Shown here: positions 1 through 64,000 of the stretch, one piece after another
Layout: every line of letters begins with the position of its first letter
How positions within the stretch are numbered: the first letter of the stretch is position 1
Source of the DNA: Ferranicluibacter rubi
GTDB taxonomy: Bacteria; Pseudomonadota; Alphaproteobacteria; Rhizobiales; Rhizobiaceae
Direction of reading: 5' to 3'
NCBI RefSeq assembly: GCF_011603255.1
Contig: NZ_JAANCM010000004.1
Span: 310,001 to 374,000 of the forward strand
DNA: 64,000 nucleotides
The notes under the pieces: model-generated
The model's input: only the letters and a program-made list of their open reading frames with translations
The model's database searches: none
What the model was told of the DNA's origin: nothing
Program-made: the position numbers and the translations under genes

Positions 1-2
1 CG

Positions 3-1015
<1,013 letters not shown>

Positions 1016-1016
<1 letters not shown>

Positions 1017-2191
1017 TGCGCTCAGCCCGCAAGCCGCTTTCGACCTATCGCCGGATCGTCATCAAGATCGGATCGGCCCTGCTGGTCGATCGCGCAAGCG
1101 GGCTGAAGACGGCATGGCTTCATGCCATCTGCGCCGATATCGCCGCCCTGAAGGCAAAAGGCGTCGATATCCTTGTGGTCTCCTCCGGCGCCATTGCGCT
1201 CGGCCGCTCCGTGCTGAAGCTGCCGGGCGGCGCCCTGAAGCTGGAGGAGAGCCAGGCGGCGGCGGCCGTCGGGCAGATCGCGCTGGCACGTGCCTGGTCG
1301 GAAAGCCTGTCGCAGGATGCCATCATTGCCGGACAGGTGTTGCTAACGCTCGGCGATACGGAAGAGCGGCGCCGCTACCTTAATGCGCGCGCGACGATGA
1401 CGCAGCTTCTGAAGATGGGCGCCATTCCCATCATCAACGAGAACGACACAGTCGCGACCAGCGAGATCCGCTATGGCGACAATGACCGGCTGGCCGCGCG
1501 CGTGGCCACCATGATCGGTGCCGATCTCCTGATTCTCCTCTCCGATATCGACGGCCTCTACACGGCGCCGCCGCATCTCGATCCGCAGGCCCAATTCCTT
1601 GAGACGATCCCGTCCATCACGCCCGAGATCGAGGCGATGGCCGGCGGGGCCGCATCGGAACTGTCGCGTGGCGGCATGCGCACCAAGATCGACGCTGGCA
1701 AGATGGCGACGGGCGCCGGTTGCGCCATGATCATCGCCTCCGGCAAGGTCGATCACCCCTTGAGCGCGCTCGGCGACGGCGCCCGCTCCTCGTGGTTTGC
1801 GCCCTCCACCACGCCGGTGACCGCGCGCAAGACCTGGATTGCAGGGCAATTGCTGCCCTCCGGCAGCCTCGCCATCGATGCGGGGGCGGAAACCGCGCTG
1901 CGCTCCGGCAAGAGCCTGCTGCCGGCCGGCGTGCGCGACGTCACCGGCTCCTTCAGCCGTGGCGATACGATCGCAATCCTGAGTGCGAACGGGCGCGAGA
2001 TCGCCCGTGGCCTTGCCGGCTACGATGCTGACGAAACGCGGCAGATCGTGGGACGAAAATCGGGAGAGATCGCAGCGATTCTCGGCTATGCCGGGCGCGC
2101 CGCCATGGTGCATCGCGACGATCTGGTCATGACCGGTGCGACGCAGCAGCCCATGACTGAGGATACGGAGAGGAGGGACATCCATGCTTGA
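1016..2191 (+). CDS. proB: Glutamate 5-kinase (proline biosynthesis, first step)
   Basis: Phosphorylates L-glutamate to gamma-glutamyl phosphate in the cytoplasm, the feedback-inhibited entry step to proline. The N-terminal amino-acid kinase domain (about 12-265) starts with a [10 protein letters not shown]-type nucleotide loop and carries NENDTVAT near residue 141 in the substrate-binding region. A C-terminal PUA domain (about 285-370) makes this the long, 391-aa, two-domain form. It starts on the last base of the obgE stop codon and its last eight bases overlap proA, so obgE-proB-proA are read as one unit. Confidence 0.96.
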
Positions 2192-3464
2192 CGATCCCCG
2201 CAAGCGCGAAATTCAGGACCTGATGGCGACCATTGGCCGGCAGGCAAAGGCGTCGGCCCGTCCGCTCGCCACGGCGTCGCCGGAACAGAAGACCGCGGCC
2301 CTCCTGGCCATGGCCGATGCGATCCTGCGGCGGACCGCCGAGATCCTTGCCGCCAACGTGCTGGATCTGGAAAACGCCCGGGAAACCGGCGTTGCCGCCT
2401 CCTTCATCGACCGGCTGACGCTCAGCGAAGCGCGGATTGCGGACATGGCGAGCGCCATCCGCGATATCGCCGCTTTGCCGGACCCGGTCGGCGACGTCAT
2501 CGCCGAATGGGACCGGCCGAACGGCCTGCGCATCCAGCGCGTCCGCACGCCGCTCGGTGTCATCGGCGTCATCTACGAAAGCCGGCCGAACGTGACAGCG
2601 GATGCCGGTGCGCTGTGCCTCAAGGCCGGCAATCCGGTGATCCTGCGCGGCGGTTCCGACAGTCTCCATTCCTCGCAGGCGATCCATGCCTGCCTGCTCG
2701 AAGGTCTGGCCGAAGCCGGCCTTCCCGAACATGCCATTCAGATGGTTCCGGTTGCCGATCGCGCGGCCGTGGGCGCCATGCTGACCGGCCTGAACGGCAC
2801 GATCGACGTCATCGTGCCCCGCGGCGGCAAGAGCCTTGTTGCCCGGGTGCAGAACGAGGCCCGCGTGCCCGTGTTTGCGCATCTCGAAGGCCTCTGCCAT
2901 GTCTATGTCGATGCCTCGGCCGATCTGGACATGGCGCGCGCCATCATCGTCAACGCCAAGATGCGCCGCACCGGCGTTTGCGGCTCGGCGGAAACGCTGC
3001 TGATCGACAAGGCCGGCGCCGCGCGCTTCGTCGAGCCATTGATTGCAGCCTTGAAGGCCGCCGGATGCGAGGTGCGCGGCGACGAAACGGTTCGTGCCAT
3101 CGTCCCCGGCCTCATCGCTGCCACGGAAGAGGACTGGGCGACCGAATATCTCGACGCGATCATCGCCGTGCGGATGGTCGACGGCATTTCCGGAGCGATC
3201 GAGCATATCGGCCTCTGGTCGTCCTCCCATACGGAAGCCGTCATCGCCGAGGATCCCGACGTCGTTGGCCGCTTCTTCACCGAGATCGATAGCGCCATTC
3301 TCCTGCACAATGCCTCGACGCAGTTTGCCGATGGCGGCGAGTTCGGCATGGGCGGCGAGATCGGCATCTCCACCGGCAAGATGCATGCGCGCGGGCCTGT
3401 GGGCGTCGAGCAGCTGACCTCCTTCCAGTATCGCGTGCACGGCACCGGCCAGGTTCGGCCCTAG
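2184..3464 (+). CDS. proA: Glutamate-5-semialdehyde dehydrogenase (gamma-glutamyl phosphate reductase)
   Basis: NADPH-dependent reduction of gamma-glutamyl phosphate to glutamate semialdehyde, which cyclises to the proline precursor P5C. The 426-aa protein has the aldehyde-dehydrogenase-like fold; the catalytic cysteine is Cys266 in the context [11 protein letters not shown] good ribosome site (GGAGAGGAGG) lies just before the ATG, inside the end of proB. ProB and ProA are known to work as a complex that protects the labile phosphate, consistent with the 8-base overlap. nadD starts directly after the stop codon. Confidence 0.96.
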
Positions 3465-4097
3465 GTGACGCGAAACGAAGCCGTCGCCGACCGCTATCTC
3501 CGGATGCCGCATGTCGAGCCGGGCATGACGGTCGGCCTGTTCGGCGGCTCGTTCAATCCGCCGCATGACGGGCATGTGCTGGTGGCCGACATCGCCCTGC
3601 GCCGCCTGCGGCTCGACCAGCTCTGGTGGATGGTGACGCCGGGCAACCCCCTGAAGAGCCGGCGCGAACTGGCGCCGCTTGCCGATCGCATCGCGCTCAG
3701 CGAGGCGATCACGGAAAACCCGCGCATCAAGGTGACCGCCTTCGAGCAATCGCTCGGGCAGAGCTACACGGCGCGCACACTGGAAAAGATTCGCGCGCGC
3801 AACCCGGCCATTCATTTCGTCTGGGTCATGGGTGCCGACAACCTGAAAACGTTCGACCGTTGGCAGCGCTGGCAGGAGATCGCCCGTAGCGTGCCCATCG
3901 CCATCGTCGATCGCCCGGGCGCCACGCTGGCCTATCTCTCCTCGAAGATGGCGCAGACCTTCGACTATGCCCGTGTGGACGAGGAGGATGCCGCTCTTCT
4001 CGCGCGTAGACCCGCACCGGCCTGGACGTTCCTCCACGGTCCGCGCTCGCGTTTAAGTTCCACGGCGTTGCGGGCGGGCAAGCCTGTGCGAGGCTGA
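3465..4097 (+). CDS. nadD: Nicotinate-nucleotide adenylyltransferase
   Basis: Adenylates nicotinate mononucleotide to deamido-NAD in NAD synthesis. The HxGH nucleotidyltransferase signature is in GGSFNPPHDGH near residues 27-37, and the C-terminal SSTALRAG matches the ISSTxIR motif of the family. The 210-aa reading starts at a GTG immediately after the proA stop; an in-frame ATG at 3504 would give a 197-aa protein that still holds all motifs, so the start is not certain. The order nadD-rsfS-rlmH is common in many bacteria. Confidence 0.94.
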   Translation: MTRNEAVADRYLRMPHVEPGMTVGLFGGSFNPPHDGHVLVADIALRRLRLDQLWWMVTPGNPLKSRRELAPLADRIALSEAITENPRIKVTAFEQSLGQSYTARTLEKIRARNPAIHFVWVMGADNLKTFDRWQRWQEIARSVPIAIVDRPGATLAYLSSKMAQTFDYARVDEEDAALLARRPAPAWTFLHGPRSRLSSTALRAGKPVRG

Positions 4098-4188
4098 CGA
4101 TCTTTTTGGCGGCGTCTTGAAACCTTAAGGCTTTGATGACTACATTTATACAGGCGACTGTCCGACAAGCAGTTGCCCGGCATGAGAT

Positions 4189-4644
4189 GTGCCGAACGTG
4201 CATGTTCTGGTCATTGGGAAAGGAAAAACTCTGACAACAGTACACGCCAAGGGAAATGTCACCCGCATCTTCCCGAAAAGCACGGAACGTGGCGACGATG
4301 CCGCCGACCGGGCGCTTCAACTGGTTCTCGCAAGCCTCGAGGACTCAAAGGCAGAAGATATTGTCACGATCAACATTGCCGGGAAATCGGCGCTGGGCGA
4401 CTACATGGTTGTGGTCTCCGGGCGATCGAGCCGCCATGTTGCCGCGATCTCCGACCACCTGATGTCCGACCTGAAGGACGAAGGCCTGGGCTCTCCCCGG
4501 GTCGAAGGCCTCGAGACGGCAGACTGGGTGCTGATCGACGCCGGCGATATCATCATCCATGTGTTCCGTCCTGAAATCCGCGAATTCTACAATATCGAGC
4601 GGATGTGGGCGGCCCCCGAGATGGATGACGGCACGCGCCACTGA
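4189..4644 (+). CDS. rsfS: Ribosomal silencing factor RsfS
   Basis: RsfS/Iojap-family protein that binds uL14 on the 50S subunit and blocks subunit joining under nutrient limitation. The conserved core runs from AEDIVTINIAGKSALGDYM to the C-terminal REFYNIERMW segment. The coordinates use the first GTG in frame. Family similarity seems to begin only at LTTVHAKGN, whose first codon is CTG at 4231, preceded by the Shine-Dalgarno-like GGGAAAGGA at 4215-4223 with good spacing. The real protein may therefore begin at this rare CTG (137 aa). Ninety-one bases separate it from nadD. Confidence 0.9.
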   Translation: MPNVHVLVIGKGKTLTTVHAKGNVTRIFPKSTERGDDAADRALQLVLASLEDSKAEDIVTINIAGKSALGDYMVVVSGRSSRHVAAISDHLMSDLKDEGLGSPRVEGLETADWVLIDAGDIIIHVFRPEIREFYNIERMWAAPEMDDGTRH

Positions 4645-4798
4645 CCCTTTGATATCAGGCGTTCGGCGACACCTCCCAAGGGTTCGTCGAAGGCTGTACC
4701 TTGCGCGGCTTTAATGACGCGGCGTCGCTGCGGATCGTCCGGCCGAATGCCGACGGACGACGTCGGTCGAAATCACAGCTGCGCCGGAGGCCAGAGGG

Positions 4799-5281
4799 TT
4801 GAAAATCGGACTTTTTGCTGTCGGGCGCCTGAAAGCCGGCCCGGAGAAGGATCTTGCGGCGCGTTATCTCGACCGCTTCGCCAAGGCTGGCCCCGCTATC
4901 GGCCTCGAAGCCGGGCGGATGACGGAAATCGCCGAAAGCCGCGCTTCGTCCAGCGACACCCGCAAGCGCGAAGAGGGAGCCCAGCTTCTGAAGTCGCTCC
5001 CCGACGCGGGTCTTCTCATCCTCTTGGACGAACGCGGCAAACACTTGGAATCACCGGATTTCGCCAACCTCATTGGCGGCTTTCGCGACCAAGGCAAACG
5101 CGAGATGACCATCGCGATCGGCGGCGCCGATGGTCTCGACCCCGACCTGCACGCCCGCGCGGACGCCGTGATCTGCCTCGGCCGTATGACATGGCCGCAT
5201 CAGCTCGTGCGCATCCTGATTGCCGAGCAGCTCTACCGCACTGTGACCATCCTCTCCGGCCATCCCTATCATCGTGTCTGA
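4799..5281 (+). CDS. rlmH: 23S rRNA pseudouridine-1915 N3-methyltransferase RlmH
   Basis: SPOUT-class SAM-dependent methyltransferase that modifies pseudouridine 1915 in helix 69 of 23S rRNA. The 160-aa length is typical. Family signatures are LDERGK near residue 78, the IAIGGADGLD knot loop near 103 and GRMTWPHQLVR near 122, ending in YHRV at the C terminus. The start is TTG, backed by GGAGG about eight bases upstream. It follows rsfS after 154 bases, a pairing seen widely. Confidence 0.95.
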   Translation: MKIGLFAVGRLKAGPEKDLAARYLDRFAKAGPAIGLEAGRMTEIAESRASSSDTRKREEGAQLLKSLPDAGLLILLDERGKHLESPDFANLIGGFRDQGKREMTIAIGGADGLDPDLHARADAVICLGRMTWPHQLVRILIAEQLYRTVTILSGHPYHRV

Positions 5282-5412
5282 TCTCTCGCAGGCACCATCA
5301 ACCTTGCGTCATCAGGCAGACAGGCCACGCGCCTGCCGCAATTGTGACAAAAGGCTTGGGCCTTCACTTCACGCGCAAGCTTCGGGCAAGGCGGACGACG
5401 GCAGATGGCGGG

Positions 5413-6864
5413 ATGACCAAAAGGGGGCAGACCAGACGCGGGAAAGCCGGGGCAGGCGACCGGACGATGCCGCATGGCCGCAGCTTCCGTCACATTCTCC
5501 TGATGTCCACGATTCTCGCCGCCTCAGCCCCCCTGGGTATGCCTGCTCATGCGCAGGAAGCCGAGCGTGGCGATCGCCCCGCTGCTGCTGCCGCCGCACC
5601 GGAAGATCCCGCGGCCGCGCTTTCCCAGCGGCGCAACAATACCCGCATCGAACTCGAAGCCCTGTCGAAGACGATAGGCGTCTCGCAGGAGCGGGCGCTG
5701 GCGCTTCAATCCGAGATCGCCGACATTGAAAAGACCAATGAATCCCTGCGGCAGGCTTTGGTTGATTCCGCAGGCAAGCGTCAGGCGCTCGAACAGCAGA
5801 TCGCCGATGGCGAGACGAAGCTGACCGATCTGCGCGTTCGCGAGGACACCGTGCACCAGTCGCTGAAGGCGCGGCGCGGCGTGCTGGCGGAAGTTCTCGC
5901 CGCCCTCCAGCGCATGGGCCGCAACCCGCCGCCCGCCCTGCTCGTCACGCCGGAAGATGCGCTCGGCTCCGTTCGTAGCGCCATCCTGCTCGGTGCCGTC
6001 GTGCCCGGCATCCGCCACGAGACGGAAAACCTTGCCGCCGACCTCCAGGCTCTGGCAGGCCTGCGCACCGAGATCGTCAATCAGAAGCAGGCACTCGGCA
6101 ACGACATGACCGCACGGCTCGAGGAAGAGCGGCGGATGAACATGCTGGTGGCCGAGAAGGAAAAGCTGAAAGACCGCAACGCCACCGAGCTTGCTGCGGA
6201 ACGGCGCAAGGCCGAACAGCTGGCCTCGCAGGCAACGAGCTTGCAAGGCCTGATCGGCTCGCTCGAGACCGAGATCGGCTCCGTGAGGGCTGCCGCCGAG
6301 GCAGCACGCGCGGAAGAGGAAGCCCGTGCGCGCCTGTCGGAGTCCGAACGCGAGGCCGCGCGCGCGCTGGCACGCAACGCGGTGCCCGACAAAAACCGCA
6401 TTGCCCCCGCATATGAATTTTCCGAGTTGCAGAAGAAACTCGCCTTTCCCGTCGCTGGCTCCGTCCTGCGCCGCTACGGCGAAGACGACGGCACCGGGCA
6501 TTCCTCGCAAGGCATGATGCTGCGCACCGAAGCCGGCGCGCTGGTCACGGCGCCGGCGGACGGATGGGTCATGTTCGCAGGCGCATTCCGCAGCTACGGA
6601 CAGATGATCATCCTCAACCCGGGCGACGGCTATCTTGTTGTTTTGTCTGGGATGGAGACGGTCGCCGTCCAGCCGGGCCAGTTCGTCGTCGCGGGCGAAC
6701 CGCTTGGCCAGATGGGGGCGAAAAGAGTGGCGAGTGCTGCGGCTTTGGCGCTGGAAACAGATCGACCAACGCTTTACATTGAATTCAGAAAAGACGGTAA
6801 ACCGGTTGATTCTCGACCCTGGTGGACCGCCTCAGATACCGGAAAGGGTCGAAATGATTCGTAG
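5413..6864 (+). CDS. EnvC-like murein hydrolase activator, coiled-coil plus degenerate LytM domain
   Basis: Periplasmic protein of the EnvC/NlpD-like group, which activates cell-wall amidases at division. A signal peptide (about MPHGR to the AHA cleavage site) is followed by a long coiled coil (about residues 65-320) and a C-terminal M23/LytM domain (about 350-475). The LytM metal motifs are lost: GHSSQGM stands where HxxxD is expected, and the later histidine motif reads YIEFR. This points to an activator, not a hydrolase. The start could be ATG 5413 or ATG 5467; the second gives a cleaner signal peptide. It overlaps ctpA by 11 bases, so both are coupled. Confidence 0.88.
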   Translation: MTKRGQTRRGKAGAGDRTMPHGRSFRHILLMSTILAASAPLGMPAHAQEAERGDRPAAAAAAPEDPAAALSQRRNNTRIELEALSKTIGVSQERALALQSEIADIEKTNESLRQALVDSAGKRQALEQQIADGETKLTDLRVREDTVHQSLKARRGVLAEVLAALQRMGRNPPPALLVTPEDALGSVRSAILLGAVVPGIRHETENLAADLQALAGLRTEIVNQKQALGNDMTARLEEERRMNMLVAEKEKLKDRNATELAAERRKAEQLASQATSLQGLIGSLETEIGSVRAAAEAARAEEEARARLSESEREAARALARNAVPDKNRIAPAYEFSELQKKLAFPVAGSVLRRYGEDDGTGHSSQGMMLRTEAGALVTAPADGWVMFAGAFRSYGQMIILNPGDGYLVVLSGMETVAVQPGQFVVAGEPLGQMGAKRVASAAALALETDRPTLYIEFRKDGKPVDSRPWWTASDTGKGRNDS

Positions 6865-8176
6865 GGCTTCACTAGTTCTGGTCGGGGCGTTGATGGGCGC
6901 GACGGCGATGAGCGTCGTCTACTCCGCAGTCGTTCCGGCCGTTGCGGCCAATCCGTCCACCTATCGCGAACTGTCGATCTTCGGCGATGTCTTCGAGCGC
7001 GTCCGCGCCCAGTACGTCACGCCGCCGCAGGACGACAAGCTGATCGAGAATGCCATCAACGGCATGCTCTCCTCCCTCGATCCGCATTCGAGCTACATGA
7101 ATGCGACCGACGCGGAAGACATGCGCACCCAGACCAAGGGTGAATTCGGCGGTCTCGGCATCGAAGTCACGATGGAAGACGAGCTGGTCAAGGTGACGAG
7201 CCCGATCGACGACACGCCCGCCGCCAAGGCCGGCGTTCTCGCCGGTGACTTCATTTCCAAGATCGATGGCCAGGACGTTCGCGGCCTGAAGCTTGAGGAA
7301 GCCGTCGACAAGATGCGCGGCGCCGTCGGCAAGCCGATCAAGCTGACCATCCTGCGCAAGGGCGCCGACAAGCCGATCGAACTGACGATCGTGCGCGACG
7401 TCATCGCGGTACGGGCCGTCAAGTCGCGCGTCGAAGGCGATGTGGGCTATGTCCGCGTCATCTCCTTCACGGAAAAGACCTATGACGACCTGAAGAACGC
7501 GATCGAGAAGATCAAGAAGGACGTGCCGGCCGACAAGCTGAAGGGCTACGTGCTCGACCTGCGCCTCAACCCGGGTGGCCTGCTCGACCAGGCGATCAAC
7601 GTCTCCGACGCCTTCCTGGAACGCGGCGAAGTCGTTTCCACCCGCGGCCGTAACGCCGACGAGACCCGCCGTTTCAACGCGACGCCGGGCGACCTGACGG
7701 ACGGCAAGCCGGTCATCGTGCTCGTCAATGGCGGCTCGGCTTCGGCATCGGAAATCGTCGCCGGCGCCCTGCAGGACCTGAAGCGTGCCACCGTTCTCGG
7801 CACGCGATCCTTCGGCAAGGGCTCCGTTCAGACGATCATCCCGCTCGGCGAAGCCGGTGCGCTCCGCCTGACGACGGCGCTTTATTACACGCCGTCGGGC
7901 AAGTCGATCCAGGGCACGGGCATCTCGCCGGACATCAAGGTCGATCAGCCGCTGCCGCCGGAACTTCTCGGCAAGGTCGAGAACACCAGCGAATCCAGCC
8001 TGCGCGGCCACATCCAGGGCCAGAACGAGACGCAGGAGGGCTCCGGCTCCGTCGCCTACGTTCCGCCGGAACCCAAGGACGACATCCAGCTGAACTATGC
8101 GCTGGACCTGCTGCGCGGCAAGAAGAGCGACCCTAGCTTCCCGGCCAACCCGCAGAAGGCCGAACTCGCTCCGTAA
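6854..8176 (+). CDS. ctpA: C-terminal processing peptidase CtpA, S41 family
   Basis: Periplasmic serine protease of the tail-specific/CtpA family, which cleaves envelope proteins, including cell-wall hydrolases in some species. The 440-aa protein has an N-terminal signal anchor (MIRRASLVLVGALMG), a PDZ domain (about 100-185) and the S41 catalytic domain. The Ser-Lys dyad is Ser297 in GGSASASE and Lys322 in SFGKGS, 25 residues apart as usual. The ATG lies inside the end of the EnvC-like gene. A strong terminator follows. Coupling to an amidase activator suggests control of peptidoglycan remodelling, which is inference. Confidence 0.94.
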   Translation: MIRRASLVLVGALMGATAMSVVYSAVVPAVAANPSTYRELSIFGDVFERVRAQYVTPPQDDKLIENAINGMLSSLDPHSSYMNATDAEDMRTQTKGEFGGLGIEVTMEDELVKVTSPIDDTPAAKAGVLAGDFISKIDGQDVRGLKLEEAVDKMRGAVGKPIKLTILRKGADKPIELTIVRDVIAVRAVKSRVEGDVGYVRVISFTEKTYDDLKNAIEKIKKDVPADKLKGYVLDLRLNPGGLLDQAINVSDAFLERGEVVSTRGRNADETRRFNATPGDLTDGKPVIVLVNGGSASASEIVAGALQDLKRATVLGTRSFGKGSVQTIIPLGEAGALRLTTALYYTPSGKSIQGTGISPDIKVDQPLPPELLGKVENTSESSLRGHIQGQNETQEGSGSVAYVPPEPKDDIQLNYALDLLRGKKSDPSFPANPQKAELAP

Positions 8177-8203
8177 GGGTCGAGGGACCATCGCTATCGC
8201 TTC

Positions 8204-8235
8204 AAACGCCGTCCGGTCCCCCGGGCGGCGTTTTT
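8204..8235 (+). terminator. Rho-independent terminator of the obgE/ctpA run
   Basis: A 13-bp stem (8204-8216 with 8221-8233, one G-T pair), a 4-base loop and a run of five T (8231-8235) lie 28 bases after the ctpA stop. Confidence 0.88.
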
Positions 8236-8408
8236 GCGTGTAAGGCGTCGGTGACGCGCAAGCTTCGGCCGGTAACAAGGTCGGCAGAGCCGATAGCAGA
8301 TGACTGTGTTACCACGGGCTCGCCCGGCCGAATCGCTTGAGGGCACGGCTGAAGACATCGCTGTGATATTCCGGTTGGGAATGGGCCAGCTACCAGTGCA
8401 GGACGACT

Positions 8409-9596
8409 TTGGGGACGGATCTCAACGCACCGCTTGGCCAGAACAGGCGACCGGCAAAGACGAAGACGCCGCTCCGCAAGGGGCAGGCGGCGCTTGGTCT
8501 CTTCGCGGCAGCCATAGCCGGCGTAACCGTCTTCGCGCTGATGTCGCCCACGGGTCTTCTTCCTCCAAAGCCTGACGTCGCCGTCGCGCCGGCCGGCGAA
8601 AAGCCCGAAGACAAGACACAAGACGCGGCGAAAGCGACAGCCCAGCCGACCCGCGAAACATCGTCGTCGGGCGCGACAGTCAACCGGACGCTCCTCAACG
8701 ACGGCAATGTGGTGACGACCTATTCGCCCGGCAAGCGTGGCAAGGACGGTCCCGCCATCATCGAGGTCGGCCCGGTGCGAGGCCAGGATCCGCGCATGGC
8801 GGCACAGCCGAACGACCTCCTGCTGGAGGACGCGCCCGAGGGCCGCCTGCCGGTCGTCGGACCGGATGGGCTGCGGCCGATGGATCAGTATGCAAGGCCC
8901 TGGTCGGGCGCGCGGGGCACGCGGATCGCGCTTGTCGTCGGCGGCCTGGGAATGAGCCAGACGGGGACGCAGAACGCCATCCGCACGCTTCCCCCCGCCA
9001 CCACCCTCGCCTTCGCCGCCTCGGGCAACAGCCTCCAGCGCTGGATGCAGGAAGCGCGGCGGACGGGTCACGAGATCCTGCTGCAGGTGCCGTTCGAACC
9101 TTTCGACTACCCCGCGAACAATCCCGGGCCACAGACCCTGCTGGTGGGAGATAGCGCCAAGCAGAACCTGGCGCAGCTGCGCGACGCGCTCGGCAAGATC
9201 ACCAACTATACCGGCATCATGAACTTCCTCGGCGGCCGTTTCCTGTCCGACGCCGGCGCCCTCGAGCCCGTGATGCGCGATCTCGGACGCCGCGGGCTGC
9301 TGTTCCTCGATGACGGCACCTCGGCACAATCACTGACATCGACGCTCGGCGACGCGCTGGACGTGCCCTATGCTTTCGGCGACGTTGTGGTGGATACGCA
9401 GCTCGACCGCACCGCCATTCTGCGCAAGCTCGACGATCTCGAGCGGATCGCCCGGCGCAACGGCACGGCGATTGGCACGGCGTCCGCCTTCGACGAAAGC
9501 GTCTCGGCCATTGCGCAATGGATGGAAGAGGCAGAGAAGCGCGGCATCGAATTCGTCAGCGTCTCCGCGCTGGTGAAGGACACGAAGCGAAACTGA
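8409..9596 (+). CDS. Divergent polysaccharide deacetylase family protein
   Basis: 395-aa protein with a short cytoplasmic N terminus, one membrane segment (about 27-45), a low-complexity Pro/Ala/Lys linker and a C-terminal domain (about 155-390) of the divergent polysaccharide deacetylase family (DUF610/YibQ-like). Motifs visible are RIALVVGGLGMS, an LQVPFEPFDYP segment and FLDDGTS. The function of this family is not settled; a link to cell-wall metabolism is inferred from its steady position after EnvC and CtpA genes. The start is TTG at 8409, with MGTDLNAPLG as the first residues. Confidence 0.85.
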   Translation: MGTDLNAPLGQNRRPAKTKTPLRKGQAALGLFAAAIAGVTVFALMSPTGLLPPKPDVAVAPAGEKPEDKTQDAAKATAQPTRETSSSGATVNRTLLNDGNVVTTYSPGKRGKDGPAIIEVGPVRGQDPRMAAQPNDLLLEDAPEGRLPVVGPDGLRPMDQYARPWSGARGTRIALVVGGLGMSQTGTQNAIRTLPPATTLAFAASGNSLQRWMQEARRTGHEILLQVPFEPFDYPANNPGPQTLLVGDSAKQNLAQLRDALGKITNYTGIMNFLGGRFLSDAGALEPVMRDLGRRGLLFLDDGTSAQSLTSTLGDALDVPYAFGDVVVDTQLDRTAILRKLDDLERIARRNGTAIGTASAFDESVSAIAQWMEEAEKRGIEFVSVSALVKDTKRN

Positions 9597-9652
9597 ACCG
9601 ATCCCCCTTGTGCGCGCTGCAGGACAGCCGCCACACGTCTTGAGGACACCCG

Positions 9653-10201
9653 ATGAGCAAGACCGGCAAGAACCCTCCCCTTCGCGCTGAAGACCTCCCC
9701 TACCGGCCCTGCGTCGGCATCATGGTGCTGAATAGCGACGGCCTTGTCTGGGCCGGGCGCCGCATCCCGCTCGGGAATTCGGAATATGACGGGTCGGGCC
9801 AGCTCTGGCAGATGCCGCAGGGCGGCATCGACAAGGGCGAGGACCCGCTGGAGGCGGCAAAGCGGGAGCTTTACGAGGAAACGGGCATGCGCAGCGTGTC
9901 GCTGCTGATGGAAGCGCCCGATTGGATCAACTACGATCTGCCGGCCCATCTGATCGGCATCGGGCTGAAGGGCAAGTTTCGCGGGCAGACCCAGCGCTGG
10001 TTCGCGTTCCGCTTCGAAGGCGATGACAGCGAGATTGCCATCAACCCGCCGCCGGGCGGGCACGAACCGGAATTCGAGGAATGGGCGTGGAAGCCGATGA
10101 CCGACCTTCCCGGTCTTATCGTGTCCTTCAAGCGGGAGGTCTACGACACCGTGGTCGCCACCTTCGCACATCTGGCAACGGAAACGGCCCGCAAGGGCTG
10201 A
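9653..10201 (+). CDS. rppH: RNA pyrophosphohydrolase RppH (Nudix)
   Basis: Nudix hydrolase of 182 aa; RppH removes pyrophosphate from triphosphorylated mRNA 5' ends to start decay, and relatives in intracellular alphaproteobacteria are known as IalA/InvA. The Nudix box is complete: [17 protein letters not shown] continuing into YEETGM at about residues 57-79. The N-terminal [11 protein letters not shown] is typical of RppH, not of MutT. It follows the deacetylase gene by 56 bases on the same strand. Confidence 0.92.
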
Positions 10202-10250
10202 ACGCGCCAGAATAGCGGCTGATACTGGATCGTGTCGGCTTGGATGATAC

Positions 10251-10284
10251 GAAAAAAGGATGCGGCGAGAATACCGCCGCATCC
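10251..10284 (-). terminator. Rho-independent terminator of bfd-bfr
   Basis: On the minus strand a perfect 10-bp stem (10258-10267 with 10275-10284), a 7-base loop and six T (10252-10257) lie just after the bfr stop. It also closes the gap to the convergent rppH. Confidence 0.88.
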
Positions 10285-10298
10285 GATCAAAGCCTGTA

Positions 10299-10802
10299 TC
10301 AGGCGTCTTCGCTGCCGACTTCGGCCTTGTCGGCGGAGGTCGCGTTCAGCTGGCCGTACTTCTCGGCGCCGATCGAATTGAACAGCTGCAGCTGGGTTTC
10401 GAGGAAGTCGATATGGCCTTCCTCATCGATCAGCAGCTGTTCGAACAGCTTCATGGAAACGTAGTCGCCGGCCGCGTGACAGATGTCGCGCGATTCCTTG
10501 TAGGAACTGCGGGCGTCGTATTCGCCGGCGAGATCCGCTTCGAGGACTTCCTTGACGTTCTGCCCAATGCGCAGCGCACCGACGGTCTGCAGGTTGGGAT
10601 GACCGTCGAGGAAGATGATGCGCGCGATAATCTTGTCGGCGTGATGCATTTCCTCGATGGATTCGGCCCGTTCCTTCTTGGCCAGGAGCGTATAGCCCCA
10701 ATCCTCGAGCAGCCGGAAGTGCAGCCAGTACTGGTTGACCGCTCCGAGTTCGAGATAGAGTGCTTCGTTAAGCCGCTCTATGACCCTTATGTCGCCTTTC
10801 AA
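10299..10802 (-). CDS. bfr: Bacterioferritin
   Basis: Haem-containing 24-mer iron store. Taking the TTG at 10802 as start gives 167 aa in which the ferroxidase and haem ligands fall on the canonical numbers: Glu18, Glu51, Met52 (haem) and His54; the later Glu and DEEGH motif complete the centre. The TTG is supported by AGGAG at 10811-10815 with eight bases spacing, so the longer ATG reading from 10826 is probably wrong. The gene overlaps the end of bfd by 35 bases, which couples iron store and its release factor. Confidence 0.96.
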
Positions 10803-11079
10803 GATCCGCTCTCCTGTTTTCTTCATGGAAATTTTTGAGACGGGTCATGAAATCAAATATTTGGTCATCCGTCGAGTGCCGCAGGGCATGATAGCGCTCG
10901 GTGGTCCGGATAATCAGGTCAACGACATTGGGGAAACAGCCACAGCAGCGGCCACGCTTGGCCATGGCATGATACACCTTAGCAGGCACGATCAGCTGCC
11001 AACAGTCCTCATCGAGAAGGGCGGTGATCGTGTCCTCGATCTCCTTTTCGGAGATGAAATTGCAACTGCAAACCAGCAT
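10768..11079 (-). CDS. bfd: Bacterioferritin-associated ferredoxin (Bfd-like, [2Fe-2S])
   Basis: 103-aa [2Fe-2S] protein of the Bfd type; Bfd passes electrons to bacterioferritin to mobilise stored iron. The cluster ligands fit C4-x-C6 near the start (MLVCSCN) and the C-x2-C of RCCGC near residue 42. The ATG at 11079 is chosen because it puts the Cys motif at the N terminus, as in the family; the open frame extends further upstream without family similarity. The extra charged C-terminal tail (about 40 residues) is longer than E. coli Bfd. An Irr-type box lies about 100 bases upstream. Confidence 0.9.
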
Positions 11080-11522
11080 GGCGTCTTGCCTGTTTTCGCA
11101 TCCTCGCTGAGGCCAGCAGTAAACAAACAAGATAATTCGTGTCAAGAAAAAACCCCGTGAGGGGAGCCGGTCTAGTTTAGAACAATTCCAAAGAGATAGA
11201 GAAAGAGAAACCGAAGCCGGATATCCGCCCATGGGCGGACGCTGACGGCGGGAGGTCGATGCGATCCCTTATCTACGCGAACAGGCGGGCAAGGAAAAAG
11301 TCGATCTCGGAGACTTTGCGCAAGCGTTCCTGCCCGGACGCGGGCAACCCATCAAAATGACATCAGCAGCACCTTGCCGACGGGAATATTTTCAGAAGAT
11401 TCCGGGCGTCTCGAAAGAGGTTTCCGGCCACTTTGGATAGGACGAACGACGACATGCGCGCCGTCTAAAATAAATATGTGGACGCGCGTTTTTTCTCGCC
11501 GGAGCACCTCTAAAAATAGGTC
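11080..11522. other. Gene-free 443-base stretch between bfd and dnaE2, with a coding-like remnant
   Basis: The half near bfd is AT-rich and holds the Irr-like box and presumably the bfd promoter. From 11246 to 11440 one plus-strand frame stays open for 64 codons with codon choice like the neighbouring genes, but it has no start codon before about 11357 and follows a stop at 11243. This looks like a decayed gene fragment. The part next to dnaE2 is AT-rich with no clear terminator. Confidence 0.55.
11176..11192 (-). promoter_or_regulatory. Candidate Irr box (iron control element) for bfd-bfr
   Basis: TTTAGAACAATTCCAAA is an inverted repeat with one mismatch and matches the ICE/Irr consensus TTTAGAA-N3-TTCTAAA. 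Irr is the haem-responsive Fur-family regulator of Rhizobiales that acts on iron-storage genes. The site is about 100 bases upstream of the bfd ATG. Confidence 0.65.
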
Positions 11523-14500
11523 TCAGTGAAAATTCCGGCCCTTCGGCATGACCTGCGCCGTTTTCATCAGGCCGGATTTGATTCGCGCCTCGCGGCGCGC
11601 GCGCTCCCGCTGGGCCTGATCCACCGCATTGCCCTTCTGCCGCTCGTCGACGGTCGCACGCAGCACCTCGTCCGCCCGTTCATTGACGGCAAAGCGCCGG
11701 GCCTCGCCCTTCAGGAGCCCCAGAGCCTCGGTCATGTCCTCCAGGATCTCGGCAACGACGTGGATGACGCCGTTCTGGCTTTGCAGGCGGCCGGTGACCT
11801 TGACCAGCCTTGCCCCCATGACGACGGCGCGGAACGTCTCGAAGACGGCCTTCCAGACGATGATGTTGGCAACGCCCGTCTCATCCTCCAGCGTCATGAA
11901 GATCACGCCCTTGGCGGACCCCGGCCGCTGCCGCACGAGAACGAGGCCGGCCACCGTGACGCGTCGCCCGGGACGCAGTCCCGACAGCCCACGGCTCGCC
12001 ACCACACCATCCCGCGCAAAGGCCTCCCGCATGAAGGAGACTGGATGGGCCTTCAGCGACAGGGACAGCGCCCTGTAATCGTTGACCACCTCTTCACCGG
12101 CCGGCATGGTCGGCAGGCGCATGGCCGGGTCCGTCCGGAGGTCCGCCTCTCCCGCTGCGGCAAAGAGCGGCAGGCGCTCGGCCGGTGCCCGCTCGTCGAG
12201 CGCCTTGATCGCCCAGAGCGCCCGGCGGCGATCGAGCCCGATCGAACCAAAGGCATCCGCGTCCGCCAGCCGCTCCAGCACGCTGCGCGCCAGCCCGGAT
12301 CGCAGCCAAAGATCATAGATCGAGACATAGCCCTCGCCACGGACTGCAGCGAGCTGCTTCATGTCGTCTTCCCGCAGGCCCTTCACAAGGCGAAAGCCGA
12401 GGCGGACGCCATATTTCGTGCGGATGACGTCGCGCATGTCGCGATGCCGCGGATCGATCGCCCGCCGGTCGAAGGCGCTTCGTACCCCGCCATCCACATC
12501 GCCCTGCCCGTCGCCCTCAAGAATCGTTTCCCAGTCGGAGCGGTTGATATCGACGGCCCGCACCTGCACTCCGTGCTCGCGGGCGTCGCGCACCAGCTGC
12601 GCCGGGGCATAGAAACCCATGGGCTGGGCATTGAGGAGCGCCGCGCAGAAAACGTCGGGATAGAAGGTCTTGAACCAGCAGGAGGCATAGACAAGCAGGG
12701 CGAACGAGGCCGCATGGCTCTCGGGAAAGCCGTACTCGCCGAAACCCTTGATCTGGTTGAAGCAGCGGACGGCGAAATCGCGGCTGTATTTGTTGGCGAC
12801 CATGCCCTCGATCATCTTGGTCTCGAAATTCGCGACCAGACCCGACCGCCGGAAGGTGGCCATGGCGCGGCGCAGCTGGTCGGCCTCGGCCGCCGAAAAC
12901 CGCGCGGCCGTCATGGCGATCTGCATGGCCTGCTCCTGGAACAGAGGCACGCCCAGCGTCCGCTGCAGCACCGCCTCCAGCTCCAGACTTTCATAGGGGA
13001 TCGCCTCTCCCCGCAGCCGGGCCTCCCGGCGCTTGAGATAAGGATGCACCATATCACCCTGGATCGGGCCCGGCCGCACGATGGCGACCTCGATGACAAG
13101 ATCGTAGAATTCCCGGGGTCGGAGCCGCGGCAGCATGCTCATCTGCGCCCGGCTCTCGATCTGGAAAACCCCCACCGTATCGGCCCGGCAGATCATGTCG
13201 TAGACCGGATTGTCGTTGTTACCATAGTCGAGCTCGGTGTCGTAGACCTGCGAGAGCAGCATCTGCTTGCCGTAATGAGTCTCCAGCATGCGAAACGCCT
13301 TGGCGAGACAGGTGAGCATGCCAAGTGCCAGCACGTCGACCTTGAGAATCTTCAGCGTATCCAGATCGTCCTTATTCCACTCGATCATGTAGCGGCCGGG
13401 CATGGCCGTCGGCATGATCGGCACCACCTCGTCCAGCCGGTCCTTCGTGATGACGAAGCCGCCGACATGCTGGGAGAGATGCCGCGGCATGTCCATCAGC
13501 CGCCCGGCATAGGTGAACATGCGCATCACGGTCGGGTCGGTGAGATCGAGCCCGGCGGCCTTTGCCTGCTCGTCGGTAAACGACGACGTCCACCAGCCCC
13601 AGATGGAAGCGGCAAGCGCCGTCTGCACGTCCTCGGAAAAGCCGAACACCTTGGCCACCTCGCGCCCGGCCGAGCGCGCCCGATAGCTGATGGCCGCCGC
13701 CGCGATGCCGGCATGCTCCCTGGTATAGGTATCGTAGATGAACTTGATCACCTCATCGCGCCGGGCATGCTCGAAATCGATGTCGATATCCGGCGGCTCG
13801 TCGCGATCCATCGACAGGAAGCGATCGAAGAGAAGGGTGAACTTGACCGGATCGACCTCCGTCACGTGCAGGCAGTAGCAGACGGACGAGTTCGCCGCGG
13901 ACCCCCGGCCCTGACAGAGGATGCCTTCGTCTCGCGCAAAGGCCACCAGCCGGTGGACGGTCAGAAAATAGGGCTCGTACTGCTTCTTATGGATCAGATC
14001 GAGCTCGTAGGCGATCTTCGTCTCCACGGCCTGCGGCACGCCATGCGGATATCGCCGCGCAGCCCCTTCCCGCACCAGCCGTTCGAGCGTCTGTGCCGAC
14101 GTCTCGCCCGGACCGGCTTCATCGGGATAATTGTGCTTCAACTCGTCGAGCGTGAAATCGAGCGTCCGGAAGAATCGTTCGGTATTGGCAACCGCTTGCG
14201 GGTAGCGGCGGAAGATGCGGACCATCTCGCCCGGCGCCTTGAGGAAGCGCTCGGCATTGGCCTGCAGCCGGAAGCCTGCCTCTACAATCGTCACATGCTC
14301 GCGAATGGCCGTCATGACATCGGCAAGCGGGCGGCTGTCGGGGGAATGGTAGAGCACGTCGTTCGTGGCGATGAGACGCACGCCCGTGCTGTCGGCAAGG
14401 GCTGCGAGAGCTGCGAAATCCTGCGCATCGAACCCGTCATAGCGCGGTGTCATGCCGAGGAAGAGCCGGCCCTTCATGAGAGGCTGTAGCGACCGAAGGG

Positions 14501-15107
14501 TATTGCCGAGCGTCTTCCAGGCACGGACCTCCTTCCCGTCAAGGCCATCGTCCATGCCTGCGTCGGATGGCACTGCATGAGGTCCATCCAATGCTTCCTC
14601 CTGTCGATCGGCCCCCAGTCGGTCGGCCTGAACGCTTTCATGCACGTTCTCATGGGTGCAGCGCTTCATCACGATCACTTGCAGGTGTTCCTGCCATGTC
14701 AGGAGATCGGAGAGGAAAAGGGTGCAGGTGCCCTTGTGCTCAGCACGCAGGTTGCCGGCGCTCAACAGGCGGCAGAGATGTGCCCATCCCTGCCGGTTGC
14801 GCGGATAGGCCAGCATGTCGGGCGAACCATCGGCAAAGACGAGGCGTGCACCGGGCTGGAAAGGAAATTTTTCCTCTCGCGCCTCTGCATGAACCCGGAC
14901 GACGCCGGACAGCGTGTTGCGATCGGTGATCCCCAGGCCCCTGAGACCGATCCGCTTGGCCGTGACCACCATCTCCTTGGCGCCCGAGGCGCCGCGCAGG
15001 AAGGAGAAATTTGTACAGGCGCCCAGCTCAAAAAAGGTCGGCGGCTGGGCTTTGGGTGGCTCGCTACCTGGCTCTACCGAACCTCTGCCGGATTCATGGC
15101 CGGTCAT
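11523..15107 (-). CDS. dnaE2: Error-prone DNA polymerase DnaE2 (ImuC)
   Basis: C-family polymerase for damage-induced mutagenic synthesis, working with ImuA and ImuB and lacking proofreading. The PHP domain begins at about residue 25 ([15 protein letters not shown]); the catalytic acidic motif PDIDIDF lies in the palm; an OB-fold near the C terminus ([19 protein letters not shown]) is typical. The ATG at 15107 overlaps the imuB stop as ATGA, which fixes the start. At 1194 aa it is longer than the usual 1050-1130. About 55 extra hydrophilic residues, rich in Asp/Glu/His, sit inside the PHP domain (about 149-203). Expected to be SOS-induced from the LexA box before imuA. Confidence 0.96.
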
Positions 15108-16729
15108 GCGAAAATACCGTGCATGAACCAGTCGGGATGCATCCGCTCGCGCTGGAAGAGGCCGTTGCGGAACATCCAGAAACGGCGCCCCGTCTCGTCC
15201 TCGATGCGGAAGTAGTCGCGCGTCGGCGCATCCTCGCCGTCGATCCACCACTCCGCGGCAATGCGCTCCGGGCCTTCCGCCCGGGCGACCCTGTAGGCTG
15301 TGCGCCGCCAGAAGAACCGCTCCGGCGCGCCGTCGGGAACATCGGCAGCGGGAACCTCCACCCGTTCGGGGTGGGTCAGAAGGCGCAGGGGTCGCACGGG
15401 CATGACCGGCCATTCCTCTGCCTGCAAGGTTTTCCTGGCCGGAAGGACGGCATCGCCCGCCGGCTGCAGGCTCGCCGCCCGTTCGGGGATATGGCTTGCG
15501 GCGAGAACCGCGATGGAGAGCACCTCGTCCCCGAAACGGGCGATGACGCGATCGGTGAAGTCGGCAAGCGCCCGGCTCTGGTCCGGCCTTCCGGAAAAAT
15601 CGTCCTGGACGGATTTGATCGGCTCGACTTTCAGGACGCAGAGCCGCAGGATCTCGAAACCGAAACCGGCATCCAGATCGTCATGCACAGCGGCAAGCCG
15701 CTCCTTGTAGAGCGCCGCGATGCGCTGCGGATCCCGCAACGGGGACGATGTGCCTGCGAGCAGCCGGAACACTTTGCCATCGACCCGAAAGAGCAGCAGC
15801 TCGAACTGGCGCCCGCCCTCTCCCCGCTCCTCCAGCGTGGTCTTGAGGCCCGCGGCAAGCTGCAGCGCAAGCCCGAGAATATCGTCTTCGCCTGAAACCG
15901 GCGAGATCAGCCGGCGCTCGACCGAAAGCTCGGCCACCGGGCGGCGTGGCGACAACGGCTCATCGTCATGCCCGAGTGCCTGGTCGAGCCGGAGGAAGAC
16001 GAGCGGGCCGAAGCGGCGCGCGAGCGCTGCCCGAGGTGCCTCCATGAGATCGGCGACATGGGTCAGCCCCAGCCGGATCAGTGTGTCCGTCAAGGTCTCC
16101 GGCAGCCGAAGCGCCGTCACCGGCAGGGGGCCGAGCGCTGCGGCCTCCTCTCCCGCCTCGATCACGCTATCGTCAGACAATCGCGCAGTGGAAAATCGTG
16201 CAAGAGCCCAGGCGAGGCCGGGAGATGCGGCAATCGCCCCGCGCGCCTCGACGCCGAGCTGGAAAAGGCGCGACAGGACATCGTCGAGCAGCGCCTTTTC
16301 CCCGCCATGCAGATGCGTGCAGCCGGTAATGTCGAGCGCCAGACCATCGGCACCGGCATAAGCGACCAGCGGCGTATAGCGATCGCACCAGTCGGCGAGA
16401 GCCGACAGAAAGGCCTGATCGGCAGTAGGATCGGCCGGCAGCACGTCGAGCTGCGGATGCATGGCGCGGGCTTCGGCCACGCCCTGCCCCCGCTTCAGTC
16501 GTAGGCGATCGGCCACGCTGTCGAGCGCCACGATCCGCATGGCATTTTCGACCTTGTCGGAGAACACCACCGGCGGGTGATCAGGACGCCCGCTTGAAAG
16601 CCATGACGCGCCCCAGCGCCGGCGCGCCACCCGGTCGGCCGACAGATGCGGAAAGGACAGTGAAAGGATCCGCTGCGTTTGCCGGAAGAGGGACGGCGAC
16701 GGGGTCGAGAGGATGGAACCGGCGCGCAT
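15104..16729 (-). CDS. imuB: ImuB, inactive Y-family polymerase-like hub of the mutasome
   Basis: Y-family (DinB/UmuC-like) protein that in characterised systems lacks polymerase activity and bridges the beta clamp, ImuA and DnaE2. The similarity starts at [19 protein letters not shown] and the helix-hairpin-helix region includes [14 protein letters not shown]. The ATG at 16729 (541 aa) has GGAG five bases upstream; another ATG at 16753 is possible. With either start the first 149 bases or more lie inside the end of imuA in another frame. The stop overlaps the dnaE2 start by four bases. Confidence 0.93.
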
Positions 16730-17564
16730 GGGAACTCCATTCAAGGTAGGCATCGACAGGGGAAAAGGCCCGTGTCTTCTCGGCAATGACGTGAAAGGCG
16801 GGATGCCCGATGCCGGTCGTGAGCATCGTGCCATCGGGCAGCATGAACGGGGCTGCGGGCGCGGGACGCACGAGAAGACGCAGGTGCGCGCTGCTCGCCT
16901 CCTCCTCGCCCGCCTGCCGCAGGAGAAAGACCGGAACGCCGCTACCCAGCGACCGCAATTGCAGCCGCCGGCTTTCGGCAAGCCCGAGACGCGCCGGATT
17001 GCCGCGGATCTCCAGAATGACGGCGGAAAACACGGAAAAGCCGAGTGCCGCTTCGGCAATCCACAACGCCTGCTGCAGATTGCGAGGCCGGGAGAAGAGG
17101 GCGGCACGCAGATCGATCCCGAGAAGCGACAGGCCGACACCATAAGGCTCGCCCGCCTCCTGTCCTGCCATCGTCTCGGAGATCCAGAGGATCGGCCCGA
17201 GCTCGCCCCGCGCCTTGCGTCGTGCTTGGCAGAGCGCGGCAAGTCCCAGCGTAAACCCCGTGGCGGCACCGGCATCACGCGTTTCCGCCACACGGATCTC
17301 GCTTAATCCCTTGAGCGGCAGTCCGCCGGACATAGCATGATCGAGCGTGGGAACGCCGAGCGGCAGAACGTCAGCCTGCCGGGTGACGTCCTGCCCAGTG
17401 ACGTCCGGCATGGGCAGAGACCGTCCGGACGCCGAAAATCCCGCCCGTTCGCCCTCCGTCTCCCATCTGGAAAGACAGGAACCGGATGGCCTGTCTCGTT
17501 CCAGTCGGGCAATGGCATCGCGCAGGGCGAGCACCGTCTCCCGCGGCACAGCGTTTTCAGCCAT
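16581..17564 (-). CDS. imuA: ImuA, RecA/SulA-like mutasome protein
   Basis: First gene of the imuA-imuB-dnaE2 cassette. The 327-aa protein has a RecA-like core: LPLGVPTLDHAMSGGLPLKGLSEI near residues 67-90, then a hydrophobic strand (ELGPILWISE) and VILEIRGN. It lacks a canonical Walker A motif, as other ImuA proteins do. In known systems it interacts with ImuB and RecA. The ATG has AGGAG ten bases upstream, and a LexA box is centred about 26 bases upstream. Confidence 0.92.
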   Translation of the reverse strand: MAENAVPRETVLALRDAIARLERDRPSGSCLSRWETEGERAGFSASGRSLPMPDVTGQDVTRQADVLPLGVPTLDHAMSGGLPLKGLSEIRVAETRDAGAATGFTLGLAALCQARRKARGELGPILWISETMAGQEAGEPYGVGLSLLGIDLRAALFSRPRNLQQALWIAEAALGFSVFSAVILEIRGNPARLGLAESRRLQLRSLGSGVPVFLLRQAGEEEASSAHLRLLVRPAPAAPFMLPDGTMLTTGIGHPAFHVIAEKTRAFSPVDAYLEWSSHARRFHPLDPVAVPLPANAADPFTVLSASVGRPGGAPALGRVMAFKRAS

Positions 17565-17582
17565 GGCAGTCAGCTCCTATCC

Positions 17583-17597
17583 GTTCTTGATATGTTC
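17583..17597 (-). promoter_or_regulatory. LexA (SOS) box of imuA-imuB-dnaE2
   Basis: GTTC-N7-GTTC (GAACATATCAAGAAC on the coding strand) is a perfect match to the alphaproteobacterial LexA operator. It lies 19-33 bases before the imuA ATG, downstream of a -35-like TTGACT (complement of 17624-17629) and close to the expected transcription start, so LexA binding should block transcription. Confidence 0.88.
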
Positions 17598-17735
17598 TTA
17601 TAGATTCCAGAGCTTCAAAAAAGAGTCAACGCAGTTGGGAAAAGATTCCGCAGATTCTGCACAATTGCCTTACCAAACGAATTGCTTCTCGAAATGAACC
17701 GGAAAATGGCTATATAAAAAGGACAAGGAGTATCC

Positions 17736-18170
17736 ATGGCCCGGATTGACCAAAGCGACGATTGGCGGGAACGCCATGCGCCGACCATCAGCACGTTCGA
17801 ATCCCTGACACTGGAGGCCTATGGGCATCTTCCCGAGGAATTCCGGCTGCTGGCCACAGACCTCATCATCGTGATCGAGGATTTTCCGGATGACGACGTG
17901 TTCGAGGACATGGCACTGGAAACGCCATTTGACCTGTTGGGCCTGTTCGAAGGTCGCGGCATCGGCGAGCGGTTCACCATGGAAACCGGCACGATGCCGA
18001 ACCGGATCACGCTTTATCGCCGACCGATCCTCGATTACTGGGCCGAAAACGACGAAACGCTGGGCGATATCATCACCCATGTGCTGATCCACGAGATCGG
18101 CCATCATTTTGGCCTGTCGGATGACGACATGGAGCGCATCGAGGAAAGCGTGGAGCATGTCGGCGGATAG
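17736..18170 (+). CDS. Small zinicin-like metallopeptidase family protein (DUF1025/MpgA-like)
   Basis: 144-aa acidic cytoplasmic protein with the zinc-protease motif HEIGH at residues 119-123, followed by HFGLSDDDME, typical of the 'metallopeptidase family' group (DUF1025). No signal peptide. Substrate unknown. It is divergent from imuA with 171 bases between the starts; the imuA LexA box is about 140 bases upstream of its ATG, so SOS control of this gene is possible but not shown. A hairpin overlaps its stop codon. Confidence 0.85.
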   Translation: MARIDQSDDWRERHAPTISTFESLTLEAYGHLPEEFRLLATDLIIVIEDFPDDDVFEDMALETPFDLLGLFEGRGIGERFTMETGTMPNRITLYRRPILDYWAENDETLGDIITHVLIHEIGHHFGLSDDDMERIEESVEHVGG

Positions 18171-18200
18171 GAGCCTGCCAGGGCAGGCACCTATCCGCCG
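18161..18200. terminator. Bidirectional hairpin overlapping the metallopeptidase stop codon
   Basis: An 11-bp outer stem (18161-18171 with 18190-18200), a 2x2 internal loop and a 5-bp inner stem with a CAGG tetraloop. It sits between convergent genes and contains the TAG stop of the upstream one. There is no T run on the plus strand, so termination efficiency is uncertain. Confidence 0.6.
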
Positions 18201-18226
18201 CACGAAATTCACGACCTGGCTTTCGC

Positions 18227-18433
18227 CTACTGCTCCGACAGCTTCATCTCCGGCACGTAGTCCTTGCCCTCGACATCCTTCACCACGGCCTGGCCACACT
18301 GCATGACTTGGCTATCGGCATTGAAGGTGTATGTCGGCGAGCCGTGGAGATCCCAGCCCTTGTTGAGGGCGGCCGTTACCTTGTGGCAGAAGCTGGCATC
18401 GTCGGGGCCGGTGAGAAAACGGTAGAGTTTCAT
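18227..18433 (-). CDS. DUF1737 domain small protein
   Basis: 68-aa protein starting MKLYRFLTGPDDASFCHKV with ALNKGWDLHGSPTYTFN, the hallmark of the DUF1737 family, whose relatives are often described as small proteins of unknown role with a fold that may bind a ligand. It starts inside the stop codon of the upstream citrate-lyase-like gene (ATGA overlap), so both are translated together. No function can be assigned. Confidence 0.85.
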   Translation of the reverse strand: MKLYRFLTGPDDASFCHKVTAALNKGWDLHGSPTYTFNADSQVMQCGQAVVKDVEGKDYVPEMKLSEQ

Positions 18434-19335
18434 AGCTGCGTTCCTTTGTTTCGGATGGCCTCGACCTTTGCAAGACAGGCGATCGCCTGTTCGAGATGCA
18501 GGGCCTCGACCATTTTTCCCTTGTGGACGATGACCGACCTGCCCGCATTGTCGGGGTGAGCGAAGGCCGCGACGATCTCCAGCGCCTCCGCCTCGTCCTG
18601 CACCGTTGGACCGAAGGCGGCATTGGCCGGTGCGATCTGCTGCGGATGGATCAGCATCTTGCCGTCAAAACCCATGTCGCGGCCGTCAGCGCATTCCTGT
18701 GCGAACCCTTCGGCATCGCCGATATCGTTGAAGACGGCGTCGAGAACGTCGAGCCCGCTACCGCGCCCGGCGAGAAGGATCTGCATGAGCCAGGGCACGA
18801 GATAGGCACGCCCGGGGAGAGCCACAACGCCCGTTTCCTTGCGCAGATCGTTGAGGCCGGGAATGAGGCAATCGAGCCGCCCGCCGCGGGTTCGCCCGGT
18901 CTCGGCGATCGCGGCCACGTTGAGAACGCCCCGCGGCGTCTCGATCATCGCCCAGAGCCGCAGGTCTTCCAGACCGTCGCCCTCGTCCATCGCTTCGGCA
19001 ATGTCGAGAATGTCGCGCGGCCCTTCCACCTTGGGTACCAGCACCGCATCGAACCGGCAGGCGGACAGCGCTTCGAGATCCGCTTCGCCGAAACCGGAGG
19101 CAAGGCTGTTGATTCGGACGATCCGCTCGATACCGGGCGTGGCCTGTGCCAGATGACGCACCAGCGCTTCGCGTGCACCGGCTTTGCGCTCCGGAAGCAC
19201 GGCATCCTCCAGATCGTAGATCACTGCATCGGTTGAAAGGCTCGCCACCTTCGCGAGCGCGCGGTCGTTGTCGGCGGGTACGCAGAGCACCGAGCGACGA
19301 ATGCGGTAGGGATGGCGATCGGACAAGGACATCAT
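18430..19335 (-). CDS. HpcH/HpaI aldolase / citrate lyase beta-like CoA-ester lyase
   Basis: 301-aa TIM-barrel protein of the CitE/malyl-CoA lyase group. Visible are RRSVLCVPADN at the start, the first beta-strand acid in DAVIYDLEDAV, the metal-binding Glu in MIETPRGVLN and the C-terminal GFDGKMLIHPQQI, all normal for the family. Such enzymes cleave or condense CoA esters such as malyl- or citramalyl-CoA; the exact substrate is not evident. It is followed, with a 4-base overlap, by the DUF1737 gene. Free-standing CitE-like proteins without the alpha and gamma subunits are common in rhizobia. Confidence 0.85.
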   Translation of the reverse strand: MMSLSDRHPYRIRRSVLCVPADNDRALAKVASLSTDAVIYDLEDAVLPERKAGAREALVRHLAQATPGIERIVRINSLASGFGEADLEALSACRFDAVLVPKVEGPRDILDIAEAMDEGDGLEDLRLWAMIETPRGVLNVAAIAETGRTRGGRLDCLIPGLNDLRKETGVVALPGRAYLVPWLMQILLAGRGSGLDVLDAVFNDIGDAEGFAQECADGRDMGFDGKMLIHPQQIAPANAAFGPTVQDEAEALEIVAAFAHPDNAGRSVIVHKGKMVEALHLEQAIACLAKVEAIRNKGTQL

Positions 19336-19421
19336 GCCATGTTGTGCCTTTCCCGTCCCGTCTTCGCAAGTCTCATGCTTTCAGAGCCTCGCCTATCAGC
19401 AACGCACCTGCAGACGGTCAT

Positions 19422-19456
19422 CAAAAAACCGGCCCCGTCTTTCGATGGAGCCGGCT
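19422..19456 (-). terminator. Rho-independent terminator of the DJ-1/PfpI gene
   Basis: On the minus strand an 8-bp stem (19429-19436 with 19447-19454, one G-T pair) is followed by six T (19423-19428), directly after the stop at 19481. Confidence 0.8.
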
Positions 19457-19480
19457 GATATGTCTGGAAAAATACGGGCC

Positions 19481-20041
19481 TCAGGCGGCCTTGCGATCGT
19501 GACGGCCTTCTTCCACTTCCTCGACGATCTTCGCCACGAAGGCATCGAGATCGCCAGGGTTGCGAGAGGTGATGATGCCCTTGTCGGTCACCACGGCCTC
19601 GTCCGACCAGAGGCCACCGGCATTGACAACGTCCGTCTTGATCGACTTGAACGACGTAACCTTGCGACCCTTGACCGCGCCGGCCTCGACCAGCAGCCAC
19701 GGCGCATGGCATATGGCCGCCACGACCTTGCCGGAGGAGACGAATTCGCGAACGATCCGGAGCGCCTCGTCCTCGACGCGCAGCTTGTCGGGATTGATCT
19801 GGCCGCCCGGCAGAACCAGCGCATCGAAATCCTCGATCCTGACGTCCTTGGCCTCGAGATCGACGTCGATGCTGTCGCCCCAATCCTTTTCGTCCCAGCT
19901 CTTGATGCTGGTCTTGCCGATCGATGCGATCTTCACGGTCGCACCCTGCTTCTGCAAGTCATCATAGGGCACGCGCAGTTCAGACCGCTCGTAGCCGTCC
20001 GTTGCGAGAATGAGGATTTTGGATTCCTTGATGGAAGGCAT
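19481..20041 (-). CDS. DJ-1/PfpI family protein (type 1 glutamine amidotransferase fold)
   Basis: 186-aa cytoplasmic protein. The nucleophile elbow is AICHAPWLL with the conserved Cys-His pair; the acidic partner is in DGYERSEL near residue 17. Relatives act as general stress proteins, glyoxalase III/deglycase-like enzymes or were called intracellular proteases; which applies here cannot be told. Single transcription unit with its own terminator, divergent from the SOS-controlled radical-SAM operon. Confidence 0.9.
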   Translation of the reverse strand: MPSIKESKILILATDGYERSELRVPYDDLQKQGATVKIASIGKTSIKSWDEKDWGDSIDVDLEAKDVRIEDFDALVLPGGQINPDKLRVEDEALRIVREFVSSGKVVAAICHAPWLLVEAGAVKGRKVTSFKSIKTDVVNAGGLWSDEAVVTDKGIITSRNPGDLDAFVAKIVEEVEEGRHDRKAA

Positions 20042-20239
20042 GAGCCTGCTCCTTACTGTCTTTTGATATTTTGCTTCCGATCATCCCGGGGATATCGGAG
20101 GCGAATGTCACGACGGGTTCGCCCTGTTAACGAGACGCTCCACCGATCGTTCCCCAAAAACATCCGCATCATTTCCGACCCGGCCCGTCGCTTCATCAGA
20201 CGATCAACGTCGAAAATGAAACCGTTAACGCACACAACA

Positions 20240-20272
20240 TTGACGCGAACGGCAAAAGAACATATGTAGAAC
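20240..20272 (+). promoter_or_regulatory. SOS promoter with two overlapping LexA boxes; predicted leaderless start
   Basis: Three GAAC half-sites at 20247, 20258 and 20269 are spaced exactly 11 bases, giving two GAAC-N7-GAAC LexA boxes that share the middle half-site. They overlap a sigma70-like promoter, TTGACG (20240-20245), 17-base spacer, TATGTA (20263-20268). The expected transcription start falls at about the ATG at 20276, and no Shine-Dalgarno is seen. Confidence 0.8.
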
Positions 20273-20275
20273 ATC

Positions 20276-21508
20276 ATGAAAAAGTCGCTGAAAGAGCGTT
20301 TGGCTATCCTCTCGGATGCCGCCAAATACGATGCGTCCTGTGCCTCCAGCGGAACGACGAAACGCAATTCGTCGGCCAGTGGCGGCCTCGGCTCCACGGA
20401 GGGATCCGGCATCTGTCATGCCTATGCGCCCGACGGGCGATGCATTTCCCTGCTCAAGATCCTGATGACGAATTTCTGCATCTACGACTGCGCCTATTGC
20501 ATCAACAGGTCGTCCAGCAATGTCGAGCGCGCACGCTTTTCGGTCGAGGAAGTGGTCTGGCTGACGCTCGAATTCTATCGGCGCAACTATATCGAAGGCC
20601 TGTTCCTGTCGTCCGGTATCATCCGCTCGTCCGACCATACGATGGAGGAGATGGTGCGCATTGCGCGCGAGCTGCGCGTCACGCATAATTTCCGCGGCTA
20701 CATCCATCTGAAATCCATTCCCGAAGCATCCGCTGCGCTGATCGAAGAGGCAGGGCTTTATGCCGACCGCCTGTCGATCAACATCGAACTGCCGACCGAT
20801 GCAGGCTTGACCCGCTATGCGCCGGAAAAACGGCCTGCCGGCATTCGCAAGTCGATGGGCGACCTCCGCCTGAAGATCGAGGAAATGCGCGACCCGACCC
20901 TGCAGACCAAGCGCATACGGCGCTTTGCGCCCGCCGGCCAGAGCACGCAGATGATCGTCGGCGCCGACCAGGCGAACGACAGCGTCATCCTCGGCACCAG
21001 CGCCCGGCTTTACGGCAGCTACGGCCTGCGCCGCGTCTATTACTCAGCCTTCAGCCCCATTCCGGATGCCTCGCGCAACCTGCCCCTCGTCAAGCCGCCT
21101 TTGATGCGCGAGCACCGGCTCTACCAGGCCGACTGGCTCTATCGCTTCTACGGCTTCGGCATCGAGGAGATCACGCGCGACCAGCCGGATGGCATGCTCG
21201 ATCTCGATCTCGACCCGAAGCTCGCCTGGGCGCTCGCCAACCGGCAGCGCTTTCCCGTTGACATCAACAAGGCCGATCGCGAGATGCTTCTGCGCGTACC
21301 CGGTTTCGGCACGAAGATCGTCCGCGCCATCCTCACCGCCCGCCGGCACCGCACCTTGCGGCTGGAGGATCTCGTCCGCCTCAAGGTCTCGTTGAAAAAA
21401 GTGCAGGCCTTCATCATTGCCGAAGGCTGGACGCCGTCGCGCCTCATCGACCGGCCCGACCTGCGCACCATGTTCGCGCCGAAACCCGAACAGCTGGTCC
21501 TTCTCTGA
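20276..21508 (+). CDS. Putative DNA modification/repair radical SAM protein (rSAM linked to UDG)
   Basis: 410-aa radical SAM enzyme. The [4Fe-4S] motif is C68-x3-C72-x2-C75 (CIYDCAYC). The conserved N terminus LKERLAILSDAAKYDASC fits this family and supports the ATG at 20276. A C-terminal helix-hairpin-helix segment (INKADREMLLRVPGFGTKIV, about 330-350) suggests DNA binding. Members of this family are consistently paired with UdgX/DUF4130 genes, as here, where the stop shares one base with the next ATG. The reaction is unknown; distant likeness to spore photoproduct lyase suggests repair of a damaged base. Under two LexA boxes. Confidence 0.92.
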   Translation: MKKSLKERLAILSDAAKYDASCASSGTTKRNSSASGGLGSTEGSGICHAYAPDGRCISLLKILMTNFCIYDCAYCINRSSSNVERARFSVEEVVWLTLEFYRRNYIEGLFLSSGIIRSSDHTMEEMVRIARELRVTHNFRGYIHLKSIPEASAALIEEAGLYADRLSINIELPTDAGLTRYAPEKRPAGIRKSMGDLRLKIEEMRDPTLQTKRIRRFAPAGQSTQMIVGADQANDSVILGTSARLYGSYGLRRVYYSAFSPIPDASRNLPLVKPPLMREHRLYQADWLYRFYGFGIEEITRDQPDGMLDLDLDPKLAWALANRQRFPVDINKADREMLLRVPGFGTKIVRAILTARRHRTLRLEDLVRLKVSLKKVQAFIIAEGWTPSRLIDRPDLRTMFAPKPEQLVLL

Positions 21509-23070
21509 TGCAGTCGCTCGACCTTGAGAGGCAAACGGTCATGCTCGACGGGAAGGGCGATTTCGGCGAATGGCGGGAGGCCGCACGCCGGCTTCTGATG
21601 GTGGGAACGTGGCCGGCCGCCGTGGACTGGCGGGAAAAGCACGGCGCAACCGACCTCTTTGCCGATCCGCCGCCGGCGCGGCCGAACGCAGAAGGAAAAC
21701 CGGAGGGAACACGGCCGGAGATCACCGTTCCCCGCGCCTTCATGACGCTGGCGGAAACCGTGATCTGCCATTCCGATCCCGGCCGTTTTACGCTTCTCTA
21801 TCGCACGCTCTGGCGCCTGCAGGCCGAGCGCAACCTGCTCGACATCGTCTCGGATGCCGATGTCGTTCGGCTCAACGCCATGGAAAAATCCGTTCGTCGG
21901 GACAGCCACAAGATGAAGGCCTTCGTGCGCTTCAAGGAGATCGGCGCCAGCACATCCACAACAAGCACATCGACGACGGACATTATGGAGGTGATCGCCC
22001 GTCCCGCCCCTCTGGAGGCGAGCGGCATCCCGATCGGCCGCCGGCGCTTTTTCGCCTGGTTCGAGCCGGACCATTTCATCGTCGCGCGCGCGGCCCCTTT
22101 CTTCCAGCGGCGTTTCACCGATATGGACTGGATCATCGCCACGCCGAAAGGCTCCGCCGCCTGGGATGGAACCGCGCTGACGGTGACGTCCGAGCCGGCC
22201 GACGATCCCAAACTGACCGATGACGCGGACACGCTGTGGCGCACCTATTACAGCAACATCTTCAATCCGGCGCGGCTGAAGGTGAAGGCGATGCAGTCGG
22301 AAATGCCGAAGAAATATTGGAAGAACCTGCCGGAAGCCAACCTCATCCCCGGCCTGATCGCCGGTGCGGAAGAAAAGGTGCGGGCCATGGCCGAACAGGC
22401 GATGAAGGACCCGCCGGCCTTTCACGCGAAGGTGCGCGAGGCCGCCATGCCGAAGACTGAGGAGAACACAGCCCTTCCCGGTACGCTGGAGGCCGCACGG
22501 GCAGAGGCGCGCGACTGCACCCGCTGTCCGCTCTCCTGCAAGGCGACGCAGACCGTGTTCGGCGAAGGGCCTGACGACGCAAAACTGATGTTCGTCGGCG
22601 AGCAGCCGGGCGACCAGGAGGATCTTGCCGGCCGTCCCTTCATCGGCCCCGCCGGCAAGATGTTCGACACGATCGCCGGCGAGGTCGATCTCGATCGCAA
22701 ACATGCCTATGTCACCAATGCGGTGAAGCACTTCAAATACGAGCCGCGCGGCAAGCGCCGTATCCACCAGAAGCCGAATATGGGCGAAATCCGCGCCTGT
22801 CGCTGGTGGCTCAAGCTGGAACTCGACCTGATCCAGCCGAAACTGGTGGTTGCCATGGGTGCAACGGCTCTGACGTCCGTCATGAACCATGCCGAACGCC
22901 TCAGCGACTACCGGAGCCGCACGGTCGATCTCGATGACGGGCGCGCGCTCTACACCACGGTCCATCCCTCCTACCTCCTGCGCATTCCCGACGAGGGACG
23001 CAAGCGTGAGGAGATCGACCGTTTTCGCGAAGATCTGCAAGCGATCAAGAGCCTCAGCGACACACTATAA
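21508..23070 (+). CDS. UdgX-family uracil-DNA binding protein with N-terminal DUF4130 domain
   Basis: 520-aa fusion. The N-terminal half (about 1-260) matches the DUF4130 'probable DNA metabolism' family; the C-terminal half (about 300-515) is a family-4-like uracil-DNA glycosylase fold of the UdgX type. Signs are the Cys pattern DCTRCPLSC for the Fe-S cluster, motif GEQPGDQE at 364-371, the UdgX-specific loop KRRIHQ at 416-421 with His420, and HPSYLLR from 486. In characterised mycobacterial UdgX the equivalent His forms a covalent bond to the abasic sugar after uracil removal. Translationally coupled to the radical SAM gene. Confidence 0.93.
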   Translation: MQSLDLERQTVMLDGKGDFGEWREAARRLLMVGTWPAAVDWREKHGATDLFADPPPARPNAEGKPEGTRPEITVPRAFMTLAETVICHSDPGRFTLLYRTLWRLQAERNLLDIVSDADVVRLNAMEKSVRRDSHKMKAFVRFKEIGASTSTTSTSTTDIMEVIARPAPLEASGIPIGRRRFFAWFEPDHFIVARAAPFFQRRFTDMDWIIATPKGSAAWDGTALTVTSEPADDPKLTDDADTLWRTYYSNIFNPARLKVKAMQSEMPKKYWKNLPEANLIPGLIAGAEEKVRAMAEQAMKDPPAFHAKVREAAMPKTEENTALPGTLEAARAEARDCTRCPLSCKATQTVFGEGPDDAKLMFVGEQPGDQEDLAGRPFIGPAGKMFDTIAGEVDLDRKHAYVTNAVKHFKYEPRGKRRIHQKPNMGEIRACRWWLKLELDLIQPKLVVAMGATALTSVMNHAERLSDYRSRTVDLDDGRALYTTVHPSYLLRIPDEGRKREEIDRFREDLQAIKSLSDTL

Positions 23071-23093
23071 AGCCGGCTATGCAGTGGCCGGCG

Positions 23094-24338
23094 TCAGACA
23101 GAAACCAATCCCCATGGCAGGCTGTTCATCACCTCATGGCCATCCGGCGTGATCAGCAACTGGTTCTCGATGATCATGCCGCCGACGCCATCCACATACC
23201 AGGGCGTTTCGAAGGCGACGACCATACCGGGCTCCAGCACGACGCTGCTGGTCGCGGAAAAGAACGGCCACTCCTCGCTGCCGAGCCCTGCACCGAGACC
23301 ATGGCCGAAATGGCCGCGGCTGAAACCCGGAAAGCCCGCTTTCGCCATCGCAGCACACGCCGCCTTATACACCGCCCGCATCTCGACGCCTGGCCGGATC
23401 TGCGAGAGGCCCGCCTCGAAAGCCTGAGACAGCGCGTCGAAGAGACGGCTCTGCAACGGCGTGGGGGCACCGCAGACGAACGTCCGTCCGGTATCCGACG
23501 TATAGCCACTGATCAGGCAACCCACATCGACCTTAATCAGCGATCCCGGCTCCACCACCCCACCCCGCGACCAGGGATTGGCGCCGACCGACACATATTC
23601 CCAATGTCCTGTCAGGTTGTGGATATCTCGCTCCCGCGCCGCCGCCTGCACGGCCGACGTCCAGACCTCAGCCAGCGCATCGCGCGTCTGCCCGGGCGCG
23701 ATCGCGGCCGCCAGTGCGCCAATCCCGACCTCGGCCAGCGTGACGGCGGTTCGCAGATGTTCGATCTCCGGCGCCGACTTCACCATCTTCAGGCGGCGAA
23801 GCACATCGCTGCCATCGACCAGCCGGCAACCGGGCAGTGCCGCCGACAACGCGGCGAAATCCGAAACCGAAAGGCTGTCGAGCTCGACGCCGACACGCGC
23901 GCTGCCAAGCTTCCGGGCCGCCAGAAGATCGCCGGCGAGGCGAAACCCGAGCGCCGCATCGAACGTCTCCGGCCGCACGAAGCCAGCCGCCCGGCCGGAG
24001 CCTGCCCACGCAGCGGCAATAAGATCGGGCGCAGGCTGGGACGCGTCGTGCGGCCTCACATCCGCCGTCTCCACCCAGAGCGGATGGATGCGGATATCAG
24101 TGACCGCGCTCGATGCCCGAAAACTCTCCGCGAACAGATCGCTGACGACGGCACCGATGGGCAGACCCGAATCTGCGGGAACGAGTGCCGCGACGGCCCC
24201 GGCACGCCGCCACATCGTGCCGACACCGGGGCTCGCACCCGTCGCATAGGTAAAGCCTTCCGGCGTGAACAGAAGAAGCGCATCGAGGCCGGCCGCAGCC
24301 ATGAGCCGTGCCGCCCTGTCCCTGTCGAGATACGTCAT
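23094..24338 (-). CDS. M24 family metallopeptidase (Xaa-Pro aminopeptidase-like)
   Basis: 414-aa creatinase/prolidase-type protein. The C-terminal pita-bread domain keeps the five metal ligands: two Asp in KVDVGCLISGYTSDTGRTF, His in GHFGHGLG, Glu in AFETPWY and Glu in GMIIENQLL. The start at 24338 is preferred over the ATG at 24365 because GGAG lies six bases upstream. It could be a dipeptidase, aminopeptidase P-like enzyme or a specialised amidinohydrolase; the sequence alone does not decide. Separated from the upstream dehydrogenase by a strong hairpin. Confidence 0.88.
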   Translation of the reverse strand: MTYLDRDRAARLMAAAGLDALLLFTPEGFTYATGASPGVGTMWRRAGAVAALVPADSGLPIGAVVSDLFAESFRASSAVTDIRIHPLWVETADVRPHDASQPAPDLIAAAWAGSGRAAGFVRPETFDAALGFRLAGDLLAARKLGSARVGVELDSLSVSDFAALSAALPGCRLVDGSDVLRRLKMVKSAPEIEHLRTAVTLAEVGIGALAAAIAPGQTRDALAEVWTSAVQAAARERDIHNLTGHWEYVSVGANPWSRGGVVEPGSLIKVDVGCLISGYTSDTGRTFVCGAPTPLQSRLFDALSQAFEAGLSQIRPGVEMRAVYKAACAAMAKAGFPGFSRGHFGHGLGAGLGSEEWPFFSATSSVVLEPGMVVAFETPWYVDGVGGMIIENQLLITPDGHEVMNSLPWGLVSV

Positions 24339-24443
24339 ATCCGTCTCCATTCGCCCGGGCTTCATTGCGGTCTGTACGCTAGAGTTTGTCAGGGATAAGT
24401 GGAATCCGGTTATCCCGAAGAGACAAACGACAACAAAGGAATC

Positions 24444-24482
24444 TAGAGTCTGGCTGGTTCAGAATGAACCTGACAGACTCTA
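24444..24482. terminator. Hairpin at the stop codon of the gabD-like gene
   Basis: A 9-bp outer stem (24444-24452 with 24474-24482), a 3x3 internal loop and a 5-bp inner stem (GGTTC/GAACC). The stem begins in the TAG stop of the minus-strand gene. The tail on that strand is GATTCCTTTG, only weakly T-rich. Confidence 0.6.
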
Positions 24483-25931
24483 AATATTGCCCATGCAGAG
24501 ATATTTCATGTCGAGGTAATCCTCCATGCCGTGCCGCGACCCCTCGCGGCCGATCCCCGACTGTTTCAGCCCGCCGAACGGCGCCGCCTCGGACGACATG
24601 CGGCCTGTATTGATGCCGATCATGCCGTAGTCCAGCGCCTCGGCCACCCGCCAGACTTTCCGCAGCTCGGTGGCATAGAAATAGGCCGCAAGGCCGTAGA
24701 TCGTGTCGTTCGCCTGATGGATCACGTCCTCGACCGTTTCGAACCTTATGACCGGCGCAACCGGGCCAAACGTCTCGTCGCAGGCGACCAGCATGCCGTG
24801 ATCCACATGGGTCAGCACCGTCGGCGCAAAAAAAGTCCCGGTCTCGCCGACCCGACCGCCGCCGCAGAGCACCTGCGCACCGCGCAACACCGCATCCTCG
24901 ACATGATGCGTCACCTTGCGCAGCGCCGCCTCGTCGATCAGCGGGCCGACCGAGACGGTGGGCTCGAAACCATCCCCGACACGCAGATCGGCGACATGCG
25001 CCGCGAGCTTTTCGGCAAAGGTGTCGTAGACCGCGGACTGGACATAGATCCGATTGGCCGAGGTGCAGGTCTGCCCGGCATTGCGGAACTTCGCCTGCAC
25101 GGCGCCATCGACCGCGGCATCGATATCCGCATCGTCGAAGACGATGAACGGCGCGCTCCCGCCAAGCTCAAGGCTCACCTTCTTGATCTGGTCGGCACAT
25201 TGCCGCATCAAAAGCCGCCCGACCTCGGTGGAGCCTGTGAAGCTGATCTTGCGCACCTTCGGATGCGTGCAGAGCTCATAGCCCACCGCCTGGCCCTCGC
25301 TGGCAAGGACGAGCTGGAACACGCCATCGGGAAAGCCGGCATCAAGCGCCAGCCGCTGCAGCGCGACGGCCACCAGCGGCGTCTGTTCGGCCGGCTTCAG
25401 GATGACCGGGCACCCTACGGCCAGCGCCGGCGCGACCTTTCGCGCCACCATGGAGGCCGGGAAATTCCACGGCGTGATCGTGCCGACGATGCCGACCGGC
25501 TGCTTGATCACGAACATCCGCCGGTCCGTGGACGGTGCCGGAAACGTTTCGCCATAGACGCGCTTTGCCTCCTCCGCATACCATTCGATATAGGCTGCGG
25601 CATGCTGCACCTCCGAGCGCGCCTCGCCCAGCGGCTTGCCCATTTCGGCGGTCAGGATCGCGGCGAGATCGTCGATATGCGCGAGAACGAGATCGTGCCA
25701 GCGCCGCATGAGCTGGCTGCGGTCCTTGGCGGGCAGCCCCGCCCAGGCCGGCTGCACCACCGATGCCCGCTCGATCGCCGCACGTGTTTCCGGCACGCCC
25801 ATATCCGGCAGGGTCGCCAGCAGAACGCCGGAAGAGGGATTGCGGACCTCGAACGCCGCACCCGTCACCTCGGCCTCGGCAAGGATCCGCGGATCCCGGA
25901 GATGGCGGGTGAGGTCGGATGTGACACGCAT
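24480..25931 (-). CDS. NAD(P)-dependent succinate-semialdehyde dehydrogenase-type ALDH
   Basis: 483-aa aldehyde dehydrogenase closest in look to GabD. Catalytic residues are Glu in SLELGGSAPFIVFDD and Cys in NAGQTCTSANRIYV, the latter context being usual for succinate-semialdehyde dehydrogenases. The ATG at 25931 has GGGAG six bases upstream and gives the expected family length; a TTG at 25949 is also in frame. GabD turns succinic semialdehyde to succinate in GABA use, but related ALDHs serve glutarate or other semialdehydes, and no gabT is adjacent. It lies downstream of the histidine kinase gene on the same strand, 153 bases away. Confidence 0.85.
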   Translation of the reverse strand: MRVTSDLTRHLRDPRILAEAEVTGAAFEVRNPSSGVLLATLPDMGVPETRAAIERASVVQPAWAGLPAKDRSQLMRRWHDLVLAHIDDLAAILTAEMGKPLGEARSEVQHAAAYIEWYAEEAKRVYGETFPAPSTDRRMFVIKQPVGIVGTITPWNFPASMVARKVAPALAVGCPVILKPAEQTPLVAVALQRLALDAGFPDGVFQLVLASEGQAVGYELCTHPKVRKISFTGSTEVGRLLMRQCADQIKKVSLELGGSAPFIVFDDADIDAAVDGAVQAKFRNAGQTCTSANRIYVQSAVYDTFAEKLAAHVADLRVGDGFEPTVSVGPLIDEAALRKVTHHVEDAVLRGAQVLCGGGRVGETGTFFAPTVLTHVDHGMLVACDETFGPVAPVIRFETVEDVIHQANDTIYGLAAYFYATELRKVWRVAEALDYGMIGINTGRMSSEAAPFGGLKQSGIGREGSRHGMEDYLDMKYLCMGNI

Positions 25932-26084
25932 GGCAGGCTCCCGGATCAAGGCAATTCCCCACCTCGTCAGGCGTTCTAATGCCCCGGGGAGAAGGCTCCG
26001 GACATTGCGGCGATTGTCCCGACATGACCAATGAAATCCGCTGATCGGATGACCACACCGGCGAATGATAGAGGCAAACGATCG

Positions 26085-27497
26085 TCAAGCGTCGATGGCT
26101 GCAGCGGGAAATGCGACCCGCGCCTTCAGGCCGCGGCCGGTCCCGCCCTCGTCCACTAAGGTCGGCCCGAGCGAAAGGCGACCCTCGAAGCGAACCGCGA
26201 TCTCCTCGACGATCGGCAGCCCGAGCCCAAGACCCGGCGCCTCGCTCTCGCCGCGGGCAAAGCGCTGGCGCACGGCGGACAATCTTTCCGGTGGAATTCC
26301 CGGCCCGTTGTCCTCGACATCAAGGAACACAACGGCCAGCTCGTGGCCCACCCTCACCGTTACCTCGGCACCCTGTCCGGCATAGGCGAGCGCATTTTCC
26401 ACGAGGTTGCGCAGGAGTTCGCCGATCAGCAGCGGCTCCGCGGCGATGAAGGCCGTTCCCTCGCCTTCGAAGCCGAGATCGATACCGGCATCGGCTGCAC
26501 GGGGCACGTATTCCGCCGTGATCTCCCGCACAACCATCGTCAGGTCCATCGGCACCGGAGTGGTCGACGATCCCGATCCCGTCGCATCGATCTTTGCCAG
26601 AAGCAGCAACTGCGCAAGAATCCGTTCCGCATGACCGACGGCCTCGTCGCTGCGGGCGATGAACGTCTTGATGTCCTCCGGCTTTTCGGACCGGGCCGCG
26701 AGCGCGAGCTGCGTACGCACCACGGCGAGCGGCGTGCGCAGCTGGTGGCCCGCATTGCCGGAGAAATGCCGCATGGCATCGAGCGACGATTGCAGCCGCA
26801 CCATGAAGGAATTGACCGTCTCGACCAACCCTTCCACCTCCCGCGGCACGGATTGTCGGATCGGGCGCAGATCGTCCGGACTGCGCTCGGCGATCGCGTC
26901 GCCCAGCCGGTAGAGCGGACGAAGCGACAATGTGACGGCGATCCAGACGATGGTCGCCGCCCCGAAGATCAGGAGGAACAGGCGTAGCGCCGAGCGAAAC
27001 AGCAGCGCACGGGCCAGCTGCTGCCTCGCCACCGTGGTTTCCGCCACCGTCACGACGAAGGGTACGGAATTGATCCCCGTCGAGGCGGAGCGTTCAAGCG
27101 CGGCGATACGGATCGGCTCTCCGCGATAATCCGAATCGAGATAGACGGCCTGCCGCCCCTGCATTTCGGCGATGCCCGGCAGCGTCCGGTAACCGGTGAT
27201 GAAATGGCCGGGCGGCCCATCGACCCGGTAGAACACCCGGTCCTGCGCTGCCGAGGTCAGCATTTCCAGCGCGACATAGGGCATATCGACCTCGAGCGTA
27301 CCGTCTTCCGCAACGACGACGCGGTCGGCGATGGCGAGCGCCGATCCCGCCAGCACACGATCCGACACGCTGTTCGCCGTCTTCATGGCTTCCCGATAGG
27401 TATCGCCGAGCGCGATGATGCCGATGACGGCCGTGGCCGCGAGCAGCCAGGCGAGAAGCCGCCTGCGCAGCGAATGCGCTGCCCGCACCCCGCTCAT
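26085..27497 (-). CDS. TctE-like sensor histidine kinase
   Basis: 470-aa membrane kinase. TM1 is at about 14-32, a periplasmic sensor domain at 33-165, TM2 at about 168-190, then HAMP-like linker, the H-box with His251 in GNAGHQLRTPL, and an ATPase domain with NLVENALAYAG, DNGPGIPPE and GLGLGLPIVEEI. The arrangement is that of TctE/QseC-like kinases. It overlaps the response regulator gene by four bases (ATGA). The pair probably controls the tct transporter 1.5 kb away, which is inference from position and family. Confidence 0.9.
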   Translation of the reverse strand: MSGVRAAHSLRRRLLAWLLAATAVIGIIALGDTYREAMKTANSVSDRVLAGSALAIADRVVVAEDGTLEVDMPYVALEMLTSAAQDRVFYRVDGPPGHFITGYRTLPGIAEMQGRQAVYLDSDYRGEPIRIAALERSASTGINSVPFVVTVAETTVARQQLARALLFRSALRLFLLIFGAATIVWIAVTLSLRPLYRLGDAIAERSPDDLRPIRQSVPREVEGLVETVNSFMVRLQSSLDAMRHFSGNAGHQLRTPLAVVRTQLALAARSEKPEDIKTFIARSDEAVGHAERILAQLLLLAKIDATGSGSSTTPVPMDLTMVVREITAEYVPRAADAGIDLGFEGEGTAFIAAEPLLIGELLRNLVENALAYAGQGAEVTVRVGHELAVVFLDVEDNGPGIPPERLSAVRQRFARGESEAPGLGLGLPIVEEIAVRFEGRLSLGPTLVDEGGTGRGLKARVAFPAAAIDA

Positions 27498-28192
27498 GCC
27501 ATGTCCGGCGCAGGGTCGGCCGGCACCGCCGCCTTGTCGAGATAATAGCCGATGCCGCGCGCCGTGCGCACCGTCAGCCCATAGGGCGAGAGGCGCTTGC
27601 GCAGGCGGCTGACATATTGCTCGATGGCATTGGGGCTGAGATCGTCGTCGAAGGCCGTCAAAGACTGCATGATGGCGTCCTTCGCCACCACCTTCCCGGC
27701 CCGCATGAACAGGATCTCCAGAAGCCCGGTCTCGCGCAGGGGAATGTCGATGGGGATGCCGTCGGACGAAAAGGTCCGCGAGGTCAGGTCCAGCGAAACC
27801 GAGCCGAAGGTGACCATGGAAGAGCGCAGGCCTGCCTGCCGCCGCAGGAGAACACGCACGCGCGCCTCGAACTCGCCGATGTCGAAGGGCTTGATCATAT
27901 AGTCGTCGGCGCCGAGATCGAGCCCGCGCACCTTCTCCTCCGCACTCCCCCGCGCGGTGAGGATCAGTACGGCCGACCGGTTCTGCCGCGCCCGCATGGA
28001 GCGCAGCACGTCGAGCCCGTCCATCTCGGGCAGGGTCAGATCGAGGATCACGAGGTCGAACCGCTCGGTCGCCGCCGCCGCATCGGCCGAGGCACCGTCG
28101 CGCACCACGTCCACGGCATAGCCGCTGCCGCGCAGGATGGCGGCAAGCCCCTCCGACAGGACCTTGTTGTCTTCGACCAGAAGAATTCTCAA
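27494..28192 (-). CDS. TctD-like OmpR-family response regulator
   Basis: 232-aa regulator: receiver domain with the acidic pocket ED at 7-8, phospho-acceptor Asp51 in DLVILDLTLPEMDG and the conserved Lys in DDYMIKPFD; then a winged-helix trans_reg_C DNA-binding domain ending near GIGYYLDK. The start is TTG at 28192 with GAGGAG ten bases upstream; the receiver begins directly with RILLVEDN, so no earlier start is needed. First gene of the regulator-kinase pair, divergent from the solute-binding protein gene. Confidence 0.92.
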   Translation of the reverse strand: MRILLVEDNKVLSEGLAAILRGSGYAVDVVRDGASADAAAATERFDLVILDLTLPEMDGLDVLRSMRARQNRSAVLILTARGSAEEKVRGLDLGADDYMIKPFDIGEFEARVRVLLRRQAGLRSSMVTFGSVSLDLTSRTFSSDGIPIDIPLRETGLLEILFMRAGKVVAKDAIMQSLTAFDDDLSPNAIEQYVSRLRKRLSPYGLTVRTARGIGYYLDKAAVPADPAPDMA

Positions 28193-28344
28193 AACGCGGC
28201 GGCTCCTCGACGGGGGCGATCCTAGAATAAGTCCCCGCACGGACAAAACGATTTCCAGCCACATCGCGCCATCGATTTGGAATGGCAGAGGAAGCCGGCT
28301 TGCCCACGCTTGTGCGAAGGCCACCGCTGGCGCACACTCCGCCG

Positions 28345-29421
28345 ATGTTTCGCCTCGCCGCAGCCCTTCTCCTGTTTCTCGCCGGTCCGATCGCTGCTGT
28401 TGGCGCGCCCGATTTTTTTCCCGCACGATCCGGCAGGACGGATGCGCCGGTGCTCAACGTCTATTCCTCGCTGGACGATCCCCTGGCGCAGCCGCTGATC
28501 AACGGGTTCCAGTCCGCCAATCCCGACATTGCCGTTCGCCATGAAAACATGCTGACCGGCGAGATCTACGACCGGATCGTCCGGGAAACGGATGCCGGAC
28601 AGAAGACGGCGGACTTCGCCTTTTCCTCGGCGATGGACCTGCAGGTGAAGCTGACCAATGACGGCTATGCCCAGCCAAGCGACCTGCCCCTCACCCGCTC
28701 CTGGCCGGCCTGGGCCAACTGGCGCAACACCGCCTATGCCCTGACCTTCGAGCCGGCCGTCTTCGTCTACCACAAGCCGAGCTTTGCCGGCCGCAAACCG
28801 CCCTCGACCCGCGCGGAGTTCGTGCGCTTCCTGCAGGAGGCGGGCAGCAAGGCCTTTGGCCGCATCGGCACCTACGATATCGAGCGTTCCGGCGTCGGCT
28901 TCCTGTTCATGGCGCGCGATCAGGAGCAGTTCGGCGACATCTGGTCGGTGATCCGCGCCATGGGCGAGGCCGGGGTCAAGCTTTATGCCACGAGTTCCGA
29001 TATTCTGGAGCGGGTCGCCGATGGGCGCTTCCTCCTCGGCTACAACATCGTCGGCTCCTACGCGGCCGATTGGGCCGAACATCATCCCGATCTCGGCATT
29101 ATCCTGCCGACCGACTACACCGTCGTCATCTCCCGGATCGGCCTCGTGCCGGAGGCAGCCGCTGCACCCGAACTCGGACGGCGCTACCTCGAATTCTTCA
29201 TGTCCGCCGAGGGTCAGTCGATCATGGCGCGCGAGCTTCATATCGCCGCCGTCAATCCGGACGTGGCCGGCGACAACACGGCAAGCACGTTGCAGGACAT
29301 TCTGGGCGCGCAGCTGCGTCCCGTTCCCGTCAGCCCCGGCCTGATGGTCTATCTCGACCAGGTGAAGCGTGCCCGCCTCATCGCCCGCTGGAAGGACGTG
29401 CTCGGCCTCCCTGAACCGTGA
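28345..29421 (+). CDS. Periplasmic extracellular solute-binding protein (COG1840/ABC type)
   Basis: 358-aa secreted binding protein with a signal peptide (MFRLAAALLLFLAGPIAAVGA) and the fold of Fe3+/phosphoglycerate-type binding proteins: VLNVYSSLDDPLAQPLINGF at the N-terminal lobe, GIILPTDYTVVISRIGLV and a C-terminal FFMSAEGQSI. No ABC permease or ATPase follows, so it may be a ligand sensor for the adjacent two-component system, like PgtC in phosphoglycerate sensing; that is inference. An ATG at 28282 in frame would add 21 residues but spoils the signal peptide. Confidence 0.82.
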   Translation: MFRLAAALLLFLAGPIAAVGAPDFFPARSGRTDAPVLNVYSSLDDPLAQPLINGFQSANPDIAVRHENMLTGEIYDRIVRETDAGQKTADFAFSSAMDLQVKLTNDGYAQPSDLPLTRSWPAWANWRNTAYALTFEPAVFVYHKPSFAGRKPPSTRAEFVRFLQEAGSKAFGRIGTYDIERSGVGFLFMARDQEQFGDIWSVIRAMGEAGVKLYATSSDILERVADGRFLLGYNIVGSYAADWAEHHPDLGIILPTDYTVVISRIGLVPEAAAAPELGRRYLEFFMSAEGQSIMARELHIAAVNPDVAGDNTASTLQDILGAQLRPVPVSPGLMVYLDQVKRARLIARWKDVLGLPEP

Positions 29422-29491
29422 CTCCCAGACGGAAACCAAAGCCCCCGCGAAATCTGGCGCGATCTATCCTGAGTTATGCACGGGATGCATG

Positions 29492-29518
29492 GATGTCAGG
29501 TTGATGTCAGCTTACTAT
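29492..29518 (+). promoter_or_regulatory. Candidate TctD-like regulator site and promoter before tctC
   Basis: Direct repeat GATGTCAG at 29492-29499 and 29503-29510, centres 11 bases apart, the spacing bound by OmpR-family regulators. A -10-like TACTAT (29513-29518) follows at once, so the repeat covers the -35 region, as for an activator. The tctC start is about 175 bases downstream. Confidence 0.5.
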
Positions 29519-29692
29519 GGTGGCTTAGTGGTGTTCGTCAGCCGTGGAGGCGGTGACGAAGCGGTGCGGAGGAGTGTCTCACCCAAAACGGCCCGAGCGA
29601 AGATCCCTCGATCTCACGCGCGCCTGTTCCACATACTCCTCGCGTCAAGACTCGAAACAAAGCGCGCAAACGCGCTGACGGAGGACGTCACC

Positions 29693-30637
29693 TTGAAACA
29701 GTTTCTCATTGCATCCCTGATCGCCGGTGCCATGGCGCTCCCAGTGGCCGCTGCCGACTACACCATCATCGCACCGGCCAACCCCGGTGGCGGCTGGGAT
29801 CAGACAGCGCGCTCCATGCAGACCGCCCTGCAGCAGGAAAAGATCTCCGGCAACGTGCAGGTGCAGAACGTACCCGGCGCCGGCGGCACGATCGGTCTCG
29901 CCCAGTTCGCCAGCCAGTCGGCCGGCAACCCCAATGCCCTGCTCGTCGGCGGCTACGTCATGGTCGGCGCCATCCTGACGAACAAGTCGCCGGTTTCGCT
30001 GAGCGAAGTCGAGCCGATCGCCCGCCTGACCGGCGAATACGAAGCGATCGTCGTTCCCGCCGAATCGCCGCTGAAGACCATGGGCGACCTCGTCGAGGCG
30101 CTGAAGAAGGATCCGGGTTCGGTCTCCTGGGCTGGCGGCTCGGCCGGCGGCACCGACCATATCGCGGTCGGCCTCATCGCCAAGGCAGCCGGCGTCGATC
30201 CAACCAAGATCAACTACATCGCGTTTTCGGGCGGCGGCGAAGCGCTGGCAGCCATTCTCGGCAATCAGGTCACCGCCGGCATCTCCGGCTACGGCGAATT
30301 CGAATCGCAGGTGAAATCCGGCACGCTGCGCCTCCTCGCCGTCTCCAGCGCCGAGAAGATCGCCGGCGTCGAAGCCCCGACGCTGAAGGAAAGCGGCCTC
30401 GACGTGGTCGTGCAGAACTGGCGCATGGTCGCCGCTGCGCCCGGCCTGTCTGCCGAACAGAAGGCCGCCGTTACCGCCGACGTCGAAAAGATGGTGAAGT
30501 CCGCCTCCTGGCAGGAAACGCTGAAGACCAAGGGCTGGCAGGACACCTACCTTTCGGGCGACGCCTTCAAGGAGCAGCTCGCCAAGGACGTCTCGGCCAC
30601 CGAAACCATCCTTAAAGACATCGGTCTCGTTCAATGA
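29693..30637 (+). CDS. tctC: Tripartite tricarboxylate transporter substrate-binding protein TctC
   Basis: 314-aa periplasmic receptor of the TTT (Bug) family. The signal peptide MKQFLIASLIAGAMALPVAA precedes ADYTIIAPANPGGGWDQTAR, the typical N-terminal ligand loop; QNVPGAGGTIGL is a second hallmark. The start is TTG at 29693, with GGAGG eight bases upstream. The family carries citrate and other carboxylates; the ligand here is unknown. First gene of tctCBA, coupled to tctB by ATGA. Confidence 0.93.
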   Translation: MKQFLIASLIAGAMALPVAAADYTIIAPANPGGGWDQTARSMQTALQQEKISGNVQVQNVPGAGGTIGLAQFASQSAGNPNALLVGGYVMVGAILTNKSPVSLSEVEPIARLTGEYEAIVVPAESPLKTMGDLVEALKKDPGSVSWAGGSAGGTDHIAVGLIAKAAGVDPTKINYIAFSGGGEALAAILGNQVTAGISGYGEFESQVKSGTLRLLAVSSAEKIAGVEAPTLKESGLDVVVQNWRMVAAAPGLSAEQKAAVTADVEKMVKSASWQETLKTKGWQDTYLSGDAFKEQLAKDVSATETILKDIGLVQ

Positions 30638-31128
30638 GCGAACTTTCGCGCACACAAAGCGCAACCTCGCGCCGCCCCGACAGGGCGGCGCTTGCCGTTG
30701 CGGTCTTCCTCGGCGGCCTTGCCGGCCTGATCTTCTGGGATAGCTCCCGCCTTTCGGCCATGGCCAATTACTCCAAGATCGGCCCTGCCACCGTTCCCTT
30801 CGTCATCGCTTGGTGTCTTCTCGGCCTGGCCATCTGGACCGCCGTTGCCGCTTTCCGCAGCGAGTTCCCGGCGCGTGAACGCCAGGACATTCCGCCGGTC
30901 GCGTGGATCGTCGGGGGTCTCGTCCTGCAGATGCTCCTGCTTCGCATCGCCGGCTTCTCGATTGCCACGGGCCTGCTCTTCGCCTTCACGGCTGCGGGCT
31001 TCGGCCGGCGCAAGCTGTGGATCACCATTCCGGTCGGCATCGTGCTCTGTCTCGCCGTCTGGCTCATCTTCGCCGGTCTCCTGCAGCTGTCGCTGCCGGC
31101 AGGGCCGCTCGAACACCTCTTCTTTTAA
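30634..31128 (+). CDS. tctB: Tripartite tricarboxylate transporter small membrane subunit TctB
   Basis: 164-aa inner-membrane protein with four predicted membrane segments (about 20-38, 50-70, 90-118 and 126-155). Poorly conserved in sequence, as TctB usually is; identified by size, topology and position between tctC and tctA. It starts in the tctC stop codon and ends nine bases before tctA. Confidence 0.9.
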   Translation: MSELSRTQSATSRRPDRAALAVAVFLGGLAGLIFWDSSRLSAMANYSKIGPATVPFVIAWCLLGLAIWTAVAAFRSEFPARERQDIPPVAWIVGGLVLQMLLLRIAGFSIATGLLFAFTAAGFGRRKLWITIPVGIVLCLAVWLIFAGLLQLSLPAGPLEHLFF

Positions 31129-31137
31129 GAGACCGTC

Positions 31138-32655
31138 ATGTCGACATTCGAATTCCTGCTCCAGGGCATCGGCATTGCCATGCAGCCGATGAACCTGCTC
31201 TACGCGCTGGTCGGCGTGACGCTGGGCACCGCGGTCGGCGTTCTCCCGGGCATCGGCCCGGCGCTGACGGTCGCACTCCTGCTGCCCGTGACCTACCGGC
31301 TCGATCCCGCGGGATCGCTGATCATGTTCGCGGGCATCTATTATGGCGGCATGTATGGCGGCTCCACCACGTCGATCCTGCTCAACACGCCCGGCGAAAG
31401 CGCCTCCATCGTCACAGCGCTGGAGGGCAACAAGATGGCCCGGAAGGGCCGGGGCGGGCCCGCGCTTGCCACGGCCGCCATTGGATCCTTCGTCGCCGGC
31501 CTCATCGCCACCATCGGCCTGGCGTTCATCGCGCCCTTCGTGGTCAAGGTGGCGCTGGTCTTCGGGCCGCGCGAATATTTCGCGCTGATGGTTCTCGCCT
31601 TCGTCACCGTATCCTCGGCCTTCGGGGATTCCACCCTGCGCGGGCTGACCTCGCTCTTCATCGGCTTTGCCCTGGCCATCGTCGGCATTGACCAGCTGAC
31701 CGGTCAGGCGCGCATGAGCTTCGGTGTGCCGGATCTGCTCGACGGCATCGAGGTGACGACGCTCGCCGTCGCCCTCTTCGCCATCGGCGAAACGCTCTAC
31801 ATCGCCGCACAGGGCGCGACGGGGCCGGACAAGGTCGAGGCCGTCAAGGGCTCGGTGTGGATGACCAAGCAGGATTGGTCGCGCTCCTGGAAGCCTTGGC
31901 TGCGCGGCACGTTGATCGGCTTCCCGATCGGCGCCATGCCGGCCGGCGGTGCCGAAATCGGCACCTTCCTCTCCTACGCGACCGAAAAGCGGCTGACGAA
32001 GCACCCGGAAGAATTCGGACACGGTGCGATCGAAGGTGTCGCCGGACCGGAGGCCGCCAACAACGCGTCTGCCGCCGGCACGCTGGTGCCCCTCCTGACA
32101 CTCGGCCTGCCCACGACGGCGACCGCCGCCATCATGCTCGCGGGCTTCCAGCAATATGGCCTGCAGCCGGGCCCGCTTCTGTTTGCGACCAACCCGCAAC
32201 TCGTCTGGGGTCTCATCGCATCGCTGCTGATCGCCAACTTCATGCTGCTCGTCCTCAATCTGCCGCTGGTGGGCCTCTGGGTAAAGCTGCTGACGATCCC
32301 GAAGCCCTGGCTCTATGCTGGCATCCTGTTGTTCGCGACGCTCGGCACCATCGGCGCCAATCCGTCCGTCTTCGAACTCGGCATGCTGCTCGGCTTCGGC
32401 CTTCTCGGCTACATCATGCGCATCCTCGGCTATCCCATCGCGCCCGTCGTCGTCGGCCTCATTCTCGGGCCGCTCGCCGAACAGCAGCTGCGCCGGGCGC
32501 TGGCGATCAGCCAGGGCGATCCGAGCGTGCTCTTCACCTCGCCGATCGCGGCCGTGCTGCTGACCATCGCAGCGCTGGCTCTGATCGTGCCGCTGATCCT
32601 GCGGGCGCGGGGACGCGGACAGGTGCTCTCGCAACTCGCCGCCAGCGAAGACTGA
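31138..32655 (+). CDS. tctA: Tripartite tricarboxylate transporter large permease TctA
   Basis: 505-aa permease with about 12 membrane segments. The family signature [20 protein letters not shown] lies near residues 35-55, and the conserved [18 protein letters not shown] follows at about 70-87. With TctB and TctC it forms a secondary carboxylate uptake system. A hairpin lies 28 bases after the stop. Confidence 0.96.
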
Positions 32656-32683
32656 TCCGAGGCTTCATCGCCCATGACATCGA

Positions 32684-32718
32684 ATGGCCGGATGCTCCCT
32701 CGAGGGGCATCCGGCCAT
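32684..32718. terminator. Hairpin after tctCBA
   Basis: A perfect 12-bp stem (32684-32695 with 32707-32718) with further pairing CCC/GGG in the loop. The tail GTCCATTTCC is only weakly T-rich, so it is a probable but imperfect terminator. Confidence 0.6.
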
Positions 32719-32932
32719 GTCCATTTCCGGCTTAGAACAGCGACAATATAATCGATTTAATTCTGGTGATACTTGTCTCTGCAAACGTCTTAGCGGCGCC
32801 CTCGCGAAGTAATATTTTCTTAAGACATCCGTCTTGCTTGCCGCGCATGGCTGCAATGAACTCTTGTGCATTGTGAAAGGGGCTTGGGAAGCCCATCTTC
32901 AGGTCACAGAAGAAGAGCAGGAGACGAAGACA

Positions 32933-33094
32933 ATGACCAGCAAGCGTAACATTTTCGGCCGTGCCTTTGCCGTTATCGGTGCCGCATCCGCAGCAGCAGC
33001 AGCCATCGAAGGCGGCCGTCGCCCGCAGGCCCGCGACCTCAACACCCTCGGCATCGACCCGACCAGCTTCCCGGCTCCCTATCGCCGCGGTTGA
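32933..33094 (+). CDS. Small basic protein of unknown function (53 aa)
   Basis: 53-aa reading frame with a good ribosome site (GGAG nine bases before the ATG), rhizobial codon use and its own terminator. The N-terminal half (MTSKRNIFGRAFAVIGAASA) is amphipathic to hydrophobic, followed by an alanine run, a basic GGRRPQARD stretch and a LGIDPTSF ending that recalls the C terminus of DUF1127-like small proteins, though I do not place it there. An AT-rich upstream region could hold a strong promoter. I do not recognise the family. Confidence 0.65.
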   Translation: MTSKRNIFGRAFAVIGAASAAAAAIEGGRRPQARDLNTLGIDPTSFPAPYRRG

Positions 33095-33161
33095 TACGAC
33101 GCGACTGCCGACAAGCAGTTGCAGTAAAAGATTTCGCCTGGGATCATTCATCCCGGGCCGC

Positions 33162-33204
33162 AAAAAGCCCGCAGGTCCATGACGGACCGGCGGGCTTTGC
33201 TTTT
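33162..33204 (+). terminator. Rho-independent terminator of the 53-aa protein gene
   Basis: A 9-bp stem AAAGCCCGC/GCGGGCTTT (33164-33172 with 33190-33198) with an inner 5-bp stem GGTCC/GGACC and a TTTGCTTTT tail. Confidence 0.8.
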
Positions 33205-33266
33205 GGGGGATAGCGCGTAGACGAGACGTCCCTTCCCACCACGCCCACCGTCTCCATCACAGTCGA

Positions 33267-33299
33267 TAAAAAAACCCGCGGTCCTTTCGAACCGCGGGT
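33267..33299 (-). terminator. Rho-independent terminator of the DUF475 gene
   Basis: On the minus strand a perfect 9-bp stem (33274-33282 with 33291-33299), an 8-base loop and a run of seven T (33268-33274 in complement). Confidence 0.88.
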
Positions 33300-33346
33300 C
33301 TGTCTGCGAGGAGATTGACGGCGACCTGTGCCGCCAGCCTCGATAA

Positions 33347-34444
33347 TCAATGCGGGGCGACAGCGTCGGCCCCGACCGGGTGATGCTTCTTGTTGTAACG
33401 AATGGACGACCAGAGAGCGATGCCGATGAGCGTCGCGCCACCGAGACCGGTGATGACTTCGGGGATATGCACCAGCGTCTGGACGTACATGATCACCGAG
33501 AGGATCAGGATCGCGTAGAACGCGCCGTGCTCCAGATAGCGATATTCCGCGAGCGTTCCCTTCTCCACCAGCATGATCGTCATGGAGCGCACATACATGG
33601 CGCCGATGCCGAGGCCGATGGCGATGACGAACAGGTTCTGCGTCAGGGCGAAGGCGCCGATGACGCCGTCGAACGAGAAGCTGGCATCGAGCACTTCGAG
33701 ATAGATGAACGCACCGAGGCCGCCCTTTGCCGCTTCGCTCATCGTCTTCTGCGACGCGTCGAGCAAACCGCCAATGACCTCGACCACGAGGAAGGTGACG
33801 AGGCCGTAGATGGCCGAGAAGACGAAGGTCGTGCTCTCGATATCCGGCGTCGCCGCATCGTCCGGGATCAGCGCGGAGAAGGCGAGGATCAGGACGAGGA
33901 CGAAGGCGATTTCGACGCCCTTGATGCTGGCCGCCGCCGACAGACGCTTCTCGATGAAGGAGATCCAATGGATCTTCTTGTCATGGTCGAAGAAGTAGGA
34001 AAGGCCGACCATCATCAGGAAGGTGCCGCCGAAGGCTGCGATCGGCAGGTGGGCATCGTTCATGATGCGCGCATACTCATCCGGCCGTGCGGCGGCGAGG
34101 ATGATGGCATCGATCGGACCGATGCCGGCCGCGATCACCACGATCAGCAGCGGAAAGACGATCCGCATGCCGAAGACGGCGATGAGAATGCCCCAGGTCA
34201 GGAACCGCTGCTGCCAGATCGGCGTCATGTCCTTGAGCTTGTTGGCATTGACGATAGCATTGTCGAAGGAAAGCGAGATTTCGAGCACGGCGAGCACCGT
34301 GCAGATGAAGAAGACGGTGGCCATGCCGCCGATCGTGCCGGTCTCGTTCCAGCCGAGCCAGGCGCCGAGCGCAAGACCGAGGCCGGTGACGATGAAGGCC
34401 CAGGTGAAATAGCTGAGTGTCGATGTCTGGGTGGAGGGGTTCAT
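33347..34444 (-). CDS. DUF475 / TerC-like integral membrane protein
   Basis: 365-aa protein with about nine membrane segments. It has the twofold TerC/YkoY-type pattern: EISLSFDNAIVNA at about residues 55-67 and LEVLDASFSFDGVIGAFA near 250, each with the acidic-polar-FD motif thought to bind metal. TerC relatives in other bacteria export manganese or act in tellurite resistance and protein metalation; the role of DUF475 proteins is not established. It has its own terminator, and a 424-base leader region separates it from the divergent DMT gene. Confidence 0.86.
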   Translation of the reverse strand: MNPSTQTSTLSYFTWAFIVTGLGLALGAWLGWNETGTIGGMATVFFICTVLAVLEISLSFDNAIVNANKLKDMTPIWQQRFLTWGILIAVFGMRIVFPLLIVVIAAGIGPIDAIILAAARPDEYARIMNDAHLPIAAFGGTFLMMVGLSYFFDHDKKIHWISFIEKRLSAAASIKGVEIAFVLVLILAFSALIPDDAATPDIESTTFVFSAIYGLVTFLVVEVIGGLLDASQKTMSEAAKGGLGAFIYLEVLDASFSFDGVIGAFALTQNLFVIAIGLGIGAMYVRSMTIMLVEKGTLAEYRYLEHGAFYAILILSVIMYVQTLVHIPEVITGLGGATLIGIALWSSIRYNKKHHPVGADAVAPH

Positions 34445-34868
34445 GCGCCCGCCCTCCCGTTCGAAGCGACGTTCGCTCCGTTGCTGATCGGATCGGGGGT
34501 GGCAAAAAGCGATGCCATGCCCGCACGGGTATGCATCGTCGTAGAGACGTTCTTTGTCATGGGAATTTACATCCGCCGGCTCGGTGTGCTGGCGGTACCG
34601 ACATCGCGAGAGCGCCGTTAAAACTCTCGCCAGAGGGGCCCGGCACCAAATTCGTCCCGCGCGAGTGTCGATGTCGTATGCGCGGGATTGCTGAACTATC
34701 TAGCCATCCCTGATCCCGCGTCAAGATGCCACCCGTGCAACGGAGAAACTCATTTCCTTTTGTCATGAAGCCATCGTCAACCGGCACTGGATCGGGCAGG
34801 CCTTTTATGGCAACAGGCAGAGCCTCTTGCCGCGCCTGATCGAGCGCGCATCGGCCCGATCCCCGATC
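34445..34868. other. 424-base divergent intergenic region with one hairpin
   Basis: Between the starts of the DUF475 gene (-) and the DMT gene (+). It holds an inverted repeat GCGAGAG/CTCTCGC (34606-34612 and 34624-34630, 11-base loop) that would be in the leader of the DUF475 message. I looked for the yybP-ykoY manganese riboswitch, which sits before many TerC genes, and could not match it. Nothing else stands out. Confidence 0.45.
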
Positions 34869-35819
34869 ATGCGCCCCGATCCCGCCGAGCAGCCCGCCAT
34901 GCCCTCAACCGTCCCTCCGAAACCCTCTGCCATTCAACACGGTTCAGCCAGCCTGGGCATCGTCTTCATGCTCTTGGGCATGCTGATGTTTTCGCTGAAC
35001 GACACGATGGGGAAATGGCTGGTCGAGACCTATCCGGTTCTGCAACTGATGGCGATCCGCAGCGTTGCCGCGCTTCTCGTGCTGCTGCCGCTCGTGCTCC
35101 GCCGCGGCATCATGACGGTGATCAGGGTCGAGCGTCCCGGGCTGCAGGCCCTGCGCGCGCTGCTGTTTGCCATCGACGCGACCGCTTTCTACTTCGCCGT
35201 CGGCTACATGCCGCTGGCCGATGCGATGATCTACTGGCTTGCGGCCCCCATCTATGTCGCGGCGCTGTCGCCCTTCCTGCTTGGCGAAAAGGTCGGATGG
35301 CGACGCTGGACCGCGATCCTCATCGGCTTTGCCGGCGTGATCATCGCGCTCGATCCCTCGCGCGAAAGCCTGTCGATGCCCGCATTGGTCGCGCTCTTCG
35401 GCAGTGCCTGCTTTGCCTTTGCCATCATGCTCGGCCGCACGCTGCGCACCACGCCGGATACGACGCTGGTCGTCTGGCAGTTCGTCGGCTCGCTGGTCTT
35501 CTCGCTCATCGGCGTCGCCGTCGTCCCCGGCAGCTGGAAGCCGCTCGATCCCGCGACGATCCTGCTTCCGGCCCTTCTCGGCATCGTCGCCATGCTCGCC
35601 CACGTGCTCGTCAGCCGCTCTCTGAAGCTTGCGGATGCCGCGACCGTCGTTCCTCTGCAATACACGCTGCTTTTCTGGGCGGTGGTCTTCGGCTGGATCT
35701 TCTTCGGAGATACGCCACGCCCGACCGTCATCATCGGCGCCGCCCTCATCGTTGCCTCAGGTCTCTTCATCTTTTTCCGTGAGCAGACGCTAAAGAAATT
35801 TCGGCAGGTCGACGAATAG
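34869..35819 (+). CDS. DMT-family (EamA) transporter
   Basis: About 316-aa inner-membrane protein with ten membrane segments in two EamA repeats, for example FMLLGMLMFSLNDTMGKWLVE in the first and a C-terminal VVFGWIFFGDTPRPTVIIGAALIVASG in the second. Families of this type export amino acids or other small metabolites; the substrate cannot be read. The start is uncertain: TTG 34827, ATG 34869 and ATG 34899 are all in frame, none with a strong ribosome site. Confidence 0.85.
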   Translation: MRPDPAEQPAMPSTVPPKPSAIQHGSASLGIVFMLLGMLMFSLNDTMGKWLVETYPVLQLMAIRSVAALLVLLPLVLRRGIMTVIRVERPGLQALRALLFAIDATAFYFAVGYMPLADAMIYWLAAPIYVAALSPFLLGEKVGWRRWTAILIGFAGVIIALDPSRESLSMPALVALFGSACFAFAIMLGRTLRTTPDTTLVVWQFVGSLVFSLIGVAVVPGSWKPLDPATILLPALLGIVAMLAHVLVSRSLKLADAATVVPLQYTLLFWAVVFGWIFFGDTPRPTVIIGAALIVASGLFIFFREQTLKKFRQVDE

Positions 35820-35983
35820 CGGCCTTCTCCGTTGCCAAAACAGTTGCGATCCTTATGCTGGTCAACCAGAGAGATCCGGCGGTCGTCGCTCCGAGGGCAC
35901 CACGACGTCACTTGGGAAGCCCGCCCGGAGCATGGGAAAAGAGCAGCCGCAACCAGAGCGGACGGCACAATGGGAGAGAGTGA

Positions 35984-37030
35984 ATGGGACTGATCAGCCT
36001 TCGGCAATTGCTGGATCATGCGGCCGAAAACGACTATGCGGTACCGGCCTTCAACGTGAACAATCTGGAATATGTCCAGGCGGTCATGCGCGCGGCGGAC
36101 AAGACCGACAGCCCCGTCATCCTTCAGGCCAGCCGCGGTGCGCGGGCCTATGCCGGCGATGGCTTCCTGCGGCACCTGATCCTCGGCGCGGCCGAGGAGT
36201 ATCCGCACATTCCGATCTGCCTTCATCTCGATCACGGCGACCAGCCCTCCACCTGTATCTCCGCCATCACCAACGGCTTCACCTCGGTCATGATGGACGG
36301 CTCTCTGCTGGCCGACGGCAAGACGGTGGCAAGCTATGAATACAACGTCGCTGTCACAGCCGAAGTCGTGAAGATCGCGCATGCGGCCGGCGTCTCGGTC
36401 GAAGGCGAACTCGGCTGCCTCGGCAATCTGGAAACCGGCGCAGGCGAGAAGGAAGACGGGCACGGCTTCGAAGGCAGGCTGACGCGCGAGGAACTGCTGA
36501 CCGACCCGGAACAGGCGCTCGACTTCGTGAGTAAGACCGGCGTCGATGCGCTCGCCGTCGCCATCGGCACCAGCCATGGCGCCTACAAGTTCACCCGCGC
36601 GCCGGATGGCGACATCCTGTCGATCGATACCATCGAGAGGATCCACAAGGCCCTGCCCAACACGCACCTCGTCATGCACGGCTCCTCCACGGTGCCGCAG
36701 GACCTGCAGGACCTCTTCACCGCCTATGGCGGCGAGATGACCCAGACCTGGGGCGTGCCCGTATCGGAAATCCAGCGCGGCATTCCCTTCGGCGTGCGCA
36801 AGGTCAATATCGACACCGACCTGCGCCTGGCGATGACCGGGACGATCCGCAAGTGCTTCAAGGAGAAGCCGGAGAACTTCGACCCGCGCAGTTACCTGAA
36901 GCCCGCGACGGCCCTGATGACCGACGTCTGCCTGGAGCGTTTCGAGGCCTTCCGGACCGCCGGCAAGGCATCGTCGATCCGCATCAAGCGGATGGCCGAT
37001 ATGGCGGCCACCTACGCGAAGATGGCCTGA
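35984..37030 (+). CDS. fba: Class II fructose-bisphosphate aldolase (Calvin-cycle subtype)
   Basis: 348-aa zinc aldolase that interconverts fructose-1,6-bisphosphate and two triose phosphates. Motifs are HLDHGDQ for zinc and catalysis, [12 protein letters not shown], and the C-terminal [12 protein letters not shown]. The length and insert pattern match the CbbA-like subtype. GGAGAG lies just before the ATG. No RuBisCO or other Calvin genes are in the window, and rhizobia mainly use Entner-Doudoroff glycolysis, so a gluconeogenic role is likely. Gluconokinase follows after five bases. Confidence 0.94.
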
Positions 37031-37035
37031 TCCAC

Positions 37036-37626
37036 GTGCCGGACATCGATAGCAAAAACGGGCGGCCTTCCGCCTCCCGCACCGCCCCGCAGGAGGGGAC
37101 GGCCGTTCACCTGCCCGCACCCGTGGTCGTCATGGGCGTCAGCGGCTGCGGCAAAAGCTCCGTCGGCGAGGCCATCGCCGCGGCTTTTGTGACCGACTTC
37201 ATCGAGGGCGACGCCCTGCACCCGCCGGAGAACATCGCCAAGATGTCGGCGGGCACGCCACTGACCGATGAGGACCGCTGGCCGTGGCTCGATGCCATCG
37301 GCAAGGCCCTGCATCAGGGATCCGACGCAGGTCACGCGGTCGTGGTGTCCTGCTCCGCGCTGAAGAAGGTCTATCGCGACCATCTGCGCAAAGCCGCAGG
37401 CGGCAGGCTTGCCTTCGTCTACCTCACGGGCACCCGAGCCGTCCTCGAATCCCGCATGGGCCATCGCACCGGCCATTTCATGCCCACCTCCCTGCTCGAC
37501 AGTCAATTCAGAACGCTGGAGCCCCCGACGGGCGAAGACCTCGTCGTCACCGTGGATATCGACCGACCGCTCGACGCCGTTATTGCCGCCGCCCTGGAAG
37601 GCCTCGCCGATCTGCGGACCGCGTGA
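37036..37626 (+). CDS. gntK: Gluconokinase, GntK type
   Basis: 196-aa P-loop kinase that makes 6-phosphogluconate for the Entner-Doudoroff and pentose-phosphate routes. The P-loop GVSGCGKS is at about 34-41 and the family hallmark GDALHPPENIAKMSAGTPL follows; TGHFMPTSLLDSQ is also typical. The start is not clear: the GTG at 37036 gives a 30-residue N-terminal extension that most GntK proteins lack, and no ATG exists before the P-loop apart from the one inside it. It is transcribed with the aldolase gene. Confidence 0.9.
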   Translation: MPDIDSKNGRPSASRTAPQEGTAVHLPAPVVVMGVSGCGKSSVGEAIAAAFVTDFIEGDALHPPENIAKMSAGTPLTDEDRWPWLDAIGKALHQGSDAGHAVVVSCSALKKVYRDHLRKAAGGRLAFVYLTGTRAVLESRMGHRTGHFMPTSLLDSQFRTLEPPTGEDLVVTVDIDRPLDAVIAAALEGLADLRTA

Positions 37627-38005
37627 GAGCCTTCCTGCGGGATGTCCTTCGTCTCCGGCACCCGATCTGCGTCATTTTTGACGCAGCCCAACCCGGCCTG
37701 TCCTGAAGCGCACGCACCCCGTGACTCCGACGTCAAAAGCGCTTTAAGGACGTTCGGTAAGGCGGCACCCGTGATTCTCCACCGCTCGCGACACCGGGAA
37801 ACGCAGCCGAGGAGATGTGAGGCGGTAACCGCAGGCGATGTCATGACGTCGTCACATGAGAATGACACGCGTGCCGCAAACGACGGCAAATACCACATCC
37901 GCTTCGACAGGCGTCTCCCGGTGCTCGGACGATGTGGAACAGGAACGACCGCCAAGGCTTTGCCGAATGCGCAAAGACCGGAAGCAGGCCATGATCGAGG
38001 ATGCG
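37627..38005. other. 379-base leader before the phosphonate module
   Basis: No gene seen. Near 37838 it carries a PhoB-box-like repeat. The rest is GC-rich without a recognisable riboswitch or terminator for gntK. An in-frame extension of the DUF1045 frame up to 37856 is open but shows no family similarity. Confidence 0.45.
37838..37855 (+). promoter_or_regulatory. Weak PhoB-box candidate before DUF1045-phnM-phnN
   Basis: ATGTCAT-N4-TCGTCAC resembles the rhizobial Pho box (CTGTCAT-N4-CTGTCAT): the first half matches 6 of 7, the second 4 of 7. It lies about 150 bases upstream of the first gene. PhoB control of phosphonate genes is well known, but this match is partial. Confidence 0.35.
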
Positions 38006-38713
38006 ATGCGCTACGCCCTTTATTTCACCCCACCGAAAGACGATGCCCTGACGCTGGCCGCCGCGGCCTGGCTGTCGCGCGACGCCTTTCTCGATGGCCG
38101 GGTGCCGACACCCGAGGTTCCCAGCTTCACGACGGAAGAGCTGGGCACGCTGACGGCGGAACCGCGGCGCTACGGCTTCCACGCCACGCTGAAGGCACCC
38201 TTCGAGCTTGCGCCCGGCCGCACGGAAACCGAGCTGCTGGCAGCCCTCGATGAATTCTCCGCCGAAAGCGAACCCTTCGAGATCCCGTCCCTGACGCTCG
38301 GGCAACTCGGCCCCTTCTTCGCGCTCGTTCCCGGCGCGCCCTCGGATGCGCTCTCACGCTTCGCCGCCGAGACCGTGCGCCGGTTCGAGCCCTTTCGTGC
38401 GGCCCTGTCGGCAGAAGACATTGCCCGGCGAAATCCGGAAATGCTGCCCACAGCACAGCGAGAGAACCTGGAAAACTGGGGTTACCCCTATGTTTTCGAC
38501 GAATTCCGCTTTCACATGACGCTGACCGGTGCGGTTCCCGAGGTGAGGCGCCCGGCCGTGCGGGCAGCGCTCGAAGAGGCGTTCGCCGGCTTCCTGGACA
38601 AGCCACTGCCCGTGACCGCACTCGCGCTCTTCATCGAGCCGAAGCGCGGCAGCCCCTTTACCGTCCACTCGCTGATGCCGCTGGGCGACGCCGCGACCGA
38701 AGGAGACAGATGA
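38006..38713 (+). CDS. DUF1045 phosphonate-operon protein, 2H phosphoesterase fold
   Basis: 235-aa protein starting MRYALYFTPPKDDALT, of the family described as a phosphonate metabolism protein (DUF1045). Two HxT motifs are present: GFHATLKAPF near residue 55 and FHMTLTG near residue 170, the signature of 2H phosphoesterases. It may open the cyclic ribose phosphate made by C-P lyase, taking the place of PhnP, which is not in the window; that is inference. The ATG at 38006 has GAGG five bases upstream. phnM follows at once. Confidence 0.85.
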   Translation: MRYALYFTPPKDDALTLAAAAWLSRDAFLDGRVPTPEVPSFTTEELGTLTAEPRRYGFHATLKAPFELAPGRTETELLAALDEFSAESEPFEIPSLTLGQLGPFFALVPGAPSDALSRFAAETVRRFEPFRAALSAEDIARRNPEMLPTAQRENLENWGYPYVFDEFRFHMTLTGAVPEVRRPAVRAALEEAFAGFLDKPLPVTALALFIEPKRGSPFTVHSLMPLGDAATEGDR

Positions 38714-39856
38714 ATGGCCCTTGAGCAGATCTTCACCAATGCCAGCATTGTCCTGCCGGATGAAATCGTAAAAGGCTCCGTCCTCGTACGCGACGGAGAG
38801 ATTGCCGATATCTCGACCGGCGCGCTTCACAGCGGCGAGGACTTCGAGGGCGATTACCTCATTCCGGGCCTCGTGGAGCTGCACACCGACCATCTGGAAA
38901 CGCATTATTCCCCACGCCCCGGCCTGCGCTGGATGAAGATGGCGGCGATCCAGGCGCATGACGCGCAGATCGTAACCTCCGGCATCACCACGGTCTTCGA
39001 TTGTCTGCGCATGGGCTCTGCAGAGGGCGACGACGGCTTTGCCACGGGCGAAATGCGCGCCATGGCCGATGCGCTGGCCGAGGCCGAGCGGGAGAACCGC
39101 CTGCGTGCCGACCACCGCATCCACCTGCGCTGCGAGGTCTCGACCGACAACGTGCTCGATCAGTTCGACGCCTTCCGCGACGATCCGAAGGTCGGCCTCG
39201 TCTCGCTCATGGACCACGCGCCGGGCCAGCGCCAGTTCCAGACGATGGATCAGTACATCCTCTACTACAAGATCAAGCGCGGCCTCTCGGACGAGGCCTT
39301 CGCGATCTATGTCGAGAAGCAGCTGGCGCTGTCGGAGCGCAATTCCGCCCGCCACCGGATCGCGCTCGCCGACATCTGCGCTGCCCGCGGCATCCCGATC
39401 GCGAGCCACGACGATGCGACGGCGGCTCACGTGACGGAATCGATAGACCTCGGCGTCAAGCTGGCGGAATTCCCGACCAGTCTGGAGGCCGCCGATCTCT
39501 CCCACGAGGCCGGCCTCAGCGTGCTGATGGGCGCGCCGAACGTCGTGCGCGGCGGCTCGCACTCCGGCAACATCGCTGCGCGGGATCTCGCCGAGCGCGG
39601 CGTGCTCGACGTGCTCTCTTCCGACTACGTGCCCTTCAGCCTTATCCACGCCCCCTTCCTGCTCGCCGATGCGATCGAGGGCTTCGGCCTGGAAAGAGCG
39701 ATCGCGCTCGTCAGCGACAATCCGGCCCGCACGGTCGGTCTCGACGACCGAGGACGGATTGCGATCGGCCGCCGTGCCGACCTCGTGCGTGTCGAGCGGC
39801 CGAGCGGCGTGCCGATCGTCCGCTCCGTCTGGCGCAACGGGCGGCGTGTCGCATGA
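38714..39856 (+). CDS. phnM: Alpha-D-ribose 1-methylphosphonate 5-triphosphate diphosphatase PhnM
   Basis: 380-aa amidohydrolase-fold enzyme that removes pyrophosphate from the ribose-triphosphate intermediate of the C-P lyase pathway. The metal site begins in GLVELHTDHLETH at about residues 53-65; SHDDATAAHV and the late LSSDYVPFSL carry further ligands. A ribosome site AGGAG precedes the ATG, next to the DUF1045 stop. The stop overlaps phnN as ATGA. Confidence 0.94.
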   Translation: MALEQIFTNASIVLPDEIVKGSVLVRDGEIADISTGALHSGEDFEGDYLIPGLVELHTDHLETHYSPRPGLRWMKMAAIQAHDAQIVTSGITTVFDCLRMGSAEGDDGFATGEMRAMADALAEAERENRLRADHRIHLRCEVSTDNVLDQFDAFRDDPKVGLVSLMDHAPGQRQFQTMDQYILYYKIKRGLSDEAFAIYVEKQLALSERNSARHRIALADICAARGIPIASHDDATAAHVTESIDLGVKLAEFPTSLEAADLSHEAGLSVLMGAPNVVRGGSHSGNIAARDLAERGVLDVLSSDYVPFSLIHAPFLLADAIEGFGLERAIALVSDNPARTVGLDDRGRIAIGRRADLVRVERPSGVPIVRSVWRNGRRVA

Positions 39857-40443
39857 CCCCGGATCACCCGACGGGCGGCACCGGTGCCATGATCGTCGTC
39901 GTCGGCCCCAGCGGCGCCGGCAAGGACAGCGTCATCGACTATGCCATGGCCCGGCTGAAGGCCCGATCGGCCGAGGTCGAGCTCGTCCGTCGCGTGATCA
40001 CCCGCGCGCAGGATGCCGGCGGAGAGGATCACGAAGCGATCTCGCCCGAGGATTTCCGCGCCCGTGCCGAGCAGGGCGCCTTCGCCGTGCATTGGGAGGC
40101 CCACGGCCTTCATTACGGCATCCCCGTCGCGTGCCACGCCAAGCTCGAGGAGGGACGCACCCTGGTTGCCAATGGCAGCCGCGCCGTGCTCGACAGTTTT
40201 CGAGACGCGTTTCCGCGCGTGGCAGTCGTCAATATCGTAGCGTCGCCCGAGGTCATCGCGGCCCGGCTGATCGCTCGCGCCCGGGAAAGCGAAGCCGAGA
40301 TCCGCCGGCGTCTCGCCCGCCAGGTGCCGGATATCGATGGGGACCCGCACCTGACCACCATCGACAATAGCGGCCCGCTGGAAGAGGCCGGCGAGCGCTT
40401 CGCAGCCTTCGTGCTGTCGCTGGCGAAAGCCGAAGCGAGTTAG
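39853..40443 (+). CDS. phnN: Ribose 1,5-bisphosphokinase PhnN
   Basis: 196-aa P-loop kinase that phosphorylates ribose-1,5-bisphosphate to PRPP, the last step that returns C-P lyase ribose to metabolism. The P-loop is GPSGAGKDS at about 18-26; RRVITRAQDAGGEDHEAIS and FAVHWEAHGLHYGIP are guanylate-kinase-like substrate motifs typical of PhnN. It starts in the phnM stop codon and ends before a strong bidirectional hairpin. Confidence 0.93.
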   Translation: MTPDHPTGGTGAMIVVVGPSGAGKDSVIDYAMARLKARSAEVELVRRVITRAQDAGGEDHEAISPEDFRARAEQGAFAVHWEAHGLHYGIPVACHAKLEEGRTLVANGSRAVLDSFRDAFPRVAVVNIVASPEVIAARLIARARESEAEIRRRLARQVPDIDGDPHLTTIDNSGPLEEAGERFAAFVLSLAKAEAS

Positions 40444-40446
40444 TCC

Positions 40447-40481
40447 AAGGAATGAGGGCGGATAACGCGCCCTCATTCCTT
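40447..40481. terminator. Bidirectional terminator between phnN and amaB
   Basis: A perfect 14-bp stem (40447-40460 with 40468-40481) and a 7-base loop lie between convergent genes. Plus-strand tail GTCGTCCTTATT. Confidence 0.8.
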
Positions 40482-40488
40482 GTCGTCC

Positions 40489-42024
40489 TTATTCGATGTC
40501 GAACGAGACGCCCTGCGCCAGCGGCAGCGCCTTGGAATAGTTCACCGTGTTCGTCGCCCGGCGCATATAGGCTTTCCAGGCATCCGAACCGGATTCGCGA
40601 CCGCCGCCGGTTTCCTTCTCGCCACCGAACGCACCCCCGATCTCGGCACCGGACGTACCGATGTTGACGTTGGCGATGCCGCAATCCGAACCGTCGGCCG
40701 ATAGGAACCGCTCGGATTCCTGCAGGTCGCGGGTGAAGATCGATGAGGAGAGGCCGGCGGCCACGGCATTGTGGGCCGCAATCGCCGTGTCGAAGTCGCT
40801 ATATTTCATGACGTAGAGGATCGGCGCGAAGGTTTCCTCCAGCACCGGGCCCGCCTGCTCCGGCATTTCGACCAGCGCGGGCTTGACGTAATAGGCGTCG
40901 GTATGGCCGAGATCGACGCGCTCGCCACCCGTCACGCTGCCGCCATGGGCCTTGGCCTCCTCAAGCGCCTTCTGCATGCCCTCATAGGCCGGGCGATCGA
41001 CCAGCGGGCCGACGAGGGCCGTACTTTCGAGCGGATTGCCGACGGACACGCTGCCATATGCCTTCTTCAGCCGCGGCAGGAGCGCGTCATAGACGCTCTC
41101 ATGGACGAACAGGCGGCGGAGCGTCGTGCAGCGCTGGCCGGCCGTGCCCATGGCGCCGAAGGCGATTGCGCGCAGCGCCATGTCGAGATCTGCAGACGGG
41201 CAGACGATGCCGCCATTATTGCCGCCGAGCTCCAGAATGCCGCGCGCAAAGCGCTTGGCAAGCCGCGGGCCGACATCGCGGCCCATGCGGGTGGAGCCCG
41301 TTGCCGAAACGAGCGGGACCCTGGGATGATCGACCAGAACTTCGCCGATCGTGCGGTCTCCGATCAGCACGAAGGAGAGACCGGACGGTGCGTCATCGCC
41401 GAAGCGCTTGATGGCCTTTTCGAGAACGGCCTGGCAGGCGAGCGCCGTCAGCGGCGTCTTTTCCGAAGGCTTCCAGACCACGGCATTGCCGCAGACGAAG
41501 GCGAGGGCCGCGTTCCAGGCCCAGACGGCGACCGGGAAGTTGAAGGCCGAGATGACGCCGATGACGCCCAGCGGGTGCCAGGTTTCCATCATCCGGTGGC
41601 CGGGGCGCTCGGTCGCGATGGTCAGGCCGTAGAGCTGGCGGGAAAGACCGACGGCGAAATCGCAGATGTCGATCATCTCCTGCACTTCGCCGAGACCTTC
41701 GGACGGGATCTTGCCGGCTTCCAGCGAAACGAGGCGGCCGAGATCGGCCTTGTGCGCGCGCAGCTCCTCGCCGAGCAGACGGACCAGTTCGCCACGTCGC
41801 GGCGCGGGGATCAGGCGCCAGGCCTTGAACGCCTCATGCGCGGCCTCGATGCGGGCAGCGGTCTCGTCGGCCGAAATGGTCTTGAGGCGCGCGATTTCCT
41901 GGCCGGTGACCGGCGAGAAGGACGCCATGTCGCCACCGGTGTAAAGGGACGGATCGACGCCGAGAAGGCCGAGAAGGCGGCCCGTCTCTGCGACGACGTC
42001 GAGCGGCTTGTGAGCGATGTTCAT
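40489..42024 (-). CDS. amaB: L-piperidine-6-carboxylate / 2-aminoadipate semialdehyde dehydrogenase (ALDH7 type)
   Basis: 511-aa aldehyde dehydrogenase of the ALDH7/antiquitin type, which oxidises aminoadipate semialdehyde to 2-aminoadipate in lysine breakdown. Catalytic Glu is in ILELGGNNGG and Cys in GTAGQRCTTLRR, a context typical of ALDH7. The ATG at 42024 has AGGAG eight bases upstream. It is the last gene of hglS-dehydrogenase-amaB, 22 bases after the flavoprotein, which supports lysine catabolism over betaine or other aldehydes. Confidence 0.9.
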   Translation of the reverse strand: MNIAHKPLDVVAETGRLLGLLGVDPSLYTGGDMASFSPVTGQEIARLKTISADETAARIEAAHEAFKAWRLIPAPRRGELVRLLGEELRAHKADLGRLVSLEAGKIPSEGLGEVQEMIDICDFAVGLSRQLYGLTIATERPGHRMMETWHPLGVIGVISAFNFPVAVWAWNAALAFVCGNAVVWKPSEKTPLTALACQAVLEKAIKRFGDDAPSGLSFVLIGDRTIGEVLVDHPRVPLVSATGSTRMGRDVGPRLAKRFARGILELGGNNGGIVCPSADLDMALRAIAFGAMGTAGQRCTTLRRLFVHESVYDALLPRLKKAYGSVSVGNPLESTALVGPLVDRPAYEGMQKALEEAKAHGGSVTGGERVDLGHTDAYYVKPALVEMPEQAGPVLEETFAPILYVMKYSDFDTAIAAHNAVAAGLSSSIFTRDLQESERFLSADGSDCGIANVNIGTSGAEIGGAFGGEKETGGGRESGSDAWKAYMRRATNTVNYSKALPLAQGVSFDIE

Positions 42025-42046
42025 GGGTTCAACTCCTGAAAGGGGA

Positions 42047-43483
42047 TCAGCCAAAGCGGACGGTGCCGAGACCGCCGGGCGAGGTGAGGGTGAGAAGGCC
42101 GCAGGCCATGTCCTTGATCTTCTGCGGCGTATAAAGATCGTAATAATGCTGGTTCTTGCGGCCGATGGCGTGCTCGGCGCTGAAGCTGCCGGCAAAATCC
42201 TCGACGGTCACGGCATAGACCCAGTCGCGCAACGCCGTTTCCAGCGAACCGTCGGCAAGCCCCTCCGCGTCGCGCGGAAAGACGATGTTGAGATGGACGC
42301 CGCCATCGCCGATATGGCCAAAATCGCAGATCCGCCCCTGCGGAAAGCGCTCCGGCATGTCGCGCTTCATCCGCTCGCAGAACGCCATGATGTCGCCGCG
42401 ACGAAACGCGACGTCGAAGGCAATGAGACGGCCGGACTGCTTGACGCCCTCCGACAGGGCATGCCGCAACGCCCACATCTCGTGCGCGGGACCGATGAAG
42501 GCATCGGCCAGCGGCGCAGCCTCTGTCTCGAAGATTTCGGCCAGCACGGATTCGAGCATGTCGCCGAGCGGCTCCTCGCTCTCACGCGCCTGCCACGTCC
42601 GGCTGACCTCGGCGAGGATCACATAGTCCGGGATCTCGCCGTTCTGGAACGGGTTGCGAAGCGACGGCACATGATCGAGCGCCGCGGCAATAGCATTGCG
42701 CGACATGCCCTCAAAGGCCGACAGCGTCGTGCCGAGCCTCTCCTCCATCATCCGCAGCAGCGGCATCACCGCCTCGGGTCCCGCCGGCACCAGATAGGCG
42801 GTGGCGGTCTGCAGCGGCAGGCGCTCCAGGTTGAGCACGCAGCGTGTGACGACGCCGAACGCGCCGGATGTACCGATGAACAGCTGCTTCCAGTCCACGC
42901 CGGTATTGTTCTTGCGCAGCGCCTGCCCGAATTCGAGGATCGTCCCCTCGGCATCGGCCAGCACCACCGTCAGCCCGAGCACGTTGCGCCTGACATCGCC
43001 ATATTTCAGAAACCGGGAGCCGCCGGTGTTGGTGGCGATCATGCCGCCGAGCCGCGGATCGGCCCCGAGATCGATCGGAAAGAACAGGCCGGACGCCTCC
43101 AGCCGCCGGTTGACGTCCGACAGCAGCAAGCCCGCATCGGCCTCCAGCGAGCGGTTATCGGCATCGAGCGCGAAATGCCTGGTCATCCGGTCGAGGCTAA
43201 GCACCACCTGCCCGCCCGCCGCATCAGGCGTCGAGCCGGAGACGAGGCCCGTATTGCCCGACTGCGGTACGACGGCAAGGCCGTGACGCACGCAGTAGGA
43301 GAGGACGGCGGACACCTCCTGCGTGGTCTGCGGCCGCACCACGGCCAGCGCCCGGCCGGCATCATAGCGCGCGCCGGTCTCATAAGCCGCCATGTCACCG
43401 GCGTCGGACACGAAGCCGCGTTCGCCCACTAGCGCCGTCAGCGCCCGCGCATGCTCGTCTACGATGGCAACGCGAACGGTCAC
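42047..43483 (-). CDS. FAD-linked D-2-hydroxyglutarate dehydrogenase-type oxidoreductase
   Basis: 478-aa flavoprotein of the FAD_binding_4 / D-lactate-D-2-hydroxyglutarate dehydrogenase family. FAD-binding motifs are PQSGNTGLVSGS and GADPRLGGMIATNTGG; the C-terminal metal/substrate site is HIGDGGVHLN and FSAEHAIGRKN. Next to hglS, whose product is D-2-hydroxyglutarate, the likely job is oxidation of that acid to 2-oxoglutarate. D-lactate dehydrogenase activity cannot be excluded from sequence. The start overlaps the hglS stop by four bases. Confidence 0.88.
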   Translation of the reverse strand: MTVRVAIVDEHARALTALVGERGFVSDAGDMAAYETGARYDAGRALAVVRPQTTQEVSAVLSYCVRHGLAVVPQSGNTGLVSGSTPDAAGGQVVLSLDRMTRHFALDADNRSLEADAGLLLSDVNRRLEASGLFFPIDLGADPRLGGMIATNTGGSRFLKYGDVRRNVLGLTVVLADAEGTILEFGQALRKNNTGVDWKQLFIGTSGAFGVVTRCVLNLERLPLQTATAYLVPAGPEAVMPLLRMMEERLGTTLSAFEGMSRNAIAAALDHVPSLRNPFQNGEIPDYVILAEVSRTWQARESEEPLGDMLESVLAEIFETEAAPLADAFIGPAHEMWALRHALSEGVKQSGRLIAFDVAFRRGDIMAFCERMKRDMPERFPQGRICDFGHIGDGGVHLNIVFPRDAEGLADGSLETALRDWVYAVTVEDFAGSFSAEHAIGRKNQHYYDLYTPQKIKDMACGLLTLTSPGGLGTVRFG

Positions 43484-44889
43484 TCGGCCGCCTCTGCGCG
43501 CGATGTCGCCTGTCCCGACGTGGCGGACATGCAGGCCGCGATAGAAGCCGCTTCGATCGCGGCATAATGGTCGAATTCGTTCAGCACGGCCTGTCCGAGA
43601 TCGGCCTCGAACTGCTGCTGGCTGGGGCTCGCGGAGAAATCCTGCGCGGCGGCATTGCCGAGGTTCGACTGGAAGATGCCGGCGGCACTGACGGGAAGGA
43701 AATCCTCGTAGACGATCGGGTCGAACCGCACGAGCCCGTCACGCAACAGCGTCTCAAGGTCGCCCGACATCTCGGCACCGCGGCCGGCATCCGTCAGGCT
43801 GTAGGTGAAATAGCCAAGCCCCTGCGCGCGAATACCGTCCCAGCTGTCCGGAAACGCCTCGAAGGCATCCGCCAGCGCCTGCTCGTAGGCTGCGGCATTG
43901 GAGCCATCCGCGGCCGGACGGACATGTTTGCGCGACTGATCGAGCAACGCATCGTAAAGCGCCCGCCCCTTCGGCGTCAGGGCAATGCCGCGCTGCTCGA
44001 TCTCGCCGAAGCGGGCCGTGTGCGAACCGGTAACCCAGTTGCCGTTCTCGTCCTTGAACGAAACCGGCTCGTCCAGCGCCTTGAACGAGGTCTGGCGCAG
44101 GAGGATCGGGCAGGCCCGCGTCGGCGGACCTTCGATGACGGCCTTCGGGGCAATGCCCTTTTCCGGCATGCGGGCCTGCACTGCGTCGATATCGAGTGTG
44201 CGCGGCGTCAGGTGGTTGATGTGCGGACCCTTGAAGGAAACGACGTCGGCCATCAGGCGATGCGCATCGTGCAGCCGCTTGTAGAGGCCCGCATCCACGA
44301 TGGCCTTGTCGTGCCAGCGGAACGTCTCCAGCACCGCCTCGACAAAGGCATCAGCGTCCTCGGCATTCAGCCCACCCTCGGCCTCCGCCTTCTCGGTGAG
44401 CGCTACGGCACCAGGCGTGAAGATCGCGCGCGTCGAAAGCACGCGTTCGGCTTCTGCCCGCAACTCGGCATCGTCGATCAGGTCTAGACGCAGCAGCGAG
44501 GTGAAGACACGGAAGGGGTTGCGGCTGAGGGCTGCCGCACCGACCGGACGAAACGCCGTGGAGTGGACCGGAACGCCCGCCGTGCTGAGGTCGTAATAGC
44601 CGACCGGAAACATGCCCATGACCGCAAAGACGCGGCGCATCATCGACAATTCCGCAGGCGTGCCGAGCCGGATGGCGCCATGCCGCTCCTGCGAAATCCG
44701 CTCCAGCGCATCGGTCTCCGTCAACCGCTCGGCAAGAGCGGGCTCTGCGGCGAGCACATGCGCATTCACCTCGGCAACGAGATCCATCAGCGTGCCATAG
44801 GCCGGCACTTCCGCCCGGTACATGGCCGACATGGCGGCAGAAAAGGCGGAACGGATAGCGTCGTTCTGAACGAAGGTCTTCTCGGTCAT
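43480..44889 (-). CDS. hglS: 2-oxoadipate dioxygenase/decarboxylase HglS (DUF1338)
   Basis: 469-aa VOC-fold Fe(II) enzyme of the former DUF1338 family, which converts 2-oxoadipate to D-2-hydroxyglutarate with O2 in Pseudomonas putida lysine catabolism. The key residues recalled for the P. putida enzyme line up: His70 and Arg74 in RHGAIRLG, His226 in GPHINHLTPR, and Glu296 in FGEIEQRG as the third metal ligand. First gene of the three-gene operon, divergent from lysR, with a LysR-type operator between them. Confidence 0.92.
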   Translation of the reverse strand: MTEKTFVQNDAIRSAFSAAMSAMYRAEVPAYGTLMDLVAEVNAHVLAAEPALAERLTETDALERISQERHGAIRLGTPAELSMMRRVFAVMGMFPVGYYDLSTAGVPVHSTAFRPVGAAALSRNPFRVFTSLLRLDLIDDAELRAEAERVLSTRAIFTPGAVALTEKAEAEGGLNAEDADAFVEAVLETFRWHDKAIVDAGLYKRLHDAHRLMADVVSFKGPHINHLTPRTLDIDAVQARMPEKGIAPKAVIEGPPTRACPILLRQTSFKALDEPVSFKDENGNWVTGSHTARFGEIEQRGIALTPKGRALYDALLDQSRKHVRPAADGSNAAAYEQALADAFEAFPDSWDGIRAQGLGYFTYSLTDAGRGAEMSGDLETLLRDGLVRFDPIVYEDFLPVSAAGIFQSNLGNAAAQDFSASPSQQQFEADLGQAVLNEFDHYAAIEAASIAACMSATSGQATSRAEAAE

Positions 44890-44936
44890 GGCGGCTTGCC
44901 TCGCGATATGGCGTCACGATAGGATGTGGCGCGCTG

Positions 44937-44957
44937 ATCATTCTGGTTTCGTATGAT
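44937..44957. promoter_or_regulatory. LysR-type operator between hglS and lysR
   Basis: ATCAT-N11-ATGAT is a perfect 5-bp palindrome with the T-N11-A core of LysR-regulator sites. It is 48 bases upstream of hglS and 59 bases before the lysR start. Confidence 0.7.
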
Positions 44958-45015
44958 ACTACCCCGAAATGCGCTTTGATTGCGACGGTTTTGACTATGA
45001 TCATGCGGGGGCGGA

Positions 45016-45909
45016 ATGAAGTTGAGCCGAAGATTGGTGCCCGACATCGCCACGCTGCAGGCGTTCGAATGCGCCGCGCGGCATGGCAGCTTCACGCAGG
45101 CCGCAGCGGAATTAAGCCTCACCCAGAGCGCCGTCAGCCGCCAGATCAAGGACCTTGAAGGCCAGCTCGGCGTGCTCCTCTTCGAACGCATCCGCCAGCG
45201 CGTCATCCTGTCGGATGCGGGGCAGAAGTTCCTGCCCGAAGTGCGCCGCCTGCTCCGCCAGTCGGAGGAGCTGATGGTGCGGGCCATGGGCGCTGCCCGC
45301 TCCGACAATGCGCTGTCGATCGCGACGCTGCCAACCTTCGGCAGCCGGTGGCTGACGCCGCGCCTGTCCGATTTTCTCCGCCTTCACCCCGATACCATTC
45401 TCAACATCGCCGCCCGGTCGCAGCCGTTCGATTTCGGCGAAGAGAATTTCGACGTGGCGATCCACTACGGCCAGCCTGTCTGGGCGCATGCGATCTGCGA
45501 CTATCTCTGCAGCGAGGTCATCGTGCCCGTGGCCAGTGCAGCCCTTTTGGCGCGCCACCCTGCCCCCGAACCGACCGACCTCGACGGCGCTGCGCTGCTG
45601 CACCTCGCAACCCGGCCGAAAATGTGGGCGGAGTGGTTCGAGGCGAACGGCACGACGGCCGGCAGCGCCTATCGCGGCAGCCGGTTCGACCAGTTCGCCA
45701 TGGTGATCGAGGCGGCAATCGCCGGCCTCGGCTTTGCGCTCCTGCCGCGCTATCTCATCGAGCACGAGCTTGAAATCGGCCGCCTCGTCGTGGTGTTCGA
45801 CCGGCCGATGAAGACCGAAAACAGCTATTACCTCGTGGTGCCCGAGGGAAAGATGGAGAACCGGGCAGGCCTTGCCTTCCGGGACTGGATCATGGGTCAG
45901 GTGACATGA
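45016..45909 (+). CDS. LysR-family regulator (GcvA-like), probable regulator of the hglS operon
   Basis: 297-aa LysR-type regulator: N-terminal winged HTH (FECAARHGSFTQAAAELSLTQ, about residues 14-34, then SAVSRQIKDLE) and a C-terminal ligand-binding domain (about 95-297) of the GcvA type. It is divergently transcribed from hglS with 126 bases between the starts and an operator in between, the usual layout for a LysR protein and its target. The inducer would be a lysine or aminoadipate intermediate, by inference. Confidence 0.92.
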   Translation: MKLSRRLVPDIATLQAFECAARHGSFTQAAAELSLTQSAVSRQIKDLEGQLGVLLFERIRQRVILSDAGQKFLPEVRRLLRQSEELMVRAMGAARSDNALSIATLPTFGSRWLTPRLSDFLRLHPDTILNIAARSQPFDFGEENFDVAIHYGQPVWAHAICDYLCSEVIVPVASAALLARHPAPEPTDLDGAALLHLATRPKMWAEWFEANGTTAGSAYRGSRFDQFAMVIEAAIAGLGFALLPRYLIEHELEIGRLVVVFDRPMKTENSYYLVVPEGKMENRAGLAFRDWIMGQVT

Positions 45910-46412
45910 CGACAGAGCTTGAGACCTTCACATTCAAGACACAACTTACGGAACAAAAGGCCGCACGCTGCGTTTCCATGGGGAGAGAAATGCCATGCTT
46001 TCGCTTTAAGCCCGGGAGGTGGCGGCCATCGAATGTCATCCGAAAAGACCTGTGACGACGCTCTGTCCTCCCGCGCTCCACACTCTGTGGCCGGCTGCGC
46101 CGAAGCTGCGCTTTGCCTTGCAAGCGCACCGGCATCCCGCTAGAAAACAAAGCCTTTATTTCAGATACCTCACATCCGATCGGCAATCGCGCCTGTCGGC
46201 GATCGAGAGGGCGCTTTTCCGCACCCTCTCACGGATCGGCTGCCGCGATGCCGGCGGGGTCCCGAAGCCGGGTTTTCCCGGTCGCGGTCCACTGCAAACG
46301 ATGCCGGCGCCGTGAAAGCGCCCGATTGAGAGGCCACGCCTCACGCCGACCGACTGCGCCTCGTGCAGTCGCCTTACCTCTTAACTCAACGGTTGGATCC
46401 AGAACCCGCTCC
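45910..46412. other. 503-base region before ndvB
   Basis: No convincing gene. The ndvB frame stays open upstream from 46113, but the peptide there is unlike the family. A small hairpin CCGGG-TTTT-CCCGG (46268-46281) would be in a long 5' leader. No terminator for lysR and no clear promoter were identified. Confidence 0.4.
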
Positions 46413-49400
46413 ATGGCCCTGCAAGAAACAAACACGACCTCGCCGCGCGGAGCCCAGCCCGCCCTCCTCGACACCAACGACTCGATCCGTTCGACCTATT
46501 TCACGAACGAGGAACTTCGGGCCGCAGGTGCCGCACTGGCACGAGACGGTGCGACGACCCTGCCGAGCTTCCTCCCGTTCGAGTTCCAACAGCGTCACCG
46601 CGAGAACGAAGGCGAGATCTTCCGGGTCTACAAGATCACGGCCGCCGACGTGGAAGCCGGCGCCACCATCACGCCGGCGGCGGAGTGGCTGCTTGACAAC
46701 CATTATGTCGTGGAAGAAGCCATCCAGGAGGTCCGGCGCGACTTCCCCCGCAAGTTCTACCGCCAGCTGCCCACGATCCCGGTCGCCGGCACGTCCATTC
46801 CGCGCACTATGGCGCTGGCCTGGCTCTACACGGCCCACACGCACTCCACCGTATCGCGCGAAAGCCTGACCGCCATGGTCGAGGGCTTCCATGAGCATGC
46901 CACCTTCAAGATCGGCGAGCTCTGGGCCCTTCCCTCCATCCTTCGCTTCATCCTCATCGAAAACCTGCGCCGCATCGCCATCCGCGTCGAGCGCTCGCGC
47001 GCCATGCGCCACAAGGCCAACGACGTGGCCGACCAGATCGTCCGCCTGAGCGATCCGGAAAAGGCGGCGACGCTCCTGAAGGACTACGAAGGCCTGACGG
47101 CCGACAATTCCTTCGTCGCCCAGCTTCTCTACCGCCTGCGCGACGGCTCCCAGAGCGGACGCGTCGTCATCGGCTGGCTCGAGGAACAGCTGGAAAAGCG
47201 CGGCAGCGACGTCGAGGAGGCCCTGGTCGCCGAGCAGAACCGCCTGTCGTCCGGCAATGCGACGATGAGCAACATCATACGGTCGCTGCGCGAAATCGAC
47301 GACAATGACTGGGCCGTCTGGTTCGAAAGCGTCAGCAAGCTCGACGCGGAACTGCGCGAGCACTCCGATTACATGGCGCTCGATTTCGGCTCCCGCAACA
47401 AGTACCGCACGACGATCGAGCGGCTCGCCAAGCGCTCCGGCCTGACCGAGCTGGAGGTTACCCAGCGCGCCATCGCCATGGCCGCCGAAGGGCAGAATAT
47501 CGTGCCGATCCGGCCGGCAGCCGACGAGACGTCGGTGGAGGCCGGCATAGAGCCTGTGATCGAAGACGACATTCAGGTCCATGCCACCAATGTCGGCGAT
47601 TTCCTGGTCGGCAACCGGACCGACGCTTTCGAGGAGGCCATCGGCTACCGCCCGACGCCCGTCCAGTCGGTGGTGCGCACGGCGCGCCGCATGGGCTGGC
47701 TCGCCATCGCTCTACCCAACCTCATCCTCACGATCCTCGCCATCGTGCTCGTCTATGATTTCATCAGCCCCATGGACATGCCGACAGGCGCCAAGCTGAT
47801 CATCCTGCTTCTCTTCGCCCTGCCCGCCTCCGAAGGTGCTGCCGGCCTCTTCAACACGGTCGTGACCTTCTTCCTCACCCCGTCGCGGCTCGTCGGATAC
47901 GAATTCCTCTCCGGCGTTCCTGAGGACGCCCGCACGCTGGTCGTCGTTCCCTGCCTGATCTCCAAGCGCGATCACGTGGACGAACTCGTCCGCAATATCG
48001 AGGTCCACTACCTCGCAAATCCCAAGGGTGAGATCTATTTCGCGCTGGTCAGCGACTGGGCCGACAGCCAGACCGAGGAAACCGCCGCCGACCTCGACGT
48101 CCTGGAATATGCCAAGGACGAAATCGCGACGCTTTCCAAGCGCTACGCCCATGATGGCCGCACCCGCTTCTACCTGCTGCACCGCCGCCGCCTCTACAAC
48201 GAGGGCGAAGGCGCGTGGATGGGCTGGGAGCGCAAGCGCGGCAAGCTGCACGAGCTGAACCTGCTTCTGCGCGGCGACCGCGACACGACCTTTATTGCCG
48301 GCGCCGACAAGGTGCCCGAGAACGTTCAATACGTCATGACGCTCGACAGCGACACGCGCCTGATGCGCGATGCCGTCACCAAGCTCGTCGGCAAGATGTA
48401 CCACCCCATCAACCGCCCCGTGATCGACGCCAAGAACCAGAAGATCCTGTCGGGCTATTCGATCCTGCAGCCGCGCGTCACGCCGTCGCTGACGACCGGC
48501 AGCGAAGCCTCGTCCTTCCAGCGTATCTTCTCGGCCAATCGCGGCATCGACCCTTACGTCTTCACGGTCTCCGACGTCTATCAGGACATCGTTTCGGAAG
48601 GCACGTTCACCGGCAAGGGTCTCTACCACGTCGATGCCTTCGAAGCGGCGATCAAGGGCCGCATCGACGAGAACGCGGTTCTCAGCCATGACCTTCTCGA
48701 AGGATCGTTCGCGCGCTGCGCGCTGGTGACCGATGTCGAACTCGTTGAGGATTTCCCGATCCGCTACGAAGTCGAGACCTCGCGCCAGCATCGCTGGGCG
48801 CGTGGCGACTGGCAGCTCCTCCCCTACATCTTCAGCCCGTCCAACGGCCTTTCCATGCTCGGCCGCTGGAAGATGTACGACAATCTGCGCCGCTCGCTGA
48901 TCCCCGTCGCGTGGCTGATCGCCTCCGTGCTCGGCTGGTACTACATGGAGCCGACGCAGGCGCTGATCTGGCAGGTCGTGCTGATCTTCTCGCTCTTCGT
49001 CGCCCCCACCCTCTCGCTCATCTCAGGCCTGATGCCGCGCCGCAACGACATCGTCGCCCGCGCCCATTTCCACGCCGTCCTCTCCGAGATCAGCGCCGCC
49101 AATGCCCAGGTCGCACTCCGCATCGTCTTCATCGCCCATTCCGCCGGCATGATGGTGGATGCGATCGTGCGGGCCGTCTACCGTACCTTCGTCAGCGGCA
49201 AGCTGATGCTGGAATGGCGTACGGCAGCACAAGTCCAGAGCAGCGCCACCGGCACCGTGCTCGACTACTACCGCACCATGTGGATCGCTCCGGTGATCGC
49301 CGTCGTGTCGCTCGGTCTGGCCGCCGTCTCGGCCACCGGCCTGCCCTTCATCGGCATTCCCTTCGCCGTTCTCTGGGCGCTCTCCCCGGCCATTGCCTGG

Positions 49401-52400
49401 CTCGTCAGCCAGTCGGCAGAAACCGAAGACCAGCTCGACGTTTCCGACGAGGTGAAGGCCGAGTTCCGCAAGATTGCACGGCGCACCTGGCGCTTCTACG
49501 AGGATTTCGTCACCGCCGAGCAGCACTTCCTGCCGCCGGACAATTTTCAGGAAATTCCGCATCCGATCCTTGCGGAACGGACGTCGCCGACCAATATCGG
49601 CGTCTACCTGCTCTCGGTCATGTCGGCCCGCGACTTCGGCTGGATCGGTTTCGAGGAAACCATCCGCCGTCTCGAGGAAACCGTCGCGACCGTGGATGCC
49701 CTGCCGAAATATCGCGGCCACCTGTTCAACTGGTACACGACCAACCGCCTGGAAACGATGGAGCCGAAATACGTCTCGGCCGTCGACAGCGGTAACCTCG
49801 CCGGTCACCTCATCGCCGTCTCCTCCATGTGCCGCGAATGGGCGGAAGCGCCCTCGGCGCACGTACAGGGTAGCCTCGACGGCATCGGCGACGTGGTCTC
49901 GATCCTTGCCGAAATGCTGGCCGCCCTGCCCGACGACCGCAAAACGGTTCGCCCATTGCGTCGCCGTATCGAGGAACGCCTGATCGGCTTCCAAAGCGCG
50001 CTGCAGGCGGTCAAACGCGAGCATGAATTCGCCTCGATCCGCGTCATCAATCTCTCGGTCCTCGCCCGCGACATCCAGAAGCTGTCGCTGAACCTCGACC
50101 ACGAGGTGAAAAGCGGCGCCAGCGGCGAAGTCGTCAAGTGGTCGGGCCTGCTCGTCCAGACCTGCGAAGCGCACATCGCCGACAGCGTCTTCGACCTCGG
50201 CGCCATCGACGCGCTGCGCCAGCGCCTCATCGTGCTGCGCGACCGCAGCCGCGACATCGCGTTCTCGATGGACTTCACGTTCCTCTTCCGCAAGGAGCGC
50301 CGCCTGCTCTCGATCGGCTACCGCGTCAACAGCGGCGAGCTCGACGAAGCCTGCTACGACCTTCTCGCCTCGGAATGCCGCCTGACCAGCCTGTTTGCGA
50401 TCGCAAAGGGCGACCTGCCGACGGAGCACTGGTACAAGCTCGGCCGTCCGGTCGTGCCGATCGGCGCGCGTGGCGCGTTGGTCTCCTGGTCCGGCTCGAT
50501 GTTCGAATATCTAATGCCTCCGCTCGTCATGCAGGAGCGCCAGGGCGGCATTCTCAACCAGACGAACAATCTGATCGTGCGCGAGCAGATGAATCATGGC
50601 CGTCGTCTCGGCACGCCATGGGGCATCTCGGAAGCCGCCTTCAACGCGCGCGACCATGAGTTGACCTACCAGTACACCAATTTCGGCGTGCCTTCGCTCG
50701 GCCTGAAGCGCGGTCTCGGCCAGAACGCCGTCATTGCGCCCTATGCCTCGATCCTCGCCAGCATGTACGATCCGAAGGCAGCCCTTGCCAACCTTGATCG
50801 CCTGCGCGGCTTCGGGGCGTTGGGTGTGTACGGCTTCTACGACTCGGTCGACTTCACGCCGACCCGCGTTCCCGAAGGCAAGACCTGCGCGGTCGTGCGC
50901 AACTACTATGCGCACCACCATGGCATGTCGATCGCCGCGGTCGCCAACGTGGTCTTCAATGGCCGCCTGCGCGAGTGGTTCCACGCCGATCCGGTCATCG
51001 AGGCCGCCGAACTCCTGCTGCAGGAAAAGGCGCCGCGCGACATCCCGATCATAAACGCCAAGCGGGAGCCGGAAGCCCTCGGCAAGGGCCAGGAAGACCT
51101 GCTCCGCCCCGAAGTCCGCGTCGTCAAGAACCCGCTCGCCAAGGACCGCGAGACCGTGTTCCTCTCGAACGGCCACTACGCGATCATGCTGACTGCCGTC
51201 GGCTCGGGCTATTCCCGCTGGAACGGCCAGACCGTCGTGCGCTGGAAGCCGGATCCGGTCGAGGATCGCACCGGCACCTTCATCTTCCTGCGCGACACCG
51301 CAAACGGCGACTGGTGGTCGGCCACCGCCGAGCCGCGCCGAGCGGAAGGCGAGAAGGCGACGACCCGCTTCGGTGACGACAAGGCCGAGTTCATCAAGAT
51401 CGTTGGCGATCTCACCAGCGAAGTCGAGGTCATCGTCGCAACCGAACACGATGCCGAAGGCCGGCGCGTGACGCTGGTCAACACCGGCTCCGAGGACCGC
51501 TTCATCGAAGTGACCTCCTATGCCGAACCGGTGCTGACGACGGACGATACCGACAACGCCCATCCGCTCTTCGCCAAGATGTTCCTGAAGACGGAAATCG
51601 ACGCCAAGGGCGACCTCATCCGCGTGATGCGCAACAAGCGCACGCCAAGCGAGCCCGACATGCAGGTCGCGCACCTGATCGTCGATAATGCCGGCACCGA
51701 TCGTCCGACGGAGGTCGAGACCGACCGCCGCCGCTTCATCGGCGAAGGCCGCACGCTGGCGGAGGCCCGCGCCTTCGACGGCGATGTCAGCCTCTCCGGC
51801 ACATCGGGCTTCACGCTCGATCCGGTCATGGCGCTGCGCCGCACCGTGCGCGTGCCCGCCGGCAAGAAGGTCAGCGTCATCTTCTGGACGATCGCGGCAC
51901 CCAACCGTGCGGATATCGATCGCGCCGTCGAGCGCTACCGCCACCCGGACAGCTTCAGCCATGAGATGATCCATGCGTGGACGCGCAGCCAGGTGCAGAT
52001 GCGCCATGTCGGCGTGACCTCGCAGGAAGCCGCCAGCTTCCAGATCCTCGGCCGCTACCTCGTCTATCCCGACATGCAGCTGCGTGCGGACACGGCGACG
52101 GTGCGCGCCGGCCTCGGTCCGCAGTCGGCCCTCTGGCCGCTTGCGATCTCCGGCGATTTCCCGATCTTCACCGTCCGCATCAACGACGATGTCGATATGG
52201 GCATCGCCCGCGAAGCCCTGCGCGCGCAGGAATATATGCGCGCCCGCGGCGTCACAGCCGATCTGGTGATCATCAACGAGCGCGCCGCCTCCTACGCTCA
52301 GGACATGCAGCACGCGATCGACAGCATGTGCGAGAACCTGCGCCTGCGCGGCCAGTCCGATGGTGCGCGCCAGCACGTCTTCGCCGTCCGCCGCGATATC

Positions 52401-54977
52401 ATGGAAGCCGAGACATGGGCGGCGCTGCTGTCCGCCTCGCGCGCCGTCTTCCATGCCCGCAACGGCAAGATCTCCGACCAGATGGCCCGTGCCGAAGCGC
52501 TGTATTCGACGCCGAGCATCAAGAAGGACAAGCCGGCAACCGGTTCCGTACCGCTGCTGGCAGCCCCGACCGTGACCGATGCCGTACCCGCCACGATTTC
52601 CGGCGATGGCCTCGACTTCTGGAACGGCTATGGCGGCTTCTCCGCGGATGGCCGCGAATACGTCACGCGTCTGCGCGGTGGCGAGGCGACGCCCCATCCG
52701 TGGATCAACGTCATCTCCAACGACATCTTCGGCTTCCACGTCTCGGCCGAAGGTTCGGCCTTCACCTGGAGCCGCAATTCGCGCGACTACCAGCTGACGT
52801 CCTGGACCAACGATCCGGTCGGCAACCGCCCCGGAGAAGCGATCTTCATCAAGGACATGACCAGCGGTTCGGTCGTCACCCCCTATGGCGCGCTCTCGCG
52901 TCGCAAGGATGTGACCTTCGAAACCCGCCATGGCCTCGGCGTCTCCACCTTCTCGAGCGTTCAGGACGGTCTGACGGTGGAAGCCACGCAGACCGTGCAT
53001 CGCACGCTGCCCGTAAAATACACCCGCCTGCGCCTGACGAACGGCGCCGGCGAAGCCCGTCGCCTACGCCTGTACGGCTATGTCGAATGGGTGCTCGGCA
53101 ACAACCGCGCCCGCACCGCGCCCTTCGTCGTCAGCCATTATGACGAAGTCGCGGAAATGATGTCGGCGACCAACCCGTACAGCATCGACTATGCAGGGCG
53201 GACCGCCTACCTCGCCGTCAGCGAAACCCCGGCAAGCTTCACCGCAAGCCGCCGGGAGTTCCTCGGCCGCACCGGTGGCATCCTTGCACCGCAGGCTGTG
53301 GTCGATGGTGCCGTTCTCACCGGCAGCTCCGACATTGACGGCGATGCCTGCGCCGCGCTCTCGCTCGACGTCACCCTGAAGCCGGGCGAAACCCGCGATC
53401 TCGTCTTCTACATCGGCGACAGCGACAACCGGGCCCAGGCGCTCGAACATCTGGAAGCCGCCAAGGCTGACACGTTCGATGCCGTTCTGGAAGCATCGAC
53501 CGCCTTCTGGGAAGCCTTCACCGGCGTCTTGGAAATCGAGACCCCGGACAAGGCGTTCAACAACCTCGTCAACCGCTGGCTCCCCTATCAGAGCCTCGGT
53601 TGCCGGATTCTCGCTCGGTCCGCCTTCTATCAGGCAAGCGGCGCCTTCGGCTTCCGCGATCAGCTGCAGGATACGCTCGCCTTCATCGTGCACCGGCCGG
53701 AACTGGCGCGGACGCAGATCCTCAATGCTGCCGCCCGGCAGTTTGCGGAAGGCGACGTGCTGCATTGGTGGCTGCCGGGATCCGGCGCCGGCGTGCGCAC
53801 GCTGATCTCCGACGATGTCGTCTGGCTCGGCCACGCCACGCAGCATTATTGCGAGGTGACCGGCACCACGGACATTCTGGACGAGACCATTCCCTTCATC
53901 GAGGGAGCGGCGCTCGAGCCAGGCCAGCACGACAGCTTCTTCCAGCCGAAGGTCTCGGAAACCACCGCAAGCCTCTACGAGCATTGCGCCCGGGCTCTCG
54001 ACCTCGCCATCAAGCGGACCGGCGAAAACGGCCTGCCATTGATCCTCGGCGGCGACTGGAACGACGGCATGAACCGTGTCGGAATCGAAGGCCGCGGCAC
54101 CAGCGTCTGGCTCGGCTGGTTCCTCGCCTCCACCCTGCGCGCCTTCACGGGCATCGCAGAGGCGCGCGGCGACAGCACCCGCGTCACCGCCTGGACCGCC
54201 CATCTCGAAAGCCTCAAGCAGGCGCTGGAGACGGCCGGCTGGGACGGCACGCACTACCGCCGCGGCTACTATGACGACGGCACGCCGCTCGGCTCGGCCA
54301 CGTCCGACGAATGCCGCATCGACTCGATTGCCCAGTCCTGGAGCGTGCTCTCGGGCGAAGGCGATCCGGCCCGGGCCACGCAGGCCATGGATGCGGTGCT
54401 CTCCGAGCTTGCCGATGACGAACATCGCCTGATCCGCCTGTTCACCCCGCCGCTCTCCGGCACCGAGCAGGACCCGGGCTACATCAAGGCCTATCCGCCC
54501 GGCGTCCGTGAAAACGGCGGGCAGTACACCCATGCAGCAACGTGGGTCGTCCTGGCGCTCGCCCGCCTGAAGCGCGGCGACGATGCCTGGAAGGCGTTCC
54601 AGATGCTGAACCCGGTGACCCATGCGCTGAACCGTGAAGACGCCAATGTCTATCGGGTCGAGCCCTATGTCGTGGCAGCCGACGTCTACGGCCATGGAGA
54701 CCTGACCGGCCGTGGCGGCTGGACCTGGTACACCGGCTCGGCCGCCTGGCTCTATCGCGTTGCCGTGGAAGGGATCCTCGGCCTGCGCAAGGAGGGCGAG
54801 CGGCTGATCGTCGATCCCGCCCTTCCCTCGGAGTGGCAGGGCTTCAAGGCCCGGCTGACCATCGACGGCAAGGTGCACGAGATCGCCGTGGCCAGAAGCG
54901 GCGACGATAATGGTGCGTTTGAAGTTACGGTTGATACGACTGTCACAAAAAACGCGCATGATGGCGTTTTGCTCTAG
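46413..54977 (+). CDS. ndvB: Cyclic beta-1,2-glucan synthase NdvB/ChvB
   Basis: Very large (2854 aa) inner-membrane enzyme that starts, elongates and cyclises beta-1,2-glucan from UDP-glucose; the product goes to the periplasm for osmoadaptation and host interaction. Membrane segments occur at about 430-485 and 830-1000. Between them lies the GT84 glycosyltransferase domain with LDSDTRL near 645 and QHRWARGDW near 791. A glycoamylase-like region (HHHGMSIAAV near 1502) follows, and the C terminus is a GH94 phosphorylase-like domain with GGDWNDGMN near 2548, which controls ring size. The ATG at 46413 lacks a strong ribosome site. Confidence 0.96.
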   Translation: MALQETNTTSPRGAQPALLDTNDSIRSTYFTNEELRAAGAALARDGATTLPSFLPFEFQQRHRENEGEIFRVYKITAADVEAGATITPAAEWLLDNHYVVEEAIQEVRRDFPRKFYRQLPTIPVAGTSIPRTMALAWLYTAHTHSTVSRESLTAMVEGFHEHATFKIGELWALPSILRFILIENLRRIAIRVERSRAMRHKANDVADQIVRLSDPEKAATLLKDYEGLTADNSFVAQLLYRLRDGSQSGRVVIGWLEEQLEKRGSDVEEALVAEQNRLSSGNATMSNIIRSLREIDDNDWAVWFESVSKLDAELREHSDYMALDFGSRNKYRTTIERLAKRSGLTELEVTQRAIAMAAEGQNIVPIRPAADETSVEAGIEPVIEDDIQVHATNVGDFLVGNRTDAFEEAIGYRPTPVQSVVRTARRMGWLAIALPNLILTILAIVLVYDFISPMDMPTGAKLIILLLFALPASEGAAGLFNTVVTFFLTPSRLVGYEFLSGVPEDARTLVVVPCLISKRDHVDELVRNIEVHYLANPKGEIYFALVSDWADSQTEETAADLDVLEYAKDEIATLSKRYAHDGRTRFYLLHRRRLYNEGEGAWMGWERKRGKLHELNLLLRGDRDTTFIAGADKVPENVQYVMTLDSDTRLMRDAVTKLVGKMYHPINRPVIDAKNQKILSGYSILQPRVTPSLTTGSEASSFQRIFSANRGIDPYVFTVSDVYQDIVSEGTFTGKGLYHVDAFEAAIKGRIDENAVLSHDLLEGSFARCALVTDVELVEDFPIRYEVETSRQHRWARGDWQLLPYIFSPSNGLSMLGRWKMYDNLRRSLIPVAWLIASVLGWYYMEPTQALIWQVVLIFSLFVAPTLSLISGLMPRRNDIVARAHFHAVLSEISAANAQVALRIVFIAHSAGMMVDAIVRAVYRTFVSGKLMLEWRTAAQVQSSATGTVLDYYRTMWIAPVIAVVSLGLAAVSATGLPFIGIPFAVLWALSPAIAWLVSQSAETEDQLDVSDEVKAEFRKIARRTWRFYEDFVTAEQHFLPPDNFQEIPHPILAERTSPTNIGVYLLSVMSARDFGWIGFEETIRRLEETVATVDALPKYRGHLFNWYTTNRLETMEPKYVSAVDSGNLAGHLIAVSSMCREWAEAPSAHVQGSLDGIGDVVSILAEMLAALPDDRKTVRPLRRRIEERLIGFQSALQAVKREHEFASIRVINLSVLARDIQKLSLNLDHEVKSGASGEVVKWSGLLVQTCEAHIADSVFDLGAIDALRQRLIVLRDRSRDIAFSMDFTFLFRKERRLLSIGYRVNSGELDEACYDLLASECRLTSLFAIAKGDLPTEHWYKLGRPVVPIGARGALVSWSGSMFEYLMPPLVMQERQGGILNQTNNLIVREQMNHGRRLGTPWGISEAAFNARDHELTYQYTNFGVPSLGLKRGLGQNAVIAPYASILASMYDPKAALANLDRLRGFGALGVYGFYDSVDFTPTRVPEGKTCAVVRNYYAHHHGMSIAAVANVVFNGRLREWFHADPVIEAAELLLQEKAPRDIPIINAKREPEALGKGQEDLLRPEVRVVKNPLAKDRETVFLSNGHYAIMLTAVGSGYSRWNGQTVVRWKPDPVEDRTGTFIFLRDTANGDWWSATAEPRRAEGEKATTRFGDDKAEFIKIVGDLTSEVEVIVATEHDAEGRRVTLVNTGSEDRFIEVTSYAEPVLTTDDTDNAHPLFAKMFLKTEIDAKGDLIRVMRNKRTPSEPDMQVAHLIVDNAGTDRPTEVETDRRRFIGEGRTLAEARAFDGDVSLSGTSGFTLDPVMALRRTVRVPAGKKVSVIFWTIAAPNRADIDRAVERYRHPDSFSHEMIHAWTRSQVQMRHVGVTSQEAASFQILGRYLVYPDMQLRADTATVRAGLGPQSALWPLAISGDFPIFTVRINDDVDMGIAREALRAQEYMRARGVTADLVIINERAASYAQDMQHAIDSMCENLRLRGQSDGARQHVFAVRRDIMEAETWAALLSASRAVFHARNGKISDQMARAEALYSTPSIKKDKPATGSVPLLAAPTVTDAVPATISGDGLDFWNGYGGFSADGREYVTRLRGGEATPHPWINVISNDIFGFHVSAEGSAFTWSRNSRDYQLTSWTNDPVGNRPGEAIFIKDMTSGSVVTPYGALSRRKDVTFETRHGLGVSTFSSVQDGLTVEATQTVHRTLPVKYTRLRLTNGAGEARRLRLYGYVEWVLGNNRARTAPFVVSHYDEVAEMMSATNPYSIDYAGRTAYLAVSETPASFTASRREFLGRTGGILAPQAVVDGAVLTGSSDIDGDACAALSLDVTLKPGETRDLVFYIGDSDNRAQALEHLEAAKADTFDAVLEASTAFWEAFTGVLEIETPDKAFNNLVNRWLPYQSLGCRILARSAFYQASGAFGFRDQLQDTLAFIVHRPELARTQILNAAARQFAEGDVLHWWLPGSGAGVRTLISDDVVWLGHATQHYCEVTGTTDILDETIPFIEGAALEPGQHDSFFQPKVSETTASLYEHCARALDLAIKRTGENGLPLILGGDWNDGMNRVGIEGRGTSVWLGWFLASTLRAFTGIAEARGDSTRVTAWTAHLESLKQALETAGWDGTHYRRGYYDDGTPLGSATSDECRIDSIAQSWSVLSGEGDPARATQAMDAVLSELADDEHRLIRLFTPPLSGTEQDPGYIKAYPPGVRENGGQYTHAATWVVLALARLKRGDDAWKAFQMLNPVTHALNREDANVYRVEPYVVAADVYGHGDLTGRGGWTWYTGSAAWLYRVAVEGILGLRKEGERLIVDPALPSEWQGFKARLTIDGKVHEIAVARSGDDNGAFEVTVDTTVTKNAHDGVLL

Positions 54978-54986
54978 CAACCAATG

Positions 54987-55020
54987 GCAGACCGGCCCGG
55001 TCGAACCCGGGCCGGTCTGC
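54987..55020. repeat. Strong GC hairpin between ndvB and opgC
   Basis: A perfect 14-bp stem (54987-55000 with 55007-55020) with loop TCGAAC, nine bases after the ndvB stop. No T run follows on either strand, so it may be a partial or Rho-linked terminator, or an mRNA-end stabiliser. Confidence 0.6.
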
Positions 55021-55074
55021 AAAGAAGCCTGAACGATATCGGCGAGGTTGAGGGGCTGGGGCGCCAAGATCCGC

Positions 55075-56310
55075 ATGAGACCTCGAATGCTTCATGACAC
55101 GCCTCCGGTGCTGCGCACCGCTCCTCCGGCCCTTCTGCAGCCCTTGCTGCAGCCGGTGTCCGCGTCAACGCCCAGTGTGCCACCCACTCCGGCGCCCTCG
55201 CGGACGCCCGTTCCGGGCGAGCGCGATACGCGGCTGGATACCTATCGGGCCATCTGCCTGTTGATGATCTTCATCAACCATGTGCCGGGCCAATATCTCG
55301 AATATCTGACGACGAAAAACTTTGGCTTCTCGGATTCGGCCGAAGCCTTCGTACTGATCTCAGGTCTTTCGGCCGGCCTTGCCTATGGGCGGAAGTTCCT
55401 GCCCGGCAACCGGCTGGCGCTCAGCCTGCGCATCTGGCGCCGCGCCTTCACGCTCTACATCGCCCACATCATGTCGAGCATCATCACGCTCGCGATCTTT
55501 GCCGGCGGTGCGCTCTATTTCCACCGGCAGGATCTGATCAGCGAGATCAACATCCGCCCCCTGGTCGACAACACGGAGCAGGGCGTGGTGGCGATGGTGC
55601 TGCTCGGCCACCAGTTCGGTTACAACAATATCCTGTCCATGTATGCGGTGGTATTCCTCATGCTTCCAGGCATGCTGCTGCTGCAAAAGATCGGTCCCGC
55701 CCTTCTTTTGGGCGTCTCGGCGCTGGTTTGGCTTCTCGCCGGCATCTTCCACATCGTGCCGATCAACTTCCTCGATCATAACTACTGGTTCCTGAACCCC
55801 TTTTCGTGGCAATTCCTGTTCGCCATCGGCCTCGTCGCCATGATGCGCAGTCGCAAGGGCCTCTCCCTGCCGCGCCACCCCGCCCTCGTCTCGATAGCTG
55901 CCCTCTATGTCGGCGTCTCCTTCGCCTGGGTGCTGTTTTCCTGGTGGTCGATCGATTTCTCCCACGGCCTCCCCGCCGTTCTCACCGGCTTCGACAAGAC
56001 CTTTCTGTCGCTGACCCGCCTCCTCCATGTTCTCGCGCTCGGTTATCTCCTCGCCATCACCCCCGTCTTCAACCGGCTGTCGCGTCTGCGTCTCGATCAC
56101 CCCTTGGTCATGATCGGTCGCCACTCGTTGCCCGTCTTCATCTTCGGGACGATCCTTGCGATGATTGGCCAGGTCCTGCTGTTCGTCACCGGCAAGGACC
56201 CGATCATCGGCACCCTGTTCGTGATGGTCGGCATCGCGCTCCATTTCGCCTATGCCCGATATCTCGACTGGCTCGGCGGCCTCTCCACCATCGCGCCGCT
56301 CAAAACCTGA
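55075..56310 (+). CDS. opgC: OpgC-like membrane acyltransferase (glucan succinyl/substituent transfer)
   Basis: About 411-aa protein with ten membrane segments, of the OpgC family: conserved start RLDTYRAICLLMIFINHVPGQY, then SEAFVLISGLSAGLAYG-like loop and RIWRRAFTLYIAH. OpgC adds succinyl (or related acidic) groups to periplasmic glucans. Directly downstream of ndvB, so the substrate is very likely the cyclic glucan. The N terminus is proline-rich; the ATG at 55075, the one at 55087 and a TTG at 55048 are all possible starts. Confidence 0.88.
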   Translation: MRPRMLHDTPPVLRTAPPALLQPLLQPVSASTPSVPPTPAPSRTPVPGERDTRLDTYRAICLLMIFINHVPGQYLEYLTTKNFGFSDSAEAFVLISGLSAGLAYGRKFLPGNRLALSLRIWRRAFTLYIAHIMSSIITLAIFAGGALYFHRQDLISEINIRPLVDNTEQGVVAMVLLGHQFGYNNILSMYAVVFLMLPGMLLLQKIGPALLLGVSALVWLLAGIFHIVPINFLDHNYWFLNPFSWQFLFAIGLVAMMRSRKGLSLPRHPALVSIAALYVGVSFAWVLFSWWSIDFSHGLPAVLTGFDKTFLSLTRLLHVLALGYLLAITPVFNRLSRLRLDHPLVMIGRHSLPVFIFGTILAMIGQVLLFVTGKDPIIGTLFVMVGIALHFAYARYLDWLGGLSTIAPLKT

Positions 56311-56408
56311 CATGACAGGTCTTATTCTTGGAGCGACGGCATTTTCCTGTCGGACGACATGCGGTAAGGAACCCACAATCCGATTTATCAAAGCCATGGG
56401 AGGCCTTC

Positions 56409-57521
56409 TTGTCCACGCGCACACTTTTCCTTCTGCCGGGTGACGGCATCGGTCCGGAAGCCATGGCCGAGGTCGTCAAGATCATCGACCACATGAACAC
56501 GGACGCCGGAGCCGGCTTCGTCACGGACACGGGTCTCGTTGGCGGTTCGGCGTATGACGCCCATGGCGCCGCCATCTCGGATGCCGACATGGCCAAGGCC
56601 ATGGCAGCCGATGCCGTTCTCTTCGGCGCCGTCGGCGGCCCGAAGTGGGACGACGTGCCTTACGAAGCACGCCCCGAAGCCGGCCTCCTGCGCCTGCGCA
56701 AGGACATGCAGCTGTTTGCAAACCTGCGCCCCGCCATCTGCTACCCCGCGCTCTCGGCCGCATCGTCGCTGAAGCCGGAGCTGGTCGAAGGCCTCGACAT
56801 CCTCATCGTGCGCGAACTGACGGGCGGCGTCTATTTCGGCGAGCCGAAGGAAATCATCGACCTCGGTAACGGCCAGAAGCGCGGCATCGACACGCAGGTC
56901 TACGACACCTACGAGATCGAGCGCATCGCCGGCGTCGCCTTCGAGCTCGCCCGCACCCGCTCGAACCGCGTCTGCTCCATGGAAAAGCGCAACGTCATGA
57001 AGTCGGGCGTGCTCTGGAATCAGGTCGTCACGGCAAGTCACAAGGAAAAATATTCCGACGTGCAGCTGGATCACATGCTGGCCGATGCCGGCGGCATGCA
57101 GCTGGTTCGCCAGCCCAAGCAGTTCGACGTCATCGTCACCGACAACCTGTTCGGCGACATGCTGTCGGATGTCGCCTCCATGCTGACCGGCTCGCTCGGC
57201 ATGCTGCCTTCCGCCTCGCTCGGCGCGCCCGACGAGACGACGGGTAAGCGCAAGGCGATGTACGAGCCCGTACACGGCTCGGCCCCCGATATTGCCGGCC
57301 GCGGCATCGCCAACCCGATCGCGATGATCGCGTCGTTTGCCATGTGCCTGCGCTACTCGTTCAACATGATTGCGGAAGCCGACCGTCTGGAAAAGGCGAT
57401 CGCCAACGTGCTCGATCAGGGCATCCGCACCGGTGACATCATGGCGCCGGGTGCCCGCCAGGTCGGCACGAACGAAATGGGCGACGCCATCCTGGCCGAG
57501 TTCAAGGCACTTTCGGCCTGA
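56409..57521 (+). CDS. leuB: 3-isopropylmalate dehydrogenase
   Basis: NAD-dependent oxidative decarboxylase of leucine synthesis. The start is TTG at 56409 with GGGAGG five bases upstream; this gives 370 aa, the normal LeuB length, and puts [14 protein letters not shown] at the N terminus. Other hallmarks are [14 protein letters not shown] near residue 140, [14 protein letters not shown] near 240 and [13 protein letters not shown] near 284. A terminator follows. Confidence 0.96.
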
Positions 57522-57543
57522 TATCTCCAGAAAGACACGTTAG

Positions 57544-57577
57544 ATGCCCCGGCTCCCCGCGGAGACCGGGGCATTTT
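57544..57577 (+). terminator. Rho-independent terminator of leuB
   Basis: An 8-bp stem TGCCCCGG/CCGGGGCA (57545-57552 with 57566-57573), an inner pairing in the loop and a TTTT tail. Confidence 0.85.
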
Positions 57578-57654
57578 CATGTCCGGCGGTTGACTTCAGC
57601 GAAAGCGAAAACACTTTCCGGGGGATCGACCGGGCGGAAGAATAAAGGAACATC

Positions 57655-58353
57655 ATGAACAAGCCGATCTCCTCCTCCGTCTGGCTGCTTCTGGGCGCCA
57701 TCCTCCTCGTCGTCGCGCTCGTGCCCTTCGATCCGCACCTGTCGCAATCGGCGCAGGCGCTACCGGAACCCTTCGTCGCCTTCAATGCCCGCATCACGGA
57801 TTTCGGCACCTTCGCCTGGATGATCTACGGCTCCGCAACCCTGGTCATCATCGCCTACATCCTCGCGCGCGTCGTCAGCAGCCACGGCTTCGCCGAGAAG
57901 GCGAGGGCGGCACGGCGCCTGTCGCTCTACTTCCTCGTGACGATCGGCACCGCCAGCGCTGTGGTCCATATCCTCAAATTCTTCATCGGCCGCGCCCGGC
58001 CGGAAGCCTTTTCCGATCTCGGTGCCTATAGCCTGACACCCTTCGCCTCCGAATGGCTGTTCCAGAGCTTCCCCTCGGGTCACTCGGCGGCCGTCGGCTC
58101 CTTCTTCGGCGCCTTCGCCATGCTGGCCCCGCGCCTGCGGATCCTCTTTGCGCTCGGCGCGCTCACCATTGGCGTCACTCGTGTCGTCGTCGGCGCGCAT
58201 TATCCGAGCGACGTGGCCGCCGGCCTGCTGGTCGGTCTATGGAGCGCCCTGATGATCGCCTTCCTCTTTGCCCGGCAGAACTGGGTGTTCCGGCTCGACG
58301 ACAAGGGCTGGCCACGGCCCAAGACGCAGTTTCCGACCCACGAGAACGTCTGA
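57655..58353 (+). CDS. PAP2-family membrane phosphatase
   Basis: 232-aa membrane protein with six membrane segments and the three phosphatase motifs in order: KFFIGRARPEA (near residue 105), PSGHSA (near 140) and TRVVVGAHYPSDV (near 175). Such enzymes dephosphorylate lipids such as phosphatidic acid, undecaprenyl pyrophosphate or, in rhizobia, lipid A phosphates (LpxE-like); the exact substrate is not evident. Single gene between leuB and the convergent transporter gene. Confidence 0.88.
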   Translation: MNKPISSSVWLLLGAILLVVALVPFDPHLSQSAQALPEPFVAFNARITDFGTFAWMIYGSATLVIIAYILARVVSSHGFAEKARAARRLSLYFLVTIGTASAVVHILKFFIGRARPEAFSDLGAYSLTPFASEWLFQSFPSGHSAAVGSFFGAFAMLAPRLRILFALGALTIGVTRVVVGAHYPSDVAAGLLVGLWSALMIAFLFARQNWVFRLDDKGWPRPKTQFPTHENV

Positions 58354-58358
58354 CGAGA

Positions 58359-58384
58359 AACCCGGCGAGGTGACCCGCCGGGTT
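58359..58384. terminator. Hairpin between convergent PAP2 and MHS transporter genes
   Basis: A 9-bp stem AACCCGGCG/CGCCGGGTT (58359-58367 with 58376-58384). The minus-strand tail is TTCTCG; T-richness is weak on both strands. Confidence 0.5.
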
Positions 58385-58410
58385 CGTATCTGCTGGGATT
58401 AGGGTCTCGC

Positions 58411-60297
58411 TCAATCCATGGCGTGGATATCGCGGTCCTTGGTTTCCGGCAGGAAGAGCATGCCGATGACCAGCGTGATGCCTGCAAAGATGATCGGGTA
58501 CCAGAGGCCGTAATAGATGTCGCCCTTGGCCGCACTCATCGCAAAGGCCATGGCCGGAAGCAGGCCGCCGAACCAGCCATTGCCGATGTGATAGGGCAGG
58601 GACATCCCCGAATACCGAATACGGGTCGGGAACAGTTCGACCAGCAGCGCGGCGATCGGGCCGTAGACCATGGTCACGTAGATGACGAGAACGGTCAGAA
58701 CGGCGATCGTGCCGATCCAGTTGACCCGCTGCGGATCGGCGACCATCGAATAGGTACCGCCATTCGCCACCGTGTAGACCGGCATGGACGTCACACCGGC
58801 GGCTTCCTCCGCCGTCAGCAGCTTGGCAGCCACCAGTTCGTCAGCCGTCATCGTTGCCGGCGCCGAGGCGCGTACCGTTGCCGGATCGAGCGAAAGCTCC
58901 GGATTGGCGGCGACGAAGCCGTCGAGCTTGCTTTCAGGCACCTTCGCCGCACCCCGCTGCAGCGGATAACCCGCATCGTGCAGCGCCATGTTGATACCCT
59001 TCTCGAACACCGAAGCCTTGGCTTTCGCATCCGCACCGGCAGCGACCGTATCGTAGCTCGGCACGGTCGCGTCGCCGATCTTGACGGCCGCAGCCTGGCC
59101 AGCAGGGCCGGGAACGATGTCGTAGGGTACGGAATTGCGGGTGAGGAACGCGGTTGCCACGTCGCAGGACGTCGTGAACTTCGCCGTGCCCGTGGGGTTG
59201 AACTGGAAGGTGCAGTCTGCCGGATCGGCGGTCACCGTCGCGCGGACGGTCGCCTGCGCTTCGGCGAGCGCCGGGTTTGCCGTCCAGGTCATGGCCTTGA
59301 ACAGCGGGAAGTAGGTCAACATGGCGAGCAGCAGCCCGGCCATGATGATCGGCTTGCGGCCGATCTTGTCAGAGAGCAGGCCGAAGATGACGAAGAAGCT
59401 CGTGCCGATGAGCAGCGAGATGGCGACCATGATATTGGCCGACTGACCATCCACCTTCAGGATGTTCTGCAGGAAGAACAGCGCATAGAACTGACCGCAA
59501 TACCAGACGACGGCCTGGCCCATGGTGGCGCCGAACAGCGCGAGAATGCCGATCTTGGCGTTCTTCCATGTCCCGAAGGCTTCCTTGAGCGGTGCCTTCG
59601 ACGTCTTGCCTTCTGCCTTCATCTTCTTGAAGGCGGGCGACTCGTTCATCTTGAGGCGGATCCAGACGGAAACGCCGAGAAGCACGACGGAAACCAGGAA
59701 CGGAATGCGCCAGCCCCAGGCCGCAAAGGCTTCCTTGCCGAGCGCGAACTGGACGCCGAGAATGACGACGAGCGACAGGAACAGCCCGAGCGTTGCCGTC
59801 GTCTGGATCCAGGACGTGAAGTAGCCGCGTCGGCCGTGCGGTGCATGCTCGGCCACATAGGTGGCGGCCCCGCCATACTCGCCGCCGAGCGCCAGACCCT
59901 GAAGCATGCGCAGGAGGATGAGGATGATCGGGGCGGCAATGCCGATGGTCGCTGCACCCGGCAGGATGCCGACGAGGAAGGTCGAGAGACCCATGATGAG
60001 GATGGTGACGAGGAAGGTATATTTGCGACCGACGAGATCGCCCAGCCGCCCGAAGACGAGGGCGCCGAAAGGCCGCACGAGGAAGCCGGCGGCAAAGGCG
60101 AGCAGCGCGAAGATGTTGCGCGTCGTCTCCGGATACTGGCTGAAGAAGGTTGCGCCGATATAGACGGCGAGCGAGCCGTAGAGATAGAAATCATACCACT
60201 CGAACACGGTGCCGAGCGAGGATGCGAAGATGACCTTGCGCTCCTCCCCGGTCATCGGTGCGGCCTTCGTCCGGCCCACGGATGTCACATTTGCCAT
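58411..60297 (-). CDS. MHS-family MFS transporter with a large inserted soluble domain
   Basis: 628-aa metabolite:H+ symporter-type permease. Family signs are FEWYDFYLYGSL in TM1, GRLGDLVGRKYTF between TM2 and TM3, LALGGEYGGAATYVAEH in TM4 and SDKIGRKPIIM between TM8 and TM9. After the segment ending LTYFPLFKAMTW a hydrophilic stretch of about 170 residues (roughly 345-515) interrupts the fold before the last membrane segments. Ordinary MHS proteins are 420-550 aa. The ATG at 60297 has GGAGG eight bases upstream. The substrate may be a dicarboxylate, betaine or similar solute; it cannot be told. Confidence 0.9.
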   Translation of the reverse strand: MANVTSVGRTKAAPMTGEERKVIFASSLGTVFEWYDFYLYGSLAVYIGATFFSQYPETTRNIFALLAFAAGFLVRPFGALVFGRLGDLVGRKYTFLVTILIMGLSTFLVGILPGAATIGIAAPIILILLRMLQGLALGGEYGGAATYVAEHAPHGRRGYFTSWIQTTATLGLFLSLVVILGVQFALGKEAFAAWGWRIPFLVSVVLLGVSVWIRLKMNESPAFKKMKAEGKTSKAPLKEAFGTWKNAKIGILALFGATMGQAVVWYCGQFYALFFLQNILKVDGQSANIMVAISLLIGTSFFVIFGLLSDKIGRKPIIMAGLLLAMLTYFPLFKAMTWTANPALAEAQATVRATVTADPADCTFQFNPTGTAKFTTSCDVATAFLTRNSVPYDIVPGPAGQAAAVKIGDATVPSYDTVAAGADAKAKASVFEKGINMALHDAGYPLQRGAAKVPESKLDGFVAANPELSLDPATVRASAPATMTADELVAAKLLTAEEAAGVTSMPVYTVANGGTYSMVADPQRVNWIGTIAVLTVLVIYVTMVYGPIAALLVELFPTRIRYSGMSLPYHIGNGWFGGLLPAMAFAMSAAKGDIYYGLWYPIIFAGITLVIGMLFLPETKDRDIHAMD

Positions 60298-60755
60298 TCT
60301 CTTTGTCCTCCCAAAACATAGCATGCATCCCACCGATCCTCCTCGATCGGTTCACGGGATGCACCGAAGGGCAAGAATGGCAGATCGGGAGGGCGCCGGG
60401 CAGCGATCCTTTCGGATTATGACTTTCGTCTAACAACAGGCCCGCTCCGACGGGTTTTGCCGCGCGAAGAACCTTGACTTTACCGGCAGAATGAATAAGA
60501 GCAGCAGCGGAAAGGGAAGGGTTCATGCTTCGTCAGATGTCCATCATCGACTGCGCAAACGGTCTTGCTTCGGCAGGAGCGCCAGAACCCATGTCCGCAC
60601 TTTTCACAAACACGGCCAAAACGACGACGAAAACCGTCTGACGTCTCTGGCCCACCGCTCTCTCCCCGGCACGGCCGGGGACGCGAAGCCCGCGCCGCAG
60701 GCGATCCGGGTTTCTCCCCCAGCTTCCGCGGAGAGAAGAGAAAGAGAGCAAGACA
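60298..60755. other. 458-base divergent region between the MHS transporter gene and asd
   Basis: It holds the hairpin at 60325-60362 on the transporter side and, on the asd side, a GC-rich stretch with a small repeat CCCCGGC/GCCGGGG and a purine-rich run before the asd ATG. No gene, and no lysine riboswitch that I can match. Confidence 0.45.
60325..60362 (-). repeat. Bulged inverted repeat in the transporter leader
   Basis: Two nested 7-bp arms: GCATCCC/GGGATGC (60325-60331 with 60356-60362) outside and ACCGATC/GATCGGT (60332-60338 with 60345-60351) inside, with a 4-base bulge on one side and a 6-base loop. It begins 28 bases upstream of the transporter ATG and could be an operator or an mRNA structure. 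Confidence 0.55.
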
Positions 60756-61790
60756 ATGGGTTTCAAGATCGCCGTAGCAGGCGCCACCGGCAATGTCGGG
60801 CGCGAAATGCTCAACATCCTTTCCGAACGCGGCTTCCCGGCCGATGAGGTCGTGGCACTGGCCTCGGCACGGTCGCACGGCACCGAAGTCTCCTTCGGCG
60901 ACAAGACGCTGAAGGTCAAGAACCTCGAAAATTACGACTTCTCCGACACGGACATTTGCTTGATGTCGGCCGGCGGCGCGGTCTCGCTCAAGTATTCCCC
61001 GAAGATCGCCGCGCAGGGCTGCGTCGTTATCGATAATTCCTCGGCTTGGCGCTACGATCAGGACGTTCCGCTGATCGTTCCGGAAGTCAATCCCGACGCC
61101 ATCACCCAGTTTACCAAGCGCAACATCATCGCCAACCCGAATTGCTCCACGGCGCAGCTCGTGGTCGCGCTGAAGCCGCTGCACGACTTCGCCAAGATCA
61201 AGCGCGTCGTCGTCTCGACCTACCAGTCCGTTTCGGGCGCGGGCAAGGACGGCATGGACGAACTCTTCAACCAGACCCGCGCCGTCTTCGTGGCCGATCC
61301 GGTCGAAAGCAAGAAGTTCACCAAGCGCATCGCCTTCAACGTCATTCCGCACATCGATAGCTTCATGGAAGACGGCTACACGAAGGAAGAGTGGAAGGTT
61401 CTGGCCGAGACCAAGAAGATGCTCGATCCGAAGATCAAGGTGACCTGCACGGCCGTGCGCGTTCCCGTCTTCATCGGCCACTCGGAATCGGTCAACATCG
61501 AATTCGAAAACGAGATCACCGCCGATCAGGCCCGCGACATTCTGCGCGAAGCGCCCGGTTGCCTCGTTATCGACAAGCACGAAAATGGCGGGTACATGAC
61601 GCCTTACGAAAGCGCTGGTGAGGACGCGACCTATATTTCACGCATTCGTGAAGATGCGACGGTCGAAAACGGCCTGAACATCTGGGTTGTGTCCGATAAC
61701 TTACGCAAGGGTGCCGCACTCAACGCGATCCAGATCGCTGAACTGCTGGTCGCCCGCGGGCTGATCACGGCCAAGAAGCAGGCTGCCTGA
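60756..61790 (+). CDS. asd: Aspartate-semialdehyde dehydrogenase
   Basis: NADPH-dependent reduction of aspartyl phosphate to aspartate semialdehyde, the branch point to lysine/diaminopimelate, methionine and threonine. The 344-aa protein starts MGFKIAVAGATGNVGREML with the Rossmann loop, has the catalytic Cys130 in NPNCSTAQ, and the active-site His in VRVPVFIGHSE near residue 243. It stands alone; leuB lies 3.2 kb upstream on the same strand. Confidence 0.96.
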   Translation: MGFKIAVAGATGNVGREMLNILSERGFPADEVVALASARSHGTEVSFGDKTLKVKNLENYDFSDTDICLMSAGGAVSLKYSPKIAAQGCVVIDNSSAWRYDQDVPLIVPEVNPDAITQFTKRNIIANPNCSTAQLVVALKPLHDFAKIKRVVVSTYQSVSGAGKDGMDELFNQTRAVFVADPVESKKFTKRIAFNVIPHIDSFMEDGYTKEEWKVLAETKKMLDPKIKVTCTAVRVPVFIGHSESVNIEFENEITADQARDILREAPGCLVIDKHENGGYMTPYESAGEDATYISRIREDATVENGLNIWVVSDNLRKGAALNAIQIAELLVARGLITAKKQAA

Positions 61791-61812
61791 TCGGCAGCAA
61801 AGAGACGAGGGC

Positions 61813-61841
61813 ACCCGCCGACCGGGACAGGAACGGCGGGT
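61813..61841 (+). repeat. Hairpin after asd
   Basis: ACCCGCCG/CGGCGGGT (61813-61820 with 61834-61841) 22 bases after the asd stop, with a 13-base loop and no T run. A weak or factor-dependent terminator candidate. Confidence 0.4.
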
Positions 61842-61954
61842 ACCCGAACATTGAAGACGGACGGTGACGGACGGATTCACGTGAAACATCAAGGCGCTGC
61901 CTCTGCCAGACGGCAAGGTTGTCGGCCATCAGAAGCAGGGCTACGGGGTTTTTT

Positions 61955-62764
61955 ATGCTGAAGAAGACGTTCGCACTGGCAGGTCTTGTACTGGCCGCCG
62001 CCCTCGCGCCGCAAGCGGCCTTTGCCGCCAGCTGTGGCAACACGTCTGCCGGCTTCGACGCCTGGGTTCAGGACTTCAAGCAGGAAGCTTCCGGCCGTAT
62101 CAGCCCCGCCGTGCTCGACCGCGCCTTTGCCAATGTGAAGTACAACACGGCCACGATCCGCGCCGACCGCGGCCAGAAGAGCTTCAAGCTCTCGCTCAGC
62201 GAATTCATGAAGAAGCGCGGTGGCGCGACCATCGTCTCGCGTGGCAAGAAGATGAAGGCCCAGAATGCGGCCCTCTTTGCGTCCATCGAACAGCGCTACG
62301 GCGTGCCGGCGGGCCCGCTGATCGCAATCTGGGGCATGGAAACCGGTTTCGGCAACTTCCTCGGCAAGGAGCACACGCTGTCTGCCGTTTCGACACTCGC
62401 CTATGACTGCCGCCGGTCCGACTACTTCACCGACCAGCTCTACGCAGCTCTGACGCTCGTCCAGCGCGGCGATCTTGCGACGGATGCCCGCGGTGCGGCC
62501 CATGGTGAAATCGGCCAGACGCAGTTCCTTCCCGCAAACGTCGTGAAATATGGCGTCGATGGCGATGGCAACGGCCATGTCGACATGGTTCGCTCCAAGG
62601 CCGACGCCCTGGCCTCAACGGCCAACTTCCTGCGCGGCCATGGCTGGCGGGCAGGGGGCGGCTATCAGCCGGGTGAAGCCAATTTCGGCGCCATCCAGGG
62701 CTGGAACGCGGCCAGCGTCTACCAGCAGGCCATCGCCCAGATCGCAGCCGACATCGACGGCTGA
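61955..62764 (+). CDS. Lytic murein transglycosylase (MltB/SLT_2 family)
   Basis: 269-aa secreted enzyme that cleaves peptidoglycan glycan strands to 1,6-anhydro ends. The signal peptide (MLKKTFALAGLVLAAALAPQAAFA) is followed by the SLT_2 domain with the catalytic Glu129 in IWGMETGFGNFLG, and QTQFLPANVVKYGVDGDGNG, both typical of MltB. It has no lipobox and no C-terminal peptidoglycan-binding domain, so it is a short soluble form. GGGG precedes the ATG by six bases. A strong terminator follows. Confidence 0.92.
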   Translation: MLKKTFALAGLVLAAALAPQAAFAASCGNTSAGFDAWVQDFKQEASGRISPAVLDRAFANVKYNTATIRADRGQKSFKLSLSEFMKKRGGATIVSRGKKMKAQNAALFASIEQRYGVPAGPLIAIWGMETGFGNFLGKEHTLSAVSTLAYDCRRSDYFTDQLYAALTLVQRGDLATDARGAAHGEIGQTQFLPANVVKYGVDGDGNGHVDMVRSKADALASTANFLRGHGWRAGGGYQPGEANFGAIQGWNAASVYQQAIAQIAADIDG

Positions 62765-62786
62765 TCCTTTCGGATTTTGATGACAG

Positions 62787-62821
62787 AAAAGCCCCGGCGC
62801 GGATGCGTTCCGGGGCTTTTT
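62787..62821 (+). terminator. Rho-independent terminator of the lytic transglycosylase gene
   Basis: An 11-bp stem AAAAGCCCCGG/CCGGGGCTTTT (62787-62797 with 62810-62820) with a 12-base loop and a T5 tail; it can also serve the convergent carbonic anhydrase gene. Confidence 0.87.
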
Positions 62822-62892
62822 CATGGTCATTTTCAAGAAGGCTGCAACGGTTCGACCCGTGCAGCTTTCTTGAAACGATAATCTGGCGCGTG

Positions 62893-63534
62893 TCAGGTCC
62901 CGGGCCGGGAGAAATCACCCGACTTCGGATCCATCACCCACAGCTCCCCTGTCGAAATATCGAACCAGGCGCCATGCAGCTGCAGCTTGCCGCGCTGCTC
63001 GAGGATCTGGACGCAGGGGAACGTCCGCAGGTTGACGATAGAATTACGGATGGACACATGCTCCATCGCACGCTGCCGTTCCGCCGCCGTCATCATGTCA
63101 TTGCCTGCAATCTGTTCGGCCGCCGGCTTCAGCATGTTCATCCATTTGCCGATGAAATCGCCGGGCGACAGAGGCTCGGCGCTGCTATCGAGCACCGCCT
63201 TGATGCCGCCGCAGCGGCCATGGCCCATGACGACGATATCCTTGACGCGCAGCGACTGGACAGCGAATTCCAGTGCTGCCGAGGTCGAATGATACTGGCC
63301 ATCGGGCTCGTAGGGCGGAACCATATTGGCGACGTTGCGCACAACGAAGAGTTCGCCCGGTCCGCTGTCGAAGATGGTTTCCGGCGCGGCGCGAGAGTCG
63401 CAACAGGCAACGATCAGCGTCTTCGGCTGCTGTCCGGTGTCCGCCAGCGTCTTGTAGCGGGCCTGCTGCTCGGTGAACCGGCCGTTCATGAATTTCTGGT
63501 AACCGCCCAGCAGGTGCTCGGGAAAATGATACAT
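62893..63534 (-). CDS. Beta-carbonic anhydrase
   Basis: 213-aa zinc enzyme that interconverts CO2 and bicarbonate. Zinc ligands are Cys44 in CCDSR, His105 and Cys108 in MGHGRCGG, with the Asp46-Arg48 pair also present. The ATG at 63534 is chosen since family similarity starts at HLLGGYQKF; the frame is open upstream to 63633 without similarity. Adjacent on the same strand, 122 bases downstream of pdxY. Confidence 0.93.
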   Translation of the reverse strand: MYHFPEHLLGGYQKFMNGRFTEQQARYKTLADTGQQPKTLIVACCDSRAAPETIFDSGPGELFVVRNVANMVPPYEPDGQYHSTSAALEFAVQSLRVKDIVVMGHGRCGGIKAVLDSSAEPLSPGDFIGKWMNMLKPAAEQIAGNDMMTAAERQRAMEHVSIRNSIVNLRTFPCVQILEQRGKLQLHGAWFDISTGELWVMDPKSGDFSRPGT

Positions 63535-63656
63535 GTGCCTGTGCCCTTTTTGCTGCCTCGTGTTTAAGCGCCGAATGCCCGATGAGGCAAGAGTAACGCG
63601 GTCAGCTGGGTTAATTTGCGGCGCGCCGGGCACGACGCCGCCCGCAAATCCCCGTA

Positions 63657-64000
63657 TCAGCGCCTACGCGTCTGCGACGGATGCATCAGATGCCGCATCT
63701 GCACCAGCGACATCGGCCCGGTCAGGCAATGCGCGTCCTGCTGCAGCGTCAGCTCGTCCGCGCCGCGTCGTGCCGAGCGGGCCACCATCTCGAACACGCT
63801 GGCGGTGGCAAGCTGCAGCGCCTTCTCCTCGCTCTGCCCCTCCAGCAGCCGTCCCAGAAACAGCGCGGCCATCAGGTCGCCTGTCCCGTTCGGCGGATTG
63901 TCCACCAGCCGGTGCTCGGCCAGCAGCGCATGATGTCCGGAGAGGTAGAGATTGCCCGTGCTGCCGTTCATCATGGCGATCGCCGACGTTACCAGCATGC
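63657..64000 (-). CDS. pdxY: Pyridoxal kinase PdxY, C-terminal part (runs off the window)
   Basis: The 3' end of a ribokinase-fold kinase for vitamin B6 salvage (pyridoxal to PLP). The visible 114 or so residues contain the anion-hole motif PNGTGDLMAALFLGRLL with the catalytic Asp and the preceding LYLSGHHALLAEHRL strand typical of PdxY. The 5' end lies beyond base 64000, so the ATG at 63998 is probably internal. Confidence 0.85.
   Translation of the reverse strand, partial: MLVTSAIAMMNGSTGNLYLSGHHALLAEHRLVDNPPNGTGDLMAALFLGRLLEGQSEEKALQLATASVFEMVARSARRGADELTLQQDAHCLTGPMSLVQMRHLMHPSQTRRR

Follow-up and report, generated by a model that had tools for sequence, protein, structure and literature searches.

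Introduction

Among the closest described systems is the COG4277-COG1573 operon, for which control by LexA has been predicted in Bacteroidetes and reported in Verrucomicrobia and Alphaproteobacteria (PMC8565304, with Erill 2016 and da Rocha 2008 given as its sources). It is of the same gene-pair type as the locus described here (TIGR03916 with TIGR03915/TIGR03914) and is likewise placed under SOS control, which for the radical SAM/UdgX gene pair is thus already in print; a clamp-binding tail, a leaderless start and extra cysteines, in contrast to the description given here, go unmentioned in the passages of that source on the operon (PMC8565304). UdgX itself has been solved from Mycobacterium smegmatis (PDB 6ajo, 6ajp and others), with chains of about 190-230 aa that share with the present protein the fold, the GEQPG motif and the KRRIH loop with the cross-linking His, whereas here UdgX follows DUF4130 within a single polypeptide, whose gene shares an operon with a radical SAM gene.

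Binders of the beta sliding clamp, among them Pol II, Pol IV, Hda and MutL, share the short motif Q-phi-x-[L/M]-[F/L] with the radical SAM protein of this locus, and in Pol II and Pol IV the motif lies in the C-terminal tail (PMC11139829, PMC9690074). A radical SAM gene of repair type has been linked to a sliding-clamp binder in archaea, where a SplB-like gene lies adjacent to NreB; there the PCNA motif is on the neighbouring Nre protein (PMC4929162), whereas here the radical SAM protein carries the motif.

Gene pair and protein domains

The window is a 64,000-nucleotide stretch of the Ferranicluibacter rubi genome (contig NZ_JAANCM010000004.1, positions 310,001 to 374,000), numbered from its first base. 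The features discussed are:

17583..17597, minus strand: LexA-type box GAACATATCAAGAAC before imuA, a comparison from the same genome; the leader holds AGGAG
20240..20245, plus strand: predicted -35 element TTGACG, by position and a 17-nt spacer
20247..20261, plus strand: LexA-type box 1, GAACGGCAAAAGAAC, GAAC-N7-GAAC pattern
20258..20272, plus strand: LexA-type box 2, GAACATATGTAGAAC, same pattern, overlying the -10 element
20263..20268, plus strand: predicted -10 element TATGTA, a weak match 7 nt before the ATG; L080, a relative of the same genus, has TATATA with a gap of 7
20276..21508, plus strand: radical SAM protein gene (TIGR03916 rSAM_link_UDG, 410 aa)
20339..20443, plus strand: codons of the extra conserved Cys22, Cys47, His48 and Cys56, a possible second metal site
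20477..20500, plus strand: radical SAM cluster motif CIYDCAYC (CxxxCxxC), residues 68-75
21254..21346, plus strand: helix-hairpin-helix-like stretch, residues 327-357
21491..21505, plus strand: C-terminal pentapeptide QLVLL of beta-clamp-binding type, residues 406-410; motif match, binding predicted
21508..23070, plus strand: DUF4130-UdgX protein gene (520 aa), its ATG overlapping the radical SAM stop codon by one base
21553..22338, plus strand: DUF4130 domain (TIGR03915), residues 16-277, 213 bits
22342..23046, plus strand: UdgX domain (TIGR03914), residues 279-513
22753..22767, plus strand: KRRIH loop with His420, residues 416-420

The initial annotation had called the first product a CxxxCxxC radical SAM protein, and this holds: it carries the cluster motif, whose three cysteines are kept in all 54 aligned proteins, and it matches TIGR03916, which we take to be the same family as COG4277, well over the cut-off (569 vs 343.5 bits). 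Cys22, Cys47, His48 and Cys56, each kept in 53 of the 54 aligned proteins, may together build a second metal site. The C-terminal HhH segment claimed alongside is borne out in part, with an HHH_3 match (E 2.1e-4) that stays below the Pfam cut-off (21.8 vs 27 bits) and a weak match of ComEA type (E 0.016). By sequence no solved structure was found for the protein, the best match (E 0.016) covering the HhH part, and the nearest solved folds by Foldseek were HydE, biotin synthase and viperin rather than a DNA-repair enzyme. PADLOC gave no match for a defence system.

The second product has the DUF4130-UdgX make-up assigned to it, with matches to TIGR03915 and TIGR03914, the latter at 332.1 bits (cut-off 189.95) and with a fold match to 6ajp (E 8.8e-21). 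The best 50 matches listed from the fold search were all UDG-type or polymerase, and none assigned a fold to DUF4130. The KRRIH loop aligns with that of the solved M. smegmatis UdgX, and since it occupies residues 416-420, the earlier assignment of a KRRIHQ loop with His420 is numbered correctly; motif A (GEQPG) is at residue 364, and among relatives GEQPG is present in 150/154 and the KRRIH-type loop pattern in 142/154. The two genes, previously described as fused by a 1-base overlap, do overlap by one base (TGATG), but they encode separate, unfused proteins.

The pair itself is real beyond this genome: within the bacterial family, 67 of 151 genomes have a radical SAM match above the cut-off, 66 of them also DUF4130, and the single exception (G043) is truncated where its contig stops. 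The radical SAM protein has no match in 83 genomes and a fragment only in one. Caulobacter vibrioides is one of the matching genomes in the control set. Two genomes (G022 and G124) keep both genes far apart, and there the split DUF4130-UdgX gene has no LexA box of its own upstream. Pairing with TIGR03915, as found in the window, is presumably the defining trait of TIGR03916 rSAM_link_UDG.

UdgX is joined to DUF4130 in most Proteobacteria examined and is missing beside DUF4130 elsewhere; the radical SAM protein and DUF4130 occur with no adjacent UdgX in annotated Bacteroidota and Bacillota records (in the stretches shown) and in some Alphaproteobacteria. Loci in which DUF4130 stands alone led us to reject UdgX as an essential part. 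They also weaken the earlier suggestion that the covalent UdgX-DNA adduct is a substrate of the radical SAM enzyme, along with a variant in which the enzyme acts on the uracil site that UdgX makes. This reading draws on the adjacency of the two genes, on UdgX and DUF4130 being in one frame in 157 of 183 loci, and on the unsettled resolution of UdgX-DNA complexes, for which RecA-dependent routes or proteases have been suggested (PMC10359453), yet UdgX is absent from 16 of the 183 loci, of which 3 are truncated by an end, and from the displayed parts of annotated Spirosoma and Pusillibacter records with radical SAM and DUF4130 genes, where a UdgX gene may lie farther away. We regard it as quite improbable, and because the pair recurs in several lineages with no UdgX beside it, the removal of UdgX-DNA adducts is probably not its main task.

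Promoter and predicted SOS control

The three GAAC half-sites forming two overlapping LexA-type boxes are present as first described, with GAAC starting at 20247, 20258 and 20269, and so is the TTGACG-N17-TATGTA promoter. From the 7 nt between TATGTA, a poor -10 match, and the ATG, the usual start point would coincide with position 20276, the A of the ATG. Across the 5.47 Mb genome there are two instances of the triple-GAAC spacing and 0 of a reversed control pattern; overlapping double boxes were found in four of the 67 family loci (the window, L074, L083 and L087), a single box being the rule.

The GAAC-N7-GAAC pattern precedes the radical SAM gene in all 67 family loci vs 13 of 6590 control tiles. 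Outside the family the box was found in 90 of 117 loci, with 7 more carrying it solely on the opposite strand, and CTGT-N8-ACAG was found in three outside-family loci from other classes of the phylum (L258, L261 and L269). A stricter form, GAACAWN5GAAC, occurs 30 times in this genome (3 for its reversed control); ten proteins near such boxes were scanned, of which three had no Pfam match and seven had matches, these including RecA, UvrA, SSB, UvrD, a RecQ-type helicase and a ComM/Mg-chelatase type. The proposed SOS control is thus strongly supported by operator sequences, and the operon probably belongs to the SOS regulon, with LexA binding and induction predicted. A conserved link with imuA-imuB-dnaE2 was rejected: of the 67 loci, four of which are shorter than the rest, 2 have these genes close to the operon, and both are of the window's genus.

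The operon had also been read as leaderless and lacking a ribosome site. The 30 nt upstream of the ATG indeed hold no Shine-Dalgarno-like string, and comparison across loci favours the leaderless reading, with the start predicted at the ATG and the 5' end a deduction from promoter position. In 59 of 67 family loci the best-scoring -10-like hexamer and the ATG are 5-11 nt apart, which predicts a leaderless or nearly leaderless mRNA. Shine-Dalgarno-like strings were found in 9 of 67 family loci and in 160 of 690 mechanical ORFs; since many of the latter are not genes, the contrast is a weak one. Alternatively, the mRNA might have an ordinary leader, the leaderless look being a by-product of an operator laid over the -10. 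The operon's own -10 is weak, the best hexamer falls outside 5-11 nt in 8 of 67 loci (the window among them, since the scorer picked a hexamer other than TATGTA), and in two loci (L124 and L125) the gap is 23 and 18 nt, respectively, and Shine-Dalgarno-like strings are present. In 19 loci, however, the box is at least 11 nt from the ATG and the hexamer independent of it, with a gap of 5-7 in 10, 9 in four and 15-23 in five. An ordinary leader is fairly improbable, and we retain the prediction of a leaderless or nearly leaderless mRNA.

C-terminal tail of the radical SAM protein

Beyond the initial annotation, the clamp-binding-type tail and the extra conserved cysteines are new, and the main result is that the radical SAM protein ends in a peptide of beta-clamp-binding type, from which contact with the clamp is inferred. 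The tail is QLVLL in the window and mostly QLSLF in relatives, and QLVLL matches the formal motif (Q-phi-x-[L/M]-[F/L] or Q-phi-x-[L/M]-x-[F/L], as defined in PMC11139829). A strict terminal motif is present in 166 of 182 complete radical SAM relatives (164 of 180 after dropping two duplicates) vs 1 of 2888 other ORFs, and the formal motif in 167 of 182 vs 25 of 2888; the control ORFs are mechanical, many of them not genes, and the relatives share descent, so the counts are not independent events. In the predicted model, residues 407-410 have pLDDT below 50, as expected of a free tail. The window's ImuB lacks a formal clamp motif, so the tail is no rule for SOS proteins here, and a motif-like string occurs anywhere in only 16 of 167 DUF4130-UdgX proteins, where it is therefore not conserved.

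The QLxL[F/L] tail might instead bind another partner or pack on the protein itself. The 15 of 182 proteins off the formal motif could be read this way, although they are near-variants (six end in I, four in QLGFGF); the other 167 fit a published motif, which lies at the C-terminus or close to it, behind a linker whose length varies, motif forms recur in Bacteroidota, Bacillota, Acinetobacter and Gemmatirosa records, and a second LexA-boxed radical SAM family has the motif too, which together make a non-clamp role improbable. No radical SAM enzyme was found among clamp partners, the term 'radical SAM' being absent from the review PMC11139829, and among the literature matches listed none held both 'radical SAM' and 'clamp-binding motif'.

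That second family is PA0069 (NF033668). Nine radical SAM proteins were found in this genome; two have a terminal clamp motif, and a GAAC/GTTC-N7 box close to the start is confined to these two, the second of which is of the PA0069 family. Across 30 loci of that family the formal motif is at the end in 29, as in TIGR03916, and a LexA-type box is upstream in 29, and by profile matches TIGR03916 and PA0069 are separate families.

Proposed role and significance

We favour, with somewhat better than even confidence, a model in which an SOS-induced radical SAM enzyme binds the clamp and, together with DUF4130, acts on a DNA lesion, and in which uracil sites are trapped by UdgX. LexA would sit on the promoter until DNA damage releases it, and the resulting mRNA would have no leader or almost none; the radical SAM protein and its constant partner domain DUF4130 would then work on the lesion, with the QLxL[F/L] tail docking in the peptide pocket of the clamp and bringing the enzyme to DNA. 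Such docking would let it act at stalled forks or in their wake, where it would operate alongside translesion synthesis, and UdgX would excise uracil and covalently cap the site. Operator, pairing, tail and domain make-up are supported at the level of sequence; radical chemistry on DNA, the lesion and a part for UdgX in the same event we infer.

The enzyme might rather reverse a pyrimidine photolesion or crosslink directly, as spore photoproduct lyase does, the tail being an aid to efficiency only. Radical SAM proteins of the SplB group are reported as SOS-regulated (PMC8565304), DUF4130 has been linked in print with SplB-like radical SAM and UDG proteins (PMC3765255), and the PA0069-family protein of this genome also has a LexA-type box and tail; however, no spore photoproduct lyase is among the best 50 Foldseek matches listed, and PA0069 is a family apart from TIGR03916. 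We hold direct reversal to be unlikely, though worth weighing. It is a special case of the clamp-docking explanation rather than its opposite.

A broader reading, put forward tentatively and at somewhat less than even confidence, is that clamp-tethered radical SAM enzymes form a general bacterial SOS module, spanning at least two families (PA0069, and TIGR03916 with DUF4130), and act by radical chemistry on DNA lesions where the replication machinery works; TIGR03916 may do so with a second metal site of Cys22, Cys47, Cys56 and His48. The matching tail and LexA-type box of PA0069 suggest a shared principle, not one odd case. A clamp-binding tail, if confirmed, would give a repair setting for UdgX, a uracil-mapping tool whose cellular role is largely unknown (PMC10359453), and radical SAM enzymes would be an added chemical class among sliding-clamp clients. 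The terminal clamp tag suggests that the enzyme works at the replication machinery, and would, if true, be a direct clue to the workplace of the widespread TIGR03916 family.

Description

The window lies in a 5.47 Mb genome and carries a radical SAM gene (rSAM) next to a DUF4130-UdgX gene, both identified by profile matches; a second radical SAM gene of the same genome is listed with them:

20276-21508 (+): rSAM gene, match to TIGR03916 (rSAM_link_UDG)
21508-23070 (+): gene matching TIGR03915 (DUF4130), then TIGR03914 (UdgX)
G000:C18:14304-15347 (L306, L135): PA0069-family radical SAM gene, LexA-type box near the start, product ending in QLSLL

Named relatives closest to the window rSAM include Endobacterium, Agrobacterium, Rhizobium, and Ensifer. 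The initial annotation had described an SOS-controlled, apparently leaderless operon, and its reading of the promoter is exact: TTGACG at 20240, a spacer of 17, TATGTA at 20263, and 7 nt to the ATG, with three GAAC half-sites at 20247, 20258, and 20269. The one-base gene overlap that it claimed is likewise present, and its His420 is the His of KRRIH, in alignment with M. smegmatis UdgX.

The rSAM ends in QLVLL (residues 406-410), a beta-clamp-binding-type tail, and its aligned relatives have a linker of variable length followed by a fixed pentapeptide as the C-terminus. Within the family the tail is C-terminal in 66 of 67 rSAM proteins, the remaining one being cut by a contig end. A census covered 183 loci (66 from the family and 117 others, window excluded), 182 of them complete and with two duplicate pairs (L072 = L176, L105 = L170). 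Counted strictly, as a terminal Q[LM]xL[FLI] followed by no more than two residues, the motif was found in 166/182 rSAM proteins (164/180 without duplicates) and in 1/2888 other mechanical ORFs of at least 150 aa from the same loci. The formal clamp motif, as defined in the available part of PMC11139829 and looked for in the last 40 residues, occurs in 167/182 rSAM proteins vs 25/2888 other mechanical ORFs; the 15 misses have QQSLF (1), QLxLI or QMLLI (6), QFELF (1), QLGFGF (4), QGSLF (1), QLSIF (1), and QLSLW (1). In a set thinned to ~78% identity, a slightly looser motif is the exact C-terminal end of 43/62 proteins, in which Q and L are invariant by construction, the 43 having been chosen for the motif. 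Tail forms are also found in records of Bacteroidota (Spirosoma, Phocaeicola), Bacillota (Pusillibacter, Acetoanaerobium), Acinetobacter, and Gemmatirosa. That the tail is a by-product of the overlapping DUF4130-UdgX start was rejected, as L089 and L102 retain QLELF with DUF4130-UdgX elsewhere.

C-terminal QL(S/D)LF is given as the bacterial clamp motif in the available text of PMC9690074. Among the openly available journal papers listed, none assigns a clamp motif to any radical SAM protein of bacteria. The window ImuB (15104-17293, - strand) has no formal clamp-binding motif, whereas mycobacterial ImuB has QLPLWG (PMC10421592, in part).

Two of nine radical SAM proteins found in the genome end in the formal motif, the TIGR03916 rSAM and the PA0069-family protein (NF033668). 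A GAAC/GTTC-N7 box, searched from 400 bases before to 120 after each frame's first start codon, accompanies only these two of the nine. PA0069 scores over cut-off in 59/61 family genomes; among the 30 loci with the best scores, the formal motif ends 29 proteins (the other has QLVLI), and 29 loci have a box upstream, no more than 450 bases from the profile match.

Single GAAC-N7-GAAC sites are often due to chance, since the genome has 175 vs 79 for the control. The triple GAAC spacing occurs twice vs 0 for the reversed control, and the stricter GAACAWN5GAAC 30 times vs 3, several of the 30 falling within other frames. Genes adjoining 15 of these 30 loci were inspected and 10 proteins scanned with Pfam, which matched RecA, UvrA, SSB, UvrD, a RecQ-type helicase, a ComM/Mg-chelatase type, and DNA polymerase III alpha; 3 of the 10 had no Pfam match. 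The sole other triple GAAC site (L001, G000:C22:294382-294407) stands ~230 bases ahead of a frame encoding PHP and DNA polymerase III alpha domains.

Across all 67 family loci (window plus 66 others), an exact GAAC-N7-GAAC lies 30-47 bases ahead of the TIGR03916 profile-match start in 67/67, and the box occurs in 13/6590 control tiles (175 bases, same loci and window, away from the rSAM gene). Outside the family, a box lies no more than 60 bases from the chosen start in 90/117 rSAM loci (6 of the 117 with no ATG at the expected start), 7 carry it on the other strand only, and 20 lack it on both strands. Three of these 20 (L258, L261, and L269, the last from Caballeronia) carry CTGT-N8-ACAG, the E. 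coli-type LexA operator. The other 17, with neither of the two forms looked at, include Bacteroidota, Bacillota, Acinetobacter, Xanthomonas, and Gemmatirosa, and five come from genomes outside the class or family.

With the start codon placed at the conserved rSAM N-terminus, 59/67 family loci have their best -10-like hexamer 5-11 nt ahead of the ATG (exactly 6 in 34). Hexamers scoring at least 7 occur in 47/67 family loci vs 26/690 mechanical ORFs, with gaps of 5-11 in 46/47 vs 11/26. Because a box overlying the -10 at a fixed distance from the ATG would by itself fix this gap, the 19 loci with the box at least 11 nt from the ATG are the better test. Their gaps are 5-7 in 10, 9 in 4, and 15-23 in 5 (including L124 and L125, both with SD-like strings), so the leaderless arrangement recurs often but not at every locus. 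The imuA gene of the same genome as the window has a similar box and a leader with AGGAG. The window operon is predicted from sequence to give a leaderless mRNA, a start type that is not new, since it is common in Alphaproteobacteria (375 Caulobacter and 171 Sinorhizobium mRNAs; available text of PMC4117421 and PMC3616915).

TIGR03916 scores over cut-off in 67/151 genomes of the family and DUF4130 in 66/151, all within the 67; in the exception, G043, the contig ends within the locus. In G082 the rSAM is a fragment, and the DUF4130-like match of G146 is weak. Among the 183 loci, DUF4130-UdgX is a single frame in 157, in different frames in 1, DUF4130 alone in 16 (3 cut by an end), and neither in 9 (truncated, split, or too remote for the query to find). 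The annotated Spirosoma and Pusillibacter records list TIGR03915 with no UdgX in the stretch shown. Given these records and the DUF4130-only loci, UdgX appears to have been added in part of the range, though its gene may lie farther off. At L129 and L130 (G022, G124), DUF4130-UdgX stands apart from rSAM, downstream of a cytidine/deoxycytidylate deaminase-type (PF00383) gene and with no LexA-type box upstream. By alignment, the UdgX part at L124 (G002) lacks the CxxC stretch found in relatives before the GEQPG region. rSAM relatives are on 158/72,556 plasmid records (58 Phaeobacter, 15 Paracoccus, 11 Azospirillum).

The predicted rSAM structure (mean pLDDT 84.0, pTM 0.82; residues 22-47 and 407-410 below 50) is nearest to the solved folds of HydE, biotin synthase, and viperin. 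Besides CxxxCxxC, Cys22, Cys47, His48, and Cys56 (window 20339-20443) are kept in 53/54 aligned rSAM proteins and may form a second metal site. In the DUF4130-UdgX model (mean pLDDT 87.9, pTM 0.62), the UdgX half agrees in fold with solved UdgX structures.

SOS control of a COG1573-COG4277 operon is in print, with Verrucomicrobia and Alphaproteobacteria studies cited there (PMC8565304, in part), and what appears to be a figure legend links DUF4130 to SplB-like rSAM and UDG (PMC3765255, in part). The nearest parallel to the clamp-tailed rSAM in the available text is archaeal, where SplB-like genes adjoin the gene for NreB, whose kin bind PCNA (PMC4929162). Text searches found no mention of radical SAM, uracil, or UdgX in PMC13384398 (Caulobacter SOS), nor of radical SAM, operon, DUF4130, or SOS in PMC10776899 (UDGX).

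In the most probable mechanism, damage would remove LexA from the operon, where LexA-type operators are seen and binding and induction are predicted, and the mRNA would be translated from its 5' AUG. The rSAM may dock on the beta clamp through its observed motif and, with DUF4130, would alter or remove a lesion via radical chemistry. UdgX, whose precise role is called largely unknown and which is suggested to protect abasic sites in the available text of PMC10359453, caps uracil sites by known family chemistry, which may belong to the same event.
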